NCBI RefSeq assembly: GCF_001656035.1
Contig: NZ_CP010029.1
Location: forward strand, 3,594,074-3,658,073
Source: Yersinia entomophaga
GTDB taxonomy: Bacteria; Pseudomonadota; Gammaproteobacteria; Enterobacterales; Enterobacteriaceae
Length of the DNA stretch: 64,000 nucleotides
Reading direction: 5' to 3'
Part shown: positions 1-64,000 of the stretch, one piece after another
Numbering within the stretch: position 1 is the first letter of the stretch
How the letters are laid out: every line of letters begins with the position of its first letter
Position numbers and translations under genes: made by a program
Notes under the pieces: model-generated
The model's database searches: none
Seen by the model: only the letters and a program-made list of their open reading frames with translations
Told to the model about the DNA's origin: nothing

Positions 1-260
1 CCGTGAATGGCGCAGGTTCCCCGCTGTTTTATCAGTTTTTTTTGTTGCTCGGTCACGCGGTTATGGATGATATCGTCAGCGTGTAAGCGCGGCACCGGGT
101 TTTCGCCCGCAGCTAAACTTTGACGAATAGTGTTTACCTGTTGACGAATGTTTTCCTCAACGGCGAGAAAAACTTGCTGATAATCAGGTAAATCCTGGCG
201 TAGCTGACGTTTGACTAGCTTGATTGCCGCTGGAATATCATCTATTTGTAATGAAGACAT
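1..260 (-). CDS. ybiU: YbiU-like DUF1479 protein, N-terminal part (runs off the window)
   Basis: Reading leftward from an ATG at 258-260 there is an open frame to the window edge (86 codons), preceded by a good GGAGAG ribosome site 7 bases upstream. The translation begins [20 protein letters not shown] and continues through a stretch containing [20 protein letters not shown] and CAIHG. This matches the N-terminal layout of E. coli YbiU (DUF1479), which has the same spaced motifs (YADIKAGHVTAEQREQIKRRG). YbiU proteins are predicted iron/2-oxoglutarate-type oxygenases of unknown substrate; the catalytic part is outside the window, so nothing can be said about its integrity. The assignment rests on remembered similarity of about 85 residues. 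Confidence 0.72.
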
Positions 261-461
261 ATTTTATCTCTCCGACGTACTGAGACAGGGGAAACGGGGC
301 AATAGGTAAATCTGGGAAAAATAAAGCCACCGAGATGTTCTACATTTGTTAAATTCATGTGGCTATTATTTCGGCAAAATAGAGAAGAATAAAGGGATGA
401 TGTTAGGAAAAAATCTCCCCTTTATTTTGTGATTTATCCCGACCAAACAGTTGAGAAAATA

Positions 462-1019
462 ATGATTCATATCGCTACCGAACGATTAACGTTGAGCACG
501 ATGACAGAACAGGATTGGCCACTTTTTTCACGGCTATATCAGGACCCGGAGGTGATTCGCTATATTTCCGATCCGCAGGATCTCGTCACCATTCAGACGC
601 GTTTTGCTGTTCGCGTGCAGCCTTGGGACAGGACTTCAGACCATTGGCTGTGTTTGGTTATTCGCGAAAAAGCATCGGGGCAACCTGTTGGTATCACGGG
701 ATTTTTACCGGAATGGCAGCCTTTTCAGCAAGCGGAGGTCGGCTATGGCTTATTACCTGAATTTACCGGCAAAGGTTATGGTCAGGAATCGCTGGTGGCG
801 GTGCTGGAATTTGCTTTTCAGCAATGTCAGTTTCATAAAGTGAAAGCGACGGTAACGGTAGGTAATCAGCCTTCCCGCGCCTTGCTGGAGCGCTGTGGTT
901 TTCAACTGGAAGGAACCTTAAGAGACAATTTCAGCCTCAGTGGGAAATGGTGCGATGACTGGGTACTGGGATTGCTGGCCGATGAGTTTGCTGCGAGAAA
1001 AAATGCGTTGTTACTTTGA
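462..1019 (+). CDS. GNAT-family N-acetyltransferase (RimJ/RimL type)
   Basis: A 185-residue protein. The N-terminus IATERLTLSTMTEQDWPLF and the acetyl-CoA motif around residues 93-110 (GYGLLPEFTGKGYGQESL, fitting Q/R-x-x-G-x-G/A) are typical of RimJ/RimL-like acetyltransferases. They are followed by the usual N-x-x-S-x-x-LLERCGF element near residues 135-147. The open frame begins upstream at a GTG (429), but the ATG at 462 puts the family's usual start (M-I-x-I-x-TERL-x-L) at the N-terminus, so I prefer it. The acceptor (a protein N-terminus, or a small amine or antibiotic) cannot be deduced. It stands alone, on the strand opposite the ybiU-like gene. Confidence 0.85.
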   Translation: MIHIATERLTLSTMTEQDWPLFSRLYQDPEVIRYISDPQDLVTIQTRFAVRVQPWDRTSDHWLCLVIREKASGQPVGITGFLPEWQPFQQAEVGYGLLPEFTGKGYGQESLVAVLEFAFQQCQFHKVKATVTVGNQPSRALLERCGFQLEGTLRDNFSLSGKWCDDWVLGLLADEFAARKNALLL

Positions 1020-1138
1020 GGTAAAATAATTTCGTTAGCCTCTCGACAGTATTTCAGCGCTGCGATATGTTCTTAAAAGACCCGTGATGGTCTGCGTCGC
1101 TCGGACGGTCCGGGCGCTAACGTATCCTCGAGGAAATT

Positions 1139-2367
1139 ATGGCTGAATTACCATCCAAACGTCGTTTTACCCGCATTGATCGCCTCCCACCCTATGTTTT
1201 TAATATTACTTCTGAGCTAAAGATGGCTGCGCGCCGCCGTGGCGAAGACATTATTGATTTCAGTATGGGTAATCCGGATGGGCCAACGCCGCCGCATATT
1301 GTAGAAAAATGTGTAGCGTTGCTCAACGTGAAGATACTCACGGCTATTCCACTTCGCGCGGTATTCCGCGTTTGCGTCGCGCCATTTCTCGTTGGTACGC
1401 CGATCGTTATCAGGTTGATATCGATCCGGAAAGTGAAGCTATCGTGACCATTGGTTCTAAAGAAGGGTTGGCGCATTTGATGCTGGCAACGTTGGATCAC
1501 GGTGATACCGTTTTGGTACCGAATCCAAGCTATCCCATTCATATTTATGGCGCAGTGATTGCGGGCGCGCAGGTGCGCTCAGTTCCACTGACAGAGGGTA
1601 TTGATTTCTTCGGTGAATTAGAAAGGGCGATTCGTGAAACCATTCCTAAGCCTAAAATGATGATTTTAGGCTTCCCATCAAATCCCACGGCACAGTGCGT
1701 CGAACTGGACTTTTTTGAGCGAGTGGTTGGGTTAGCCAAACAGTATGATGTGCTGGTGGTGCATGACTTAGCCTATGCAGATATTGTTTATGACGGCTGG
1801 AAGGCCCCTTCGATCATGCAAGTACCGGGTGCAAAAGACATTGCGGTAGAATTTTTCACCCTATCGAAAAGCTATAACATGGCCGGTTGGCGTATTGGCT
1901 TTATGGTCGGAAATCCCGAATTGGTCAGTGCGCTGGCGCGAATCAAAAGTTACCACGATTACGGTACTTTTACTCCGTTGCAGGTAGCTGCCATTGCTGC
2001 CCTGGAAGGGGATCAGCAGTGTGTGAAGGACATTGCCGAACAGTACCGTCAGCGCCGTAATGCATTGGTAAAAGGCCTGCATGAAGCTGGCTGGATGGTA
2101 GAAAATCCGAAAGCGTCAATGTACGTTTGGGCGAAAATTCCTGAGCCTTATGCGCATCTAGGTTCGCTTGAGTTTGCCAAGCGCTTGTTGTCGGAAGCGA
2201 AAGTCTGCGTTTCTCCGGGAATTGGCTTTGGTGATTATGGCGATACCCACGTGCGTTTCGCGCTAATCGAGAATCAGGATCGCATCCGGCAGGCGGTACG
2301 CGGGATTAAAAGTATGTTTCGCGTTGATGGCTTAATTAAACCGACTAAACTGGCCAACGGCGAATAA
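1139..2367 (+). pseudogene. alaC: alaC, glutamate-pyruvate aminotransferase, with a single-base frameshift
   Basis: Two consecutive frames together match the whole length of E. coli AlaC (YfdZ), a PLP-dependent aminotransferase making alanine from pyruvate and glutamate. The first frame starts at ATG 1139 behind GAGGAAATT and gives [20 protein letters not shown] through HIVEK. The second picks up exactly where the first leaves, with [21 protein letters not shown], and continues to 2367. It includes the PLP lysine in TLSKSYNMAGWRIGF. One base (the first base of an expected Leu codon) is missing just after the A5 run at 1305-1309. Either the gene is recently broken or there is a homopolymer sequencing error; the rest is intact with no other lesion. 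An ATG at 1309 could in principle start a truncated protein lacking about 57 residues. Confidence 0.9.
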
Positions 2368-2379
2368 GATTAGCCACTC

Positions 2380-2411
2380 ACTAGCCGGGCTGATTTTATT
2401 ACCCGGTTAGT
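2380..2411 (+). terminator. Stem-loop after alaC
   Basis: The arms ACTAGCCGGG (2380-2389) and CCCGGTTAGT (2402-2411) pair over 10 positions with one G-T pair and enclose an AT-rich 12-base loop. It lies 13 bases after the alaC stop. The following bases are only moderately T-rich (TTTCTTG), so it may be a weak intrinsic terminator. Confidence 0.5.
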
Positions 2412-2535
2412 GTTTCTTGCTGCAAATATAGCTTTTTCAATAAGCTGAATGAGCCTCTTAAGGTTAGCTTCATCAAAATTGCGCCATACTCTTAGCTAAA
2501 TAGTTTTTGACGTAAGACTTTTGTGGAGCATCACA

Positions 2536-3060
2536 ATGAAGAATCGCTATTCTCTGTCTCAAATTACTCTGCACTGGCTAACGCTATTAATGGTGATTTT
2601 GACCTATTCAGCGATATTGCTCAGCGACGTCGTTCCTGATGAAGATCGGACGCTAGTAAAGAATCTGCACTTTAATTTTGGCCTTAGTGTCTGGGTATTG
2701 ATGTTATTGCGGCTTTGGCTACGCCAACGTAACTCTTCTCCGGTTGTTACTCCGTCATTACCAAAGTGGCAGGCTGTTAGCGCCCATGCATTACATTGGC
2801 TGATATACCTGATGTTTTTGTCGTTACCGATATTAGGCGTGCTGGCTCAGGCCTACGGCGGCAAAACCTGGTATTTACTGGGCTGGCAAGTGCCACAGTG
2901 GGTTATGCCTAATTCTCAGGCCAGATCGTTAATTAAACAGGCCCATGAGCTTATTGCTACTCTGGGATATTTTGTTATCGGACTGCATACGCTGGCGGCG
3001 CTATATCATCACTATATTCGGCGTGATGACACGCTACGTAGAATGATGCCGGGAAAATAA
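2536..3060 (+). CDS. Cytochrome b561 family protein (CybB/YodB-like)
   Basis: A 174-residue integral membrane protein with four hydrophobic segments (about residues 10-30, 48-62, 85-105 and 138-158). Histidines at H13, H45, H137 and H151 lie at the membrane positions that bind two b hemes in the bacterial CybB/YodB/YceJ family, electron-transfer proteins of the inner membrane. The ATG at 2536 has GTGGAG eight bases upstream; the frame extends to a TTG at 2521, which would put the ribosome site inside the gene. It is followed directly by a hairpin shared with the convergent ypdK gene. Which E. coli paralogue it corresponds to cannot be decided here. Confidence 0.85.
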   Translation: MKNRYSLSQITLHWLTLLMVILTYSAILLSDVVPDEDRTLVKNLHFNFGLSVWVLMLLRLWLRQRNSSPVVTPSLPKWQAVSAHALHWLIYLMFLSLPILGVLAQAYGGKTWYLLGWQVPQWVMPNSQARSLIKQAHELIATLGYFVIGLHTLAALYHHYIRRDDTLRRMMPGK

Positions 3061-3067
3061 AATGACA

Positions 3068-3087
3068 AAGGGCGCGGATGCGCCCTT
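3068..3087. terminator. Hairpin between convergent cytochrome b561 and ypdK genes
   Basis: A perfect 8-bp stem AAGGGCGC/GCGCCCTT with a GGAT loop. On the minus strand the stem is followed by a T-rich stretch (TTTGTCATTTTA), which suits termination of ypdK. On the plus strand it ends in TTATAT. It probably serves both genes. Confidence 0.7.
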
Positions 3088-3110
3088 ATATGCCGCAAAA
3101 GGCGGCGGGG

Positions 3111-3185
3111 TTACTCTACCATTAACATGAAGGTGCCAATCCAAACCACCAACATGAAAGAGATACCCATAAAGAAATATTTCAC
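3111..3185 (-). CDS. ypdK: Small membrane protein YpdK (24 residues)
   Basis: The minus strand encodes a 24-residue peptide beginning MKYFFMGISFMLVVWIGTFM, starting at GTG 3183-3185 behind a strong AAGGGGAG ribosome site 7-8 bases upstream. It is nearly identical to the E. coli small inner-membrane protein YpdK, which also sits next to alaC, so both sequence and position agree. Almost the whole peptide is one hydrophobic helix. Its function is unknown. A longer open frame continues upstream to 3305, but the ribosome site and the family length both favour the short form. Confidence 0.9.
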   Translation of the reverse strand: MKYFFMGISFMLVVWIGTFMLMVE

Positions 3186-3529
3186 TGAACAACTCCCCTT
3201 GGAGCTACCTCGCCAGCAATGATCCAACTTGTTGTGCAGAGTCTGAAAAGTAGATAAGTATCGCCCCAGCCTAGTTGAAGCCGTATGGTTACCAAGACAG
3301 CTCACTCGCTCGGATCTATCTAAAATGCCGGTCTGTCACTTTGACTACGGCAGGATCGCGCTAATGTAATCCCATAACTAGGGAGATATCAATACTGTAT
3401 TTTTATGCACCCGATCACAGTTATAGGATTTTTACACAATTTATTAAGGTTATTTATCTGAAACGTGATGGAAATAACGATTTTTTAAATTTTAGATAAA
3501 TAACAAATTGTTACCTTCTTTCTTTTCAA

Positions 3530-3970
3530 TCACTCTATAGATTCAATTTTTCTGACTACCACATGGGCTTCGTAGCCCAGCAAATACAAAGCCTGCTCCA
3601 GTGCCTCGACTTTAGATGCGTAGTCCACGTCTAACAAACGCTCCATCTGAGCAGCATTCAGGCCAAGTTTCCGCGCTAGATCGGCTTTGCGAGTGCCGCT
3701 GGCGATCATTCCGTTATGTAACTCGGCTTTTAATGTGACCAATATCGGTAAATGTACCGAAAATTCATTGTCTTCTGGCATTGATGGCGCGGGAATAGAG
3801 CGTCTTTCTTCCATTTCCACCGCAATCGCGGTTTTAAGACTATCTTGAGCTTCTAGCTCTACATCCTCAATAGAATAGGTAACGGACTGTACTTCAGGAA
3901 AATCGCGAAAATGAATTTGATATTCGCCGCTGGTTTCATCAAAAAGGTAACTGGCTGGATAACTGAACAC
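3530..3970 (-). CDS. Orphan HicB-type antitoxin / transcription factor
   Basis: 146 residues. The first half (FSYPASYLFDETSGEYQIHFRDFPEV, then a helix rich in E and A) has the HicB fold that mimics an RNase-H core. The last ~50 residues (GTRKADLARKLGLNAAQMERLLDV) form a helix-turn-helix as in HicB regulators. I chose the GTG at 3968-3970 because ACAGGAG lies 8 bases upstream and it starts at the normal HicB N-terminus; the longer frame begins at ATG 4006. HicB normally neutralises the HicA mRNA interferase, but no HicA-like ORF lies on either side: upstream is the OpgB-like gene, downstream about 220 bases without a gene. It is therefore either a solitary regulator or the remnant of a toxin-antitoxin pair. 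Confidence 0.8.
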   Translation of the reverse strand: MFSYPASYLFDETSGEYQIHFRDFPEVQSVTYSIEDVELEAQDSLKTAIAVEMEERRSIPAPSMPEDNEFSVHLPILVTLKAELHNGMIASGTRKADLARKLGLNAAQMERLLDVDYASKVEALEQALYLLGYEAHVVVRKIESIE

Positions 3971-4056
3971 GGCGCGTACTCCTGTAGAGAGAAGTCTATC
4001 TAACATAGAGTAGAAAGACTTCTTTCTTACGGTAATGGGAAAAATGCTATTTAGAA

Positions 4057-6267
4057 TTATATCTTACAATCATCAAATATCTCACATAATGAGATGAGTT
4101 CAGATGTTTTTTTGTTAATAAAAAAGTCTAATCGCTCACCGGGTTTGGCTATCACAGTATTTGCTTTACCATTATGCATAACCCCGCCAAATTGTTGCCT
4201 AAATCCTACGTTCTCTATATCGCGATTATTCGTTATGTCAGATATTTTACTTAACGGGATACGGCTATTGCAAAATGCAGAGTCATTTGACGAATAAATA
4301 ATAGTATCGTACTTTTCTTGCAATAAATTTATTCTTTGATCATCAAGTGATTCGTTCTCACATGTATCATAATTTATATTTTCTACTATTTTTTTTGAAT
4401 TTTTGTCGTAAGCAAAGAATGTAACACCACGAAGTATAGGTGTAGGTAATTTTTCATATTTTATACCGGTTTCTCCCGATGAGCTGACCGAAACACCAAT
4501 GAATTCGTTATTAAATATAATGGACTTTTGCGGTTTTTCTTCTAACTTAATGGAGCCATCATAGCTAATGATTTTCTTCTTAATATTTTTATCTGATAGG
4601 ATATACAGACATACTTTATTTTTAATGTTATTGACTGCCTCACATTGAGTCACATACATAAGTTTACTATTTTCTTTTACCGCATCGATTACATCGAGAG
4701 CAAATGTATTAAAATAAACACTTTTAATGTTATTTTTATTATCCAGACTAGCCAACATTGGCAGTTTGAATGAGCTGTTTGATATATTAATCACATTTCC
4801 ATCAGAGGAAATACTACTATCTATATTAGGATAGGCCCACATATTTGCTGAATATGCAAGAAATGGATTTATATTATTGTTCTCATCATGATATTGATTA
4901 ATCTCACTTCGTTCTTTTTTTAATAGGTTCCGACCAAAACCTACATCAGTGTTTTTTTCACCAGACACGGCAAGGATAGTTGGCCATACATCTAGCAATG
5001 TGCCCTGGTTAGTGATTTTTCTTCCAGAGATATCTTTTTTAATTATAATAAAATTATTTCTTCTATCGCTATCATGTCTGTTCAATATATGGCTAATATC
5101 ATTAGCCATCATGTAATGATCTGAAACCAAAACAATAATAGTTTTGTCGGCATACTGGGATGACATAACTCTTTTTATAAATTGGCTTAGTAAATAATCA
5201 GAGCAAGATACTGCTTTTAACATGGGTTCAGTTATATTTTCAGAGATTTTCCCATCACATACAGGCAAAAATTGCCCTGACGGAGCATGGGTATTTACTG
5301 TTAAGAATGACAACATGAAATTCTGTTTTTCGGCTGAGAGCCTTTCAAACTCATTGTAAGCATGTTCAATAAGTATATCGTCATGAACTCCCCAGCCATT
5401 CATGAGTGTTTCGTCTGCAAGCCCGTTCTCTACGAAATATTCTTTATCAAATATGTTGTTCCAACCATGCTGACTCAGGAATTTATCGCCACCTGCGAAT
5501 TCCTTATCACTCCCGCGAATAAACTCATTAGTATATCCTTTGCTTTGAAGATATTCACCTATGCAGCTTGCTGAGCTAAGAAACTTTGACATTGATGAAG
5601 CAGAATTACCTTGAGGCAGTGTGAATGGGATGCCACATTGAGTATTTACTAAACCCGCCATTGTCCAGCCGCTACCTTCATGTTGCCGGATATCGGTGAA
5701 ATCTAGCGATTCATTGGCTATTTTTGTAATCTCAGGTAGATAATTAATACCATCAAGGTTTCTAAATGTATGTTCTAAGCTTTCAGCGTAAATAAATACA
5801 AAGTTGTATTTATTTCTTAATTCTGCATTGGGCTTTTTATAATATGATGTAGCGAATTCACTATCCCCATAATTAAGGTTTTTTAATGAGGATATTACAT
5901 TTTTCGCAGATGTAGAGTTTGTGATAAAGAGTAATGTTCCAAAAGCAAACGCGACATCAAATAATTTACGTCTTGTTATTTTTCTTTTCTTTGAAATTAT
6001 TGCAAATGTAATTATGGCTATAGGAGTAAAAGAAAATAAAATAGCAAAGGCAATGTTTGACTTTATATCATTTAAAGATGTTCCTTTTACACCGCTAAGC
6101 AAATGGTAATAAACGGAGTCAGTTACACCGTTGCCAGTAAATCGGTCACAAACAAACCAGAATCCGAATATTATTACACATAACGAAAGTGCTATAGCTT
6201 TCGTTACGATGAAATTCTGAGATTTGAACATTAAAATTAGTAATGTAGATAATAAGATATAATCCAT
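4057..6267 (-). CDS. OpgB/MdoB-like phosphoglycerol transferase (alkaline-phosphatase superfamily)
   Basis: 736 residues with four N-terminal membrane segments (about 1-20, 22-40, 70-92 and 105-122) and a periplasmic phosphotransferase/sulfatase domain. The segment NFVFIYAESLEHTF (E162), the presumed nucleophile region GSGWTMAGLVNTQCG (T202), VNTHAP and VSDHY correspond one by one to E. coli OpgB motifs (LVYIYGESLERTY, GTDYTIAGMVASQCG, VDTHHP, SSDH). OpgB transfers phosphoglycerol from phosphatidylglycerol to osmoregulated periplasmic glucans. The C-terminal ~250 residues do not look like OpgB and end in a short beta-rich domain (KPGERLDFFI). The gene is markedly AT-rich compared with its neighbours, suggesting transfer. 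The start could be ATG 6267 (used) or GTG 6276. A different acceptor, such as LPS or capsule, is possible. Confidence 0.8.
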   Translation of the reverse strand: MDYILLSTLLILMFKSQNFIVTKAIALSLCVIIFGFWFVCDRFTGNGVTDSVYYHLLSGVKGTSLNDIKSNIAFAILFSFTPIAIITFAIISKKRKITRRKLFDVAFAFGTLLFITNSTSAKNVISSLKNLNYGDSEFATSYYKKPNAELRNKYNFVFIYAESLEHTFRNLDGINYLPEITKIANESLDFTDIRQHEGSGWTMAGLVNTQCGIPFTLPQGNSASSMSKFLSSASCIGEYLQSKGYTNEFIRGSDKEFAGGDKFLSQHGWNNIFDKEYFVENGLADETLMNGWGVHDDILIEHAYNEFERLSAEKQNFMLSFLTVNTHAPSGQFLPVCDGKISENITEPMLKAVSCSDYLLSQFIKRVMSSQYADKTIIVLVSDHYMMANDISHILNRHDSDRRNNFIIIKKDISGRKITNQGTLLDVWPTILAVSGEKNTDVGFGRNLLKKERSEINQYHDENNNINPFLAYSANMWAYPNIDSSISSDGNVINISNSSFKLPMLASLDNKNNIKSVYFNTFALDVIDAVKENSKLMYVTQCEAVNNIKNKVCLYILSDKNIKKKIISYDGSIKLEEKPQKSIIFNNEFIGVSVSSSGETGIKYEKLPTPILRGVTFFAYDKNSKKIVENINYDTCENESLDDQRINLLQEKYDTIIYSSNDSAFCNSRIPLSKISDITNNRDIENVGFRQQFGGVMHNGKANTVIAKPGERLDFFINKKTSELISLCEIFDDCKI

Positions 6268-6689
6268 GTTGCCCACTAATATATTAAAAAGTCATATAGT
6301 AATATTTTTATATAATTTTTTATTTTAATTAATTAATAATAATTAGGCAACAATTAAGTTGTCATTGTTGAAGTTATTCTGATCACGACAATTAGAATCT
6401 TGAAATTAATGCCTTTAAAAAGTTATATTTATCAATGTGATAAGCAGGATTTGTTTGTGGTGGGCAGCTTGAGATGAGATTTTATGGCTGATGCTGAATG
6501 AATGAAATAAAGAAATGGTGGCCCGATTTTACAGGTTGTTCTCTATCCGAAAAATTGCTGCTCTCTAAGATACGGGGATATATTGCAATTGCATGATTAT
6601 TATGGTTTTTTTGTTTTTTAAGGCAGGTTGTTTTCCCCCTTCGGTCAGGTTGGTTTTCTGTATCGGTAACTCAATTTCTATATTTATTT
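6268..6689. other. AT-rich intergenic stretch with no recognisable gene
   Basis: About 420 bases, very AT-rich near 6300-6350 (runs of TTAATTAATTAATAATAA). It presumably holds the promoter of the OpgB-like gene. No coding frame, repeat or RNA gene was recognised. Confidence 0.5.
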
Positions 6690-7747
6690 TTAAGCCTACC
6701 GGGGGGAATATAACTCAGAGCACGGCTTTGGAGCGTTCGCGCCCTTGGGTACAGGATAGCGTGGTGATATCGCTATGTTTACCAGCATGATAGATATTTC
6801 CTGCTGGAAAAATGGCTGCTACAAATATGATTTTTAATCCCTTTCCCCATAGCACTAGAGCAATTGCGTAGAATCTGTATGCATTCTTCACCGTTCCAAT
6901 CGTGCAGAATATATTTCAGCAAATAGAAGCCATGGCCTGATGGAATAGACTCAAAGAAATTTCCAGCGCCAATCGTGCATTGGGAAGCCATATTTTTGTG
7001 TCTGATGATTTTCGCGATTTTCTCAGCTACAGAAGGACTATAAAAAATAACCCCGACGGGATTCATGTTAGTTGCCAGGATGGTTAACATTAATGCTCCA
7101 TTGCCGTCTCCGCTATCTATAATTCTATTGTAATCGTTAAAATTATAGACTGGAGTTACTTTCTGAACGAAATGTTGGGTCAGGTCAGCCATATCATTAT
7201 TAAATTTATCTGCCTGCTCGGGATACAGGTCGTAGTGTTACCATATATCTAATTGATAATGTGGTTCCAGGTTACTTTTCTCTCGGTTATACCTTATTGA
7301 AACGAAGAGAAAACAAAGGATAATTCTCCCATCATTGCCAGCAGAAAAGGTTTAATGTTGCCAATAGTATTTTTATCTAAATCCGCCGCTGGGATAAATT
7401 AAAAAATTTTCTCGCTCATCATATTCCCGTTAACTTCCCAGAAAATGCCTCCGGCAGCCAGCAGCCTTAATCATCGATATGAATATTCTGATTTCACTCC
7501 GGTTATTTTGCCGGTTCGACAACGCTTTTAGGATATTAAAAGAGTCATTCTGCAACATTTAGTTTGGCCGTAACCTGAGCACGTGGGCTAATTGATAACC
7601 ATATACGATTTCCCAAACCTGTTTGGATGACTCGGGAGAAAATCTTGGTTTCAGCATAATATTTTGGTCGCAGCAAGAGATAACACAAGTATAGTTAATG
7701 AATAGAGAGCGCTTCTGTGGGCGCTGCTCAGAATTTAGTTCTTTCAA
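6690..7747 (-). pseudogene. Decayed SAM-dependent O-methyltransferase (methyltransferase family 2)
   Basis: Fragments of one methyltransferase appear in order on the minus strand in different frames. An N-terminal piece at 7559-7747 contains KQVWEIVYGYQLAHVLR. A piece near 7330-7390 reads IKPFLLAMMGEL. The main piece (7192 down to about 6830) has VYNFNDYNRIIDSGDGNGAL (SAM-binding motif I), NFFESIPSGHGFYLLKYILH and DWNGEECIQILRNC. After a frameshift the end reads VAAIFPAGNIYHAG and TLSCTQGRERSKAVL, matching the LTGGRERT region of the family. Several frameshifts and stops make it non-functional. The family includes hydroxyneurosporene-type and secondary-metabolite O-methyltransferases, so it may be debris of a lost biosynthetic cluster. 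Confidence 0.75.
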
Positions 7748-7943
7748 CGGAATATTTTGATCTTCACGTTAGCCCGCATCTTGGCAGTTATGTTCATATT
7801 TTGTGGCTTAGTCAGGTTTATCTGAAGCTGATAACATAATTTCATTCATGATTGGCTGATACCCATATGATTCCTGTTTGTTCGCGGCGAACAATGTCTT
7901 ACCATAGCGATCACTTTTTCTTATATGACTGTGTGGATAACCG

Positions 7944-9008
7944 ATGCGTTATTGGGCTGCTATTTTACCTATGCTTACTTTGCTGACCGCCTGTAGCAAT
8001 CAACCGACACCTTTAGCCACGGCATCTCAGAAGGGAGGTTTTCTTCTGGAACCAGCGCATACAGGTCATATGCTAAGTGGTGATTTCGCGACTAACCCGG
8101 CGGCAAACCGTTTTGTCGATAAAATGGTGCGAGAACATGATTTTGACCGTCAGCAATTACATGATGTATTAGCTCAAGCTCAACAATTGGATTGGGTTAT
8201 TCGTTTGATGGATAAACAGGCACCCACCAGCCGGCCACCGTCTGGCCCTAATGGTGCTTGGAATCGCTATCGCAACCAGTTTATTACACCGGATAACCTA
8301 CAAAATGGCATAGCTTTCTGGAATCAATATCAAGATGCGTTGCAGCGAGCTTATGAAGTTTACGGCGTTCCTCCAGAGATCATTGTTGGCATTATCGGGG
8401 TGGAAACCCGCTGGGGTCGCGTAATGGGTAAAACCCGCATTATTGATGCTTTGGCTACGTTGTCATTCAGTTATCCGCGCCGCGCAGAATTCTTTAGCGG
8501 CGAGCTGGAAACCTTCCTGCTAATGGCGCGTAAAGAGGGTAACGATCCGCTTTCCCTGAAAGGGTCTTACGCCGGAGCCATGGGTTACGGTCAGTTTATG
8601 CCGTCATCTTTCAAGAGCTATGCGGTTGATTTTGATGAAAATGGCCATACCAATCTTTGGGATCCCGTTGACGCCATCGGTAGCGTGGCCAACTATTTTA
8701 AAGCCCACGGCTGGCAGAAAGGTGGCAAAGTTGCCGTTCAGGCTATCGGGCAGGCTCCTGGGCTAGATAATGGATTTAAAACCCGATATTCCGTTGCTAC
8801 TTTAGCCGCAGCGGGGCTACAGCCAAGGGATTCTCTCGATGGCTATCAGGAGGCCAGCCTGCTGCGCCTTGATGTTGGCACCGGCTATCAATACTGGTAT
8901 GGATTACCCAATTTCTACACCATTACTCGTTATAACCATAGCACTCATTATGCGATGGCCGTTTGGCAGTTAGGCGAGGCGGTTGGCCGCGCGCGCCAAG
9001 GCTATTAA
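7944..9008 (+). CDS. mltB: Membrane-bound lytic murein transglycosylase B
   Basis: 354 residues with a lipoprotein signal (LLTAC, Cys17) and the SLT family 3 domain. The catalytic glutamate lies in GIIGVETRWGRVMG (E154), followed by AGAMGYGQFMPSSF and DLFDPVDAIGS-like segments (here NLWDPVDAIGSVANY) diagnostic for MltB. The enzyme cleaves the MurNAc-GlcNAc bond of peptidoglycan with formation of a 1,6-anhydro ring, anchored in the inner leaflet of the outer membrane. Length and motifs agree with E. coli MltB. It is a single-gene unit ending in a strong terminator at 9084. Confidence 0.97.
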   Translation: MRYWAAILPMLTLLTACSNQPTPLATASQKGGFLLEPAHTGHMLSGDFATNPAANRFVDKMVREHDFDRQQLHDVLAQAQQLDWVIRLMDKQAPTSRPPSGPNGAWNRYRNQFITPDNLQNGIAFWNQYQDALQRAYEVYGVPPEIIVGIIGVETRWGRVMGKTRIIDALATLSFSYPRRAEFFSGELETFLLMARKEGNDPLSLKGSYAGAMGYGQFMPSSFKSYAVDFDENGHTNLWDPVDAIGSVANYFKAHGWQKGGKVAVQAIGQAPGLDNGFKTRYSVATLAAAGLQPRDSLDGYQEASLLRLDVGTGYQYWYGLPNFYTITRYNHSTHYAMAVWQLGEAVGRARQGY

Positions 9009-9083
9009 GCTTATTGCTATCGGTTAACACGTTGAATATTGGGCTATTCATTACGTATTGACGAAGGTTTTATTGACTATTTG

Positions 9084-9103
9084 TGGGTCGCTTCGGCGAC
9101 CCA
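9084..9103 (+). terminator. Intrinsic terminator after mltB
   Basis: Perfect stem TGGGTCGC/GCGACCCA closed by a stable TTCG tetraloop and followed by TTTTTAT. Confidence 0.85.
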
Positions 9104-9276
9104 TTTTTATCTATTTAGCTCCAAGGTAATATGTATATCCGTACTCTTATTCATGTTTATTCGTGAGTTTGCTGGTCTCCGATAGGATAAAAAGTGTAAA
9201 ATACAGGCTTACAAAGGTCATAGCCTTTAATTTAACGTATTTTAAAATTTATTCTATTTAGTATTAAGGGGTTATC

Positions 9277-9621
9277 GTGACAGCATTACCTAATTGTCCA
9301 AAGTGTAGTTCCGAATTTACCTGGCAGAACGGTGAGCAGCTTAACTGCCCTGAGTGCGGCCATGAATGGTCTGAAAATGGCAATGTGGCTGAGGATGAAG
9401 AAGGCCTGGTTGTGCGCGATGCCAACGGTAATTTGTTGGCAGATGGCGATGCGGTAACCGTCATTAAAGATTTGAAAGTGAAAGGCAGCTCTTCAACTCT
9501 GAAAATCGGTACCAAAGTAAAAAGCATCCGTTTAGTTGAAGGCGATCATAATATTGATTGTAAAATCGATGGCTTTGGTCCGATGAAGTTGAAATCAGAG
9601 TTCGTAAAAAAAGCTGATTAA
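9277..9621 (+). CDS. yjdM: YjdM (PhnA) zinc-ribbon protein
   Basis: 114 residues starting at GTG 9277, with AAGGGG nine bases upstream. The N-terminus carries a zinc ribbon (CPKC...CPEC, Cys at about 8, 11, 26 and 29). The C-terminal half ([60 protein letters not shown]) is almost identical to E. coli YjdM. The old name PhnA comes from proximity to phosphonate genes in E. coli, but the protein does not act in phosphonate uptake there and its role is unknown. It is monocistronic here. Confidence 0.95.
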
Positions 9622-9659
9622 CAGAGATTTAGAGTAATACGGCTGATAACGGGCAGTTT

Positions 9660-10601
9660 TTATGATTTATCGGCCATTTTCTTTAACCATTGGATAAAAA
9701 CGTTAATTTTTGGCCACTGGCGTTCTGATAACGTCGAAATGTAATAGCGCTGTTCGCATACCACTTCCATCCCTGGGAAGGGCATAATCAACTCCTGATT
9801 TGCCAGACGACGCGCTACCAGTTTTTTTCTCCCCATGGCGATACCCACGTGGTTGATTGCTGCGAGAATGGCTAAATCAGAACGATCAAATCCCATACTG
9901 CGCTGTGTGGTATCCAGCGTAACTCCGGTTCGTCGGCTCCAATCCTGCCATTCACTGATATCCGAGTCCCGGCTCCATGCCTGTCGATCGTGTAGAAGCG
10001 TACATTGGCGTAGATTGATCAAATTTCCATAAAGCTGATGTTTTTCCGCATATTCTGGGCTACACACTGGCACCATTGACTCATCCATCAGGTGTTCATA
10101 CGACAACTTTTCCGGCGTTTTATCATCGTAGTAAATGGCCAGATCTATGCCACCGCCGAGAAAATTGACGTTGTCATTTCCGGTCATAATATTCAGGTTG
10201 ATGGCCGGATAATGATGAGCAAAATCAGCGAGTTTAGGCACCAGCCAGCATTGGGCAATCGACGGGCGAGAATAGACTGTAAGAGTGCCGGATAACTCCT
10301 GATTTTTAATTTCTAGAACTTCCTGATTAAGGTAATCAAGGGAGGATTTCAGCGCCCAAAATACCCGTTCGCCTTCACTGGTTAACTCAATTCTCCGGTG
10401 AAACCGCTGGAATAATTTAAACCCCAATTCATCTTCGAGGCCATTTATACGATGGCTTACGGCGCTGGGACTAATTGATAACTCATTGGCCGCTAAGGCA
10501 AAAGATTTATGCCGAGCCGCAACTTCAAACGTATAGAGTTTTGATAGCTGATAGCCATTAAGAAGTTGATTGCGGTGGATATAGGCGTTTTCCGGGTACA
10601 T
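9660..10601 (-). CDS. dsdC: D-serine-responsive LysR regulator DsdC
   Basis: 313 residues. An N-terminal winged helix-turn-helix (residues about 13-72, KLYTFEVAARHKSFALAANE then LSISPSAVSHRINGLEDELG) is followed by a LysR effector domain (SRPSIAQCWLVPKLADF, LLHDRQAW, GFDRSDLAILAAINHVGIAM). The sequence follows E. coli DsdC throughout. DsdC activates dsdXA in the presence of D-serine, and the divergent arrangement here (dsdX starts at 10829) agrees. Start: the ATG at 10599-10601 gives an N-terminus like E. coli DsdC; an in-frame GTG at 10616 is the alternative. Neither has a strong ribosome site. Confidence 0.95.
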   Translation of the reverse strand: MYPENAYIHRNQLLNGYQLSKLYTFEVAARHKSFALAANELSISPSAVSHRINGLEDELGFKLFQRFHRRIELTSEGERVFWALKSSLDYLNQEVLEIKNQELSGTLTVYSRPSIAQCWLVPKLADFAHHYPAINLNIMTGNDNVNFLGGGIDLAIYYDDKTPEKLSYEHLMDESMVPVCSPEYAEKHQLYGNLINLRQCTLLHDRQAWSRDSDISEWQDWSRRTGVTLDTTQRSMGFDRSDLAILAAINHVGIAMGRKKLVARRLANQELIMPFPGMEVVCEQRYYISTLSERQWPKINVFIQWLKKMADKS

Positions 10602-10828
10602 AGGGGATCTGCTCACTTTATTTTGTCTAAATATTATACCGATTTACATTTTCACTACATGATAAGGGTTAGTTAATGTGATTCAAATCGTACTTATATC
10701 GTAAAATATGACCTATTTGGCATATTTGATCCAATATGGCTCATCTGAAAGCGTTTTTTTATCGTTTGTCAGCCCCTATCAACTCTTATTCAATAAAGCC
10801 ACAAGAAAACTATTGGTTGAGGTTGGAT
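10602..10828. promoter_or_regulatory. dsdC-dsdX divergent promoter region
   Basis: About 227 AT-rich bases between the divergent regulator and transporter genes. In E. coli this interval holds the DsdC operator and the cAMP-CRP-assisted dsdXA promoter. I cannot point to the exact operator, so the annotation rests on arrangement. An apparent N-terminal extension of dsdX (from 10736) falls inside it and is probably not translated. Confidence 0.55.
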
Positions 10829-12166
10829 ATGGACTCACAAATATGGGTAGTGGGGACGTTATTAACAAGTATCATCATTATTATATTCGCCATAGTAAAA
10901 CTAAAGATTCACCCTTTTCTGGCGCTATTGTTAGCCAGTTTTTATGTCGGCCTGTTAATGGGTATGAACCCACTGGAAATGGTTAACTCCATTGAAAGCG
11001 GAATCGGCGGCACACTAGGATTTTTAGCAGCTGTTATTGGTTTAGGCACCATCTTAGGCAAGATGATGGAGGTCTCCGGTGCGGCTGAACGTATTGGCAT
11101 AACTCTGCAACGATGCCGTTGGTTATCACCAGACGTCACTATGGTTCTGGTCGGGTTGGTGTGCGGTATTACCCTGTTTGTTGAAGTTGGGGTGGTATTA
11201 CTGATTCCGCTGGCATTCTCTATTGCCAGAAAAACCAATACCTCATTGTTTAAATTAGCTATTCCTTTGTGTACGGCATTAATGGCCGTTCACTGTGTGG
11301 TTCCACCACATCCAGCAGCTCTTTATGTGACCAATGCATTGGGCGCAGACGTAGGAACGGTCATTGTTTACGGATTATTTGTAGGATTGGTAGCTTCATT
11401 AATTGGTGGGCCATTATTCCTGAAGTTCGTGGGTAATCGGTTACCGTTTAAACAAGTACCCGCTGAGTTCTCTGAATTTCAGGTACGTAGAGAAGAAGAT
11501 CTGCCTTCGCTAAGCGCCACATTATTTACCGTATTACTGCCTATTATTCTGATGTTGATGAAAACTGCGGCAGAACTGAATATGGAAAAAGGTTCTTCGT
11601 TATATTCATTTTTAGAGTTTATTGGTAACCCAATAACGGCGATGTTTATTGCAGCTTTTGTGGCCTACTACACTCTAGGTATCAGACAAAATATGGGTAT
11701 GACTACCCTGCTGAAAAAAACCGAAGACAGTTTTTCATCTATCGCGAATATTTTATTAATTATCGGTGCCGGTGGGGCATTTAATGGAATATTAAAAGCC
11801 AGTGGCTTGGCGGATACTCTGGCCGTGATCTTATCTAATATGGATATGCATCCAATTTTACTGGCCTGGCTGGTAGCGATTATATTGCACGCGGCGGTAG
11901 GTTCTGCCACCGTGGCGATGATGGGCGCGACGGCGATTGTTTCGCCAATATTGCCGATGTATCCCAATGTCAGCCCTGAAATCATTACGTTGGCGATTGG
12001 TTCCGGAGCGATAGGCTGCACTATCGTGACCGACTCATTATTCTGGCTGGTAAAACAATATTGTGGTGCAACGTTGAGTGAAACCTTTAAATATTATACC
12101 ACGGCAACGTTTATCGCTTCGTTAATTGCCTTGGCGGCGACTTTTTTACTTTCTTACCTTATTTGA
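10829..12166 (+). CDS. dsdX: D-serine permease DsdX
   Basis: 445 residues, GntP-family proton symporter of the inner membrane with about 12 hydrophobic segments. MDSQIWVVGTLLTSII at the N-terminus, KMMEVSGAAERIGITLQRCR, CTALMAVHCVVPPHPAALYV and SDLFWLVKQYCGA-type C-terminal motifs (here TDSLFWLVKQYCGATLSETF) match E. coli DsdX nearly residue for residue. The ATG at 10829 has TTGAGG seven to eight bases upstream and gives the family N-terminus. It imports D-serine for the dehydratase encoded 18 bases downstream. Confidence 0.97.
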   Translation: MDSQIWVVGTLLTSIIIIIFAIVKLKIHPFLALLLASFYVGLLMGMNPLEMVNSIESGIGGTLGFLAAVIGLGTILGKMMEVSGAAERIGITLQRCRWLSPDVTMVLVGLVCGITLFVEVGVVLLIPLAFSIARKTNTSLFKLAIPLCTALMAVHCVVPPHPAALYVTNALGADVGTVIVYGLFVGLVASLIGGPLFLKFVGNRLPFKQVPAEFSEFQVRREEDLPSLSATLFTVLLPIILMLMKTAAELNMEKGSSLYSFLEFIGNPITAMFIAAFVAYYTLGIRQNMGMTTLLKKTEDSFSSIANILLIIGAGGAFNGILKASGLADTLAVILSNMDMHPILLAWLVAIILHAAVGSATVAMMGATAIVSPILPMYPNVSPEIITLAIGSGAIGCTIVTDSLFWLVKQYCGATLSETFKYYTTATFIASLIALAATFLLSYLI

Positions 12167-12184
12167 TCAACAAAGAGATATTCC

Positions 12185-13516
12185 ATGAAAAAGACAGAAA
12201 TTGATAAATTAATTACCGACTACCCTTTAGTCAAAAATCTTATCAATCTGGAAGAGGTTACTTGGTTTAATCCTTTGTCCACCACGTTGGAACAGGGCTT
12301 GCCCTATGTAGGGTTGACGCAAGAAGATGTGGCTGAGGCGGAAGCCCGTTTACAGCGCTTTGCGCCTTATTTTTGCCAGGCGTTTCCTGAAACGCAAAAG
12401 ACTCAGGGTATTATTGAGTCGGAGATCGTTGCGATTCCAGAAATGCAGAAAACTCTGCAACAGCGCTATAACTGTGAAATTACGGGCCGTTTATTGCTAA
12501 AGAAAGATAGCCATTTGCCTATTTCCGGTTCGATTAAGGCGCGCGGCGGTATTTATGAAGTATTAACACATGCGGAAAAATTAGCTAACCAGGCTGGTTT
12601 ACTATCTGAAACTGATGATTATGCCAAACTGTTTTCCGAGCCTTTCCGCGAGTTTTTTGGCCGCTATCGGATTGCGGTCGGCTCAACCGGTAATTTGGGA
12701 ATGTCTATTGGCATTATGAGTGCCAAGCTCGGATTTAGTGTCAGTGTGCATATGTCCGCCGATGCTCGGGAATGGAAGAAAAAGAAACTACGAGAACATG
12801 GTGTTAACGTAGTGGAATATGAGCAAGACTATGGCGTTGCCGTAGAGCAGGGGCGTAAACAGGCAGAATCCGATCCCGATTGTTTCTTTATCGATGATGA
12901 GAATTCGCAAACTTTATTCCTCGGATATTCAGTGGCTGGAAATCGTCTGAAGCAGCAATTTGCCGAGCAAAATATCCTGGTTGATGAGGATCACCCGCTG
13001 TTTGTTTACCTGCCATGCGGTGTTGGCGGTGGCCCCGGCGGCGTAGCTTTCGGATTGAAATTAGCTTTCGGCGATAATGTACACTGTATTTTTGCCGAAC
13101 CAACGCATTCTCCATGTATGTTACTGGGCGTGTATACCCAGCTACATGACAATATTTCAGTGCAGGATCTCGGCATTGATAATATAACTGCTGCAGATGG
13201 TCTGGCCGTGGGTCGCGCCTCAGGTTTCGTTGGAAGAGCGATGGAGCATCTATTAGATGGCTTCTATACCCTGAGCGATAGCGAAATGTATGACCTGCTC
13301 GGATTGCTAGCTCTTGATGAGGGAATCCAGCTAGAGCCTTCTGCTCTCGCAGGTATGCCAGGAGCGGCTCGGGTAACAAGTTCTCCAGATTATCTTAGCA
13401 AGCATGGTTTTAGCCCAGAGAAAATGAAAAATGCAATCCATTTGGTCTGGGCGACCGGTGGGGGTATGGTGCCAGCAGCGGAAATGAGTAAATATCTCGC
13501 TACCGCGAAAATTTAG
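12185..13516 (+). CDS. dsdA: D-serine dehydratase DsdA
   Basis: 443 residues, PLP enzyme of fold type II that deaminates D-serine to pyruvate and ammonia in the cytosol. The PLP lysine is K118 in SGSIKARGG, at the same number as in E. coli; the phosphate-binding glycine loop is [10 protein letters not shown]. Start ATG 12185 has AAAGAGA upstream. Forms an operon with dsdX; together with dsdC this is a complete D-serine uptake and detoxification locus. Confidence 0.97.
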
Positions 13517-13561
13517 GTTAGCTGCATTTAATCTCAGTTGACGTGAATAAATGATATTCAA

Positions 13562-13585
13562 GGGCCACCTTATTTTAGGTGGCCC
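13562..13585 (+). terminator. Intrinsic terminator after dsdA
   Basis: Nine-base stem GGGCCACCT/AGGTGGCCC with a TATTTT loop, followed by CTGTTGTT. It also lies just past the end of the convergent TPR gene. Confidence 0.75.
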
Positions 13586-13652
13586 CTGTTGTTAATGGTG
13601 TTAGCCAATTCATCGGCATCTTCATTGACCGATATATTTTCACACAGAGTTA

Positions 13653-14198
13653 TCAGGCTTCTGGATGTCCGTCTATAGCTGCGGCTAAATCTCGATATTC
13701 TTCACATTCAGTACCGCATAGGTCTTTAATTGTCGCCAATTCGGCTTTAGCCAGATCGGGGCGACCTTTAATCATATAAGCCTCACCGAGATATTCGCGA
13801 ACTTTAGGATAATGAGGATCAAGGGCAATTGAGCGTTGATAATAACTAATTCCTTCGTCTGTACGACCTAATTTTCGGGTGGCATAACCACGATAATTCC
13901 ATGCTTCACGGGTATTTGGTTGTTTTAACGTATCCAATAGATCCAAAGCTTCCTGATAGCGGCCCGTTTTTGCCAAATGATATGCATACTGTGTTTTATC
14001 ACTGTCGCTGACCATGCTGGTTTTTTCCACCACACAACTATTGGTTTTGGTGTCATAAACCTGGCCCTTTGGGCAATCCGGCGTTTTATTCGAATCATCT
14101 CCCATTGCATGAGTTAGTGTAGGGACCAGTAATAAACTGGCGAGCAAACATATCGACGGTAATTTTTTCATAGTATTAGAAGCCGGATGGCTTTTCAT
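13653..14198 (-). CDS. Secreted tetratricopeptide-repeat protein, unknown function
   Basis: 181 residues with a signal peptide (MKKLPSICLLASLLLVPTLT, then HA; start possibly 10 residues earlier). A short Cys-containing segment follows (TPDCPKGQVYDTKTNSCVVEK), then two to three TPR motifs (YHLAKTGRYQEALDLLDTLK, WNYRGYATRKLGRTDEGISY, REYLGEAYMIKGRPDLAKAE). The frame extends upstream to 14291, but AGGA lies before the ATG pair at 14198/14201, so the short form is preferred. TPR proteins of this size often assist envelope assembly, but the partner is unknown. It stands alone, convergent with dsdA. Confidence 0.75.
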   Translation of the reverse strand: MKSHPASNTMKKLPSICLLASLLLVPTLTHAMGDDSNKTPDCPKGQVYDTKTNSCVVEKTSMVSDSDKTQYAYHLAKTGRYQEALDLLDTLKQPNTREAWNYRGYATRKLGRTDEGISYYQRSIALDPHYPKVREYLGEAYMIKGRPDLAKAELATIKDLCGTECEEYRDLAAAIDGHPEA

Positions 14199-14201
14199 CA
14201 T

Positions 14202-14656
14202 GATGTCCTGTTTTGAGGCAACATCGAGTGTCGCTGTTTTCACGGAGAGAGTAGCAACTGATGACCGCAGTGAGGATAAAAACTGGCTCAATAACTAGCC
14301 ATACCCGCAGGGGCCACTCTCTAAGTAAATACTGAATCGCAGGATAATCAAGGTGGGTATGTTTATAAGAATAGGGGGGATATTCGTATTCTTAGGGCTT
14401 AGTGGTTAACGGGTGCTTTAACTAACTATTCAATAAGATTTTTTGGTTGGTTGCTATGATATTGGTTCTCGATCAGATTATTATCAGATACGAATTTGAT
14501 GACGAAAATTAGCGATGCAGTCAACTCAAAATTGGTTAGGTTAATAAGAAGATAAATATATCTGTAATTATAGAGTACGTAGCCAGATACTGCCGCGTAC
14601 TCCATTCTGGGGAAAAAACTTTGCAATCATCTATCATAGGCATGATAGGTTTTTGA
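14202..14656. other. Intergenic region with one hairpin, no gene seen
   Basis: 455 bases between two minus-strand genes. An 8-bp perfect inverted repeat TAAGAATA (14366-14373) / TATTCTTA (14387-14394) surrounds a G6 run and could be an operator or a weak terminator. A 66-codon frame at 14426-14626 lacks a ribosome site and is not credible. Confidence 0.45.
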
Positions 14657-15715
14657 TTAGCGGTTTGGCGTAATATCCGATGCCAAACGGTCTATTAGCT
14701 CTACGACTTCATTACTTGCCGTCTCCATATGTTCAAGAGCCGACGTCATTGCATCTATATCGCTGTCAAAAAAAGCACTAAGCGCTAAACGGCCAGAATG
14801 ATGAACTGCCGCATGAGGTTTTTCTAACAGTTGATAAGCAGAGTAATGGGCAAGATTACGGCCATCACCTGCTGCATACCATTTGCCTAAACGGCATTCC
14901 GTGTGCGAATTCACCTGAACACTATCGTTATTATCTAGCAATAGTTTATATATTTGTAATTTCCATATGACATGATCAATTTTAACAATGTTAAGAAACT
15001 GTAGGTTGGTAATGAATGCAATAATTGATTGCATATGAGAAGAACGGGTAATAACGATATTGATTGAATCTACGATATTAGAAATATCTTTCTTAATATG
15101 CTCAATTAATGGTTTTTGTTCTGATACTATGCTACAAACTTTGACTGTATTATCTTCAATAGATTTTGTTAACTGAAATATATCATCGGTACTTTCTTTG
15201 ACTTCGCCAGACAATGATTTTATTTCCTTTGCTATCACGCTAAATCCGCGACCTTTGTTCCCTACATGAGCAGCTTCAATTGCTGAGTTTATTGCGATAA
15301 GATTAGTCTGGTTTGATAGTTTGTTTATTTCGGATACGCAACCTTTAATTTGGTCGATTGATTTTCTAAACTCAGTTAATGAATCGGTACTATGGTTAGC
15401 ATTCGTCTCAATATGAACAATAAAGTTGACCAGTTTTTCCAGCGCTTGCTTTGCCTCGTCGTTTCTTTGATTGAGTTCGTCTATTGCATTTTGTTCGCGT
15501 TTGAGGTCGTTGCTGGAATTGAGCAGCGAGTCACGAACCATCTCTAGAGTTGAAACCCCGGTTAAAAGTTGCTGGCAAATAATCCTTTCGTAGGGCGTGC
15601 GTTGAGAGATACTCTCCGTGTTCGACTCCGTTGAATTTAAGGGGGTAATATCATGCTGTAAATTTGACTTAGTAGAGAATAACATCTGATTTATTTTTTT
15701 TAGCATAGTGAACAT
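14657..15715 (-). CDS. Soluble chemoreceptor-like protein with C-terminal CZB zinc domain
   Basis: 352 residues without membrane segments. Residues about 60-235 are a helical signalling domain; the hairpin tip (TNLIAINSAIEAAHVGNKGR, then GFSVIAKEIKSLS, residues 137-169) is the conserved CheA/CheW contact region of methyl-accepting proteins. The C-terminus is a CZB (chemoreceptor zinc-binding) domain with H248 in IDHVIWKLQIYK, C274 in CRLGKWY, and H301 and H305 in PHAAVHH, the expected 3-His/1-Cys set. CZB proteins sense zinc or hypochlorite, as in Helicobacter TlpD or the DgcZ cyclase. It sits outside any chemotaxis cluster, is AT-rich, and has no strong ribosome site; ATG 15706 is an alternative start. 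Confidence 0.85.
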   Translation of the reverse strand: MFTMLKKINQMLFSTKSNLQHDITPLNSTESNTESISQRTPYERIICQQLLTGVSTLEMVRDSLLNSSNDLKREQNAIDELNQRNDEAKQALEKLVNFIVHIETNANHSTDSLTEFRKSIDQIKGCVSEINKLSNQTNLIAINSAIEAAHVGNKGRGFSVIAKEIKSLSGEVKESTDDIFQLTKSIEDNTVKVCSIVSEQKPLIEHIKKDISNIVDSINIVITRSSHMQSIIAFITNLQFLNIVKIDHVIWKLQIYKLLLDNNDSVQVNSHTECRLGKWYAAGDGRNLAHYSAYQLLEKPHAAVHHSGRLALSAFFDSDIDAMTSALEHMETASNEVVELIDRLASDITPNR

Positions 15716-16289
15716 TCATATTGTTATATTGACGGAATATTTTATACTTTAGGTGTTCTTAAAATGGTGATCCAAGTCATATCAGTTAATATTTAATTTT
15801 TATTATAAAAATATGAGCGATTTTATAAAGAAAATGAAGGTTTATTATTGATGTTGATTCTCGGATACATATATGGAGAAAGGTAGGGGGCTGACGGCGA
15901 TTAACTGTGTTGTTGAAAGGCTTAATGAGGGTGACCAACAAAAGCTATTTAAATTTATTATTGAAGTTATCTATACGGAACGTTAATTTTAAACTTTACA
16001 TGTAAAAACGATGTTCACCGATTTTTTTATCAGTAAAATTTTCCGTTTGTTACACGGAAAAGAGCAACGGTGGACATGAATAGATTATTATGAGCGCTAT
16101 TGATAGTAGCGGATTATAATTTCTAAGAATACAGCAGAAGTTAATTCATAATATGTTCGGTATATAATCAATTTAAACTGCGGTTATACTCTTTTTGCCT
16201 ACTTCTTTATACACACTTTTTGGAATAAACGGCAGCCAGTCAGGTTGGGAGTCGAAGCCGCCGATCAGTTGCCATTGGGTGTTTACGGA
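15716..16289. other. AT-rich intergenic region; possible tiny ORF at 15873-15986
   Basis: Nearly 600 bases without a convincing gene. On the plus strand a 37-codon frame (ATG 15873 to TAA 15986) encodes MEKGRGLTAINCVVERLNEG and a hydrophobic, plausible end, but no clear ribosome site precedes it. It may be the tail of a lost gene. The rest is simple AT-rich sequence. Confidence 0.3.
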
Positions 16290-16665
16290 AGCAGAGATTT
16301 CAATTAAGCGCATGACTATATGCTTACCGCAACGGATAAAGCAGGGAACTCCGCCACAGCTCAGGGTTCAGTCACGATTGATGCAATCGGTCCACACTTG
16401 ACGTTGCAGATTTATTCGTCCAACGACATTTTTGTAGGAAATATTATCGGTAACGTTCGGCCGACTTTCTCTGGTCAGATGGATCCGGGTATTCGTATTA
16501 CCGTTTCTATTGCGGGGGGAACATATGATGTCATAGCGGATGAAGGAGGCGACTGGAGCCGCACAGTACCTGTTTCGCCAAGGATGACTCTTGGGATTAC
16601 GAGAATATCGCCGCGGATGTTGCCGGTATTACCCGTCTGAACCGCCAATATTTAGAGCCGCTGGA
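16290..16665 (+). pseudogene. Remnant of a large Ig-like-repeat surface adhesin
   Basis: The translated stretch AHDYMLTATDKAGNSATAQG followed by SVTIDAIGPHLTLQIYSSND and NVRPTFSGQMDPGIRITVSI matches one to two bacterial Ig-like repeats. These have the familiar TATDxAGN ends and the T-x-D-x-x-x-P joints of giant RTX/BapA-type adhesins. An in-frame stop precedes it, and a frameshift near 16600 separates the next repeat end (DYENIAADVAG in another frame). Only about 120 codons remain, with no secretion signal or membrane anchor, so this is debris. It borders the satellite's left attachment site. Confidence 0.65.
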
Positions 16666-17797
16666 ATGAACCAAGAGGTATGGACTTTGTGCGTCGCTAA
16701 GTTTGTAGGGTTTGTCTTTTGATTTAGCGCCTCGGATAGCCGTATTGGTTAACGGCATGAGTGTTCCTTACAATAAAGGGGTACATTATTGTTCGAACCG
16801 ATTATACCCTGTTTAGTACCCCGATAACGTTAGGCTGTAGCGGGTTTGAAAGGTCTGTTATGGGATGTGGTTTTAATTTAACTTGTTGTTTTAAATTGAA
16901 TAAATTTTTTTTGGGATGTATTGGGAAGGTGTCGTGGTGTCCCCGACTGGAATCGAACTTTTATCTTAATTACATGTTTTTAATGCTTATTTTTAATTTT
17001 AAGTTAATTGTTTATACATATCGCTATACGTTTATTTTCGGGCTTATAGCGATATGACTGATAATCAGTTTTCACATGACTAATTCTAATCGATAGAAAC
17101 TTCACGAATTTCTTGATTTTTACTTACTGTCCTTCCCTGTCCTTTATTAGTGTTCATTGCCCTTCAAAATCAGTCCCAAAAAATCAGTCACACAAGATAA
17201 ACTCATTGCCTGCTTTTTATACTAAAATCACTTGTTTTATTCCCGCAAAAAACTAGTAATCTAAGGGCGTCCGATAGACTCTTAAGCAAACCAATGGAGT
17301 ATTCAGTAAATAGTTGTTAATTTTACAAAGTGTTACATTTATTTTTTTTCAATAAATTTCAGCTTAATTAACTGAAATTTATATTAACTCATATTAACTC
17401 GATACGAATAAATACTAACTGATACTAAGTAATACCAACTCAATGATGAAAAACATTGGATATTTTTATTAAAAGGTAAAAACACAAGAAATAGTTTTGT
17501 TGGGAGTGCCAAGTCATGAACTTTACAGAAAGCATATTGCGTGTAAGTCTATAGGCATCCGAGGGGATTTAGTTGTATTGCTCTCAGATTATAGTTATTT
17601 ACGTTTCTTTACGAATGAGGCTGCTTATCCATATTTATCTATATTTATCAATATTCACTCTTGGCAGTACAAAAAATAACTACAAACCAGAGTGTGATTT
17701 GGCATAGTTCTCTAACCCTATATTTACATCGGCTAGGGGAAATGTAAGTCTAATAGTGTCTTCACACATTTATACAAGTCTATTAAAGGATAACTTT
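16666..17797. other. Non-coding junction: chromosome, attL, left end of satellite
   Basis: About 1.1 kb with no convincing gene. It contains the 24-bp attL copy at 16935-16958. Inside the island lies an AT-rich leader with iterated ATATTAACTC / ATACTAACT-type motifs at about 17385-17445, upstream of the AlpA-type gene. Frames at 16761-17057 and 17497-17679 lack ribosome sites and resemble nothing I know. Confidence 0.5.
16935..16958. repeat. attL: 24-bp direct repeat of the tRNA-Arg 3' end
   Basis: The 24 bases here are identical to 28029-28052, the CCA end plus acceptor/T-arm part of tRNA-Arg(CCU) read on the minus strand (starts TGGTGTCCCCGACTGG). No tRNA body follows on this side. Together the two copies delimit an insertion of about 11.1 kb, the usual result of tyrosine-integrase recombination at a tRNA 3' end. 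Confidence 0.92.
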
Positions 17798-18022
17798 ATG
17801 GAGCGGGATTCTATTGCCATAAATAATATGGCAAAAAGGTTAATACGGTTACCCGATGTGATGTCTATTACCGGGTTAAAACGTTCTACTATTTATTTCA
17901 AGATGAAAGAAGGGAACTTCCCTAACAATATCCCTATCGGAGAACGATCCGTTGCATGGGTAGAGGGGGAAGTAATTAATTGGATTGATGGAAATATTTC
18001 AAAGAGAGAAATGAGATGCTAA
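17798..18022 (+). CDS. AlpA-family transcriptional regulator
   Basis: 74 residues starting at ATG 17798 with AAAGGA nine to ten bases upstream. MAKRLIRLPDVMSITGLKRS followed by TIYFKMKEGNFPNNIPIGER and AWVEGEVINWID is the AlpA (MerR-like winged helix-turn-helix) fold, which in P4 (Vis) and cryptic islands controls excision and integrase or late promoters. It overlaps the next gene by 7 bases, so the two are translationally coupled. Its position at the head of the capsid operon suggests that it controls or is co-controlled with the structural genes. The frame extends to a GTG at 17756 without a ribosome site. Confidence 0.9.
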   Translation: MERDSIAINNMAKRLIRLPDVMSITGLKRSTIYFKMKEGNFPNNIPIGERSVAWVEGEVINWIDGNISKREMRC

Positions 18023-18870
18023 AAGAATTACCGTTAACTCCGCATGATGCCGAAATTAATGTGATATCAACGTATCAACCTATGTTGTTCACCCCTGAGC
18101 AGGGGGATGGTGGTTATGCGATTCGAGTAATAGAAATCTATCGGTTACATAACATGTTCCCATTGTTGGATAAATTCGAAGAATTAACGGGATATGCCGC
18201 ACCTAGGCTTGTTTGCACGCCAGATGAAATAAATATGTTAGTCGAGCGAGGACGTAAGATTAACCAACAGGAAGAAGTTAATGTAAGAACTATTGAAAAT
18301 GAATTAAACCTAGTCGGCCGTGAGCTGGGTAATGCTCAACGAGGAATAAGTAGTTTATCAAGTTACAATGGCAGTGTCCGTAGTTTAGTTGCTTCTGTTC
18401 AGGCAAAGTCTGAACTTACACAACGACGTTTAGCTGATGCCCAAGATAAACTAGCGGCTCGTAGAGGACTATTAGGGCTGTTACGTAGTCATGTTGAATT
18501 GATGCTGAGCCATAGTGTTAAAGGATTCAAAAATAAGATTATGGAGTTCTTACCATTAGATTCTTTTTCATCCAATACATACAAAGATGGTTGGAGTAGT
18601 ACTGGATTAAAATCACATGTATATGCATGGAATGAGCTAAATAAATTAGAGTTAGCACTGAAAGAGATCATATCTAGGTGCACCGTACCTACGGATAAGT
18701 ATTTAATTGCTCATGGCGGAGTTGAATTATCAAAATTAAAGAAAAAATATTATCAGCCTGAGTCAGAGGGAATGCGAGATTTTATGTCGGCTGATGATTT
18801 TTCTAAGTTAATGCTGAGTAAGGAATCATGGGCTAACAACAAGGTTAAAATTGCAAAGCAACATTTATAA
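18016..18870 (+). CDS. Coiled-coil protein upstream of the capsid gene, unknown (candidate scaffold/size factor)
   Basis: 284 residues, starting inside the alpA stop region and followed after 45 bases by the capsid gene. After a mixed N-terminal ~85 residues (VIEIYRLHNMFPLLDKFEEL) comes a long predicted coiled coil, about residues 88-170 (NQQEEVNVRTIENELNLVGR, QRRLADAQDKLAARRGLLGL). A helical C-terminus ends KLMLSKESWANNKVKIAKQHL. I do not recognise a family. Its helical character and its place before gpN recall P4 Sid (external size-determining scaffold) or an internal scaffold, but no direct sequence match to Sid is visible. Base composition is AT-rich like the capsid gene. Confidence 0.7.
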   Translation: MLKELPLTPHDAEINVISTYQPMLFTPEQGDGGYAIRVIEIYRLHNMFPLLDKFEELTGYAAPRLVCTPDEINMLVERGRKINQQEEVNVRTIENELNLVGRELGNAQRGISSLSSYNGSVRSLVASVQAKSELTQRRLADAQDKLAARRGLLGLLRSHVELMLSHSVKGFKNKIMEFLPLDSFSSNTYKDGWSSTGLKSHVYAWNELNKLELALKEIISRCTVPTDKYLIAHGGVELSKLKKKYYQPESEGMRDFMSADDFSKLMLSKESWANNKVKIAKQHL

Positions 18871-18915
18871 TAATTTATTAGAACTAACCCCTATATTAAA
18901 TAAAGGTTAAAAATA

Positions 18916-19926
18916 ATGGTCAGAGTTAATCCTCCTGCTATGGCGGGACAGTTTCATGCAAATTTTGTTGGTGGAATAAAATCACGATTTGATAGTGAGA
19001 AAAGTTTTTCAATATCGGAGTCAGCGGAGAATCAGTTGCGTATATCTATGCTGGAATCCGGTTGGATGATGAATAATATTACTTTATGGGATGTAGATGA
19101 AGAAGAAGGACAAAATATTGAAATTGGTGAATCTGCTTTACATACAGGACGAACTATTGAAGGACGTTTTAGCCGAGGATTAAAAATAGAGGGTTCTAAC
19201 TATTCACTCGCAGATACGGATTCTTGTGCTTCGCTTTCGTATCAACGAATGAGTGCCATTGCTAATGTTGGGGGTATTGAACATTTTACCCAAACTGTTT
19301 CTGATTTCTTCGGCATGGCTATTTCATTGGATATGCTGAGAATTGGTTTTAATGGTCAACGTATTTCTTATCCGACAGATCCAATTGCTAATCCTAAAGG
19401 TGAAGATGTCAATATAGGTTGGCACGCAATAGCCAAAGGATTTAATAACGGTTCTCAAGTTATAACTGACGCCATGACATTGGGGGAGGGCGGGGATTTC
19501 CCCCATTTGGATGCGTTGGCTAATCATATTATTACTGAAAAGATACCCGAAAGTTTTAGGGAAGATCCCCGTTTAGTGGTGATGGTAGGTGCAGAGTTAG
19601 CCGCAGCGGAACGGATGCGCTTATTTAACTCCGCAGATCGTCCGGCTGATATTGCAGCAGCGCAGATGTTAACGAGTTCGGTGGCTGGTCGTTTTGCTTT
19701 TGTTCCGCCATTTATGCCGGGTAAACGCTTGGTGGTGACCACATTGAGTAATCTACATATTTATACCCAAAAGATGAGTAGACGCTTTAGGGCTGAATTT
19801 ATTGATGAGCGCTGCGTGTATGAACACAGTTATTGGCGTAATGAAGGCTACGCGTTAGGTAATAATTCTCTGTATGCAGCAGTAGATGAAAATGCAATTA
19901 GCTTAGTGCAAAGGTCAGGTAGCTAA
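18916..19926 (+). CDS. P2-type major capsid protein (gpN-like)
   Basis: 336 residues. The order of motifs follows P2 gpN (357 residues). NFVGGIKSRFDSEKSFSISE and ENQLRISMLESGWMMNNITL correspond to the N-terminal delta domain region. SYQRMSAIANVGGIEHFTQT and ISLDMLRIGFNGQRISYPTD match LDFIMAGFNGVKRAETSD, ANPKGEDVNIGWHAIAKG matches NPMLQDVAVGWLQKY, and GEGGDFPHLDALANHII matches GKGGDYASLDALVMDA. FREDPRLVVMVGAELAA and the LSNLHIYTQKMSRRFRAEFI end match as well. It forms the HK97-fold shell. Start ATG with AAAGG upstream; its stop overlaps the protease start. In P2 the order is O then N; here N precedes O. A satellite encoding its own shell subunit is unusual for P4 relatives. Confidence 0.9.
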   Translation: MVRVNPPAMAGQFHANFVGGIKSRFDSEKSFSISESAENQLRISMLESGWMMNNITLWDVDEEEGQNIEIGESALHTGRTIEGRFSRGLKIEGSNYSLADTDSCASLSYQRMSAIANVGGIEHFTQTVSDFFGMAISLDMLRIGFNGQRISYPTDPIANPKGEDVNIGWHAIAKGFNNGSQVITDAMTLGEGGDFPHLDALANHIITEKIPESFREDPRLVVMVGAELAAAERMRLFNSADRPADIAAAQMLTSSVAGRFAFVPPFMPGKRLVVTTLSNLHIYTQKMSRRFRAEFIDERCVYEHSYWRNEGYALGNNSLYAAVDENAISLVQRSGS

Positions 19927-20447
19927 TGACAAATTCACAATTAACTACCGGCTGGATATGTGTGGCCACGGAAGGTGAGACAATAGACGGGCGTCAGATT
20001 GAATCCCAATGGTTGGCGGATATGGCCAAAATCTACGATGTGCGCACCTACACGGCGCTGATTTGGGAAGAGCATTTACGTGATAGGGATAATTTAGGGG
20101 AAGTGCTGGCGCTGCGTAGCGACGTACAGAACGGTATTACCCATCTTTATGCCCGAATCCGCCCTACGGCCAAGCTGGTGAGTTTCAATGAGCAGGGGCA
20201 AAAGCTGTTTTGCTCCATCGAAGTGGAAGAAGATTTTCAGGACAAAGGTCATTTTTATTTAAGTGGTTTGGCGGTTACTGATAGCCCTGCCAGCATTGGC
20301 ACTGACCGGTTACGTTTTAGTGCTAACCGTTCTTATTTTTCTAAGCGTGGTGTTAAAGCAAAAATAAGTAAGCCAAGGGAATTTAGTTTATCAGACGCCA
20401 CTATTATGGCTGGTAAAGGCTGGGTTTCCGCAATAGCGCTGAGTTAA
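19926..20447 (+). CDS. Capsid maturation protease, gpO-like, lacking the scaffold domain
   Basis: 173 residues overlapping the capsid stop (TAATG). It matches the N-terminal protease half of P2 gpO: GETIDGR (D21), WEEHLRDRDNLGEV (H50), LFCSIEVEEDF (S97) and HFYLSGLAVTDSPASIGTDR line up with the gpO Asp/His/Ser triad (D19, H48, S107) and its LVGLAVTDDPASLGTE strand. P2 gpO is 284 residues, and its C-terminal half is the internal scaffold. Here the protein ends about 40 residues after the protease core, so that scaffold is absent. Inferred role: cleaving satellite (or helper) capsid proteins during maturation. The gene is intact and followed by a terminator. Confidence 0.88.
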   Translation: MTNSQLTTGWICVATEGETIDGRQIESQWLADMAKIYDVRTYTALIWEEHLRDRDNLGEVLALRSDVQNGITHLYARIRPTAKLVSFNEQGQKLFCSIEVEEDFQDKGHFYLSGLAVTDSPASIGTDRLRFSANRSYFSKRGVKAKISKPREFSLSDATIMAGKGWVSAIALS

Positions 20448-20470
20448 TTCTTATATTACAGATAAGAAAT

Positions 20471-20490
20471 ACCCGGCTGCTGGGCCGGGT
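20471..20490 (+). terminator. Stem-loop after the capsid/protease operon
   Basis: Seven-base stem ACCCGGC/GCCGGGT with a six-base loop, 23 bases after the protease stop. T-tract is poor (ATGGTTCT), so it may be a weak intrinsic terminator. It separates the late-type operon from the convergent RHH gene. Confidence 0.5.
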
Positions 20491-20621
20491 ATGGTTCTCT
20501 ACTATCGGAAAATAACAATGATAAATAATTCAATTAATGCTGATTTGACTATCTCACTCACCGTTATTTCCGTCAATAAAATAGGTTCGGATATATACGG
20601 TTATATTACTGACAAAAGTAT

Positions 20622-20831
20622 TTATGCTTTAGGTTCTATGCCACGGCGTTTTAATTCCTGCCGGGCTAGCTCTTTAAACCAATTACCAAGGCTTACGCCA
20701 TCTTTAGCCGCTTCCGCATTAAGTTGTTCACGCAGTTCTGGCGCGATACGAATTTGGAATGTTGGCGATAGACCTTCACCTTTCGGGCTTTTATCTCGTT
20801 TTATAGTTGACACGTACGTACATAACCTCAT
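20622..20831 (-). CDS. Ribbon-helix-helix (Arc/MetJ-type) repressor
   Basis: 69 residues from ATG 20829-20831 (or 63 from GTG 20811-20813, or 80 from ATG 20864). The core SPTFQIRIAPELREQLNAEA followed by AKDGVSLGNWFKELARQELK is a typical ribbon-helix-helix with the antiparallel strand TFQIRI. It runs opposite to the capsid operon and divergent from the replication genes. An inverted repeat of ACGTACGT elements overlaps its 5' end (20812-20858), as expected for an autoregulated repressor that also controls the rightward Icd/primase operon. This control is inferred from arrangement only. Confidence 0.8.
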   Translation of the reverse strand: MRLCTYVSTIKRDKSPKGEGLSPTFQIRIAPELREQLNAEAAKDGVSLGNWFKELARQELKRRGIEPKA

Positions 20832-20858
20832 AAGCTGTCTTTCGTTAGGTACGTACGT
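20812..20858. promoter_or_regulatory. ACGTACGT inverted-repeat operator between repressor and replication genes
   Basis: Left arm ACGTACGTACATAAC (20812-20826) and right arm GTTAGGTACGTACGT (20844-20858) are inverted copies with one mismatch, separated by 17 bases. Each arm carries the self-complementary ACGTACGT. RHH repressors bind tandem or inverted short boxes, and this one overlaps the start of the RHH gene and precedes the rightward operon. It is the most regular regulatory element on the island. Confidence 0.75.
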
Positions 20859-20885
20859 TAACACGGCGTACCGACAAAATACAGC

Positions 20886-20920
20886 GGCCCGTCAAGGTGC
20901 TACCAACACCAAGCCGGGCC
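20886..20920 (+). ncRNA. Structured leader before the Icd-like gene (P4 CI-RNA-like candidate)
   Basis: The arms GGCCCG (20886-20891) and CGGGCC (20915-20920) enclose a second hairpin GGTG (20896-20899) / CACC (20907-20910). This gives a two-tier stem-loop just upstream of the small Icd/Ash-like ORF. In P4 the equivalent position at the start of the replication operon encodes the CI RNA, which causes premature termination and immunity. The structure is visible; the functional analogy is inference. Confidence 0.45.
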
Positions 20921-20948
20921 TGACCATCATGTTAGAGGAACTAACGCA

Positions 20949-21119
20949 ATGGCTACGTCAAAGTGTACCTACATCTTTGCGGCGATCAACCGCACCCAAC
21001 AGAAAATTAGCCCTGTCATGCTGCATATCACCGCAGAGAATGAGAAGACGGCCCGCCGCCGTTATGCCGCAGATTACATACTGCTTTTTGCCGGGCGTTT
21101 GCCTGTGCAGGAGGCATAG
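20949..21119 (+). CDS. Icd/Ash-like small protein (host cell-division inhibitor family)
   Basis: 56 residues: begins MATSKCTYIFAAINRTQQKI and ends YAADYILLFAGRLPVQEA. The YIFAA-x-N-R start, a central VMLHITAENEKTARR and the FAGRLPVQE end are hallmarks of the Ash/Icd-like proteins encoded at the head of the replication operon of P1- and P4-type elements, named from the P1 Icd division inhibitor. GAGGAA lies about nine bases before the ATG. One base separates its stop from the next gene, whose ribosome site (CAGGAGGC) lies inside this ORF. Confidence 0.85.
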   Translation: MATSKCTYIFAAINRTQQKISPVMLHITAENEKTARRRYAADYILLFAGRLPVQEA

Positions 21120-21120
21120 C

Positions 21121-21339
21121 ATGACGACTAAATATAATTTAGCGCAGGGAAGTGTAGATAAAGTTCTACGGGCCATGCTGGTTTCAGAATTAATGAGAGA
21201 GTTATTGTACTCAAAAAATGAAACCCCACAGCCTCATGTTAATTCAGTCAATATAGCGGCTGTCTTTGATTGTATTTATGAAGATTTAGATTCTGTATTG
21301 GATAACGAATTTGACAGGGGAAAGAATGAAAGCCGTTAA
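21121..21339 (+). CDS. Small satellite protein of unknown function
   Basis: 72 residues, MTTKYNLAQGSVDKVLRAML onward, acidic and probably helical (VNSVNIAAVFDCIYEDLDSV). The AGGAGG seven to eight bases upstream and tight coupling to the Icd-like gene support translation. A much longer frame (from 20491) covers it but overlaps the repressor and leader, so I take the ATG at 21121. Small ORFs in this position of P4-like islands are common and uncharacterised. Confidence 0.65.
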   Translation: MTTKYNLAQGSVDKVLRAMLVSELMRELLYSKNETPQPHVNSVNIAAVFDCIYEDLDSVLDNEFDRGKNESR

Positions 21340-21390
21340 TTTATTCCCGTCACTGTTATTTCTTTTCATATTTACAATGGAGACGCCGCG

Positions 21391-24075
21391 ATGAGCAGTC
21401 AATTTGTCTCTGAAACGCTGCAAGCGGCCCGTGGGCGTTGGCCGCATATTTTGCCAGCGTTGGGTATTACCGTGCCGGATAATGGTAAACACGGCGCTTG
21501 CCCGAAGTGTGGCGGTAGTGATCGTTTCCGCTTTGATGATCAAGGGGGCCGTGGCACATGGATTTGTAGCCAGTGCAGTCATGGTGATGGGCTGGATCTC
21601 ATTCGTTTGGTTTCTGGCAACGGGGCATTTCAGGCGGCAACTGAGGTGGCCAAGGCGCTAGCCTTACCGAATGCACCGCAGGAAGCGATTAAGCCTGCCA
21701 GAAATGAAATCCCCGAAGAGCGAAAAAAGGCGATGGTGGCCAAGGCTTACCACGCTTTGCTAGCCCATTGCAGCAGCGGAGAAAACAGTTATCTGGCTGA
21801 TAAGGGGCTGTCTGGCCATAGCCAATCCATTACGCAGGATGTTCATAAAACGGGAGGGATGGACTTCCCGGCAGGTTCTTTGCTGTTACCGCTAACTGAT
21901 ATCGACGGCAAGTTAACCGGTGGCCAGCTTATCAGCCCGTTAGGTGACAAGCGGTTATTGCCCAATACCGTACTTAAAGGGGCGTTTATTGCGGTTCACC
22001 CATTAGAGGCAGGGGATAACCCGGAGCTGGTTGTTATCACTGAGGGTTATGCCACAGCTTTAACGCTGGATATGTTAACTGATGGGCTGGTTGTGGCGGC
22101 AGTCGCGGCTAACAACCTGCCGAACGTGGCGCAACACCTGCGCCATAAATGGCCCGATGCGCGGTTGATTATCGCCGGGGATAATGATTTTGATGATGGT
22201 AAAGAGAACACCGGCAAGCAGTGGGCCGAGAAAGCCGCTAAAGCAGTAGATGGTTGGGTATCACTACCACCAACCCGTCATAAAGCAGATTGGGATGATT
22301 ACCGCCGTGATAACGGGCTGGAACGGGCTAAAGAAGCCTTTCGGGAAGAAATGATCCTGTTTGGTAAAGGCAAAACCAAACTGCCGCAGGGGTTCCGCTT
22401 AACGCAGGAATATCTTTGGTATGACAAGTTGGTGAATAAGTCTGATGGTGATACCGAAATCCGCAATATCAAACTGTGCAGCCCGGTAAGAGTCACGGCG
22501 ATTACCTGCGATTCTGACGGCGGCAACTATGGCCGCTTGCTGGAATGGGAAGACACCAACGGTATCAGCCGTAAGTGGGCCATGCCGATGGAGATGCTCA
22601 GTAGCAGCGGGGAAGAGCTGCGGCGCATTCTGTTGAGTAATGGCCTGTCTTATATCAGTACCACCGGGCAGGCGCGGGCGCATTTGATGGAATACCTTTC
22701 CCTGTGCAAGCCAGAGCGCAAGGTAACTTGTGTTAATAAAACCGGCTGGCATGGTTCGGTTTATGTGCTGCAAGACGAAGTGATCGGCGTTGGGGCTGAG
22801 TCGGTAATCTTACAAACCGCCAGCGTACAGGGGCGGGATTTCAGGACTGCCGGAACACTGGACGAATGGCGCGATCAGGTTTCCCGTTATTGCGTCGGTA
22901 ATGGCCGGGTGGCGTTTTCGGTCAGTCTCTCTTTTGCCTCACCACTGTTAAAATTGGTCGGTGTGGGCGGCGGTGGTTATCACCTGAAAGGGGAATCAAC
23001 GGACGGTAAAACCACCACGATGAAAGTGGCAGCTTCAGTTTGTGGTGGCACTGACTTCTGGCATACGTGGCGCTCCACCGGTAACGCGCTGGAGGGCACC
23101 GCCAGCCGCCGCAATGATGCCACCCTAATGTTAGACGAAATACGGGAAGTGGATGGCAGAGAGGCCGGGAATATCGCCTATATGCTGGCGAATGGCCAAG
23201 GGAAAGCGCGGGCGCGTACTGACGGCAGTTTGCGCGAGGCTAATCGCTGGTGTCTGTTGTTTCTGTCTACTGGTGAATTGTCGTTAGTCGAACATGCGGC
23301 CAACGCCGGAGAGCGTACTTATGCCGGGGTGGAAGTACGGATGGTACAGATCCCCAGTGATTCCGGTAAGCATGGTGTATTTGAAGAGCTGCACGGTTTT
23401 ACCGGAGGTAAAGCCCTGTCGGAGCACTTGGAACAGGCGGTTGCTTCCTGCTATGGCGAGCCGTTCCGTGCTTGGTTGCGGCTGTTAACCGCAGACCTGA
23501 CCGGCATGACCAGCAAGGCCAAGATACTGCTAAAAGAATACACCCGGCTGCTTACCCCGGAGAACGCCGGTAATCAGGTGGGCCGCGCAGTTACCCGTTT
23601 TGCACTGGTGGCAATGGCCGGAGAGTTAGCCACACAAGTGGGGATCACCGGCTGGCCAGAGGGCGAGGCGTTCCGGGCAGCACAAACCTGCCTTAATGCG
23701 TGGATGGGGGATCGTGGCCACACCGCCAATCAGGAAGACGCCGCCGCACTGGAACAGGTGAAAGAGTTCATTACCCGTAATCAGTTCAGCCGCTTTGCTG
23801 ACTGGCATGACGAGCGCAGCCGCCCGGCTAACATGGTGGGCTTCCGGCGAGTGGATAAAGGCAATAACAAAGAAGATGCGGTGACAACTTTCTTTATTTT
23901 GGCCACCGGTTGGAAAGAAATCTGCAAGGGATTTGATGCCAAGAAAGTGGCTCAACTCTGCGTCAAGGCCGGTTATCTCGATGTGCCAGAGGATGCCCGG
24001 ACACAGAAAAACATTCGCCTGCCAGAAATGGGGCTGAAACGGGTCTATCAGTTTAATAGCACGGTTTTAGGTTAA
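21391..24075 (+). CDS. P4 alpha-like primase-helicase (zinc-ribbon primase, TOPRIM, DUF927)
   Basis: 894 residues. The N-terminal zinc finger (C37, C40, C59, C62: ACPKCGGSDRFRFDD...WICSQCSHGDGLDLI) is the P4 alpha/phage primase type. A TOPRIM-like module follows (VITEGYATAL near 214, IIAGDNDFDD near 259). The C-terminal half is a DUF927 ATPase with Walker A GESTDGKTTTMK (near 534-545) and Walker B ATLMLDEIRE (near 576). The enzyme should prime and unwind at the satellite's own origin and allow replication independent of host DnaB/DnaG, as in P4. Ribosome site GGAGAC. The repeat cluster directly downstream is the likely target. GC content is higher than in the capsid segment. Confidence 0.93.
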   Translation: MSSQFVSETLQAARGRWPHILPALGITVPDNGKHGACPKCGGSDRFRFDDQGGRGTWICSQCSHGDGLDLIRLVSGNGAFQAATEVAKALALPNAPQEAIKPARNEIPEERKKAMVAKAYHALLAHCSSGENSYLADKGLSGHSQSITQDVHKTGGMDFPAGSLLLPLTDIDGKLTGGQLISPLGDKRLLPNTVLKGAFIAVHPLEAGDNPELVVITEGYATALTLDMLTDGLVVAAVAANNLPNVAQHLRHKWPDARLIIAGDNDFDDGKENTGKQWAEKAAKAVDGWVSLPPTRHKADWDDYRRDNGLERAKEAFREEMILFGKGKTKLPQGFRLTQEYLWYDKLVNKSDGDTEIRNIKLCSPVRVTAITCDSDGGNYGRLLEWEDTNGISRKWAMPMEMLSSSGEELRRILLSNGLSYISTTGQARAHLMEYLSLCKPERKVTCVNKTGWHGSVYVLQDEVIGVGAESVILQTASVQGRDFRTAGTLDEWRDQVSRYCVGNGRVAFSVSLSFASPLLKLVGVGGGGYHLKGESTDGKTTTMKVAASVCGGTDFWHTWRSTGNALEGTASRRNDATLMLDEIREVDGREAGNIAYMLANGQGKARARTDGSLREANRWCLLFLSTGELSLVEHAANAGERTYAGVEVRMVQIPSDSGKHGVFEELHGFTGGKALSEHLEQAVASCYGEPFRAWLRLLTADLTGMTSKAKILLKEYTRLLTPENAGNQVGRAVTRFALVAMAGELATQVGITGWPEGEAFRAAQTCLNAWMGDRGHTANQEDAAALEQVKEFITRNQFSRFADWHDERSRPANMVGFRRVDKGNNKEDAVTTFFILATGWKEICKGFDAKKVAQLCVKAGYLDVPEDARTQKNIRLPEMGLKRVYQFNSTVLG

Positions 24076-24103
24076 TACACTTACGTGAGTCTTATTTAGA
24101 ACT

Positions 24104-24292
24104 GGTAACACTGGTAACAGAGGTAACAACCATAAGCCGCAAGGGGTAGAGCTGTTACCAGTAGTAGAGGGCTATTGGTAACACTGGTAACAGAAATCAG
24201 CCTGTTACCACTGGTTACCAGTTGATAATGCCTAGTGGTAACTAATTTTATCTATATAAATCAATGGTGTTACCAGCGTTACCACTGATACC
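24104..24292. other. Iteron cluster, candidate replication origin
   Basis: About a dozen copies of GGTAACA or its complement TGTTACC (some with one change) in under 200 bases. Forward copies at 24104, 24113, 24122, 24177, 24186 and 24237; inverted copies at 24153, 24203, 24268, 24277 and 24286; and a GGTTACC at 24213. P4 origins (ori and crr) consist of repeated octamers (GGTGAACA-like) bound by alpha, so a related array next to the alpha-like gene is most simply its origin. The region is otherwise AT-rich near 24241-24265. Confidence 0.72.
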
Positions 24293-24386
24293 AGTTACAG
24301 ACGTAAGAGACAATATAAAAACGAGTCAGTTCGAGGCTTATTTTCTGGCCGGCGGTTCTGGCTTTAAATAGAGGGGCCATATCAAT

Positions 24387-24734
24387 ATGCGAGTTTTTAA
24401 AGTTATTTGTCCAGATTGCGGTACACCCGCTCATATTCGTAAAACTAACCGCAAGCATAGCCATATAGCGGATCTCTATTGTGCCTGTACCAATGTTGAA
24501 TGTGGCCATACCTTTGTGATGAATGCGACCTTTTCCCATACCCTTAGCCCCAGTGCGTTAACGCATAGCCGGTTAATTAAGGACTTGGTAGACCATATAT
24601 CACCGCAGGAACGGCAAGAGGCTATCCGGCTATTGCAAGTGGCCCATAAAGATGAGGAACAACAGCAGGCAATCAGTGACGCAAAACCGCAAATTACGCG
24701 CAGGGTGAGCAAGGATTACGTGACCAACCGTTAG
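24387..24734 (+). CDS. Ogr/Delta-type zinc-finger activator
   Basis: 115 residues. The N-terminal CPDC...CTNVECGHTF pattern (C8, C11, C34, C39) matches P2 Ogr and P4 Delta, the activators of P2 late promoters. The C-terminal 60 residues (SPQERQEAIRLLQVAHKDEE) are an extension of unknown role. By homology it would switch on late genes of a P2-like helper and perhaps the island's own capsid operon, giving the satellite control of helper morphogenesis. Ribosome-site candidate AGGGG ten bases upstream. Confidence 0.9.
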   Translation: MRVFKVICPDCGTPAHIRKTNRKHSHIADLYCACTNVECGHTFVMNATFSHTLSPSALTHSRLIKDLVDHISPQERQEAIRLLQVAHKDEEQQQAISDAKPQITRRVSKDYVTNR

Positions 24735-25313
24735 CCCGGTGTTACCACTCTGGCGCTCGATTTTCTTCCCGGCCCTGTACTGTGTTTTTCAGTTAGCCCA
24801 AAATGACCTTGCCCCGCGAAGCCACGCCCGGCAAGGGTTTCAACATTTCCCCCACGCTATTATCTCACCCAACTTTTCCCATCCTCGCCACGTAAAATAA
24901 AATACTTGTTTTAAATCATATGATTAAAACTTTAAGCGGTAAGGTTAGAAAAAGCGAAACTGAAATTTAGTGAAATTCTTTTCAATCTTTTCAGTTGGGA
25001 TTATCAGCCAGAGCCCCAGCCACGGCGCGGGCTGGCGCTAGGGTTTGTAGGAATATAAAACTGAAATAAGTTTATAAAGCAAAGTGTGCAGGCGGGTGCG
25101 GTGTAGTGCCATTTCCGTCATATTTATATTTTTCCATGAAACGATAGAGAAATTCAGTCAATTAGTTTTATCAACTTGAATTGATTATTTGATCCGTGTC
25201 ACAGCAGAAAATTTACTTGCAATGTGCATGATTTTTATACTTGAAATTGCTTTCAATAAGAATTCTTAATGAGTAATGTAACTTACTATTACTGAAAATA
25301 AATCGAGGTGATT
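24735..25313. other. Non-coding satellite region with GC-rich palindromes
   Basis: 579 bases without a gene between the activator and the defence pair. Two GC-rich palindromes stand out in AT-rich surroundings. CCTTGCC (24807-24813) / GGCAAGG (24830-24836) has a nested GCG/CGC, and CCAGCC (25016-25021) / GGCTGG (25030-25035) lies about 180 bases further on. Such elements could be a packaging site, terminator or transcript structure; no match to the P2/P4 cos core was visible. Confidence 0.45.
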
Positions 25314-25643
25314 ATGTCGTTACAGCTCTTAAGACAAGCCATTCAGGCTCGTAAACCAATTTCATTTGAATATAATAAGCCTGGAAAGATTCCGGGTGAA
25401 CGAATTGGTAATCCTCATGCTATTTTTATTATGAGAAAAAAAGACCAATCTGAGTCTACAAAAGTACATATAGTTCAAGTGGGCGGTGTCACAGATAGCG
25501 CACCTAATTTCCCAGAGTTTAGACTGTTTGATATTGCTGAAATTTCAAACATTAAAATTATTGATGCAGGTGCTCCATTTGCAATTGATGGTGGCTATAA
25601 TCCTCATTGGGATGGATATAAGAATGTGATTGCGAAGGTATAA
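25314..25643 (+). CDS. WYL-like small protein paired with Shedu
   Basis: 109 residues from ATG 25314, with CGAGG nine to ten bases upstream. SLQLLRQAIQARKPISFEYN, RIGNPHAIFIMRK, HIVQVGGVTDSAPNFPEFRL and FDIAEISNIKII follow the strand order of a WYL (SH3-like ligand-binding) domain. There is no helix-turn-helix. Its stop lies two bases before the Shedu start, so they form one unit. WYL proteins often regulate defence operons by sensing nucleic acid or a nucleotide; here it could act as a direct partner or sensor for Shedu, which is inference. AT-rich like the next gene. Confidence 0.6.
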   Translation: MSLQLLRQAIQARKPISFEYNKPGKIPGERIGNPHAIFIMRKKDQSESTKVHIVQVGGVTDSAPNFPEFRLFDIAEISNIKIIDAGAPFAIDGGYNPHWDGYKNVIAKV

Positions 25644-25644
25644 T

Positions 25645-26652
25645 ATGAGCATTGACCATTCATATTTGATTGGAAGAGATGATGTTAATGATTTGGTATT
25701 AAATATATCAGGTCTTGATGCAGACTCTAGGGATGTATCTACGTTAAGTGCAAATATTTTTGCTCATTGCACTAGCACTGGATCTCCAAAATTTACTTGC
25801 CAATTAAATATTGGTCATTTGCAAAGTCTTTATCAACACCTTTCACAATATAGTGTTATTCGTGATACTGAGTCTGTAAGTACTGGTCGTTTTATAGAGA
25901 TCCAAAGCAATCATGAGGAAATAATGAGAGTTTTGGAGCATTCGGATAACACTTCTTTAGTATTAGCATTACAGCACATCGTAAGTAATAGACTTACAAA
26001 TACTGATATTAATACGATTTTAGGGCGAAAAGATGCTCTTGATGAGTATGAGCGAATGTATGAAAATGCTAATTATTATAATGAAATAGAATGGCAGCGT
26101 TTTTTTGAAAGGAATGAGTGGATATTTGGGTATGGTTTAAATTATAAATATTTAAAAATCCTACAGAGAGAAGCACACATCTCTCATACAGATCTCAATG
26201 GGTCTAATGATGTTATAACGGATTTTTTATTATCAGACTCTAGATTTACTAAAATTGTTGAACTGAAAACACCTACAACAAACTTATTTGTCAATCGCCA
26301 GAATAGAGCTGATTCTTGGCGCTTATCAAGTGAGCTTACTGATGCTGTTAGTCAAATATTGGCACAAAAGGCAAATTGGGAAATAGAAAGCCAAAGAAGT
26401 AACTACACCTCTGATGGGGATTTGATAAGAGAAGAAACACATGATGCCGAATGTATATTAGTAATCGGATCTATATCTTCTATTAGTGGGGGTGACCGCG
26501 AAAAGTTAATAAAAAGAAAAACACTAGAGCTTTATCGGCGTAATTTAAAAAGTATTAACATTCTGTTTTATGATGAACTATTAGAACGCGCTCGATTTAT
26601 TGTAAGAAGCGCCGAAATTATTGAAAATGCCATTGGTGAAATTTTAGAATAA
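25645..26652 (+). CDS. sduA: Shedu anti-phage nuclease SduA (DUF4263)
   Basis: 335 residues. Residues about 1-125 are a variable N-terminal region. Residues about 145-330 are the DUF4263 nuclease core: EWQRFFERNEWIFGYGL, then a PD-(D/E)xK-like core with D193 in VITDFLL and E206/K208 in IVELKTPTTNLF, then the SQILAQK helix. Shedu is a single-protein defence system that nicks or degrades phage DNA. Start ATG 25645 with AAGG upstream; a frame to 25630 overlaps the partner gene. It sits between the delta-like gene and integrase, a place where satellites carry interchangeable defence cargo. Likely targets are phages that compete with the satellite or its helper. Confidence 0.88.
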   Translation: MSIDHSYLIGRDDVNDLVLNISGLDADSRDVSTLSANIFAHCTSTGSPKFTCQLNIGHLQSLYQHLSQYSVIRDTESVSTGRFIEIQSNHEEIMRVLEHSDNTSLVLALQHIVSNRLTNTDINTILGRKDALDEYERMYENANYYNEIEWQRFFERNEWIFGYGLNYKYLKILQREAHISHTDLNGSNDVITDFLLSDSRFTKIVELKTPTTNLFVNRQNRADSWRLSSELTDAVSQILAQKANWEIESQRSNYTSDGDLIREETHDAECILVIGSISSISGGDREKLIKRKTLELYRRNLKSINILFYDELLERARFIVRSAEIIENAIGEILE

Positions 26653-26701
26653 ACATCAGGCGGCATTCTTATTTCTGTACCATCAATATACAAATATGGT
26701 G

Positions 26702-27865
26702 CTAGTATAAATTATCACTATACCACTGCAACATATCCCTACGTCCTTCAAGATATTGTGCATGGTTATAAGTTCCACGGATGGAATTTTTATCAACATG
26801 GGCAAGCTGGGTTTCAATCCATGCACTGTTATAGCCTTTCTCATGCAAGATAGTGCTCATGGTGTGCCGGAAACCGTGACCGGTGGCCCTGCCGTGATAA
26901 CCCAGCATCTTGATCACCTTATTGATACTCGCCTCACTCATCGGCTTACCGGCATCATTGCGGCCGGGGAACACTAACTTATAATTCCCTGTCAGCATCT
27001 TTAGCTTTTCAAGGATCGCCAAGGCTTGTGCAGAAAGTGGCACAAGGTGAGGGCGGCGCTTCTTCATCCGTTCTTTAGGAACCTCCCACAAGGCATTATC
27101 CAGATCAAATTCAGACCATTCAGCGGCCCGCAGTTCTATAGTTCTTACGCCCGTGAGCATTAACAACTGGGTGGCGTATTTGGTCAGTTTGCTGCCTTTA
27201 TAGTTATCCAATGCCTGAATAAATTCGGGTAACTCACTTTCAGTCAGGAAAGGGTAATGGCCATTCTTGGGGCGGTTTAGTGCGCTGGCCAGATCCGGGG
27301 CTGGGTTATAAGTGGCCCGCCCGGTCACTACGGCATAGCGGAAGACTTCACCACAGCGCCGCCTGATTTTCCCGGTGAGTTCCAGTGCGCCACGTTTTTC
27401 GATACGTTGCAGAACGGCCAGCAGTTCCAACGGCGCGATCTGGTCAATTGGGCGCTTGCCGATATAAGGAAATACGTTGTTATCGAAGCCACGCATAACC
27501 GTATCCGCATATTCTGGTGTCCAAGTGGGTAATTTGGAGGTGTGCCATTCTTTGGCGATAGCCTCGAACGTGTTGGCGTGGGAATGCTGTAGGGCTATCT
27601 TTTCAGCTTTGCGGGCATCACTGGGGTTAATGCTGTTGGCCACTTGTGCTCTGGCCTCATCGCGTTTCTTACGAGCATCGGCTAATGAAATATCACCATA
27701 CAGGCCAAAAGATATCATTTTAGGCTTCCCGGCAAAGCGGTAACGGAAGCGCCAACCCTTGGAGCCATTGGGTTCAATCAATAGGGATAGGCCATTGCCA
27801 TCATTCAAGGTATAGGCTTTATCTTTGGCTTTAGCCCGGCGAATTTGAATATCTGTGAGTAGCAT
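26702..27865 (-). CDS. int: P4-type tyrosine integrase
   Basis: 387 residues. N-terminal DUF4102 arm-binding domain (MLLTDIQIRRAKAKDKAYTL, GLSLLIEPNGSKGWRFRY), SAM-like core-binding domain and catalytic domain. The catalytic residues are R in TGVRTIELRAAEW, H-x-x-R in GHGFRHTMSTIL, and the tyrosine nucleophile in TYNHAQY. The ATG at 27863-27865 gives the usual family start; the frame extends to 27916 without a family match. It reads away from the tRNA whose 3' end it recombines, the usual arrangement, and the 160 bases between it and the tRNA should hold the arm sites and its promoter. Confidence 0.95.
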   Translation of the reverse strand: MLLTDIQIRRAKAKDKAYTLNDGNGLSLLIEPNGSKGWRFRYRFAGKPKMISFGLYGDISLADARKKRDEARAQVANSINPSDARKAEKIALQHSHANTFEAIAKEWHTSKLPTWTPEYADTVMRGFDNNVFPYIGKRPIDQIAPLELLAVLQRIEKRGALELTGKIRRRCGEVFRYAVVTGRATYNPAPDLASALNRPKNGHYPFLTESELPEFIQALDNYKGSKLTKYATQLLMLTGVRTIELRAAEWSEFDLDNALWEVPKERMKKRRPHLVPLSAQALAILEKLKMLTGNYKLVFPGRNDAGKPMSEASINKVIKMLGYHGRATGHGFRHTMSTILHEKGYNSAWIETQLAHVDKNSIRGTYNHAQYLEGRRDMLQWYSDNLY

Positions 27866-28028
27866 GTGTATAGCCCTAAAGATCGAACCTAGTGTTATAC
27901 GCAATCCTATACACATATGTGTTTAGATTCCACTAAACATTATGGGGTCTCTTTAGACGCCAAATGTCTATTTATCGTTGTTTTAACAGGATTTTATGGA
28001 CTTAGTGGGATGTGCTGAGAAGTGCTAA
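27866..28028. promoter_or_regulatory. Integrase promoter and arm-site region
   Basis: AT-rich 163 bases between the integrase start and attR, with small repeated TATAC-type motifs (about 27895-27920, partly palindromic CACATATGTG at 27912-27921). This is where integrase arm sites and the int promoter normally lie; individual sites cannot be assigned. Confidence 0.4.
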
Positions 28029-28052
28029 TGGTGTCCCCGACTGGAATCGAAC
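28029..28052. repeat. attR: 24-bp direct repeat inside tRNA-Arg 3' end
   Basis: Identical to attL at 16935-16958. The repeat covers the 3' CCA, acceptor strand and part of the T-arm, so integration leaves the tRNA gene intact on this side. Confidence 0.92.
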
Positions 28053-28103
28053 CAGTAACTAGCCCTTAGGAGGGGCTTGTTATATCCGTTTAACTACGGG
28101 GAC
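28029..28103 (-). tRNA. argW: tRNA-Arg(CCU)
   Basis: 75 nucleotides including an encoded CCA. On the minus strand the acceptor GTCCCCG pairs with CGGGGAC before ACCA, the anticodon arm is AGCCC-CTCCTAA-GGGCT with anticodon CCT, and the T-arm contains GGTTCGATTCC. The sequence is close to E. coli argW, which is likewise a prophage attachment site and lies in the same neighbourhood (dsd genes on one side, yfdC on the other). Confidence 0.97.
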
Positions 28104-28271
28104 ATGCCATGATTTTTGCTGTTGATAAAAGCAGCTGGGCGTCATTATACCTATTTTCACTCTGAAAATAAGCAGTTAGCGGTTTGTTTGTTTAAATTGT
28201 CGCCAGTTATCGCTTAAAAATGCTTATCTCCCAATGCGCCAGAGAATGCTGGCTCCGATCGGCGGTTAGAT

Positions 28272-29180
28272 TTACTTTTTGTACAAATCCGTTTTTTTCT
28301 GGGTATTTCCTTTAGATTTTTTGGGTTTTCTCGTCATATCGCTGCGTATTTGGGCATGGCTTATCAGAGCAAATATAAAGGAACCACCGATGATATTGCC
28401 GGCAAGCGTCGGGATAGCGAAGGGGTAAATAAATTCCTGCCATGAAAGATTGCCGCTAAATACCAGATAGAAGATCTCTGCTGAGCCGACGACGATATGA
28501 GTGAGATCGCATAAAGCCACCAGATAGGTCATTAAGAAAATCACCCAGATTTTAGCCGCGCCAGCAGAGGGTAGCATCCACACCATGGTGGCGATAATCC
28601 AACCGGAGAGAATGCCTTTAGTCAACATTTCTGCTGGCGTATTTTCCATAATATCCTGAGCAATGCTGATAAAAGCGGCGTGCGTCGCGTCATCAAACAA
28701 GGGAATATGGATAAATGATCCCGCGGCCAAGGCGGTTCCAATTAAGTTTCCCAGCAACACTAATCCCCAAAGGCGAAATAAAATACTGAAATTCTTAATG
28801 CTGGGTTTTTGCATAATTGGCAGTACCGCAGTGACGGTGTTTTCAGTAAACAACTGCTGGCGAGCCATAATGACAATAATAAAGCCGAAGGTATAACCGA
28901 TATTCTCGATAAAAAAGCTAGCGGGCGCATCGGATAATCTGGCGTGAAAAATGCCTTTCGCCATTAAAGATGCTCCCATAGATAAGCCCGCAGCAATGGC
29001 CGATAGCAATAGAGCCAAGCCGTCGCGCTCCAGTTCTTTTTCGCCTTCGACGCGAATTTGCTCGTGTATTGCGGCCGCGCGTGAAGGGAGATTTTTCTCA
29101 TTAACATCAATCTCTTTTCCCTGCTTTTTCTCATTGCTTTCTACCTGAATATCGCCATCGTTGTTTTTATGGTCATTCAT
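28272..29180 (-). CDS. yfdC: YfdC, formate/nitrite transporter family membrane protein
   Basis: 302 residues. An N-terminal charged region (first ~45) precedes a FNT-like channel domain with six hydrophobic segments (GLALLLSAIAAGLSMGASLM, RLWGLVLLGNLIGTALAAGS, IPTLAGNIIGGSFIFALIS). Length, charged N-terminus and order agree with E. coli YfdC, an inner-membrane FNT relative whose substrate is not established. AGGAG eight bases before the ATG. Its position beside argW is as in E. coli. Confidence 0.92.
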   Translation of the reverse strand: MNDHKNNDGDIQVESNEKKQGKEIDVNEKNLPSRAAAIHEQIRVEGEKELERDGLALLLSAIAAGLSMGASLMAKGIFHARLSDAPASFFIENIGYTFGFIIVIMARQQLFTENTVTAVLPIMQKPSIKNFSILFRLWGLVLLGNLIGTALAAGSFIHIPLFDDATHAAFISIAQDIMENTPAEMLTKGILSGWIIATMVWMLPSAGAAKIWVIFLMTYLVALCDLTHIVVGSAEIFYLVFSGNLSWQEFIYPFAIPTLAGNIIGGSFIFALISHAQIRSDMTRKPKKSKGNTQKKTDLYKK

Positions 29181-29491
29181 GTTTTTCTCCTGAGGAAACC
29201 GGATTAAATTTTCAAAGTTGATAGACGGGAGGTCCTCGATTCCATTATTAAGGATAGTGGCTTTTTTACGGCGAATATTGAGATGGGAAAGAAGCGATTA
29301 TTGAGAAAGGAACCGAAACAGTCAGCAAAAGTCAGCTTTGGCTGTTTTTTCTACAGAATATTGATCTTATGCCGAATATTAACTCTATAAGGTTAGGTTT
29401 CGGGATAGGCCCATGCTACGTAAGGGTTAGGCCTTATGCTATTATTCCGGTTCCCGGTTGTTGAAAATCTTGCGGTTAAAAGACGAATCCC
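29181..29491. promoter_or_regulatory. yfdC / ccmA divergent promoter region
   Basis: 311 bases between divergent yfdC and the ccm operon. The ccm promoter should lie here, probably under oxygen control, but I could not identify a convincing FNR or NarL site. No ORF. Confidence 0.45.
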
Positions 29492-30118
29492 ATGTTGGAA
29501 GCGAAAAATCTGAGTTGCATACGCGACGAACGAACCTTATTTAAGGGACTGAGTTTCTGTATCAAAGCGGGGGATATCGTGCAGGTGGAAGGCCCCAACG
29601 GAGCAGGAAAAACCAGTCTGCTGCGGATTTTGGCCGGTCTGGCGCAGGCCGATGCTGGTGAAGTTCACTGGCAGGGAGCGAATATCCTGCGGGATCGCGC
29701 GGGTTATCATCAGGATTTATTATTTCTGGGCCATCAGCCCGGAATAAAATCGGTGCTCACGCCTTTCGAAAACCTGGCTTTTTATCAATCGGCTCAGGGT
29801 GATTTTGACGAAAATGCCATCTGGCAGGCGTTAGAAAATGTGGGGTTGGTCGGCTATGAAGATTTGCCGGTTGCCCAGCTTTCTGCCGGTCAGCAGCGCC
29901 GCGTAGCGCTGGCTCGCTTATGGTTGAGTCAAGCCCCGCTCTGGATTTTGGACGAGCCGCTGACGGCGATTGATAAACAGGGCGTAAGTGAGTTGATCGC
30001 TTTATTTGAGCAACAGGCTGCGGCAGGGGGAATGGTGTTGTTGACAACCCATCAGGAGCTTGGCGGCGTGCGTCAGGGGGTAAGAAAAATCAGCCTGATT
30101 GACTCGGGGAAAAACTGA
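29492..30118 (+). CDS. ccmA: Heme exporter ATP-binding protein CcmA
   Basis: 208 residues, ABC ATPase of the CcmABCD complex that releases holo-CcmE during cytochrome c maturation. Walker [11 protein letters not shown], signature [14 protein letters not shown] and Walker [13 protein letters not shown] are all present. First gene of the operon; its stop overlaps the ccmB start by one base. Confidence 0.97.
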
Positions 30119-30777
30119 TGTTTGTCAGCGTATTACGTCGAGAATTAAAGATTGCGTTCAGAAAAGGTGCGGAGATTGTTAACCCACTGTGGTTTTTTCT
30201 TATCGTCATTACCCTGTTTCCATTGGGCGTTGGTCCAGAGCCGCAGTTGCTGGCGCGTATTGCGCCAGGCATAGTCTGGGTCGCTGCTTTGTTGGCTTCA
30301 TTATTATCGCTGGAACGGCTGTTTCGGGATGATTTTCTCGATGGGTCGTTGGAGCAACTGCTTTTATTACCTTCGCCGCTGCCGCTCACGATGTTAGGCA
30401 AAGTGTGTGCTCACTGGGTCGTGACCGGATTGCCGTTGCTAATTCTCTCGCCGCTGGTGGGCATGCTGCTTTCGCTGGATGTGAATACCGGCATCGCCGT
30501 AGCGCTGACTTTGCTGCTGGGGACGCCGACGCTGAGTTTTATCGGGGCTATCGGCGTCGCGCTTACGGTGGGATTGCGCAGAGGCGGAGTATTATTAAGT
30601 TTGCTGGTTTTACCTTTATATATACCGGTTCTTATCTTCGCCACCGCAGCTATTGATGCCGCCTCAATGGGGATGGCGATTGATGGATATCTGGCGATTC
30701 TTGGCGCGATGCTGGCCGGTAGCGCTACGCTGGCTCCTTTTGCCACGGCGGCTGCGTTGAGAGTAAGCATTCATTAA
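30118..30777 (+). CDS. ccmB: Heme exporter membrane protein CcmB
   Basis: 219 residues with six hydrophobic segments. FVSVLRRELKIAFRKGAEIV at the start and the segment LERLFRDDFLDGSLEQLLLL are typical of CcmB, the membrane subunit paired with CcmA. Length equals that of E. coli CcmB (220). About 200 bases follow before ccmC, an unusually wide gap in this otherwise overlapping operon. Confidence 0.96.
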   Translation: MFVSVLRRELKIAFRKGAEIVNPLWFFLIVITLFPLGVGPEPQLLARIAPGIVWVAALLASLLSLERLFRDDFLDGSLEQLLLLPSPLPLTMLGKVCAHWVVTGLPLLILSPLVGMLLSLDVNTGIAVALTLLLGTPTLSFIGAIGVALTVGLRRGGVLLSLLVLPLYIPVLIFATAAIDAASMGMAIDGYLAILGAMLAGSATLAPFATAAALRVSIH

Positions 30778-30978
30778 TCCTATTTAAATTTACAGATTTT
30801 GTCTGATGAATTGGGGCGATATCTGGCGACCATGCAGTGACGCATCAGCTTGAAATAACATATTTTTTATTGAATGTGGTAGCCAACGCCATTTAGAGCA
30901 GATTGCGCACCGCAACCCGTATCGGCTTAGTTAGCAGGATAATTACCAAGACGATTACTGTCATTTTTATAGTGAGCA

Positions 30979-31725
30979 ATGACCAACATGTGGAAATGGT
31001 TTCATCAATTTGCCCAGCCTGAAAGGCTGTACAGAGTCTGCGGTCGCTTTATTCCGTGGTTCGGCGCAGCGGCCATCATTTGTCTGGCTATCGGTTGGGG
31101 GGGAGGCTTTGGCTTCGCACCGGCTGATTATCAGCAAGGTAACAGTTTTAGGATAATGTACCTGCATGTGCCCGCGGCGATTTGGTCGATGGGCATTTAT
31201 ATGTCTATGGCGATAGCCGCCTTTATCGGGCTGGTCTGGCAGATGAAAATGGCGGATTTGGCCGTGGCGGCGATGGCTCCTGTGGGGGCGGTATTTACCT
31301 TTATTGCGCTGGCTACCGGTTCTGCCTGGGGAAAACCTATGTGGGGAACCTGGTGGTTGTGGGACGCGCGCCTGACATCCGAGTTGGTACTGCTGTTTCT
31401 GTATATCGGCGTGATTGCGCTGTATCACGCATTTGACGATCGAAAACTGGCCGGTCGAGCCGCCGGTATTTTAGTATTGGTTGGCGTGGTGAATATACCT
31501 ATCATCCATTTTTCCGTGGTGTGGTGGAATACCTTGCATCAAGGCTCTACCGATATGCAGCAAACCATTTATCCGACCATGCGTACTCCGCTGCGTTGGG
31601 CAATCTTCGGCTATCTCTTCTTTTTTGCCACTCTTACGTTAATGCGTTTACGTAATCTTATTTTACATCAGGAGCGTCATCGCCCTTGGGTGGCGGAATT
31701 GTTAGGTAAGGAGCGCTCGCTATGA
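30979..31725 (+). CDS. ccmC: Heme lyase component CcmC
   Basis: 248 residues, six membrane helices and the tryptophan-rich WWD motif (WGKPMWGTWWLWDARLTSEL) flanked by histidines (YLHVPAA and the later IIHFSVVWWNTLHQ), which present heme to CcmE in the periplasm. ATG at 30979; a second ATG three codons later is possible. Overlaps ccmD by four bases. Confidence 0.97.
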   Translation: MTNMWKWFHQFAQPERLYRVCGRFIPWFGAAAIICLAIGWGGGFGFAPADYQQGNSFRIMYLHVPAAIWSMGIYMSMAIAAFIGLVWQMKMADLAVAAMAPVGAVFTFIALATGSAWGKPMWGTWWLWDARLTSELVLLFLYIGVIALYHAFDDRKLAGRAAGILVLVGVVNIPIIHFSVVWWNTLHQGSTDMQQTIYPTMRTPLRWAIFGYLFFFATLTLMRLRNLILHQERHRPWVAELLGKERSL

Positions 31726-31931
31726 CACCGGCATTCAACTCTTGGGCGGATTTTTTCGCGATGGGTGGTTACGCCTTTTATGTCTGGCTGGCGGTGGCCG
31801 TGACCTTGCTGTCGTTGCTTGGTTTATGGGCGCATACCCTGTGGATGAAACAAGGGTTATTGAAGAGTATTCGCCGCCAACGTAGACGCGATCAGCGAAT
31901 TCGTCAGGCGCAGCAGCGGGAGAGAAAATAA
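31722..31931 (+). CDS. ccmD: CcmD, small subunit of the CcmABCD complex
   Basis: 69 residues. One membrane helix ([20 protein letters not shown]) precedes a basic cytoplasmic tail ([19 protein letters not shown]), with the conserved [15 protein letters not shown] start. It is required to release holo-CcmE from CcmABC. Overlaps neighbours on both sides. Confidence 0.96.
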
Positions 31932-32425
31932 TGAACCCACGTCGAAAAAGCCGTCTGTATCTGGCCTTAGTGGTATTAATCGGCATAGGTTTGACCACCA
32001 CGCTGGTGCTTTATGCCTTGCGAGCCAATATTGACTTGTTTTATACCCCAGGCGAGATTTTACAGGGGAAGGGGCCTAAGCACGAAAAACCTGAGGTTGG
32101 GCAGCGTCTGCGTATTGGTGGAATGGTGATGCCCGGTTCAGTAAAACGCGACCCGCAGAGCCTACAGGTTACTTTTAAGGTGTATGACGCGCGCGGTGCG
32201 ATCGACGTGACTTACACCGGTATTTTGCCGGATCTGTTCCGCGAGGGGCAGGGTGTGGTAGCTCAGGGCGTTTTTGCTGAAGGGAATCGGGTGGATGCTA
32301 AAGAAGTGCTGGCTAAGCATGATGAAAAATATACGCCACCGGAAGTTGCTGAAGCGATGAAAGAAAATCACGTTCGTCCGGCGGCGGCTTATACCAACGG
32401 TCAGAACGAGGGGAACGCTTCATGA
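31931..32425 (+). CDS. ccmE: Heme chaperone CcmE
   Basis: 164 residues: N-terminal membrane anchor (residues about 9-29) and OB-fold periplasmic domain. The covalent heme histidine is H130 in VLAKHDEKY with the conserved Y134, at the same numbers as E. coli. It carries heme from CcmC to the CcmFH lyase. Confidence 0.98.
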
Positions 32426-34389
32426 TGCCTGAAATCGGCAATTTCCTGTTATGTCTGGCGCTGGCGATATCGCTGCTGCTGAGCATTTACCCCCAGTGGG
32501 GAGCGGCGCGGCAGGACGCGCGAATGATGGCTGTAGCACGACCATTGACCTACGGCATGTTTGTGACCGTCGCGCTATCGTTTATGTGTCTGGTCTATGC
32601 CTTTGTAGTGAATGATTTTACCGTTTCCTATGTTGCGGCTAACTCCAATAGCCAGTTGCCGGTGTATTACCGAATCGCTGCTACCTGGGGGGCGCATGAA
32701 GGCTCGCTATTACTTTGGGTGTTGTTGTTAAGTTGTTGGTCGCTGGCGGTGGCATTATTCAGCCGTCAAATGCCGCAGGACGCCGTGGCGCGAGTTTTAT
32801 CCGTATTAGGCATGATTACCGGCGGTTTCCTGCTGTTTATCATCATGACTTCTAACCCTTTCACCCGAACTTTGCCTAATTTCCCGATAGATGGCCAGGA
32901 TTTGAATCCGTTGCTACAGGATGTCGGGCTGATTTTCCATCCGCCGTTGTTATATATGGGATACGTCGGATTTTCCGTGGCGTTCGCTTTTGCCATCGCA
33001 TCGTTGATGGCGGGGCGTTTGGATACCGCATGGGCGCGATGGTCACGGCCCTGGACCCAGGCGGCCTGGGTATTCCTCACTCTGGGGATCGTGCTGGGTT
33101 CTGCGTGGGCTTATTACGAATTGGGCTGGGGCGGTTGGTGGTTCTGGGATCCGGTAGAAAATGCGTCATTTATGCCGTGGCTGGCCGGAACCGCGCTGAT
33201 TCACTCTCTGGCGGTGACGGAAAAACGCGGTACTTTCAAAGCGTGGACGGTGCTGCTGGCGATCACGGCTTTCTCCCTGTGCTTAATGGGAACCTTCTTG
33301 GTGCGTTCCGGCGTATTGGTTTCGGTGCATTCTTTTGCCTCCGATCCGGCGCGAGGTATGTTTATTCTGGCCTATCTGGTGATTGTGATCGGCGGTTCCT
33401 TACTGTTGTACGCGGTGAAAGGGGCGCAGGTACGCAGCCGTACTCAGCATGAAGTGTTCTCTAGAGAGACATTTTTGTTAGGAAACAACGTATTGCTGAT
33501 CGCAGCCATGCTAGTTGTACTACTGGGGACTTTGCTGCCGCTGGTACATAAACAACTGGGGTTGGGGAGTATTTCCATCGGCGAACCCTTCTTTAATACC
33601 ATGTTTACTTGGCTGATGGCACCGTTGGCACTGTTGCTGGGGATAGGGCCGTTGGTACGCTGGCGTCGGGATGAACCGAGCAAATTGTGGCGTCGTTTGG
33701 GCGTTGCCTTGGTGGCAACCACGTTACTGTCAATTTTAGTGCCTTGGTTAATGCAGGACAGTATCGCCGGAATGACGGTAGTGGGTTTGATGATGGCTTT
33801 CTGGGTCATTATTCTGACGCTAATGGAATTGCATGAGCGAGCAACCCATCGCCACGGTTTCTGGCGCGGCCTGACTCACCTTTCCCGCAGTCATTGGGGC
33901 ATGGTATTAGGGCATCTGGGCGTGGCGGTTACGGTAATTGGCATTGCCTTTAGTCAGAATTATAGTGTTGAGCGCGATGTCCGAATGAAATCGGGAGATG
34001 GTATTGATATCCACGATTATCACTTTGTTTTCCGCGATGTTCACGACATTAAAGGACCAAACTACACCGGCGGCGTAGGTATCATCGACGTCACCCGCAA
34101 CGGCAAACCCGAAGCGACGCTGCACGCAGAGAAACGTTATTACAGCACAGCTCGCTCCATGATGACCGAAGCGGCTATCGACGGTGGCCTGACTCGTGAT
34201 TTGTATGCGGCGTTGGGGGAAGAGCTAGAGGATGGTTCCTGGGCGGTGAGGTTATATTACAAGCCTTTCGTCCGCTGGATTTGGTACGGCGGAGTATTTA
34301 TGGCGGTGGGCGGTATTTTGTGTATGTTGGACCCGCGCTATCGGATGAGTAAGAAATTAACGCGCGGTATCGCACCGGAGGTACAGTAA
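32422..34389 (+). CDS. ccmF: Cytochrome c heme lyase subunit CcmF
   Basis: 655 residues, about 15 membrane helices and the WWD domain ([20 protein letters not shown]). It joins heme from CcmE to apocytochrome c together with CcmH/I. Length and motifs are like E. coli CcmF (647). Overlaps ccmE and ccmG. Confidence 0.98.
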
Positions 34390-34940
34390 TGAAGTCTAAG
34401 TTATTGTTTATTCCGCTGGTGTTGTTCCTGCTGCTGGTGGTGGCATTTTTAGTGCAACTGAGCCGCAATGCCGGAGGGGAAGATCCTACGATGCTAGAAT
34501 CGGCGCTGATTGGTAAACCCGTTCCGACCTTTAAGCTGGAATCTCTGGGTCAGGCAGGAAAAACCTACGATCAGGCGGTACTGCACGATGGTAAACCTAT
34601 GTTACTTAACGTGTGGGCTACCTGGTGCCCGACCTGCCGCGCCGAGCATGAATATCTGAATAAACTGGCGGCGCAGGGAATTCGCGTGGTCGGGCTGAAT
34701 TATAAGGATGACCGTGCCAAAGCGGTGAACTGGTTGAATACACTAGGGAATCCTTACGCGCTGAGCTTATATGACGGTGATGGAATGCTGGGATTGGATT
34801 TAGGCGTTTACGGCGCTCCGGAAACCTTTCTGATCGACGGACAAGGTATCATTCGTTACCGCCATGCGGGGGATCTTAACGATCGCGTCTGGCAGCAGGA
34901 AATTCTACCGTTATATAAAAAGTATCAGGAGGGCGCATGA
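34389..34940 (+). CDS. ccmG: Thiol:disulfide oxidoreductase CcmG (DsbE)
   Basis: 183 residues: membrane anchor (about 5-24) and thioredoxin fold with active site C80-P-T-C83 (NVWATWCPTCRAEH), plus the GAPETFLIDGQG cis-proline region. It reduces apocytochrome cysteines (via CcmH) using electrons from DsbD. Confidence 0.97.
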   Translation: MKSKLLFIPLVLFLLLVVAFLVQLSRNAGGEDPTMLESALIGKPVPTFKLESLGQAGKTYDQAVLHDGKPMLLNVWATWCPTCRAEHEYLNKLAAQGIRVVGLNYKDDRAKAVNWLNTLGNPYALSLYDGDGMLGLDLGVYGAPETFLIDGQGIIRYRHAGDLNDRVWQQEILPLYKKYQEGA

Positions 34941-35434
34941 GGCTAATCAGTCTGGCCCTCGGTATGTTACTGAGCTGGGGCGCGTTCGCAGCCATTGATA
35001 CTTATCAGTTCAGTTCGGTTCAACAGGAGCAGCAGTATCGGGAATTAACCGAGCAGCTGCGTTGCCCCAAATGCCAGAACAACAGTATTGCGGATTCTAA
35101 TGCCATTATTGCCGCAGATATGCGCAATAAAGTGTATGAACTGATGCAACAGGGTAAAACCAAACCTGAAATTATCGATTATATGGTGGCGCGTTACGGC
35201 AATTTTGTCACTTATGAACCACCGGTGACTGCCGCTACGCTCATTTTGTGGGTGGGGCCAGCGCTGTTTGTGCTGATCGGCGGGGCGGTCGTCATTTTAC
35301 GCGGGCGTCGCCGTAACCAGATGCTTGCTGAAGACGAGTTACCGGAGCAGGAACGGCAGCGTCTGGCTGCCATACTGGCGCAGAATGAAGCGGAAAACCG
35401 GAATGTGGCAAATACTGACGGGAAACAACCATAA
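34937..35434 (+). CDS. ccmH: CcmH, apocytochrome thiol reductant
   Basis: 165 residues: signal peptide (cleavage after GAFA), redox motif LRCPKCQNNSIADSNA (C43, C46), and a C-terminal membrane helix. Here it is a separate gene followed by ccmI, unlike E. coli, where the two parts are fused into one CcmH protein of about 350 residues. Overlaps neighbours. Confidence 0.96.
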   Translation: MRLISLALGMLLSWGAFAAIDTYQFSSVQQEQQYRELTEQLRCPKCQNNSIADSNAIIAADMRNKVYELMQQGKTKPEIIDYMVARYGNFVTYEPPVTAATLILWVGPALFVLIGGAVVILRGRRRNQMLAEDELPEQERQRLAAILAQNEAENRNVANTDGKQP

Positions 35435-36645
35435 TGGCTTTTTGGCTAATAGTAATCATTGCGCTGGCCGGAGCGGGTGCCCTGTTAGTGGTTCCTGCAA
35501 TGAAACAAAGCAATAATAACCGCAAAACTACGCGGGATGATCTGAATAAAGCTTTTTATCAGGATAGATTAAACGAACTGGCAGAAGACGAAGCGCAGGG
35601 CGTGGTCACCGAGCGACCGGAACTGATCAAAGAGCTACAGCAGAATCTACTGACAGATATTCCCGAGCAACCGGCGGAACAATCCAGCCCGATCAGTCGT
35701 TGGGCTTTGTTGCCCGGCGTGGTGATTTTGGTATTGGTTGCCATAGGATTTTATGTCAAAACCGGTGGTTTAACCCAGTTGCACGCGTGGCGGGAAGTAC
35801 AGGCGCAAATGCCGGAGTTACGTGCCAGAGTTGCCAATGAACGAGCAGAGCCGCTGACGATGGAAGAAGTGGCGCGCTTGGGTTTAGGGCTGCGCACCGC
35901 TTTGCAGCAAGACGATAACAATGTTAACGACTGGATGATGCTGGGCCGAGTGGGTATGGCGCTGAATAATGCGACTACCGCGACGCAGGCGTTTGAAAAA
36001 GCCTATCAGCTCGCGCCGGATAATATGGACGTGAAACTAGGCTATGCCGAGGTGTTAACCCGTTCTAACGATCCCCAAGATAACCAGAAAGCCACGCAAA
36101 TGCTGCGTAGCATGTTGGCGCAGGATCACGGTAACCCGCGAGTGTTGAGTCTATTAGCATTTAATGCCTTTGAGCAGGGAGATTTCAAACAAGCCATTGG
36201 CGCGTGGGAAGTTATGCTAAAATTGCTGCCTGCCGGCGATTCCCGTGCTGAAGTAATAAAACGCAGTATTCAGCAGGCAAAAGCACAGTCCGGTCAGGAA
36301 ACAGCTAAACTGGAAGTGACGGTTTCTTTGTCTCCCGATGCGGCTAAAAAATTACCGCAGCAAGGGACTCTGATTATTTCGGTCACTGACGGAGTGAGTC
36401 CGGTGCCTGTGGCCGTTAAACAGCTGCCGCTGAGCCGATTCCCACTGACGTTATCGCTGGATGACAGTAATGCGATGATGCCGGAATCGTTGCTTTCTGC
36501 TTTGCATCAGGTAAAAGTTCGGGTGCGTTTATCGCTGGACGGTACGGCAAATCCTCAGCGCGGTGACTGGTTTGGTGAAAGCGTGGTACAGGAATTCAGC
36601 GGTAACGGGCAGATTAGCGTCCAGATAAATAGACAGATCCCCTAA
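35434..36645 (+). CDS. ccmI: CcmI, TPR apocytochrome chaperone
   Basis: 403 residues: N-terminal membrane helix (FWLIVIIALAGAGALLVVPA), a second helix near residues 90-105, TPR repeats (DWMMLGRVGMALNNATTATQ, LSLLAFNAFEQGDFKQAIGA) and a periplasmic C-terminal beta domain. It binds apocytochrome c C-termini and delivers them to CcmFH. Last gene of the operon. Confidence 0.95.
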   Translation: MAFWLIVIIALAGAGALLVVPAMKQSNNNRKTTRDDLNKAFYQDRLNELAEDEAQGVVTERPELIKELQQNLLTDIPEQPAEQSSPISRWALLPGVVILVLVAIGFYVKTGGLTQLHAWREVQAQMPELRARVANERAEPLTMEEVARLGLGLRTALQQDDNNVNDWMMLGRVGMALNNATTATQAFEKAYQLAPDNMDVKLGYAEVLTRSNDPQDNQKATQMLRSMLAQDHGNPRVLSLLAFNAFEQGDFKQAIGAWEVMLKLLPAGDSRAEVIKRSIQQAKAQSGQETAKLEVTVSLSPDAAKKLPQQGTLIISVTDGVSPVPVAVKQLPLSRFPLTLSLDDSNAMMPESLLSALHQVKVRVRLSLDGTANPQRGDWFGESVVQEFSGNGQISVQINRQIP

Positions 36646-36680
36646 GCGCAGGGGCTGAACGTAATTTCATGGAGAAACAT

Positions 36681-37445
36681 ATGAATTTTCGCCTGACAGG
36701 GCTGGCTTTCGCGAGCGTATTATTGGTGGGTTGCGCCAGTTCTTCACCGGATCAGATGGAACAAGGCCGCTCCGATCCGTTGGAAGGTTTTAACCGGGCG
36801 ATGTTCAACTTTAACTATGAGGTTCTTGACCCTTATGTAGTTCGCCCCGTTGCCGTAGCCTGGCGTGATTATGTGCCGCAGCCTGCGCGTAACGGCGTGA
36901 GTAACTTTATGGGTAACCTGGAAGAACCGGCGAGCATGGTGAACAGCTTCCTGGTCGGTGACCCGTACAAAGCGATGAAGCACTTTAACCGTTTCTTCCT
37001 CAACACTTTATTGGGTATGGGCGGTCTGATTGACGTCGCGGGTATGGCTAACCCTAAACTGGCAAAAGAAGTACCGCATCGTTTCGGTAGCACCTTAGGC
37101 TACTACGATGTGCCTTACGGGCCTTATGTGGTGTTGCCGGGTTATGGCAGCTTTACCGTGCGTCAGGAAGGCGGCGACTGGGCTGATAACGTCTATCCGG
37201 TGCTGAGCTATCTGACATTCTGGATGTCTGCGGGCAAATGGATGATTGAAGGGATTGAAACTCGTGCGCAATTGTTGGATTCCGATGGTCTGTTGCGTAA
37301 TTCCTCCGATCCGTACCTGATGGTGCGTGAAGCTTACTTCCAGCGTAACGATTTCCTCGCCAGCGGCGGTGTGTTGAAACCGGAAGCAAATCCAAATGCT
37401 CAGGCAATTCAGGGCGATCTGGAAAGCATCGACTCAGCCAACTAA
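36681..37445 (+). CDS. mlaA: MlaA (VacJ) outer-membrane phospholipid-retrograde transport lipoprotein
   Basis: 254 residues, lipobox LLVGCASS. NFSFGDP-type region replaced by DPLEGFNRAMFNFNYEVLDP, and VPHRFGSTLGYYDVPYGPYV and PYVVLPGYGSFTVRQ are characteristic. MlaA sits in the outer membrane next to OmpC/F and passes phospholipids from the outer leaflet to MlaC. ATG 36681 with GGAG upstream; an in-frame ATG at 36669 is less likely. Precedes a terminator shared with convergent fadL. Confidence 0.96.
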   Translation: MNFRLTGLAFASVLLVGCASSSPDQMEQGRSDPLEGFNRAMFNFNYEVLDPYVVRPVAVAWRDYVPQPARNGVSNFMGNLEEPASMVNSFLVGDPYKAMKHFNRFFLNTLLGMGGLIDVAGMANPKLAKEVPHRFGSTLGYYDVPYGPYVVLPGYGSFTVRQEGGDWADNVYPVLSYLTFWMSAGKWMIEGIETRAQLLDSDGLLRNSSDPYLMVREAYFQRNDFLASGGVLKPEANPNAQAIQGDLESIDSAN

Positions 37446-37503
37446 TCAGTTTGATATATCAAAACGGGTTGATATATAAAAGCGGATTGATATGTGACAG
37501 ATA

Positions 37504-37529
37504 AAAAAAGCGCCTTCAGGCGCTTTTTT
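37504..37529. terminator. Bidirectional terminator between mlaA and fadL
   Basis: Stem AAAAAAGCGCC/GGCGCTTTTTT with TTCA loop; the A run and T run make it work in both directions. Three loose TTGATAT repeats precede it (37450-37495). Confidence 0.9.
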
Positions 37530-37571
37530 GTTGCCGCGAATTCGTCAACTTCCCGATTCAGGGCGCACAGT

Positions 37572-37601
37572 CGGATAATCCACCCTACGGCGCATTATCC
37601 G
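37572..37601. repeat. REP-like palindrome
   Basis: CGGATAAT (37572-37579) and ATTATCCG (37594-37601) flank a GC-rich centre CCACCCTACGGCGC, in the intergenic space just after fadL. Size, position after a gene and the TATCCGGC-type sequence recall enterobacterial REP elements; only one copy is seen in the window. Confidence 0.45.
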
Positions 37602-37613
37602 GCTGATTTGGGG

Positions 37614-38888
37614 TTAGAACGCGTAGTTAAAGTTCACGCCGTACAGCATTGCCGTACCTTTGGAGTTGAACTCGTAGTTCGTGCCGCCCAATGCTGGTGG
37701 CGTTTTCTCGTTGATGGTCACGTTCTGGCCGTGCATGTAGGAGATACCCACGTCAACAGATGCGTCTTTGTTGAACGCATAGGTAGTACCGGCACTGATC
37801 CAGAAACGGTCCTGATCGGGGATCGAAATGGAGCGGTTTTGAGCTGGAACCGGGCTATCATCGAACGCGATACCGGTACGGAAGGTCCAGTTATCGTCGT
37901 AGTAATAGGTTGTACCCAGCGCGATACGGTATGCGTCTCTAAAGCCTTCGTGCTTCTCGAACAGTACCTTACCGTTGTTACCTGTGGCTTTCAGCTCCTG
38001 GAATTGGCTCCAGCTGGTGTAGGCCAGGCTATAGTGAATCGCCCACTGCGGTGCCACTTTGTTATAACCGGACACTTCCCAGACTTCTGGCAGGTTCAGT
38101 GTCAGAGCACCAGGAACGATTGCACCGCCAGTTCCGCCAAAGGCTACTGGTAGCTGGTTGCTGTAATCGCCATCAAAGTCGATTTTCACTTTAGAACGAT
38201 AAGTGAAGCTGTAGCGATTTTCTTTATCGATTTCATAAAGCACGCCGGCGTTCCAGCCGTAGCCCCACTCTTTACCTTCCATATTGGCAACTTCGGTACG
38301 CGCTGGCAGACCTAAACGGCCACCCGCTTCACCAATGTGACGCACAATTTTCGCATCGGCATAAACGGCGTTGAAGCCCAGACCGAAGCTGAAGTTTTGG
38401 TTCAGACGATACGCAGCCGCCAGGTTCAGGTTAGCGGTTTTCAGATCGGTTTTACCGCCTAGTGAGCCGGCGATATAGTCTTCATTAAATTCGGTGGCTA
38501 AACCGTAGTTGGAAGTACCGGATGCGCCGATAGCCCATTGTTCATTCAGCGGCATAATGAAGTGGATGTTAGGAATCCACTCAGATGGCGCGATATTTTT
38601 AGCGTCGGTGCTGCGGCCTGTCAGCGGAGATTGACCGCTGATATCTACGTTAGGGTCAACGTAGACAAAACCGCCGGAGAATGAAGGACGGTCAAACATC
38701 GTCATAGCTGCTGGGTTGCGGCTACCTACGGATGCGTTGTCGGCGACGGCGCCTTCACCAGAGAAAGAACGGCCCAATGCAGCCGCTGAATATTCATTCA
38801 GCTGAAAACCGGCCGCAGAAACGTTCGAAGAAATAATTGCCACTGCAGCTGCCAGAGCTGATCGGGTAAACAGGTTTTTCTGGTTCAT
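37614..38888 (-). CDS. fadL: Long-chain fatty acid outer-membrane transporter FadL
   Basis: 424 residues: signal peptide cleaved before AGFQLNEYS, the N-terminal plug with NPA motif ([14 protein letters not shown]), and a 14-strand barrel ending in ...[10 protein letters not shown] with terminal Phe. ATG 38888 with GAGG eight bases upstream. A FadR-like operator lies about 120 bases upstream (39007). Monocistronic. Confidence 0.97.
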
Positions 38889-39294
38889 GACCAAAACCTC
38901 ATTTTAATGTGTTTATTATTTAAACTATGTTACATAGCGTAACAAGAGAGCGCGGGATTGTAGGGTCCGTTACCAATCTGACAAATCAGACCAGTGGCTG
39001 AAGTATAGGTCTGACCTGTAGGAATGTTGCAAGAATGTTTTTGAAATTGATTGAAATTGATTGCAAAAAATAGATCCACTTAACAAAAAACTTACATGCC
39101 CATATCAATAAATCTATGACTTATTATTTTTGCGATGCTTTAACTGAGATTTTCGTCACTAAATAGGCACATAAACAGTAAGTTCTAGTGATGCGGGGTT
39201 TGCAGGAGTAAAATAGCGGCAGATATCGATTTTTGAGCCAGATCACAAATGGCAATTTGCACCTATTTGAAATGTCCCTTGAGGAGAATTGAAG
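38889..39294. promoter_or_regulatory. fadL / yfcZ divergent control region
   Basis: About 400 AT-rich bases. Contains the FadR-like palindrome at 39007-39017 and a related half-site (ATCAGACCAG, about 38984-38993). The rest has no ORF. Confidence 0.6.
39007..39017. promoter_or_regulatory. FadR-like operator upstream of fadL
   Basis: The palindrome AGGTCTGACCT fits the FadR operator core (TGGTC-N-GACC type; E. coli fadL has CTGGTCCGACCT). Its place upstream of fadL suggests repression relieved by long-chain acyl-CoA. Confidence 0.7.
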
Positions 39295-39591
39295 ATGTCA
39301 GATGCAATTAAACGCTGTAATGCAGAAGAAACCGCAGCCTGCTGCTGCGTAGATGTCGGTACTGTGATGGATAACACCGATTGTACCGCGTCCTACAGCA
39401 AGGTATTCGCCAGCCAGAGCGAAGCCGAAGCAATGCTAAACACCTTGATCGAAAAAGCGCGTTCCGTCGAATCCGACCCTTGCCTGATTGAGCCAAGAAT
39501 CGAGACGGTAGCAGAAGGTGTTCAACTCAGCGTTGATTTTACCTTTGCCTGTGAAGCAGAAATGCTGATTTTCCAGCTGGGTCTGCGTTAA
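39295..39591 (+). CDS. yfcZ: YfcZ/YiiS family protein
   Basis: 98 residues. ETAACCCVDVGTVMDNTDCT, ASYSKVFASQSEAEAML and LSVDFTFACEAEMLIFQLGL closely match E. coli YfcZ, a small cytosolic protein of unknown function next to fadL/fadI. ATG 39295 has GAGGAG upstream. Confidence 0.95.
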   Translation: MSDAIKRCNAEETAACCCVDVGTVMDNTDCTASYSKVFASQSEAEAMLNTLIEKARSVESDPCLIEPRIETVAEGVQLSVDFTFACEAEMLIFQLGLR

Positions 39592-39603
39592 TCTGGCCGT
39601 ATT

Positions 39604-39629
39604 TAGCGCGGAGCTTTCGCTCCGCGCTA
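39604..39629 (+). terminator. Intrinsic terminator after yfcZ
   Basis: Eleven-base perfect stem TAGCGCGGAGC/GCTCCGCGCTA with TTTC loop followed by TTTAATC. Confidence 0.8.
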
Positions 39630-39786
39630 TTTAATCACTGAATCTATTTCCTTATTATTCTTTCTCCCGTCTATTCGTTTTCCTCTTTCCCTATCTCTCT
39701 TTTTTATTCTGAAAGTTGCTCCTGCTCGCATTTTTGGCCTCAATAGGTTTGCCAAATGTAAACGTTTGGTTAACAATAATCGGATC

Positions 39787-39797
39787 AGGTCAGACCT
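39787..39797. promoter_or_regulatory. FadR-like operator upstream of fadIJ
   Basis: AGGTCAGACCT, the same core as at 39007, about 50 bases before the fadI start codon. Consistent with FadR repression of the anaerobic/aerobic beta-oxidation genes. Confidence 0.72.
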
Positions 39798-39845
39798 GTT
39801 AACCTAGCATCCTAATAAATGCCAATTTATCTCTCAGGAGCCTTT

Positions 39846-41156
39846 ATGAGTAAGCCACTTCCGTTAGTGACGCGTCAGGGCGACCGCATTGCGATTGTTA
39901 ACGGCCTGCGCACCCCGTTTGCTAAACAAGCTACCGCCTATCATGGGGTTCCCGCTGTTGATTTGGGTAAGATTGTTGTCAGCGAGCTGTTGGCAAAAAG
40001 TGGAATTGCACCTGAGTTGATCGATCAACTGGTATTTGGGCAGGTGGTTCAGATGCCGGAAGCGCCGAATATTGCTCGTGAAATCGTATTGGGCACCGGC
40101 ATGAGCGTACACACTGACGCCTATAGCGTCTCCCGAGCCTGTGCCACCAGTTTTCAGGCGGTGGCGAACGTGGCCGAAAGTCTTATTGCGGGGTCGGTGG
40201 GGATAGCCATCGCCGGCGGCGCAGATTCTTCCTCCGTTTTACCTATTGGCGTCAGCAAAGCGCTGGCGCGTACGCTGGTTGACGTCAATAAAGCCCGAAC
40301 TTTGTCACAGCGTCTAAAACTATTCAGTCGTTTGAAATTCCGTGATTTATTGCCGGTTGCACCTGCAGTGGCGGAGTATTCCACCGGTTTGCGTATGGGA
40401 GATACCGCCGAGCAAATGGCTAAAACCTACGGTATCAGCCGGGAAGATCAGGATGCGTTGGCGCTGCGTTCTCACCAGCTGGCGGCGGAAGCCTGGCAAA
40501 AAGGCTATTTACAGGATGAGGTGATGACCGCTTATATCCCACCATACCGTGCGGCTATCAGTGAAGATAATAATGTGCGCAAAGATTCCACCATGGCGCA
40601 ATACGCTAAGCTGCGCCCGGCATTCGATCGCAAGCACGGCAGCGTAACGGCGGCAAACAGCACGCCGCTGACTGATGGTGCCGCAGCAGTTATTATGATG
40701 AGCGAAGGGCGAGCCAAAGAATTGGGGCTGCAACCTCTGGGCTATTTACGCAGTTTTGCTTTTTCCGCTATCGACGTCTGGCAGGACATGTTGTTAGGGC
40801 CGTCTTATGCCACGCCGTTGGCATTAGATCGCGCTGGTATCACGCTGGCGGATCTGACGTTAATCGATATGCACGAAGCCTTTGCCGCGCAAACGCTCGC
40901 TAACCTGAAAATGTTTGCCAGCGATAGTTTTGCTCAACAATATCTGGGGAGAAGTCAGGCGATAGGCGAGGTTGATATGGATAAATTCAACGTCTTGGGC
41001 GGTTCTATCGCCTATGGTCATCCTTTTGCGGCAACCGGAGCGCGGATGATCACGCAAACGTTGAATGAGCTGCGTCGTCGCGGTGGTGGATTGGGCTTAA
41101 CGACCGCCTGTGCCGCCGGTGGTCTGGGTGCAGCCATGATTGTAGAGGTGGAATAA
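39846..41156 (+). CDS. fadI: 3-ketoacyl-CoA thiolase FadI
   Basis: 436 residues. Active-site C99 in [10 protein letters not shown], plus [20 protein letters not shown] and [15 protein letters not shown] near the C-terminus (His and second Cys), define the thiolase. It cleaves 3-ketoacyl-CoA in the FadIJ complex. ATG 39846 has CAGGAG upstream; its stop overlaps fadJ by one base. Confidence 0.97.
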
Positions 41157-43375
41157 TGGAAAATCGCGTAGAACAGGGCAGGGGAGACGCCACAATGCCT
41201 TCGACCGAGTCGGTGTTTCAGCTCAGTATTCGGCCGGATAACATCGGAGTCATCACCATCAATGTCCCCAATGAAAAGGTCAACACCTTAAAGGCTGAAT
41301 TTGCAGAGCAAATTGCCCAAGTGCTGCAACAAGCGCAGTCTTCGCCGCAATTACAGGGGCTGGTGATTGTTTCGGGCAAACCGGATTCATTTATTGCCGG
41401 AGCCGATATCACCATGATCGCCGCCTGTCGCACCGCGCAGGATGCCAGGGTTCTGGCGCAAAAAGGCCAGGCAACGTTAGCGCAAATTGCCGCGTTCCCG
41501 ATCCCCGTTGTGGCGGCTATCCACGGAGCCTGCTTGGGCGGCGGTCTGGAGCTGGCTCTGGCTTGTCATGGCCGCGTGTGCTCATTGGATGATAAAACCG
41601 TTTTGGGGCTGCCTGAGGTCCAATTAGGGCTATTGCCGGGTTCCGGTGGCACGCAACGATTACCTCGATTGATCGGCGCGAGCAAAGCGCTGGATATGAT
41701 GCTGACTGGCCGCCAGATTCGCGCTAGGCAGGCGCTGAAAATGGGGCTGGTGGACGATGCCGTTCCGCAGGATATCTTGCTGGAAGTGGCCGTTAGCCGT
41801 GCCAAAGCTGGTTGGGTGGATAAGCCAAGTCTGCCGTGGCAGGAACGTTTGCTGAATGGGCCGCTAGGAAAATCTATATTATTCAATATCGTGCGGAAGA
41901 AAACGTTGGCGAAAACCCAAGGCCATTATCCGGCGGCAGAACACATTATTCATGTCGTTCGCCAGGGGCTGGATAACGGCGGCCCGAGCGGCTACGAAGC
42001 GGAAGCTCGGGCATTTGGCGAGCTGGCTATGTCTGCGGAATCAGCGGCGTTACGCAGCTTATTTTTCGCGACAACGTCATTGAAAAAAGAAAGTGGCTCA
42101 ACGGCACAACCGCGCAAAATTAGTCGGGTTGGCGTGTTGGGCGGAGGTTTAATGGGCGGCGGTATCGCCAATGTCACTGCGACCCGAGCCGGTTTACCGG
42201 TGCGAATTAAAGATATTAATCCGCAAGGTATTAATCAGGCGCTGAAATATACCTGGGACGCATTGGGCAAACGGGTACGCAGTAAACGGCTGCGACCAAC
42301 GGAACGGCAGCGCCAAATGATGCTGATTTCCGGCACTACCGATTACAGCGGCTTCGACAATGTGGATATCGTTGTTGAAGCGGTGTTTGAGGATCTGGCG
42401 CTGAAGCAGCAGATGGTGGCCGACATTGAGGCGCACGGAGCGCCTCATACTATTTTTGCCTCCAATACTTCATCTTTGCCTATCAGCCAGATAGCCGCCG
42501 AGGCTAAACGTCCAGAACAGGTTATCGGTTTGCATTACTTTAGCCCGGTGGACAAAATGCCGCTGGTGGAAGTGATTCCTCACGCTGGAACCAGCGAAGA
42601 AACTATTGCAACCACGGTGGCCTTCGCCCGCAAACAGGGGAAAACGGCAATTGTGGTCGGCGATCGCGCCGGATTCTATGTAAACCGCATTCTTGCTCCC
42701 TACATTAACGAAGGGGCGCGCTGCTTGCTGGACGGCGAGCCGATTGAGTCAATCGATAAGGCTTTGGTTGATTTTGGCTTCCCGGTTGGGCCGCTGAATT
42801 TACTGGATGAAGTCGGGATCGATGTGGGCACCAAAATCATGCCGATTCTAGTGGAACAGCTCGGCTCGCGCTTTGCCGCTCCGGCTTCTCTGGACGCAAT
42901 TTTAAAAGATGGCCGTAAAGGGCGTAAAAATGGCCGTGGTTTCTATCTCTATCCGGCCAAAACTTCGGGCTTTAAGCTGAGGAAAAGCCCCGCTAAACAG
43001 GCCGATCCGAACGTTTATGGGCTATTAGGCGTCACGCCGAAAGCGCATATACAGCGCGAAGTTATTGCCCAGCGCTGCGTGATGATGATGCTGAACGAAG
43101 CGGTACGCTGCCTGGATGAAGGCATCATTCGTAATCCGCGTGATGGCGATATTGGCGCTGTTTTCGGCATCGGTTTTCCTCCTTTCTTAGGTGGGCCGTT
43201 CCGTTATCTGGATCGTCTGGGTCTGGATACTGCAGCCAGAACCATGAAGCTACTGGAACAGCAATACGGCGAGCGTTTTGCCCCCTGTGAGCGTCTGGTG
43301 GCGATGGCAGAGCAGAAGGCGGTGTTCTACCCGGAAACTGAGGTGCCAGCGGAAGAGTCTACTGCAGCAGAATGA
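41156..43375 (+). CDS. fadJ: FadJ, enoyl-CoA hydratase / 3-hydroxyacyl-CoA dehydrogenase
   Basis: 739 residues. Hydratase domain (1-~200): [27 protein letters not shown] and [20 protein letters not shown] with both catalytic Glu. Dehydrogenase domain: NAD loop [14 protein letters not shown] near residue 325, [24 protein letters not shown]-terminal domain [19 protein letters not shown]. Slightly longer than E. coli FadJ (714) because of a 13-residue N-terminal extension; an internal ATG (residue 14) may be the real start. Confidence 0.97.
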
Positions 43376-43386
43376 GTGTAAATCCG

Positions 43387-43412
43387 AAGGCATTCTGCGT
43401 TCAGAATGCCTT
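43387..43412 (+). terminator. Intrinsic terminator after fadJ
   Basis: Eleven-base perfect stem AAGGCATTCTG/CAGAATGCCTT with CGTT loop, then TTGG. Confidence 0.8.
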
Positions 43413-43799
43413 TTGGTTAGAATGTGAGCGGGATCACCGCCTGTAACTCTGCTGTTTTTACCTGCTGTACAGGTGCCAGTGCTCGCGTTACCTTAGCCTT
43501 AATTTACTGGCTAAGATTTAATAAGCTTTTAAGTTAGTAGCTCTACATTGTGTAGAGAATAAATAATGGATTAAACTGTTGAGTAGGCTATTTATTAAAC
43601 AGTAATGGTTGGCGGTGCGTTTTGTTGGTGTAAAAACAGCCGTTTTATTTACGTGGAGTTTCAGGCAAAATGCCCGGCCGCCATAGAGAGACGGCGCGTT
43701 ATCGTGATGAAGTTGCTTTGTCTTAGGGCAAAGTTCTCGGCGGTACAGCACGCGTTGCGTTTCTGTATAGCGTTATTTTGTTAACAAAAGCGGTGCAAT
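43413..43799. promoter_or_regulatory. fadJ-sixA intergenic region
   Basis: About 390 bases with the sixA promoter somewhere inside. A small perfect hairpin CTCTACA/TGTAGAG (43541-43557, TTG loop) is the only structure seen. The 77-codon minus-strand frame here has no ribosome site or family resemblance. Confidence 0.4.
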
Positions 43800-44282
43800 A
43801 TGCAAGTTCTAATCATGCGTCATGGCGACGCGGCTCTTGACGCAGCCAGTGATGCACAGAGGCCTCTGACCCAATGTGGCAGTGAAGAATCACGGCAGAT
43901 AGCCGCCTGGTTAAATAGCCAATCGGTGGATATTGAGCAGATACTGGTCAGCCCTTATCTGCGTGCGGAACAAACCCTTGGCGTGGTAAGAGAAGCGCTG
44001 ACTCTGCCTGACGGGCAGGAAGTGATGCCGGAACTGACGCCGGGTGGGGATCCTGCGATGGTGGCCTGCTATTTGCAGGCTCTGGCCAAAGAAGGTTGCG
44101 CTTCAGTGCTGCTGATTTCGCATCTTCCGCTGGTGGGCTATTTGGTTGCCGAGCTGTGTCCGGGTCAATGTGCGCCGATGTTTGCGACTTCCGCGATGGC
44201 CTGTGTCGATTTAGACATGAACAGCGGAATGGGCAAGTTGGATTGGCAAGTGAGTCCCTCTCAGCTGATGGCCAAAGTCTGA
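43800..44282 (+). CDS. sixA: Phosphohistidine phosphatase SixA
   Basis: 160 residues with the RHG signature LIMRHGDAALD (H8) and ILVSPYLRAEQT. SixA removes phosphate from phosphohistidine of NPr/HPt-type proteins (ArcB, PTS-Ntr). Monocistronic. Confidence 0.96.
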   Translation: MQVLIMRHGDAALDAASDAQRPLTQCGSEESRQIAAWLNSQSVDIEQILVSPYLRAEQTLGVVREALTLPDGQEVMPELTPGGDPAMVACYLQALAKEGCASVLLISHLPLVGYLVAELCPGQCAPMFATSAMACVDLDMNSGMGKLDWQVSPSQLMAKV

Positions 44283-44334
44283 CGGCTTGTGAGGATGACC
44301 TGAAAACAGGTTAGCGGCTGCGGTGTGATACAAA

Positions 44335-44376
44335 CTTCTGCCTTCTGCCTTCTGCCTTCTGCCTTCTGCCTTCTGA
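44335..44376. repeat. CTTCTGC heptamer tandem repeat
   Basis: Six head-to-tail copies of the 7-mer CTTCTGC (last with final A) in the spacer between convergent sixA and smrB. On the minus strand it would read as an RRQKAEG-type peptide repeat, but no gene uses it. Likely variable by slipped-strand replication. Confidence 0.9.
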
Positions 44377-44412
44377 CCCAAAAGGCCAAAAGCACGATTA
44401 ACCGGCATCATT

Positions 44413-44456
44413 AATAAAGGCGTGAACAGTTTTGCTGTCGCGCCTTTATTTTTTTG
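44413..44456 (+). terminator. Terminator between sixA and smrB
   Basis: Ten-base arms AATAAAGGCG (44413-44422) and CGCCTTTATT (44441-44450), with an inner ACAG/CTGT stem and a T7 tail. Confidence 0.85.
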
Positions 44457-44478
44457 GCTAATTCACTATTGGGTTAAC

Positions 44479-45009
44479 TTATTCGGCTAATTCGATCAAA
44501 ACCAGCAAGGCGGCGGTGCCACCCCATTCTTTCGGAGCCTGATGAAACGCCAATACGTCCGGATGCTGCGCTAACCACAGCGGTGTCTGTTGTTTCAGAA
44601 CGTGCTTACCGTGTCCGTGCATAACGCAGGCGCAGTGTACGTGTTCGCGTTTACAGGCTGCCAGCAAGGCACCCAGCTCTTGTTTGGCCTGCTTTTGCGT
44701 GAGCCCATGCAGATCGAGAAACATTTCCGGTGAGTAATCGCCGCGTCGCAGCTTTTTTACTTCAAAATGATCGACTCCGGGGCGCACATAGCGTGTGGGG
44801 CCTTCGTTATCGATATGCGGTTGGAATTCATCAGAGAAGTAATAGCTGGCATCGACCTGCTCTTGTAGCAGGCGTACCGGCGTAATTTTATGCGCTTTCT
44901 GTGGTGCCTGACGATGCAGGATGGTGTCCTGTTTGAGTTTTTTGGCTCCCGCGATCGATTCCCTGAAAAGTTGCAGCTCCTCATTGCTCAAGTGAAATTT
45001 ATTTTTCAT
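44479..45009 (-). CDS. smrB: Ribosome rescue endonuclease SmrB
   Basis: 176 residues with a C-terminal Smr domain ([40 protein letters not shown]). SmrB cleaves mRNA at collided ribosomes; the DxHG and HGxG motifs are intact. Divergent from prmB. Confidence 0.96.
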
Positions 45010-45216
45010 TATTTATTCTTAGTACCTAATCAATTTTCTCAGTTTACCTGCTGGATGTTATCTGTCTAAATAAATGTCGACAAAGTTTTGCACCCTTTTG
45101 GCATATTTTCATCGCTTGCGTATCATTCACATGTGTATAGCTGCTGATTTGTCGCGGGCTTCATGGCAAACTAGGCGCATAAACCTTGATTTTACGCATA
45201 CCTGTTGGAGAATAAA

Positions 45217-46149
45217 TTGGACAAAATTTTCGTCGATGAAGCAGTGAAAGAACTGCACACCATTCAGGATATGTTGCGCTGGGCTGTCAGCCGTTTTAAC
45301 GCGGCTAATATTTTTTACGGCCACGGCACGGATAATCCGTGGGACGAAGCCGTTCAACTGGTCTTTCCAACTATCTATCTTCCTATTGATATTCCTGAAG
45401 ATATGCGCAACGCCCGTCTGACATACAGCGAGCGCCATCGTATTGTTGAGCGGGTTATCCGCCGGGTTAACGAGCGCATTCCGGTCGCTTATCTGACCAA
45501 TAAAGCCTGGTTCTGCGGGCAGGAATATTACGTAGACGAGCGCGTTCTGGTGCCTCGTTCACCGATTGGTGAACTGATTGAAAACCGTTTTGAAGCGCTG
45601 ATTTCACATCAGCCAAACCATATTCTGGATATGTGCACCGGTAGCGGCTGTATCGCTATCGCCTGCGCCTACGCTTTCCCGGAAGCGGAAGTGGATGCCG
45701 TTGATATTTCAGCGGATGTACTGGCGGTGACTGAGCACAATATTCAGCAGCACGGCGTTGAACATCAGGTTACGCCGATCCGTTCCGATCTTTTCCGCGA
45801 TTTACCACCGATTAAATACGATTTGATTGTGACAAATCCGCCGTATGTAGATGAAGAAGATATGTCCGATTTGCCGCAGGAATTCCGTTTTGAACCGGAA
45901 TTGGGCCTGGCGGCAGGCTTTGACGGATTGACGCTGGCGCGCCGGATTCTGGCCTGCGCCCCTGATTTTCTTCAGGATGATGGCGTTCTGATTTGCGAAG
46001 TGGGTAACAGCATGGTGCACTTGATGGATCAGTATCCTGACGTGCCCTTTACCTGGCTGGAGTTCCACAACGGCGGTGACGGTGTGTTTATGCTGACAAA
46101 ACAGCAGCTCATTGATTGTCATCACCATTTCAGCATGTATCGTGACTAA
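45217..46149 (+). CDS. prmB: Ribosomal protein uL3 glutamine methyltransferase PrmB
   Basis: 310 residues starting at TTG 45217 with TTGGAG upstream ([20 protein letters not shown], as E. coli). SAM motif [20 protein letters not shown] and the Gln-binding NPPY ([15 protein letters not shown]). It N5-methylates a glutamine of uL3. Confidence 0.96.
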
Positions 46150-46241
46150 GCAGTAGACACGTTTGTGCCTGCTGTAATACTTGCCGGCGAGATCGCTCTC
46201 TGACCGGCAGACGGATTTTGACTCATGGGTAAGGAGCCGTG

Positions 46242-47327
46242 ATGGCTGGGAATAGTATTGGGCAGTTTTTCCGCGTCACCACTTTTGGTGAATCTCACGG
46301 CATCGCGTTGGGATGCATAATCGACGGTGTTCCGCCGGGTATTCCAATCACCGAGGCGGATATTCAGCTGGATCTCGACCGGCGTCGTCCGGGGACTTCT
46401 CGTTACACTACTCAGCGCCGGGAGCCGGATCAGGTTCGTATTCTGTCCGGGGTGTTTGAAGGGGTAACTACAGGGACCAGTATTGGCCTGATGATCGAAA
46501 ATACCGATCAACGCTCGCAGGATTACAGTGCGATCAAAGACGTGTTCCGCCCTGGCCACGCCGACTATACCTATGAGCAAAAATACGGCGTGCGTGATTA
46601 TCGTGGCGGCGGTCGTTCATCGGCGCGGGAAACCGCAATGCGCGTCGCCGCAGGTGCCATAGCGAAGAAATATCTGCATCAGAAATTCGGCGTGACGGTG
46701 CGCGGTTATCTTGCACAAATTGGTGATATCAGCTGCGATCTGCTGGATTGGGATTTGGTTGAACAAAACCCGTTCTTCTGTCCGGATGCCAGCAAGCTGG
46801 AGCCTTTGGATGCGCTAATGCGCGAATTGAAAAAGGCCGGTGATTCTATCGGCGCGAAAGTGACGGTCGTGGCGGAACATGTGCCGGTTGGTTTAGGCGA
46901 GCCGGTATTTGATCGTCTGGATGCCGATCTGGCTCACGCGCTGATGAGCATCAACGCGGTGAAAGGCGTGGAAATAGGCGACGGTTTTGCCGTAGTCACT
47001 AAGCGTGGCAGCGAAAACCGCGACGAAATCACTCCGGAAGGTTTTCAGAGCAACCACGCAGGCGGGATTCTCGGCGGTATCAGCAGTGGTCAGCCGGTGG
47101 TTGCCCACCTGGCGCTGAAACCGACTTCCAGCATTATGGTGCCGGGGCAGACTATCAACCGTCAGGGAGAAGCCGTGGAAATGGTGACTCGCGGTCGTCA
47201 CGATCCGTGCGTCGGTATCCGTGCGGTTCCTATTGCCGAAGCCATGATGGCGATTGTTTTAATGGACCACCTGCTGCGTCAACGCGCGCAGTGTGGCGAT
47301 GTTAACTCTGACGTTCCGCGCTGGTAA
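46242..47327 (+). CDS. aroC: Chorismate synthase AroC
   Basis: 361 residues. [40 protein letters not shown] and [20 protein letters not shown] are the three chorismate synthase signatures. Makes chorismate from EPSP using reduced FMN. ATG 46242 with AAGGAG seven bases upstream; an overlapping in-frame GTG at 46239 is unlikely. Confidence 0.98.
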
Positions 47328-47331
47328 CTCA

Positions 47332-48162
47332 ATGAAGAAAATAGGGATGTTGGGGGCTGCGGCCTGGTTCGCGTCCTCTTCAGTCATGGCTTTGACGCCG
47401 TGGCAACAAATCGATCATCCGGTTAGCGGTACCTCGCAGGCCATTGGCGGTTTCGCTAATGGTTGCGTCATAGGCGCGCAGCCTTTGCCGCTGGAATCGG
47501 CAAATTATCAGGTAATGCGTCCCGATCAACGCCGTTATTTTGGTCATCCGGATTTGCTGAATTTTATCCAGCGATTCAGCGAGCAGGCCAAACGGCAACA
47601 GTTGGGTTTGGTGTTGATCGGCGATATGGCTATGCCTGCCGGTGGACGCTTTAGCAGTGGCCATGCCAGCCACCAGTCTGGTCTGGATGTGGATATCTGG
47701 CTACAGTTGCCAACCCAGCGCTGGACTTCGCAGCAGTTGCTGAAACCTCAGCCGATCGATTTGGTGTCCTCGGATGGCAAACAGGTAGTACCGCGTTTAT
47801 GGCAGCCACAGGTTGCCAGCATGATAAAACTGGCAGCGAAAGACAGCGAAGTCACGCGGATTTTCGTCAATCCGGCGATTAAGCAGCAGTTATGTATCAG
47901 TGCCGGAAGTGATCGTGATTGGTTGCATAAAGTCCGGCCTTGGTTCGGCCATCGGGCGCATATGCACGTGCGTTTGCGTTGCCCGGCGGACAGTTTGGAA
48001 TGCGAAGATCAGGATTCACCGCCAGCGGGTGATGGCTGTGGTGCCGAGCTGCAAAGCTGGTTCCAGCCTCATCAGCCAAGCGCCAAACCGGGTAAAACTA
48101 CGCCGCCACCATTACCGCCATCCTGTCAGGCGTTGCTGGATAACCACTTCGCAGGGAGATAG
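47332..48162 (+). CDS. mepA: Penicillin-insensitive murein endopeptidase MepA
   Basis: 276 residues with a signal peptide (cleavage near VMA-LTPW). LAS metallopeptidase motifs [15 protein letters not shown] (H111, H114 region) and [15 protein letters not shown] bind zinc. Cleaves the D-Ala-mDAP crosslink in the periplasm. The TAA of aroC ends 4 bases before the ATG, so translation is probably coupled. Confidence 0.96.
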
Positions 48163-48165
48163 TCA

Positions 48166-48972
48166 TTGGATTGGTTCACTCTTGGCCCTGAGGTTCTCGG
48201 GGTCTTGTTTTTAGTGGCGCTGCTGGCGGGATTTATTGATTCCATCGCCGGCGGCGGCGGGCTATTAACCATTCCGGCGCTATTGGCGGTAGGCGTGCCT
48301 CCGACCCAAGCGTTGGCCACGAATAAACTCCAGTCTGTGGGCGGTTCTTTCTCGGCCAGCCTGTATTTTATTCGCCGTGGAGCGGTTAATCTCAAAGAGC
48401 AAAGGCTGACTATTGCCCTGACTTTGGCCGGTTCAATGCTAGGGGCGATTCTGGTTCAGCATATGCAGGCCGATATCTTGCGACAGATTCTCCCTCTGCT
48501 GGTCATCGGCATCGGGGTGTATTTCCTGCTGACGCCGAGATTGGGAGAGTTGGATCGACAACGTCGACTGTCAGCGCTGCCTTTCGCATTAATCGCCGGT
48601 GGTGGCATAGGTTTTTACGATGGTTTCTTTGGCCCCGGCGCCGGCTCCTTCTATGCGTTGGCGTTTGTCACTTTATGCGGTTTTAATCTGGCTAAGTCTA
48701 CTGCTCACGCCAAGGTACTGAACTTCACCTCGAATTTAGGTGGTCTAACCTTCTTTATTCTCGGTGGAAAAGTGTTATGGGGCATCGGCTTGGTGATGCT
48801 GGTTGGGCAGGTGCTGGGCGCGCGTTTGGGCGCACATATGGTGCTAACTCGTGGTCAGAAACTTATCCGGCCGATGATCGTTGTTGTGTCTTTGGTGATG
48901 AGTTGCAAGCTACTCTATGATAATCACGGCTCAGAAATTCAGGCGTGGCTGGCATTGCAGGGCATCGGCTAA
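48166..48972 (+). CDS. yfcA: TSUP family membrane protein YfcA
   Basis: 268 residues, about eight membrane segments with the twin TSUP repeats (AGFIDSIAGGGGLLTIPALL and GGGIGFYDGFFGPGAGSFYA). Likely an anion (sulfite or sulfonate-type) exporter, substrate unproven. TTG start at 48166 behind AGGGAG. Confidence 0.93.
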   Translation: MDWFTLGPEVLGVLFLVALLAGFIDSIAGGGGLLTIPALLAVGVPPTQALATNKLQSVGGSFSASLYFIRRGAVNLKEQRLTIALTLAGSMLGAILVQHMQADILRQILPLLVIGIGVYFLLTPRLGELDRQRRLSALPFALIAGGGIGFYDGFFGPGAGSFYALAFVTLCGFNLAKSTAHAKVLNFTSNLGGLTFFILGGKVLWGIGLVMLVGQVLGARLGAHMVLTRGQKLIRPMIVVVSLVMSCKLLYDNHGSEIQAWLALQGIG

Positions 48973-49104
48973 TGCTCGCTTGTTACGCGGCTTAATGGGA
49001 TAATCCCTCTTTTTCCATAAGGGCATTATTGCTCACTGTATTGCCTCTGATGCCAACTTGGCGGAGGCGTAATTTGCGGCTTACCGGGTATACACAGCGT
49101 AATC

Positions 49105-49674
49105 ATGTCAGAAAGTTTATCGACTCAAAACCATACTCATCACTATCAAGAACTTATCGATATTTTCAATCGCTGTTTCAGCGAAGAATTCAACACGCGG
49201 CTGGTGAAAGGCGATGACGAGCCTATTTATCTGCCGGCTGATGATCAGGTGGATTACAATCGCATTGTGTTCGCCCACGGTTACTATGCCAGCGGTATGC
49301 ATGAAATTTCTCATTGGTGCATTGCCGGCGAAGAACGGCGCAAGCGGGTAGATTTTGGTTACTGGTACTGCCCGGACGGGCGCGATGCGCTCACCCAAAG
49401 CCAGTTTGAGGCGGTAGAAATCAAACCGCAGGCGCTAGAATGGATGTTTTGCGTCGCTGCGGGTTTCCCTTTCAACGTGAGTTGCGACAATCTGGAAGGT
49501 GACTGCGAGCCCGATCGCCTTGCTTTTCAACGTAAAGTTCGTGAACAGGTGCTGCGGAATTTGGAACAGGGAATATCCCCACGACCTGCGGGCTTTATTC
49601 GGGCGTTGCAATCGTTTTACAATACGCCCCCGCTGGCGGCGGAACACTTCCCTTATCCGGAAGATTTCGACTGA
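49105..49674 (+). CDS. epmC: EF-P hydroxylase EpmC
   Basis: 189 residues. GMHEISHWCIAGEERRKRVD with the metal-binding His residues and DFGYWYCPDGRD are diagnostic. EpmC (YfcM) hydroxylates the beta-lysylated lysine of elongation factor P. Confidence 0.95.
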   Translation: MSESLSTQNHTHHYQELIDIFNRCFSEEFNTRLVKGDDEPIYLPADDQVDYNRIVFAHGYYASGMHEISHWCIAGEERRKRVDFGYWYCPDGRDALTQSQFEAVEIKPQALEWMFCVAAGFPFNVSCDNLEGDCEPDRLAFQRKVREQVLRNLEQGISPRPAGFIRALQSFYNTPPLAAEHFPYPEDFD

Positions 49675-49711
49675 TTGCCAGACTGACCAGAAAGTTTATT
49701 GAGGAAGAGTA

Positions 49712-49993
49712 ATGATCGCAGAATTTGAATCGCGCATTTTGGCGCAGATTGATGACATGGTAGAGCACGCCAGCGATGATGACCTGTTTGCGGGCGGCTA
49801 CCTGCGCGGTCACCTAACATTAGCAGTGGCAGAATCGGAAGAGCACGGCGAGCATTCTGCCGAGCAGTTACACGCTCGCGTTCAGCACAGTCTGGATAAA
49901 GCCATCAAAGCTGGCGAATTATCGCCGCCGGATCAGGTTTTGGTGTTGGGTCTGTGGGATCGCCTATTAGCAAACGCGCAGATTTCTCACTAG
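49712..49993 (+). CDS. yfcL: YfcL family protein
   Basis: 93 residues, acidic: [40 protein letters not shown]. Matches E. coli YfcL in sequence and in place between epmC and mnmC; function unknown. Confidence 0.94.
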
Positions 49994-50000
49994 TTTTATC

Positions 50001-50032
50001 GCTGCCGTGACGCTTTAAGGCATCATGGCAGC
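50001..50032. terminator. Stem-loop between convergent yfcL and mnmC
   Basis: Arms GCTGCCGTGA (50001-50010) and TCATGGCAGC (50023-50032), one wobble pair; T-tract modest in both directions. Confidence 0.5.
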
Positions 50033-50038
50033 TGCCTT

Positions 50039-52078
50039 TCATTCAGGGCGCGGTGGATTTTGTACCGGTCTGCCTTTCAGCAGTTTTCTAATCCAAAAAC
50101 GATTCGGGTTTAATGCGGACAGCGTTGAATTATTCAGCGGCAACGGCTCGCCGAACATTTGACCAGCCAGAATCTCTGCTATCAGCGGCGCACTGCATAA
50201 TCCGCGCGACCCTAAAGCTCCAGCCATAAACAAATCCGGATATACCGGCGCGGCTTCGATCGGATCGCCGTTTTTGATCTGCTGTTGTAACCTCTGGTAT
50301 TGAGTCAGCGTGGCCTGATAGTCCGGCACTGCACCCACCATCGGTAAATGGTCGCGAATGGCGCAGCGCACGCCACAGCGCGCCTGATTATCTGAAACAT
50401 TCACCTGCTGTACCCAATCCACCTGCGGTAAACAACGCATCAGACGATCGCGATTTTCTTGTTGCTCAGAGGCACTGAAAAGGGTGGAGGTTTCACCGCG
50501 CTGATAACTGGCTCCGATACAATGCTGCTGATTATTCGGATTAACCGGTGTCATATAACCGTCGTAGCAGAGTACGTTTTTCAATTTGCTGAGGGTTGGC
50601 GTGGTGGGAATATGGGAAACCTGACCACGTACCGCCGTCAGCGGTAAGAAACGAGTTTGTTCCCACTGGGGTAAGCGATGGCCGGCCGCCAGAATCACCG
50701 TGTGATGACGGGTATCTGGCTGATTGGCAAAAGTCAGCTGCCAGCGATTTTCTACCCGCGTCAGCTCGGTGACTTCATGCTGATAGTGGCAGTTCATGCC
50801 TTGTTGTTGTGCCAGAGCCATCAGCGCCGTGGTCAGTTCTGAAGGGCAAAGCCAGCCGCCGTTTGGATAATGAATGCCGTCATGCCCACTGTTCACACCC
50901 GCTCGCTCAGTTAGCTGGGCATGGCTCATGGATTCAGCAAATTCTTTCGGCCATTGCGTGCCTAAAATCTTATCGATTTTGCTACGGCTTTTTTCATCGT
51001 AAGCCAGCTGGCTTACGCCGCACCACTGATGGTCGAAGGCCATGCCTTGTTCGATCAATGCATCGTACTGGCGGCGGGCAAAGGTAAAGGCGCTGGTGTA
51101 AAAATCCTCTAACGCATCGCCTTTTCCGTTCAGTAACGGATAAATCGCCCCCTGACGATTGCCGGAAGCTCCTTGCGCCGGTTTTTCATCGGCGCAGTAC
51201 AGGCTGACGTTGGCTCCGCGTCGCAGCAAAGAAAGCGCGGTTAGGGCGCTGACAATGCCGCCGCCGATAATGGCGATATCCTGAATGTCGCTGGCGACCG
51301 GGCGGGCATACCAAGGCGCAGGATGTGGATTCATGTGATTTTCCGGCAAAACCCCGGTCAGCATTTCCCTTTTTTGCCCAAAACCTTTGACTTTAGCAAC
51401 CTCAAAACCGGCCTGCAGCAAGCCTCTACGCACGAAGCCTGCGGCGGTAAAGGTCGCGAAAGTCCCCCTTGGGCGAGCGAGTCGCGCCATGGCGCTGAAC
51501 AGCAATTCGTTCCACATATCCGGGTTTTTGGAAGGCGCGAAGCCGTCCAGGAACCAGGCATCAACCTGATTATCCATGCTGGCGTCTAACTGAGGCAGCA
51601 GCGTATTCACGTCCCCGAACCATAAATCCAGCGTAATACGACCCTGATCCAACAAAATACGGTGACAACCCGCCAGGGGCATTGGCCACTGGGCGCGTAG
51701 CTGTTCGGAAAAAGCAGCCAACTCAGGCCAGCGGCTGTGGGCGACGGCGAGATCTTTCAGGTTTAACGGATATTTTTCGAAGCTTATATAGTGCAGGTGC
51801 TGAAGCGATGCATCAGGTTGTTGCTGACGAAACTGCGCGAAACTTTGCCACAGTGTTAAAAAGTTTAGGCCAGTGCCAAAACCGGTTTCCGCGACCACGC
51901 AGCGAGTGGACGAATGCTCGATAAAACGCTGTGGAAAACCGTTTCCCTTGAGAAAAACAAAACGGGTTTCTTCCAGCCCATCCTGATTTGAAAAGTAGAC
52001 GTCATCAAACTGTTCCGAAACAGGTGTACCCTGATCGTTCCAGCTGAGTGTGGCGGTTTGGATGGGGGTGTTATTCAC
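50039..52078 (-). CDS. mnmC: MnmC, bifunctional tRNA mnm5s2U34 methyltransferase/FAD oxidoreductase
   Basis: 679 residues. The N-terminal methyltransferase ([40 protein letters not shown]) and the C-terminal FAD oxidase ([20 protein letters not shown]) complete the modification of U34 in tRNA-Lys and tRNA-Glu. The sequence is closer to the Yersinia than to the E. coli protein. I chose the GTG at 52078, giving the [16 protein letters not shown] start seen in Yersinia MnmC; a TTG at 52099 is the alternative. Confidence 0.96.
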
Positions 52079-52166
52079 GTAAGAAGACTCGTATCTCAAG
52101 GGGTAGAGGGATTTTAACGAGGTGTTACCTTGGGTGCAAATCGGAAGATAATCTGGTGATATTACG

Positions 52167-52200
52167 CTGATCGGACTTGTTCGGCGTACAACTGTACGCT
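52167..52200. promoter_or_regulatory. FadR and FabR sites upstream of fabB
   Basis: The bases CTGATCGGACTTGTTCG (52167-52183) and the palindrome GGCGTACAACTGTACGCT (52183-52200) are almost identical to the FadR activator site and FabR repressor site of E. coli fabB and lie at a similar distance from the gene. They are also close to the divergent mnmC start. Confidence 0.88.
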
Positions 52201-52247
52201 AAAGTGCATTGCAAAATCCCGAAAGCTAAAAGTGGAAGAGGTATTAA

Positions 52248-53471
52248 ATGAAGCGTGCAGTGATTACTGGCCTGGGTATCGTCTCCAGCATTGGTAACAA
52301 TCAGCAGGAGGTCCTGGCATCTCTGCAGGAAGGTCGTTCTGGTATTACTTTCGCTCAGGAATTTAAAGACGCAGGTATGCGCAGCCATGTTTGGGGCGAT
52401 GTAAAACTCCAGTCTGAGCCGAAAGATCTGATCGATCGCAAGGTGCTGCGTTTTATGAGCGACGCCTCGATCTACGCTTATTTGGCTATGCAGGAAGCAA
52501 TTTCAGACTCTGGTCTGACCGAAGAGCAGGTTTCTAACTTCCGCAGCGGCTTGGTAGTCGGTTCTGGCGGTGGTTCGCCACGTAACCAGGTTGCTGGTTC
52601 CGATGCCATGCGTACTCCGCGCGGCCTGAAAGGCGTTGGCCCGTACATGGTGACCAAAGCTATGGCATCCGGCGTTTCCGCATGTCTGGCTACGCCGTTC
52701 AAAATCAAGGGCGTTAACTACTCTATCAGCTCCGCCTGTGCCACCTCTGCTCACTGTATCGGTCATGCGGTTGAACTGATTCAGCTCGGCAAGCAGGACG
52801 TAGTTTTTGCTGGCGGCGGCGAAGAGCTGTGCTGGGAAATGGCCTGTGAGTTTGATGCGATGGGCGCCCTGTCCACCAAGTACAACGAAACGCCAGAAAA
52901 AGCGTCTCGTACCTACGATAAAGACCGTGACGGTTTCGTTATCGCAGGCGGCGGCGGTATGGTCGTAGTTGAAGAACTCGAGCATGCATTAGCCCGTGGC
53001 GCACATATCTATGCTGAAATCGTCGGTTACGGCGCAACTTCAGATGGCGCAGACATGGTTGCTCCATCAGGCGAAGGCGCGGTGCGTTGTATGCAAATGG
53101 CGATGCAGGGCGTTGATACTCCTATTGATTATATGAACGTGCACGGTACTTCTACGCCAGTTGGCGATGTGAAAGAACTGGGCGCAATTCGTGAAGTCTT
53201 CGGTGACAATACACCGGCAATCTCTTCTACCAAAGCGATGACCGGTCACTCTCTGGGGGCTGCAGGCGTTCATGAGGCTATCTTTAGCTTGCTGATGGTT
53301 GAGCACGGTTTTATTGCGCCGAGCATCAACATCGAAAATCTGGACGAGAAAGCCGAAGGGATGAACATCATCACTGAGCCAACCAAACGTGAACTGACGA
53401 CGGTTATGTCCAACAGCTTCGGTTTTGGTGGTACTAACGCCACTCTGGTGATGCGTAAATACCAGAAATAA
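52248..53471 (+). CDS. fabB: 3-oxoacyl-ACP synthase I FabB
   Basis: 407 residues. Cys nucleophile C164 in [10 protein letters not shown], and the two His in HGTSTPVGD and GHSLGAAG, as E. coli (C163, H298, H333). Essential for elongating unsaturated fatty acids. GGAAGAGG upstream of ATG 52248; regulated by FadR/FabR sites above. Confidence 0.98.
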
Positions 53472-53520
53472 GCCGTCCCGAGACTTATTACGCCATCATT
53501 TTTACAATGATTAAAATTGA

Positions 53521-53553
53521 ATCCCGAACTGATTGCAGTTCGGGATTTTTTTT
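53521..53553 (+). terminator. Intrinsic terminator after fabB
   Basis: Eleven-base stem ATCCCGAACTG/CAGTTCGGGAT, ATTG loop, T8 tail; followed by three copies of TTTATCTC (53551-53575). Confidence 0.9.
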
Positions 53554-53575
53554 ATCTCTTTATCTCTTTATCTCT

Positions 53576-53996
53576 TTGGTTATTTTCTTAATCCATATCT
53601 ATAGTTATTGAGGCTTTAGATCGGGAATGTCTTTTCATTCTAATTATTTGCATTACGGATAATGGAATAAGCCGCCGCTGATGTTACAACGTGCCATCAA
53701 GACCTTGTACGTTGCTATCGGGCTTTTTTAGCGATAAGCGCCGTATTCACATTCCTGCCGTAGGCTTAACTGCAAGGATGTATCCGGTGAAAACCCCCGC
53801 TGATTTGCCGCTAATGAAACTCGATGCTCAACAAGGGAATTAAGATCTAATCAGTATTTCTTGGGTCAGGCTCTGGTTAAAATTGCGGCGCTTGAAGGGA
53901 TTCATTTTATTTCGTTATCACAACGCGATTCGCGGTTTTTCGTCTTAAAGCGAGAAGCTTAGGTTTTATAGAGCTCAAACGAACGGGTGCATTACA
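53576..53996 (+). other. Intergenic region with a coding-like scrap
   Basis: About 420 bases with no intact gene. One frame at roughly 53850-53960 reads QYFLGQALVKIAALEGIHFI then SLSQRDSRFFVLKREA and stops, looking like the tail of a protein. Upstream frames are interrupted and there is no start. Possibly the relic of a deleted gene; I could not identify it. Confidence 0.35.
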
Positions 53997-54899
53997 ATGA
54001 AATATCTGTTTTTATTGATATTTATACTTTGCGTGCTTTACATTCATTACCGCGGACGAGCTCGCTATCCTTTTTGGCGACAGCTTTCTGATCACTCCAC
54101 CTTTGTGGCACCGCTCAATGTGTTTATGTACCTTTTTTCTAAAGTACCGAACACGCCATATTTAAAACCCGAAACCTTTCCCGAATTACAGCAGTTACAG
54201 GCCAACTGGCAAAAGATTCGCGAAGAAGGTGAATCCTTGATGGCGATACAGCAGATTAAGGCTTCGGATAAATATAATGATGCCGGTTTTAACTCGTTCT
54301 TTAAAACCGGCTGGAAACGTTTTTATTTAAAATGGTATGAGGATAATCATCCTTCGGCGATGAGTCTGTGTCCGTTTACGACGGAACTACTGCGTGGATT
54401 ACCTTCGGTGAAAGCAGCCATGTTTGCGGAATTACCTGATGGCAGCCGTTTGCCTCGCCACCGCGATCCCTATGCTGGTTCTTTGCGCTATCACCTTGGT
54501 TTGATTACGCCCAACGACGACCGCTGTTTTATTGAAGTGGACGGCGAACCCTATAGCTGGCGGGATGGGGAAGGGGTATTGTTCGACGAAACCTATCTGC
54601 ATTTTGCCGAGAATAAAAGCGGCAAGAACCGGCTGATTTTATTTTGTGATATAGAGCGGCCGATGCGTTATCGCTGGGCGCAGCGGGTTAATCATTGGTT
54701 TGGTCGGAATTTAATGAGTGCGGCAACCGCGCCAAACAGTGATGAAGATCGTACTGGTGGGGTGAATCGGTTATTTAAATATATTTACGCGATACGTAAA
54801 GTGGGTAAACGATTAAAAGCCTGGAATCGACGAGTTTACTATCTGATTAAATGGGTATTATTTGGTGGTATCGCAGGATTGATTTTCTTCTCTTTATAA
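53997..54899 (+). CDS. lpxO: LpxO-like lipid A hydroxylase (aspartyl/asparaginyl beta-hydroxylase family)
   Basis: 300 residues: N-terminal membrane helix (LFLLIFILCVLYIHYRGRAR), a C-terminal membrane helix and the double-stranded beta-helix iron site HRDPYAG (His/Asp) with HFAENKSGKNRLILFCDI containing the second His and the 2-oxoglutarate Arg. LpxO 2-hydroxylates the secondary acyl chain of lipid A; the overall pattern agrees with Salmonella LpxO. Monocistronic. Confidence 0.88.
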   Translation: MKYLFLLIFILCVLYIHYRGRARYPFWRQLSDHSTFVAPLNVFMYLFSKVPNTPYLKPETFPELQQLQANWQKIREEGESLMAIQQIKASDKYNDAGFNSFFKTGWKRFYLKWYEDNHPSAMSLCPFTTELLRGLPSVKAAMFAELPDGSRLPRHRDPYAGSLRYHLGLITPNDDRCFIEVDGEPYSWRDGEGVLFDETYLHFAENKSGKNRLILFCDIERPMRYRWAQRVNHWFGRNLMSAATAPNSDEDRTGGVNRLFKYIYAIRKVGKRLKAWNRRVYYLIKWVLFGGIAGLIFFSL

Positions 54900-54939
54900 C
54901 TGATTTTCGTGATGATAGACCAATAAAGTAAAACTAAGC

Positions 54940-54959
54940 TGGGGCAATCAGTTGCCCCA
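54940..54959. terminator. Hairpin between lpxO and racemase genes
   Basis: Stem TGGGGCAA/TTGCCCCA with TCAG loop, perfect; T-tract weak. Lies between convergent genes. Confidence 0.6.
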
Positions 54960-55001
54960 TCGCTATTATCTTTTGCTTTTAGGGATCTTCGCGGCCAGTT
55001 A

Positions 55002-55694
55002 TTAGCTTAACGCATATTTAGCGGCGGTTTGAGCATGAATGGCGGTGGTATCAAATACCGGTACTGAGGCATCTTCAGCGTTTACCAGCAGAGTGATCTC
55101 AGTACAGCCCAAAATAATACCCTTGGCGCCTTGTTGTTCCAGTTTGGTAATAATCCGGCGGTATTCTGCTCTGGATGTTTCGTTGATTTCACCTAAACAA
55201 AGTTCCTGATAAATAATCCGATTGACGATTTCCCGATCCGCATCGTCAGGCACCACGACCTCGATATTATGCCTTTCGGTTAAGCGCCCACGGTAAAAAT
55301 CCTGTTCCATCGTATAGCGGGTACCCAGTAACCCAATTTTTTTCAACCCCTGTTGCTTAATCTGCGCCGCAGTAGCGTCGGCAATGTGCAATAACGGCAA
55401 GCCGCTGGCCGCCTCAATCTCATCTGCCACTTTGTGCATGGTATTGGTACATACCACGATAGTTTCGGCACCGGCTTTTTTTAAAGCCACTGCAGCATTA
55501 GCCAGCAGGCGAGCCGCTGCCTGCCAATCGCCAGATGATTGCATTTGCTCAACTTCATGAAAATCTACGCTATAAAGCACGATTTTTGCCGAATGAAGAC
55601 CACCTAGATGTTGCTTAACATATTGATTAATCATCCGGTAATAAGGAATAGTGGATTCCCAACTCATTCCCCCGATCAGACCAAGAGTTTTCAT
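55002..55694 (-). CDS. Aspartate/glutamate racemase family protein (YgeA-like)
   Basis: 230 residues with the two catalytic cysteines of PLP-independent racemases: C82 in VVCTNTMHKV and C197 in ILGCTEITLL; LGLIGGMSWESTIPYYRMIN at the start. YgeA-type enzymes are broad-specificity amino-acid racemases; substrate not deducible. Confidence 0.9.
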   Translation of the reverse strand: MKTLGLIGGMSWESTIPYYRMINQYVKQHLGGLHSAKIVLYSVDFHEVEQMQSSGDWQAAARLLANAAVALKKAGAETIVVCTNTMHKVADEIEAASGLPLLHIADATAAQIKQQGLKKIGLLGTRYTMEQDFYRGRLTERHNIEVVVPDDADREIVNRIIYQELCLGEINETSRAEYRRIITKLEQQGAKGIILGCTEITLLVNAEDASVPVFDTTAIHAQTAAKYALS

Positions 55695-55924
55695 CTATTT
55701 TCCTGCCAGTAGTAAAAGTGAAGCCGTTGCCAGCCAGATCGAATTTATCTTTTGATAAAGTCGGGCGTAATAAAACCAGGTGGACAGATAGCGCGGAGCA
55801 ATTCGTAAAACTGTGATTAGGCTCCACCTTTGCCGCAAGTGCCGAACTATGATGGTCGTTGTAATATTTATATATAAATAAATAGCATTATCAAAACTAT
55901 ATAAATTAAACCTCGGAGCCTGGG

Positions 55925-57247
55925 ATGATAAAAGTGAAAACCGCCGCATCGTTAACTTTGCTTGCCCTGTTATTACCTGCTGCAGAAGTGGCCTTAGCGC
56001 AGGATCGGGGCAATAATGTTCGGTCTGAACAAAACGGTTATCAGTTGGAGCAGGTATTGGTAATGAGCCGCCACGGTATTCGTGCGCCGTTGGTTAACTA
56101 TGGTGATATTTTGTCTAGCGCGACGCCATTTCAATGGCCGAAATGGGAAACGCCCGGAGGATTGTTAACGCCAAAAGGCGCGGAAGTTGAGGCTATTTTC
56201 GGCGGTTACTTCCGCGAGTGGCTGGTGCAAAATAAATTACTGACAGCGCAGGGTTGCCCAGGAGACGGCAAGGTATTTACCTACGCCAATAGTTTGCCAC
56301 GTACTATAGATACGGCTCAGCATTTCCTATTTGGGGCTTTTCCCGGCTGTAATGTACCGGTGCATCACCAAAAAGACATTGGCAAAATGGATCCGGTATT
56401 TAATCCCATAATTACCTTGGATGTGACGCCCGAATTTAAAGCTCAGGCATTAGCATCAATTAATCAGCACGCTGGCCCCGGTGGTATAGCAGGACTCAAT
56501 CAGCGTTTGCAGCCAAATTATCAAATACTGTCGCGGATATTGGATTTTAAAAACTCGCCGTCCTGTTTGCAGGATAAAAAATGTGATTGGAGCGAGCAAC
56601 CCAACGTAATTTCACTGGTGCAAAACAAGGAACCGGGAATGACCGGGCCGTTGAAGTTGGGTACCGGCGCGTCTGACGCCTTTATGCTGCAATACTATGA
56701 GGGTTTCCCGCTAAAAGACGTGGCTTGGGGGCGAATTGCTTCGCCGGAAGAGTGGAAGCAATTGCAGGAAATAAAAAATCGATATCATGAAACCTTATTT
56801 GGTTCACCGGCAATAGCGGATAACGCCGCCGAGAAACTGGTTAATTTTATTCATGCTGCTTTAGATCCGGTGGGAGAGAAAACGCCAAATGAGCAACTGG
56901 CGCAGCAAGCTAAATTAGCGGTGCTAGTAGGGCATGATTCTAATATTGCCTCTTTGCTAGCCGCCATAAAAACCAAAGACTATCAATTACCTAATCAGTA
57001 TGAGAAAACGCCGATCAGCGGAAAAGTAGTATTTGAACGCTGGAAAGACACAAAAAATAATAAAGATCTGATGAAGATTGAATATATCTATCTTTCAACC
57101 GAACAGATTCGCAATAAAACGCCGCTGAGTTTGCAAGCGCCGCCTGAGCGCGTCACGTTGGAAATTGAAGGCTGCCCAATTGATGCCCAAGGTTTTTGCT
57201 CTATGGACGATTTCCGACAGGCAATGAAGGAAAATACTCATATCTAA
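55925..57247 (+). CDS. Periplasmic histidine acid phosphatase (glucose-1-phosphatase/phytase family)
   Basis: 440 residues. Signal peptide (cleaved near ALA-QDR), RHGIRAP phosphohistidine motif (R49-H50) and C-terminal HDSN (usual HDxN) are those of the Agp/AppA family. Long central region includes FGAFPGCNVPVHH. Resembles E. coli Agp, but this identity is not certain (phytase possible). The neighbours are an unrelated racemase and transporter. Confidence 0.87.
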   Translation: MIKVKTAASLTLLALLLPAAEVALAQDRGNNVRSEQNGYQLEQVLVMSRHGIRAPLVNYGDILSSATPFQWPKWETPGGLLTPKGAEVEAIFGGYFREWLVQNKLLTAQGCPGDGKVFTYANSLPRTIDTAQHFLFGAFPGCNVPVHHQKDIGKMDPVFNPIITLDVTPEFKAQALASINQHAGPGGIAGLNQRLQPNYQILSRILDFKNSPSCLQDKKCDWSEQPNVISLVQNKEPGMTGPLKLGTGASDAFMLQYYEGFPLKDVAWGRIASPEEWKQLQEIKNRYHETLFGSPAIADNAAEKLVNFIHAALDPVGEKTPNEQLAQQAKLAVLVGHDSNIASLLAAIKTKDYQLPNQYEKTPISGKVVFERWKDTKNNKDLMKIEYIYLSTEQIRNKTPLSLQAPPERVTLEIEGCPIDAQGFCSMDDFRQAMKENTHI

Positions 57248-57258
57248 ACGACTATTCG

Positions 57259-57281
57259 CGGCAGGAGAGTAACTCCTGCCG
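57259..57281 (+). terminator. Intrinsic terminator after the phosphatase gene
   Basis: Nine-base stem CGGCAGGAG/CTCCTGCCG with AGTAA loop followed by TATTTTAC. Confidence 0.8.
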
Positions 57282-57347
57282 TATTTTACTGCTCCGGCTC
57301 TCTCGGTTAAGCTGAGGCTAATCTCCTCTCAATGGTCAACGCTTTCT

Positions 57348-58475
57348 ATGACTGGATCAATTTCTCTGCGTACCGGCCTGAATACTTTATTTAAACCTTT
57401 TTTACGCGATCGTCTGCTGCATATTTTACTGCTGGTGGGGATTGGACTGAGTCTCTGGATGCCAGAGAAAATTCACGCTTTCCCTGATTATATCGATTGG
57501 ACCACCATCATTACCTTGCTGGGACTTATGCTGTTGACCAAGGGCGTAGAGGTGAGCGGTTATTTTGATTTTATTGGCCGTAAGATAATTAATAAACTCC
57601 ACACTGAACGGCATATGGCGCTGTTTTTGGTATTATCAGCGGCTTTGCTTTCCTCATTTCTCACCAATGATGTCGCTCTGTTTATCGTGGTGCCGCTGAT
57701 TCTGACCTTAAAAAAAATGTCATCGCTGCCGGTTAGTCGGTTAATTATTTTTTCAGCCATTGCGGTCAATGCTGGTTCGTTGCTGACGCCGATTGGAAAT
57801 CCACAAAATATCCTGCTGTGGAGTCAATCTGAGCTGTCATTTTTAACCTTTACGCAGCAAATGCTGCCTTTAGCTGCGGCAATGTTAATGACGTTATTTG
57901 GGCTGACTTGGCTGTTTTTCCCCGCTCGTCAAATCAGTAAGCGTCGTGATACTCCAGAATATCCGTATCAATCGGGTTTATTACTGAGTTGTCTGGTGCT
58001 GTATATTTTGTTTGTGGTTAGCGTCGATTTAGGCTGGGGTCTTTATGGGTTAATGGCGGTATCAATCGGGCTATTACTGCTGGCCAGACGGGTATTGTTT
58101 TATATCGACTGGAGCCTGATTTTTGTGTTTATGGCCATGTTTATCGATATTCGACTATTGACGGAATTACCGGCGCTGCAAAGCCTGTTTGGTGGTATCA
58201 GTACATTGCCACCATCGGGTATTTATCTGCTTGGAATCGGTTCTTCGCAGATCATAAGCAATGTGCCCGCGACGATCCTGTTATTAAATTACGTGCCTTC
58301 CAGTGCTTTGCTGGCTTATGCGGTCAATATTGGCGGCTTCGGATTAGCAATTGGTTCCATGGCAAATCTTATTGCCTTAAGAATGGCCAAAGAGCCTAGT
58401 ATCTGGCTGAAGTTTCACGCATTTTCACTGCCGTTATTACTATGGGGAGCGCTGGTGGGCTGGGTGTTGCTGTAG
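57348..58475 (+). CDS. Anion transporter of the ArsB/NhaD/CitM superfamily
   Basis: 375 residues with about ten membrane helices. TNDVALFIVVPLILTLKKMS and GSLLTPIGNPQNILLWSQS carry the NxxT/PxGNPQN loops of the ion transporter superfamily, repeated in degenerate form near GSSQIISNVPATILLLNY. Could export arsenite-like or dicarboxylate-type anions; no substrate is indicated by neighbours. Confidence 0.85.
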   Translation: MTGSISLRTGLNTLFKPFLRDRLLHILLLVGIGLSLWMPEKIHAFPDYIDWTTIITLLGLMLLTKGVEVSGYFDFIGRKIINKLHTERHMALFLVLSAALLSSFLTNDVALFIVVPLILTLKKMSSLPVSRLIIFSAIAVNAGSLLTPIGNPQNILLWSQSELSFLTFTQQMLPLAAAMLMTLFGLTWLFFPARQISKRRDTPEYPYQSGLLLSCLVLYILFVVSVDLGWGLYGLMAVSIGLLLLARRVLFYIDWSLIFVFMAMFIDIRLLTELPALQSLFGGISTLPPSGIYLLGIGSSQIISNVPATILLLNYVPSSALLAYAVNIGGFGLAIGSMANLIALRMAKEPSIWLKFHAFSLPLLLWGALVGWVLL

Positions 58476-58508
58476 CTGACTCAGGGGTAATCCTGAGCCA
58501 ACCAATCA

Positions 58509-59549
58509 TCAGATAAACAGTATAAATAATACGACGAAGGCGATAATCAAAGCGATAAAGGCCAACGAGGGCTTTTTCAGCAGTGGTTGCAACGGAGCAG
58601 GCAGTGCGGCGATAAACGGATTGTAAATCGGCTGAATCGGGCCTTGTTCGTCGCTGCGCTGTATCGTTATTGCGCGATCCAAGCGGTTGGAAAATAGCAC
58701 GTTAATGACATCGTTAAGCTGAGCCTGAGTCAACGGCGTGGTTGGGCTGGCCTGAAAACGATGCTGAGCATAATCGGTTAACAGTTTCTGCTCAGTGCTA
58801 TCTACCGGCTGTTTCAATGCGGCTTGCAGGCTTACTAGCGTTGGCGCGGCCTGCTGACTGAGGGCGACTTTGGTCTGTAAGAACTGGCTCATAAGCTGAA
58901 AATGACGAGCGGGAAGCGGATCGGTATGCTTAATACCAATCATCTCAAATAGCCCTTGCCAGATTTTAGCTGGCTGTTCACCGGTTGCAGCGCTGAGTTT
59001 GGTGACCAGCGATTGCAGGCTTTGGTGCTCGGCGGGTAATAGCGGGCGATCGGTTACGGCGGCAAGCTGCGGCTGCGGGATGGTCAGCGTACCGGATTGC
59101 AGTAGTACGAAGACTTGCTGTAATTGCTGATGGCTTAGCTGGCTGAGCACCGTATGGCCAAAGTTCTGCCGAATAAAGTCGCTGACTGCCTGACGGTTAT
59201 TCCCTTGAGGTAGTAGTTCGGTCAACTGTTGGCGTAACTGGTGATTAGCGTGATTTTCCTGCGCCTGACCCAAACGGGTTTGCAGCAACTGTTCCGCCGG
59301 CTGAAAATGTCGTGCCAGCAGCTCTGCGGTATTAGTTAATGATAAATCGTGGCGTAGGGTAGCCCATATTTCCGCCGACTTTACCGGCGTGAGCGCCATA
59401 ATTCGTACGATCAGCTTTTCCAGCGTAGTACGCTGAGCCGGAGTTAACGCCTGATCGTCACCGCTGTTCAACGGGCTGGTTTTGTTCGGCACAGCGGTTG
59501 TGGTGCGATCGCTGGCTATAGGGGCGCCGGAGCCGTTTAAAGGTTGCAT
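58509..59549 (-). CDS. flk: Flagellar regulator Flk
   Basis: 346 residues, Gln/Leu-rich with a single C-terminal membrane anchor (ALIIAFVVLFILFI). QRTTLEKLIVRIMALTPVKS, LLARHFQPAEQLLQTRL, GNNRQAVSDFIRQNFG and DRPLLPAEHQSLQSLVTKLS correspond closely to E. coli Flk. Flk prevents premature export of late flagellar proteins and coordinates ring assembly with FlgM secretion. ATG with AAGGACGGG upstream. Confidence 0.92.
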   Translation of the reverse strand: MQPLNGSGAPIASDRTTTAVPNKTSPLNSGDDQALTPAQRTTLEKLIVRIMALTPVKSAEIWATLRHDLSLTNTAELLARHFQPAEQLLQTRLGQAQENHANHQLRQQLTELLPQGNNRQAVSDFIRQNFGHTVLSQLSHQQLQQVFVLLQSGTLTIPQPQLAAVTDRPLLPAEHQSLQSLVTKLSAATGEQPAKIWQGLFEMIGIKHTDPLPARHFQLMSQFLQTKVALSQQAAPTLVSLQAALKQPVDSTEQKLLTDYAQHRFQASPTTPLTQAQLNDVINVLFSNRLDRAITIQRSDEQGPIQPIYNPFIAALPAPLQPLLKKPSLAFIALIIAFVVLFILFI

Positions 59550-59740
59550 TTCACCCGTCCTTCGCTAGGAATAAAATCATGGTTACCCGGCGATTGGCGC
59601 AGGCTGGGGCTATAATACCTGTAAATTTGTCCAATCAATACAGTCCGGCTTGGGTTTTATTAGATGAATGTTTATGTTGTGGGCATTGATAATCTTAATT
59701 ATGTCGCTAAGATGAGTACACAACGAAAAATAGGGCTTAA

Positions 59741-60094
59741 ATGGTTCATCAACAACGCATTGCAAAATGGTTCCTCTGTCTGGCTTGTCTGGTCGTACTA
59801 GTATGTATGACTCAGCGCATGGCTAGCATGCACGCGTTAGAACAAAATTTCGGCCTGACTTCCCTGAGCCAGACGGTTGACGACGAGCAAACGTCACAGG
59901 CACCTTGTGAGCTAAGTGCTAAATCTCTCTTGGCCGCGCCAACGGTGCTGTTTGAGCTGACGTATTTTGCTTTGGGATTATTGTTACTGTTATTGGTTCC
60001 AATCTCTCCGTGCGTGATGCGGTTTCCGCCGCGGCGCGCCATTTCACCCAGTCGATTAAGGGTGCACCTCCGATTTTGCATTTTCCGGGAATAG
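59741..60094 (+). CDS. scsA: ScsA-like membrane protein, copper sensitivity suppressor
   Basis: 117 residues with two membrane segments (about 9-25 and 72-90), MASMHALEQNFGLTSLSQTV near the N-terminus, and a basic C-terminal tail. It lies first in the scs cluster, 50 bases before scsB, as ScsA does in Salmonella. Its function is poorly defined; no CXXC is present. The assignment relies on position and a general resemblance. Confidence 0.7.
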   Translation: MVHQQRIAKWFLCLACLVVLVCMTQRMASMHALEQNFGLTSLSQTVDDEQTSQAPCELSAKSLLAAPTVLFELTYFALGLLLLLLVPISPCVMRFPPRRAISPSRLRVHLRFCIFRE

Positions 60095-60144
60095 CGACTC
60101 CGCCAGTTGATTTGGTGTGATTAATCTATTTTTGGAGAAAAGTA

Positions 60145-62181
60145 ATGCGCAATATTTTCAAGACAGCCTTGTTCTGTCTTTCGCTGCTATGGCTGCCCAG
60201 TCTGTGGGCTGCGGATAGCGGTTGGCTCATCAGTCCGCTCAATGACCATGCCAAGGTACGGCTGCGCGCTGAACCTACCGCCGAAGGCGATACGCGCCTA
60301 TTGCTGTCGGTCGCGTTGGAAAAGGGTTGGAAAACCTATTGGCGTTCGCCGGGCGAAGGCGGTATTGCACCGTCGATACGTTGGGATCATGCGCCAGCCC
60401 AAGTGACATGGCACTGGCCAACGCCGCAACGCTTTGATGTATCAGGAATCTCTACGCAAGGCTATCAACAGCATGTCTCCTTGCCGATAGTGATTTCGGG
60501 TACGTCGGATTCAGTGCTATCGGGAACGCTGACCCTATCAACCTGTAGCAACGTCTGTATTTTGACGGATTATCCTTTCCGTTTGGATCTGAGTAAAACC
60601 GGCTCCAATCCGCGTTTTGACTACGATTTCGCGCAAGCCTTAGGGCAGGTGCCGATAACCAGCGGTCTGGTCGATGAGATTTCCGCCGGTTATGGTAACG
60701 GTGAAGTGCAGATTTTAGCTCAGCGCCGTGCGGGTTGGCAGCAGCCAGAACTGTTCTTTGACACTCTCGATGATGCTGATTTGGGCAAACCGGTGATTGC
60801 CATTTCTGGTGAGCAACTGGTGGTTCGGGTTCCGGCTAGCGATGGCTGGGGTGACAGCGCGCCGGATCTGCGTGGGAAAAATCTAACGCTGGTGATCAGC
60901 GACGGCGGCGTGGCGCAGGAAGCCACCGTTAAACTGGGGAATAGCGTTTCGCTGCCTAATACCGCCACCGCCTATTGGCAGTGGATTTTGATGGCGTTGG
61001 CCGGCGGGTTGATTCTGAACCTGATGCCTTGCGTACTCCCGGTACTGGCGATGAAGTTAGGCTCGGTTTTGCAGGTTGAAAACCAAAGCCGCGGTAGCGT
61101 GCGATTGCAGTTTATTTCCTCGTCGATGGGAATTCTTTTCTCGTTCTGGCTATTGGCGTTGCTGATGACCGCGCTACGTCTTGGCAACCACGCCCTCGGC
61201 TGGGGGATTCAGTTCCAAAGCCCGTGGTTTATCGGCTTTATGGTGCTGGTGACGGCGTTATTCAGCGCTAATCTGTTTGGTCTGTTTGAAGTGCGACTTT
61301 CTTCCTCGGCGACGACCCGCATTGCGACTCAGGGTGGCAACGGCTTGGGTGGGCATTTCTGGCAAGGCGCATTGGCGACACTGCTGGCGACGCCTTGCTC
61401 CGCGCCTTTCCTCGGCACGGCCGTGGCTTTTGCGCTCGCCGCTCCGCTTCCGGCACTTTGGGGCATTTTTACTGCGCTCGGGGTTGGAATGAGTCTGCCT
61501 TGGTTGTTGATCGCCGCCTGGCCGAAGTTGGCGTTGTGCCTGCCGCGCCCTGGCCGCTGGATGAACCATCTGCGGGGGATATTGGGACTGTTAATGCTGG
61601 CGTCCTGTTTGTGGTTAATCAGCCTGTTGAGCAGCCATATCGGCATCCTGTGGACCGGGATTATTGCCGGTATTTTCCTGTTGGCTTTGTTGCTGGCTAT
61701 TGGGCGTCATTATGGTGTGCGTATTGCCGCTATTGTCAGTCTAATCAGCCTGTTAGTGATTGGCGTGGCGTTGCTGGTCGGCGCGTTAACCGCGGATCTG
61801 TGGCGTAAACCGCTGCACGATCGTGTGCCATGGCAACCGCTCAGTGAAACTGCGATTCAGCAGGCGCTGAAGGAAAACAAGCGGGTTTTCGTCGACGTGA
61901 CCGCTGACTGGTGTGTGACCTGCAAAGTCAATAAAATCAACGTATTGATGCGCGATGACGTGCAAAAGGCTCTGATGGAGGATGACGTAGTCGCTCTACG
62001 CGGTGACTGGACGCGCCCTTCGCCAGAGATGACGGCGTTCTTACGTAAACGCGGCAGCGTTGCCGTGCCTTTCAATCAAATCTACGGCCCAAATAGCCCG
62101 CAGGGCGTGGTGCTGTCCCCTCTGCTAAGCCGTGAATCTCTGCTAGACGTTTTAGCCACCGCTAAAGGAAATAAATCATGA
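60145..62181 (+). CDS. scsB: ScsB, DsbD-like membrane reductant conductor
   Basis: 678 residues. Signal peptide and periplasmic N-terminal domain (about 1-270), then a CcdA-like membrane domain with redox cysteines in LMPCVLPVLAMKLGSV and TPCSAPFLGTAVAFAL. A C-terminal thioredoxin domain carries CVTC (TADWCVTCKVNKI, near residue 590). ScsB carries electrons from cytosolic thioredoxin across the membrane to ScsC and ScsD. Overlaps scsC by four bases. Confidence 0.95.
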   Translation: MRNIFKTALFCLSLLWLPSLWAADSGWLISPLNDHAKVRLRAEPTAEGDTRLLLSVALEKGWKTYWRSPGEGGIAPSIRWDHAPAQVTWHWPTPQRFDVSGISTQGYQQHVSLPIVISGTSDSVLSGTLTLSTCSNVCILTDYPFRLDLSKTGSNPRFDYDFAQALGQVPITSGLVDEISAGYGNGEVQILAQRRAGWQQPELFFDTLDDADLGKPVIAISGEQLVVRVPASDGWGDSAPDLRGKNLTLVISDGGVAQEATVKLGNSVSLPNTATAYWQWILMALAGGLILNLMPCVLPVLAMKLGSVLQVENQSRGSVRLQFISSSMGILFSFWLLALLMTALRLGNHALGWGIQFQSPWFIGFMVLVTALFSANLFGLFEVRLSSSATTRIATQGGNGLGGHFWQGALATLLATPCSAPFLGTAVAFALAAPLPALWGIFTALGVGMSLPWLLIAAWPKLALCLPRPGRWMNHLRGILGLLMLASCLWLISLLSSHIGILWTGIIAGIFLLALLLAIGRHYGVRIAAIVSLISLLVIGVALLVGALTADLWRKPLHDRVPWQPLSETAIQQALKENKRVFVDVTADWCVTCKVNKINVLMRDDVQKALMEDDVVALRGDWTRPSPEMTAFLRKRGSVAVPFNQIYGPNSPQGVVLSPLLSRESLLDVLATAKGNKS

Positions 62182-62900
62182 AAATCGTCACTCTGTTGGT
62201 ACTTTCCCTGATAACTGCGCCGGTATTCGCGGCACCTTTTACTCCAGAGCAAGAGCTGCGTATTAAAGAATTGATCGGAGAAACTCTGATTTCTAATCCG
62301 GAAATTCTGGAAAAATCGGTTAATGCGTGGCAGCAAAAGGCTAACGATGAGCAAGGTAAGCAACTGAGCGCCTTGATTAAAGCCAATGAAAAAGATCTGT
62401 ATCAGGACCCAGCTAGCCCGCGTTTGGGAGCGGAAAATCCGAAGTTAACGCTAGTTTCCTTTACCGATTACAACTGTCCGTATTGCAAAACCTTCGATCC
62501 ACTGTTGGAAAAGATCGTTAAAACCTATCCTCAGGTGGCTTTAGTGATCAAGCCGTTGCCATTTAAAGGCGAAAGTTCAGTACGCAGCGCCCAGGTGGCT
62601 CTGACGCTGTGGCAACAGCATCCGGAGCAATTTTTACCGTTTCATCAGCGTTTGATGGCGAAAAAAGGTTTCCATGATGCAGCGAGCATCGCTGCTGCCG
62701 AGAAAAAAACCGGCGTAGTTGCGGTGGAACCCACGGAGCAGAGCCTGAACGTATTGCGGACTAACCTGCGTCTGGCCGATCAACTGGGTATTCAAGGGAC
62801 TCCCGCCACGTTAATCGGCGACCAAATGGTGCCAGGGGCAATATCCTATGATCAACTAGAAGAAATTGTTAAAGCGCAACTGGCGCAGGCGGAAAAATGA
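62178..62900 (+). CDS. scsC: ScsC, DsbA-fold disulfide isomerase/reductant
   Basis: 240 residues: signal peptide (cleaved before APFTPEQELR), a helical N-terminal stalk (about 22-75) like the trimerisation arm of ScsC, and a DsbA fold with active site C100-P-Y-C103 (DYNCPYCKTF) and cis-Pro in GIQGTPATLIG. Receives electrons from ScsB; confers copper and oxidant tolerance in relatives. Confidence 0.94.
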   Translation: MKIVTLLVLSLITAPVFAAPFTPEQELRIKELIGETLISNPEILEKSVNAWQQKANDEQGKQLSALIKANEKDLYQDPASPRLGAENPKLTLVSFTDYNCPYCKTFDPLLEKIVKTYPQVALVIKPLPFKGESSVRSAQVALTLWQQHPEQFLPFHQRLMAKKGFHDAASIAAAEKKTGVVAVEPTEQSLNVLRTNLRLADQLGIQGTPATLIGDQMVPGAISYDQLEEIVKAQLAQAEK

Positions 62901-63397
62901 GCCGACTGAAACGTTGGAGCCGTGAGCTGCTAATCCTGCTGGCGGTGGTGCTGGCGTTGACCGTTGCTATGGATTGGCTGCGCAGCCCGCAGGCGCCGCC
63001 GAGCTGGGCGGAGGAATCACTGGTCACTCTGGATGGGCAGCCGGTGTCTCTGAAAGCGCTGAGTGAGGAAAAACCGCTGTTGGTATATTTCTGGGCCAGC
63101 TGGTGTGGCGTATGTAAATTTACTACGCCTAGCGTGAACACCCTGGCTGCTCAAGGGGAAAATGTGATGACCGTAGCGCTGCGCTCCGGAGATAACCAGC
63201 AGGTAGAAAAGTGGCTGGCAAAGAAAGGTCAGCGTTTGCCGGTGGTAAACGATCCTTCGGGGCAACTCTCTGCCCAATGGCAGATAGGGGTTACTCCGAC
63301 CATCGCAATTTTATATCGCGGAGAAATGGTCAGCAGCACCAGCGGCTGGACCAGTTTGTGGGGTATGAAACTGCGGTTGTGGTGGGCCAGTTTCTGA
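62897..63397 (+). CDS. scsD: ScsD, membrane-anchored TlpA-like thioredoxin
   Basis: 166 residues, single N-terminal anchor (LLILLAVVLALTVAMDW) and thioredoxin fold with C70-G-V-C73 in YFWASWCGVCKFTTP. Last gene of scsABCD, overlapping scsC by four bases. Its partner substrate is unknown. Confidence 0.94.
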   Translation: MSRLKRWSRELLILLAVVLALTVAMDWLRSPQAPPSWAEESLVTLDGQPVSLKALSEEKPLLVYFWASWCGVCKFTTPSVNTLAAQGENVMTVALRSGDNQQVEKWLAKKGQRLPVVNDPSGQLSAQWQIGVTPTIAILYRGEMVSSTSGWTSLWGMKLRLWWASF

Positions 63398-63433
63398 TTA
63401 AATTAAGATAGTAAAAATCCGATAGTACATTGG

Positions 63434-63482
63434 ACTGCATCTTATTCAGTTGGATATCCACTGAGTAAGGTGCAGTTTTTTA
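63434..63482. terminator. Long terminator between scsD and the terminal ORF
   Basis: Arms of about 19 bases (63434-63453 and 63458-63476, ACTGCATCTTATTCAGT / ACTGAGTAAGGTGCAGT with few mismatches) and a T7 tail; lies between convergent genes and can serve both. Confidence 0.85.
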
Positions 63483-63523
63483 TCCAATACTGGCGTAGCC
63501 TGAATAGACTTTGGTAACCGCCA

Positions 63524-63922
63524 TTAATTAACAGCCCCCCATTCAGCCAATTTTGTATTCCATGCGGTATATTCTGGTGAGGGGAGTTTGAAGAAACCAA
63601 TGGAATATCTTTCAGGCGTAGCCTGAAGCAATAGGGTACACACCAGATCCTGAAGCCAGGTCGTATTTTCCACATTTTCAAATTTCTGTATATCTTTAAG
63701 CTTATTTATTGATTCATATACATAAATCAATGAATCTCTTATGTTTTGATATTTCTCATTCTGAGCAGCGTGTTTGTTAGGGAAAATAAAACTTGCGACT
63801 TTCCACCAAAAACTTTTAGGGGAATTATGTATTTTTAAGTTGTTTACTGCATCTCTGATGATTGGTTGCAATCCTGTTTTACTGCTCAGTAATAGTGGTG
63901 GCTGGTTTTTTAATTCTAGCAA
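63524..63922 (-). CDS. Unidentified small protein, 5' end disrupted or outside window
   Basis: At least 132 residues from TTG 63922; LLLSSKTGLQPIIRDAVNNL, SFWWKVASFIFPNK, WLQDLVCTLLLQATPERY, EYTAWNTKLAEWGAVN. The coding-looking frame continues upstream through DEYTNAHFSKFDADSVALLE to lysines and then a TAG at the window edge, with no ATG. So the real start is beyond the window, the gene is frameshifted in the A-rich stretch (7 A, C, 8 A at 63979-63994), or TTG is used. AT-rich, no family recognised; accessory-type small protein. Confidence 0.5.
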   Translation of the reverse strand: MLELKNQPPLLLSSKTGLQPIIRDAVNNLKIHNSPKSFWWKVASFIFPNKHAAQNEKYQNIRDSLIYVYESINKLKDIQKFENVENTTWLQDLVCTLLLQATPERYSIGFFKLPSPEYTAWNTKLAEWGAVN

Positions 63923-64000
63923 TGCTACTGAATCAGCATCGAATTTGCTGAAGTGAGCGTTAGTATACTCGTCAATGGTTTTTTTTGTTTTTTTCTAGTG

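Follow-up and report, generated by a model that had tools for sequence, protein, structure and literature searches.

How would an island of P4-like layout that carries its own capsid and protease genes, but no recognizable portal, terminase or tail gene, be packaged and transferred? The locus lies in a 64,000-nucleotide stretch of Yersinia entomophaga DNA (the window), and the question was addressed by comparing its gene content, cohesive-end region and capsid genes with those of related islands and phages.

Architecture of the island

The island is bounded by exact 24-bp direct repeats, attL (16935..16958) and attR (28029..28052), which are separated by a span of 11,094 bp. The attR copy lies at the 3′ end of the integration target, a minus-strand tRNA-Arg(CCT) gene (28029..28103), and nothing except the tRNA exceeded the Rfam gathering score. 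The repeats at tRNA-Arg had been noted in a first-pass annotation, and its list of intact genes was largely confirmed as open reading frames with Pfam matches: an AlpA-type regulator/excisionase (17756..18022, plus strand; PF05930, E 3.4e-22), an alpha-like DUF927 primase-helicase with a Zn ribbon and Toprim (21391..24075, plus strand; PF06048, E 6.9e-92), an Ogr/Delta late activator with a single zinc finger (24387..24734, plus strand; PF04606, E 1.1e-18) and a tyrosine integrase (26702..27916, minus strand; PF00589, PF22022 and PF13356). The N-terminal third of the primase is 40% identical to P4 alpha (tblastn). The iteron cluster listed there, a putative replication origin at 24104..24283, was also recovered, with repeats and 11 GGTAAC/GTTACC hexamers versus 51 across the whole 64-kb window.

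The intact Icd-like gene of that list was not upheld. ORF 20491–21339 matches no Pfam family, and no Icd/Ash domain is recognizable in the window; the resemblance is confined to a 49-aa stretch (20958–21104, 36%) that aligns with residues 138–186 of an Ash/Icd ORF in a relative, the PF10554 domain of which spans residues 31–140. The Icd slot is occupied on the opposite, minus strand by a gene for an Arc/HicB-like small DNA-binding protein (20622..20864; phrog_228, PF05534), with 98% identical counterparts in L009 and L030. Plus-strand cargo genes encode a WYL-like small protein (25308..25643; PF13280 at 20.9 bits, below the cut-off of 21.8) and a Shedu SduA anti-phage protein (25630..26652; PF14082, E 2.7e-27; PADLOC SduA, E 2.4e-194), in which both Pfam and PADLOC place the SduA C-terminal domain. 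The SduA gene, as well as the cos region and the conservation of the helical gene upstream of gpN described below, extend the earlier description.

A capsid module with a conserved helical partner

Three plus-strand genes form the capsid module: a 284-aa, all-helical protein referred to here as the coil (18016..18870), a 336-aa gpN-like major capsid protein (18916..19926; PF05125, E 1.2e-70), and a short gpO (19926..20447; PF05929, E 5.2e-44). The capsid and protease assignments made previously are thus sound, with gpO represented by its N-terminal part, i.e., the protease domain without the C-terminal scaffold part. The gpO triad (D21, H50, S97) shows no variation across nine aligned sequences, and F31 at the gpN cleavage site is kept in 17/17 (L041 was omitted from the residue table). 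The gpN-gpO order is the reverse of that in P2 and ESSI-2. The coil is more constant than the protease: it adjoins gpN in all 18 distinct loci, while gpO was not found in eight of these and is frameshifted in L012.

The predicted structure of the coil (pLDDT 90, pTM 0.83) and its sequence were compared with several resources. No match was obtained in Pfam, PHROGs or phage records, among solved structures by sequence (nothing below E 0.02), or in a viral fold library (nothing below E 0.09); profile comparison with Sid indicated no relation (hhalign probability 0.2%), and the 50 entries listed from structural alignment comprised generic coiled-coil matches without Sid, which are uninformative as to a relation with it. 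A pattern scan of viral contigs confirmed no coil; a cos scan later yielded two coil contigs (L161 and L162). Its position, helical fold and co-evolution with gpN (see below) point to a putative scaffold, or size-determining partner of gpN.

Searches by tblastn (E 1e-3, run without an overlap filter) with late proteins of P2 (17) and ESSI-2 (13), covering portal, terminase, completion and tail functions, found none in the island, in agreement with the original statement that it has no portal, terminase or tail and that neither sid nor psu is recognizable. Likewise, P2- or ESSI-2-type portal, terminase, completion and tail genes were absent from 18/18 loci and two E. coli islands, the portal, connector and terminase queries across these 20 loci representing the P2 and ESSI-2 types and not unrelated HK97-type versions. 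Queries with P4 Sid, Psu and epsilon likewise gave no match at E 1e-3 across all 20 loci, although a Sid analogue with no sequence similarity left may exist, and small ORFs in the epsilon position of relatives lack a derepression-family match. Among the scanned window ORFs, Pfam and PHROGs named no portal, connector or terminase subunit.

Distribution of the satellite family

Recurrence of the island gene order in 17 further distinct loci excludes chance: in 18/18 loci the coil gene directly precedes a P2-type gpN, and these loci also carry an Ogr/Delta activator and a primase related to that of P4 (L025, L031 and L040, being the same contigs as L014, L009 and L013, were not counted). A search for the gene set in relatives bears out the previous suggestion of a family in other genomes. 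Of 392 genomes sampled from the family to which the host belongs, 13 contain the satellite, and it extends over 12 of 154 sampled genera. In E. coli, where the coil-gpN pair of one island served as the query, at least 80% of it is carried by 441 of 5,426 complete genomes, which lends the family practical weight; carriers among the matches listed include EC958, SE15 and an O25b:H4-ST131 strain, and the annotations in those matches read only "P2 family phage major capsid protein" and "hypothetical protein." No description of the family was found in titles or abstract openings of the open-licence PMC literature; it is widespread in enterobacteria and apparently undescribed so far. Element size, measurable in 10 of 14 loci, ranges from 11,009 to 12,163 bp.

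Phylogeny, selection, and co-evolution of coil and gpN

Satellite gpN sequences form one clade (18/18 rows, support 100/100) apart from helper gpNs, adjoining the ESSI-2-type phage group, with Seongnamvirus/Tresduoquattuorvirus as the nearest phage gpN. Values of dN/dS were 0.06–0.09 in four gpN pairs, with 0.18 and 0.29 for two further pairs of very similar sequence (L027–L041 was omitted for an internal stop), 0.03–0.10 in five gpO pairs, and 0.11–0.21 in three coil pairs (0.37 in a saturated pair). Hence gpN and gpO are under purifying selection. The notion of a decayed P2-family prophage that kept its capsid genes by accident would fit the Peduoviridae origin of gpN and gpO, as well as the broken genes of some members, namely the L011 coil (internal deletion), L012 gpO, L041 gpN (internal stop), and L047 alpha (matching only in its first third). 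It is, however, highly improbable in view of the reversed gpN-gpO order, the P4-related primase, the single layout of 18 loci, the low dN/dS, and a gpN clade that is not scattered among phage gpNs; the initial classification as a satellite and not a broken prophage is retained.

Distances of coil and gpN correlate strongly (r 0.934; 0.865 when controlling for alpha, with 0/5000 permutations as high), versus 0.114 for delta and gpN; the set comprised 18 loci, without L011 and L047, with two E. coli islands, and with L041 kept. Moreover, two islands are 91–100% identical in 200-bp steps except for the block of coil, gpN and 5′ gpO, where identity falls to 58–82%. By these sequence patterns, coil and gpN co-evolve, and they appear to be swapped between islands as a cassette.

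How the satellite gpN would be used can be weighed against its divergence from helper-type gpN, to which it is 48–53% identical, the N-arm being the least similar part (16% versus 40–62% elsewhere). Such half-identity might allow the satellite gpN and coil to join the helper's gpN in helper procapsids and impose a small shell; the lack of a detected gpO in 8/18 loci and of a portal in all 18 also fits this idea. Such a role has been proposed for SaPIbov5 Ccm with a cos phage; this capsid homologue, according to PMC5052747, is needed for small capsids and cannot replace the helper capsid protein. Mixed assembly of this kind is nevertheless rather unlikely, although it is a serious contender: gpN is full length with its cleavage residue kept and under purifying selection, the satellite has its own protease with the triad intact in aligned satellites, and its N-arm is unlike that of the helper. 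A shell built of the satellite's own gpN is the likelier reading.

The cos region and the probable helper phage

The non-coding block 3′ of delta contains a cos region common to ESSI-2-type phages (24956..25120, plus strand), conserved in 17/17 loci. The last 15 nt of its 19-nt core (25088..25106, plus strand) are identical to the terminal redundancy found in the record of ESSI-2, and the conserved block stops at the point where that record does. The island region is 87% identical to YenM_324 over 151 bp and 78% identical to the ESSI-2 record end over 148 bp, and the ESSI-2-type Peduoviridae cohesive end is exact in every one of the 17 loci extending this far (L009, where the contig ends first, was omitted from the alignment). 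The exact core was found in 15/15 satellite genomes and in 65/392 sampled genomes, with 0 in reversed controls for both sets. Of 24 further cos sites with new loci, 18 lie within ~1.5 kb of a helper terminal baseplate gene, two beside satellite genes, and four near neither. Viral contigs contributed at least 80 cos loci; among the matches listed, 67 have a terminal baseplate gene within 3 kb, five have satellite genes, and eight have neither. Among these at least 80 listed IMG/VR loci, many of them cut contig pieces, no terminal repeats were seen on satellite contigs. Two loci with a cos site beside delta and no coil (L103 and L104) look like remnants. In two genomes (G399 and G616), the satellite is co-resident with prophages whose portal, terminase, head and tail genes are of the ESSI-2 type.

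Across 90 satellite-helper pairs, whole cos-region identity averaged 71% versus 58% after shuffling, with overlapping ranges; mean cos identity was 74% between satellites, 75% between helpers, and 74% between satellites and helpers. Whole-region identity is a blunt measure, and the claim of a common cos, as read from sequence, is carried by the exact core and BLAST E-values. In the window's genome, the only exact core copy is the one inside the island, and the genome therefore lacks a resident cognate helper. The gpNs of two resident P2-type prophages are merely 23–27% identical to satellite gpN, and these prophages match the P2 cos 19-mer at 15/19 (perhaps inside a gene) and 16/19 positions. 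The P2 cos was rejected as the island cos, the best match to the P2 19-mer (13/19) being at the chance level found elsewhere. The common cos and cohesive end make packaging by a P2-family (Peduoviridae) helper well supported. Earlier, a P2-like helper had been proposed; the family assignment stands, but the candidate helper is of the ESSI-2/YenM_324 type and not P2 itself.

Interference alone could also explain a satellite capsid gene: gpN and coil would poison helper head assembly and protect the host, and the island would move rarely or in large heads. The Shedu defense gene is compatible with this idea, and satellites often block helpers (PMC6893505 and PMC9122126). Against it, the exact cohesive end in 17/17 loci, the 11.0–12.2 kb size in 10 loci, and the spread over 12/154 genera favor packaging into a size-limited head, leaving interference only as quite improbable.

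Proposed mechanism

Considering the gene content, the absences at the sensitivity used, the cos match, the separate gpN clade, selection, co-evolution and narrow size together, we think it probable, by a modest margin of confidence, that the satellite builds a small shell from its own gpN on the coil as a scaffold, and that the helper supplies terminase, portal and tail for its packaging. From sequence, we infer a course running from excision and the timing of expression, through shell composition, T number and scaffold role, to transduction. The island would be a complete satellite that exploits Peduoviridae phages of the ESSI-2 type (Seongnamvirus-like), excised by its own integrase and AlpA and replicated by its DUF927 primase at the adjoining iterons. 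By analogy with P4, the role of Delta is probably to drive late transcription or to respond to it. The classical Ogr/Delta box is TGT-N12-ACA; its exact form occurs at three island sites (19266, 24408 and 27027), none before the capsid genes; annotated P2 sites also miss the exact motif, so that its absence there is no guide to Delta control. Helper terminase would recognize the helper-type cos carried by the satellite and load the ~11.5-kb genome via the helper portal into a small, probably T=4, shell of satellite gpN, with the coil replacing the scaffold part missing from satellite gpO. Trimming of the N-arm would fall to the satellite protease or, where a clade lacks gpO, to that of the helper, and the particle would be finished with helper head-completion protein and tail.

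A stricter version holds that the family is old and distinct from other satellites, and that its head is split between satellite and helper: a T=4 shell made solely of satellite gpN on a satellite-only coil, a foreign helper portal, helper terminase engaged via the common cos, closure by the helper, and coil-gpN cassette exchange, perhaps following helper variants. We regard the chances of this full version as evenly balanced.

Comparison with known systems

The family resembles P4 in having an integrase at a tRNA, AlpA, a primase with Toprim and zinc ribbon, adjoining iterons, an Ogr/Delta activator, a satellite-borne copy of the helper cos, variable defense cargo between cos and int, and a size of ~11.6 kb; the first 311 of 777 P4 alpha residues match at 31–42% in 20/20 loci. 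In contrast to P4, these satellites have no recognizable sid or psu and instead carry their own gpN, coil, and often gpO; the helicase part is DUF927 rather than D5_N/DUF5906/Pox_D5; one Ogr/Delta finger is present, against two matched stretches in P4 Delta; and both the cos and the helper group (ESSI-2-type, not P2) differ. ESSI-2 and YenM_324 (Seongnamvirus, Tresduoquattuorvirus) have a cos with the same 19-nt core, but they are complete phages of 29 kb that encode portal, terminase and tail, and their gpO has a C-terminal part absent from satellite gpO.

SaPIbov5 Ccm and the PmCI172 capsid-like protein are likewise satellite-encoded homologues of a helper capsid protein. According to PMC5052747, Ccm gives small heads with a cos helper and cannot form capsids alone, and its identity to the capsid protein of the helper is ~19% across the modelled fold, versus ~50% for satellite gpN. 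The comparison with Ccm covers this capsid identity; satellite gpN is accompanied by a co-evolving coil and often a protease. cf-PICIs similarly combine their own major capsid protein and head protease with helper tails, and, as described in PMC10690885, have genes for the portal, the connectors, HNH and both subunits of terminase as well; the 20 satellite loci, by contrast, have no P2/ESSI-2-type portal, connector or terminase counterpart. With this family, it becomes testable how a foreign capsid protein is accommodated by a portal and what determines size in the absence of Sid. Satellites range from P4, with no capsid gene, to cf-PICI, with a whole head, and, if the proposed mechanism is true, this family would be a middle form, in which the satellite provides capsid and scaffold, and the helper provides portal, terminase and tail.

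Architecture of the island

The complete 4.28-Mb genome that contains the window carries an 11,094-bp island. Named genomes nearest to the host in the searches belong to Yersinia, which is probably also its genus. A 24-bp repeat borders the island in two identical copies, one at 16935-16958 and the other, inside a tRNA-Arg gene, at 28029-28052. Its genes are ordered as AlpA, a 284-aa all-helical protein (coil; 18016-18870, plus strand), a P2-family major capsid protein (gpN; 18916-19926, plus strand), a short gpO protease (19926-20447, plus strand), an Arc/HicB-like ORF on the opposite strand, and a DUF927 primase, followed by iterons, an Ogr/Delta late activator (delta), a conserved noncoding block, WYL and Shedu SduA cargo, and the integrase. 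The Icd-like gene that the first-pass annotation had listed was not recognizable in this island and is present in relatives. Just outside attL, the N-terminal fragment of a second integrase (16597-16758; 53% to the island integrase) suggests that this tRNA has received another insertion, either earlier or in tandem.

The cargo between cos and the integrase differs from island to island and mostly adjoins cos, like the P4 hotspot (window 25308-26652 and, in other islands, L012:16505-17874, L013:15977-17494, and L112:15434-17287). It includes Shedu (window island and Pantoea), a UG14-type defence reverse transcriptase (Franconibacter), and sce7725/sce7726 (E. coli).

Distribution and gene content of the satellite family

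A gpN scan of bacterial genome contigs yielded six relatives. In profile searches with coil, 5 of 394 genomes were positive at the level of the order, 3 of 25 at that of the genus, and 13 of 392 (12 of 154 genera) at that of the family; each count includes the window's own genome. Removal of duplicates left 18 distinct loci for comparison. All 18 loci have gpN, coil immediately upstream of it, the primase, and delta; AlpA was found in 15 of 18, the integrase in 14 of 18 (the contigs of L009 and L011 stop too early), and gpO in 10 of 18. Single members carry broken genes: a deletion in coil (L011:407-1007), an internal stop in gpN (L041:9616-10590), a frameshift in gpO (L012:10983-11493), and a truncated primase match covering the first third only (L047:7049-7963).

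A tRNA gene adjoins the island in 12 of the 18 loci by locus-by-locus count: tRNA-Arg beside the window's own locus, L010, L012, L024, L030, and L045, and tRNA-Thr beside L013, L014, L027, L041, L042, and L044. Neither tRNA was found in the sequence covered for L009, L011, L026, L043, L046, and L047, for some of which the contig or stretch is cut. A coil-gpN query taken from one strain hits 449 of 5,426 complete E. coli genomes, and in 441 of them at least 80% of the query is present. Two annotated E. coli islands inspected in full, one at tRNA-Arg beside yfdC and the other at tRNA-Thr after proA, both proved complete and carry the same cos core. On the viral contig IMGVR_UViG_2874084528_000002 (L143, L252), a capsid satellite is accompanied by a gene 83% identical to P4 alpha, perhaps representing two satellites in tandem.

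In these 18 loci and the two E. coli islands, neither the late proteins of P2 (17) and ESSI-2 (13), comprising portal, both terminase subunits, completion, and tail proteins, nor P4 Sid, Psu, and epsilon gave a match at E 1e-3, and residues 1-311 of P4 alpha matched at 31-42% in all 20. For 10 of 14 tRNA-anchored islands, size could be measured by the longest repeat and spans 11,009-12,163 bp (mean, 11,549 bp) though cargo differs; in L045, an alternative shorter repeat would make the island 14,411 bp. The genomes of P4 and ESSI-2 are 11,624 and 28,765 bp, respectively. If the capacity of a 29-kb T=7 head is multiplied by (4/7)^1.5, our own estimate comes to ~12.5 kb, suggesting that a T=4 head would fit the satellite.

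Capsid protein, protease, and candidate scaffold

Satellite gpN is 330-337 aa long where intact. All 18 satellite rows form a single clade (support 100/100), separate from seven phage, prophage, and helper gpNs and neighboring the ESSI-2 type in this midpoint-rooted tree. The dN/dS ratio is 0.06-0.09 in four pairs, indicating purifying selection; two very close pairs, in which changes are few, give 0.18 and 0.29. Prophage decay, which would make the capsid genes phage remnants, fits poorly.

The gpO triad D21, H50, and S97 (the counterparts of P2 D19, H48, and S107) does not vary across an alignment of five satellite and four phage sequences. All 17 of 17 satellites retain F31 of gpN, as do P2 and four helper-type sequences; P2 gpN is cleaved after residue 31 (PMC7552001). 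Retention of both features suggests that a satellite shell could be trimmed as normal heads are. The internal scaffold of P2 is formed by gpO residues 195-284 (PMC7552001), and satellite gpO stops at residue 173; therefore, the scaffold of a satellite shell must have another source. No gpO was found in L013, L027, L041-L044, L046, L047, L111, and L112, where coil and gpN are still present, suggesting that the protease is dispensable or helper-supplied. The eight gpO-less islands included in the gpN tree fall together in one clade, which is compatible both with a shell of the satellite's own and with the main rival, mixed assembly with helper capsid protein. The latter has been suggested for SaPIbov5 Ccm, which cannot form capsids by itself (PMC5052747).

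For a shell of the satellite's own, coil is the candidate for the missing scaffold, based on its predicted fold (helices throughout, including a long hairpin; pLDDT 90), constant adjacency to gpN, and evolution with it. Across 18 loci (16 of the compared loci plus the two E. coli islands), distance correlations were 0.934 for coil-gpN and 0.941 for primase-delta, with cross-correlations of 0.69-0.73. After controlling for the primase, the coil-gpN value was still 0.865 (0 of 5000 permutations as high), while delta-gpN dropped to 0.114. Moreover, the window island and that of Y. aldovae share a backbone of 91-100% identity in 200-bp steps, but positions 18000-20200 reach just 58-82%, which suggests the swap of a single cassette comprising coil, gpN, and the beginning of gpO. 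The N-arm of gpN is the region least like helper gpN (16% versus 40-62% elsewhere) and also the most variable within groups (helpers, 46%; satellites, 38%), and the sir loop, bound by Sid in P4, is ordinary (41%); this combination hints at an internal scaffold rather than a Sid-like external one.

Shared cos site and helper phages

A ~165-bp block after delta is conserved throughout the 17 loci with sequence that extends far enough. Identity of the block to phage vB_YenM_324 is 87% over 151 bp; a second match, to Cronobacter phage ESSI-2 (78% over 148 bp), stops exactly at the end of the linear record. The ESSI-2 record has an identical 15 nt at its start and end, just as the P2 record displays its annotated cohesive ends, and a 19-nt core around this redundancy is invariant in 17 satellites and occurs in both phages. 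The core was found in 15 of 15 satellite genomes and 65 of 392 sampled genomes, compared to none for the reversed pattern used as a control. Of 24 further sites with new loci, 18 adjoin an ESSI-2-type terminal baseplate gene, two adjoin satellite genes, and four neither; among the 80 viral-contig loci listed as carrying the core, 67 have the baseplate gene within 3 kb, five have satellite genes, and eight have neither. Mean identities of the cos region are no higher within groups (satellite-satellite, 74%; helper-helper, 75%) than between them (74%). In two satellite-bearing genomes (G399 and G616), the stretch read also covers part of a prophage whose portal, terminase, head, and tail genes are of the ESSI-2 type. 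Packaging of the satellite by a helper through the shared cos is very probable. Interference only, with gpN and coil poisoning helper head assembly and the island moving rarely or in ordinary large heads, fits poorly.

The window's genome has a single copy of the core. Its two P2-family prophages (~2017000-2042000 and 2200000-2232000; L004-L008) have full-length gpN and gpO, the gpNs matching satellite gpN at only 23-27%. Because the second has a P2-like cos (16/19) near its portal, this genome contains two different cos types.

Proposed mechanism and relation to known satellites

In the proposed mechanism, the satellite's own gpN would assemble on coil into a small shell, and the helper's terminase and portal, together with its completion proteins and tail, would complete the particle; this chain as a whole is the favored reading and considered reasonably likely, less so than the cos-based packaging step. 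No P4-like element carrying a capsid gene of P2 type is described in the parts consulted of PMC8628076, PMC7552001, PMC6893505, PMC11389934, PMC9122126, PMC10690885, and PMC5052747. The family resembles P4 in packaging mode but has no recognizable sid or psu, which are among the defining features of P4. In supplying a capsid, it resembles a cut-down cf-PICI; the portal and terminases, which are among the defining features of those elements, were not found with the P2 and ESSI-2 queries.
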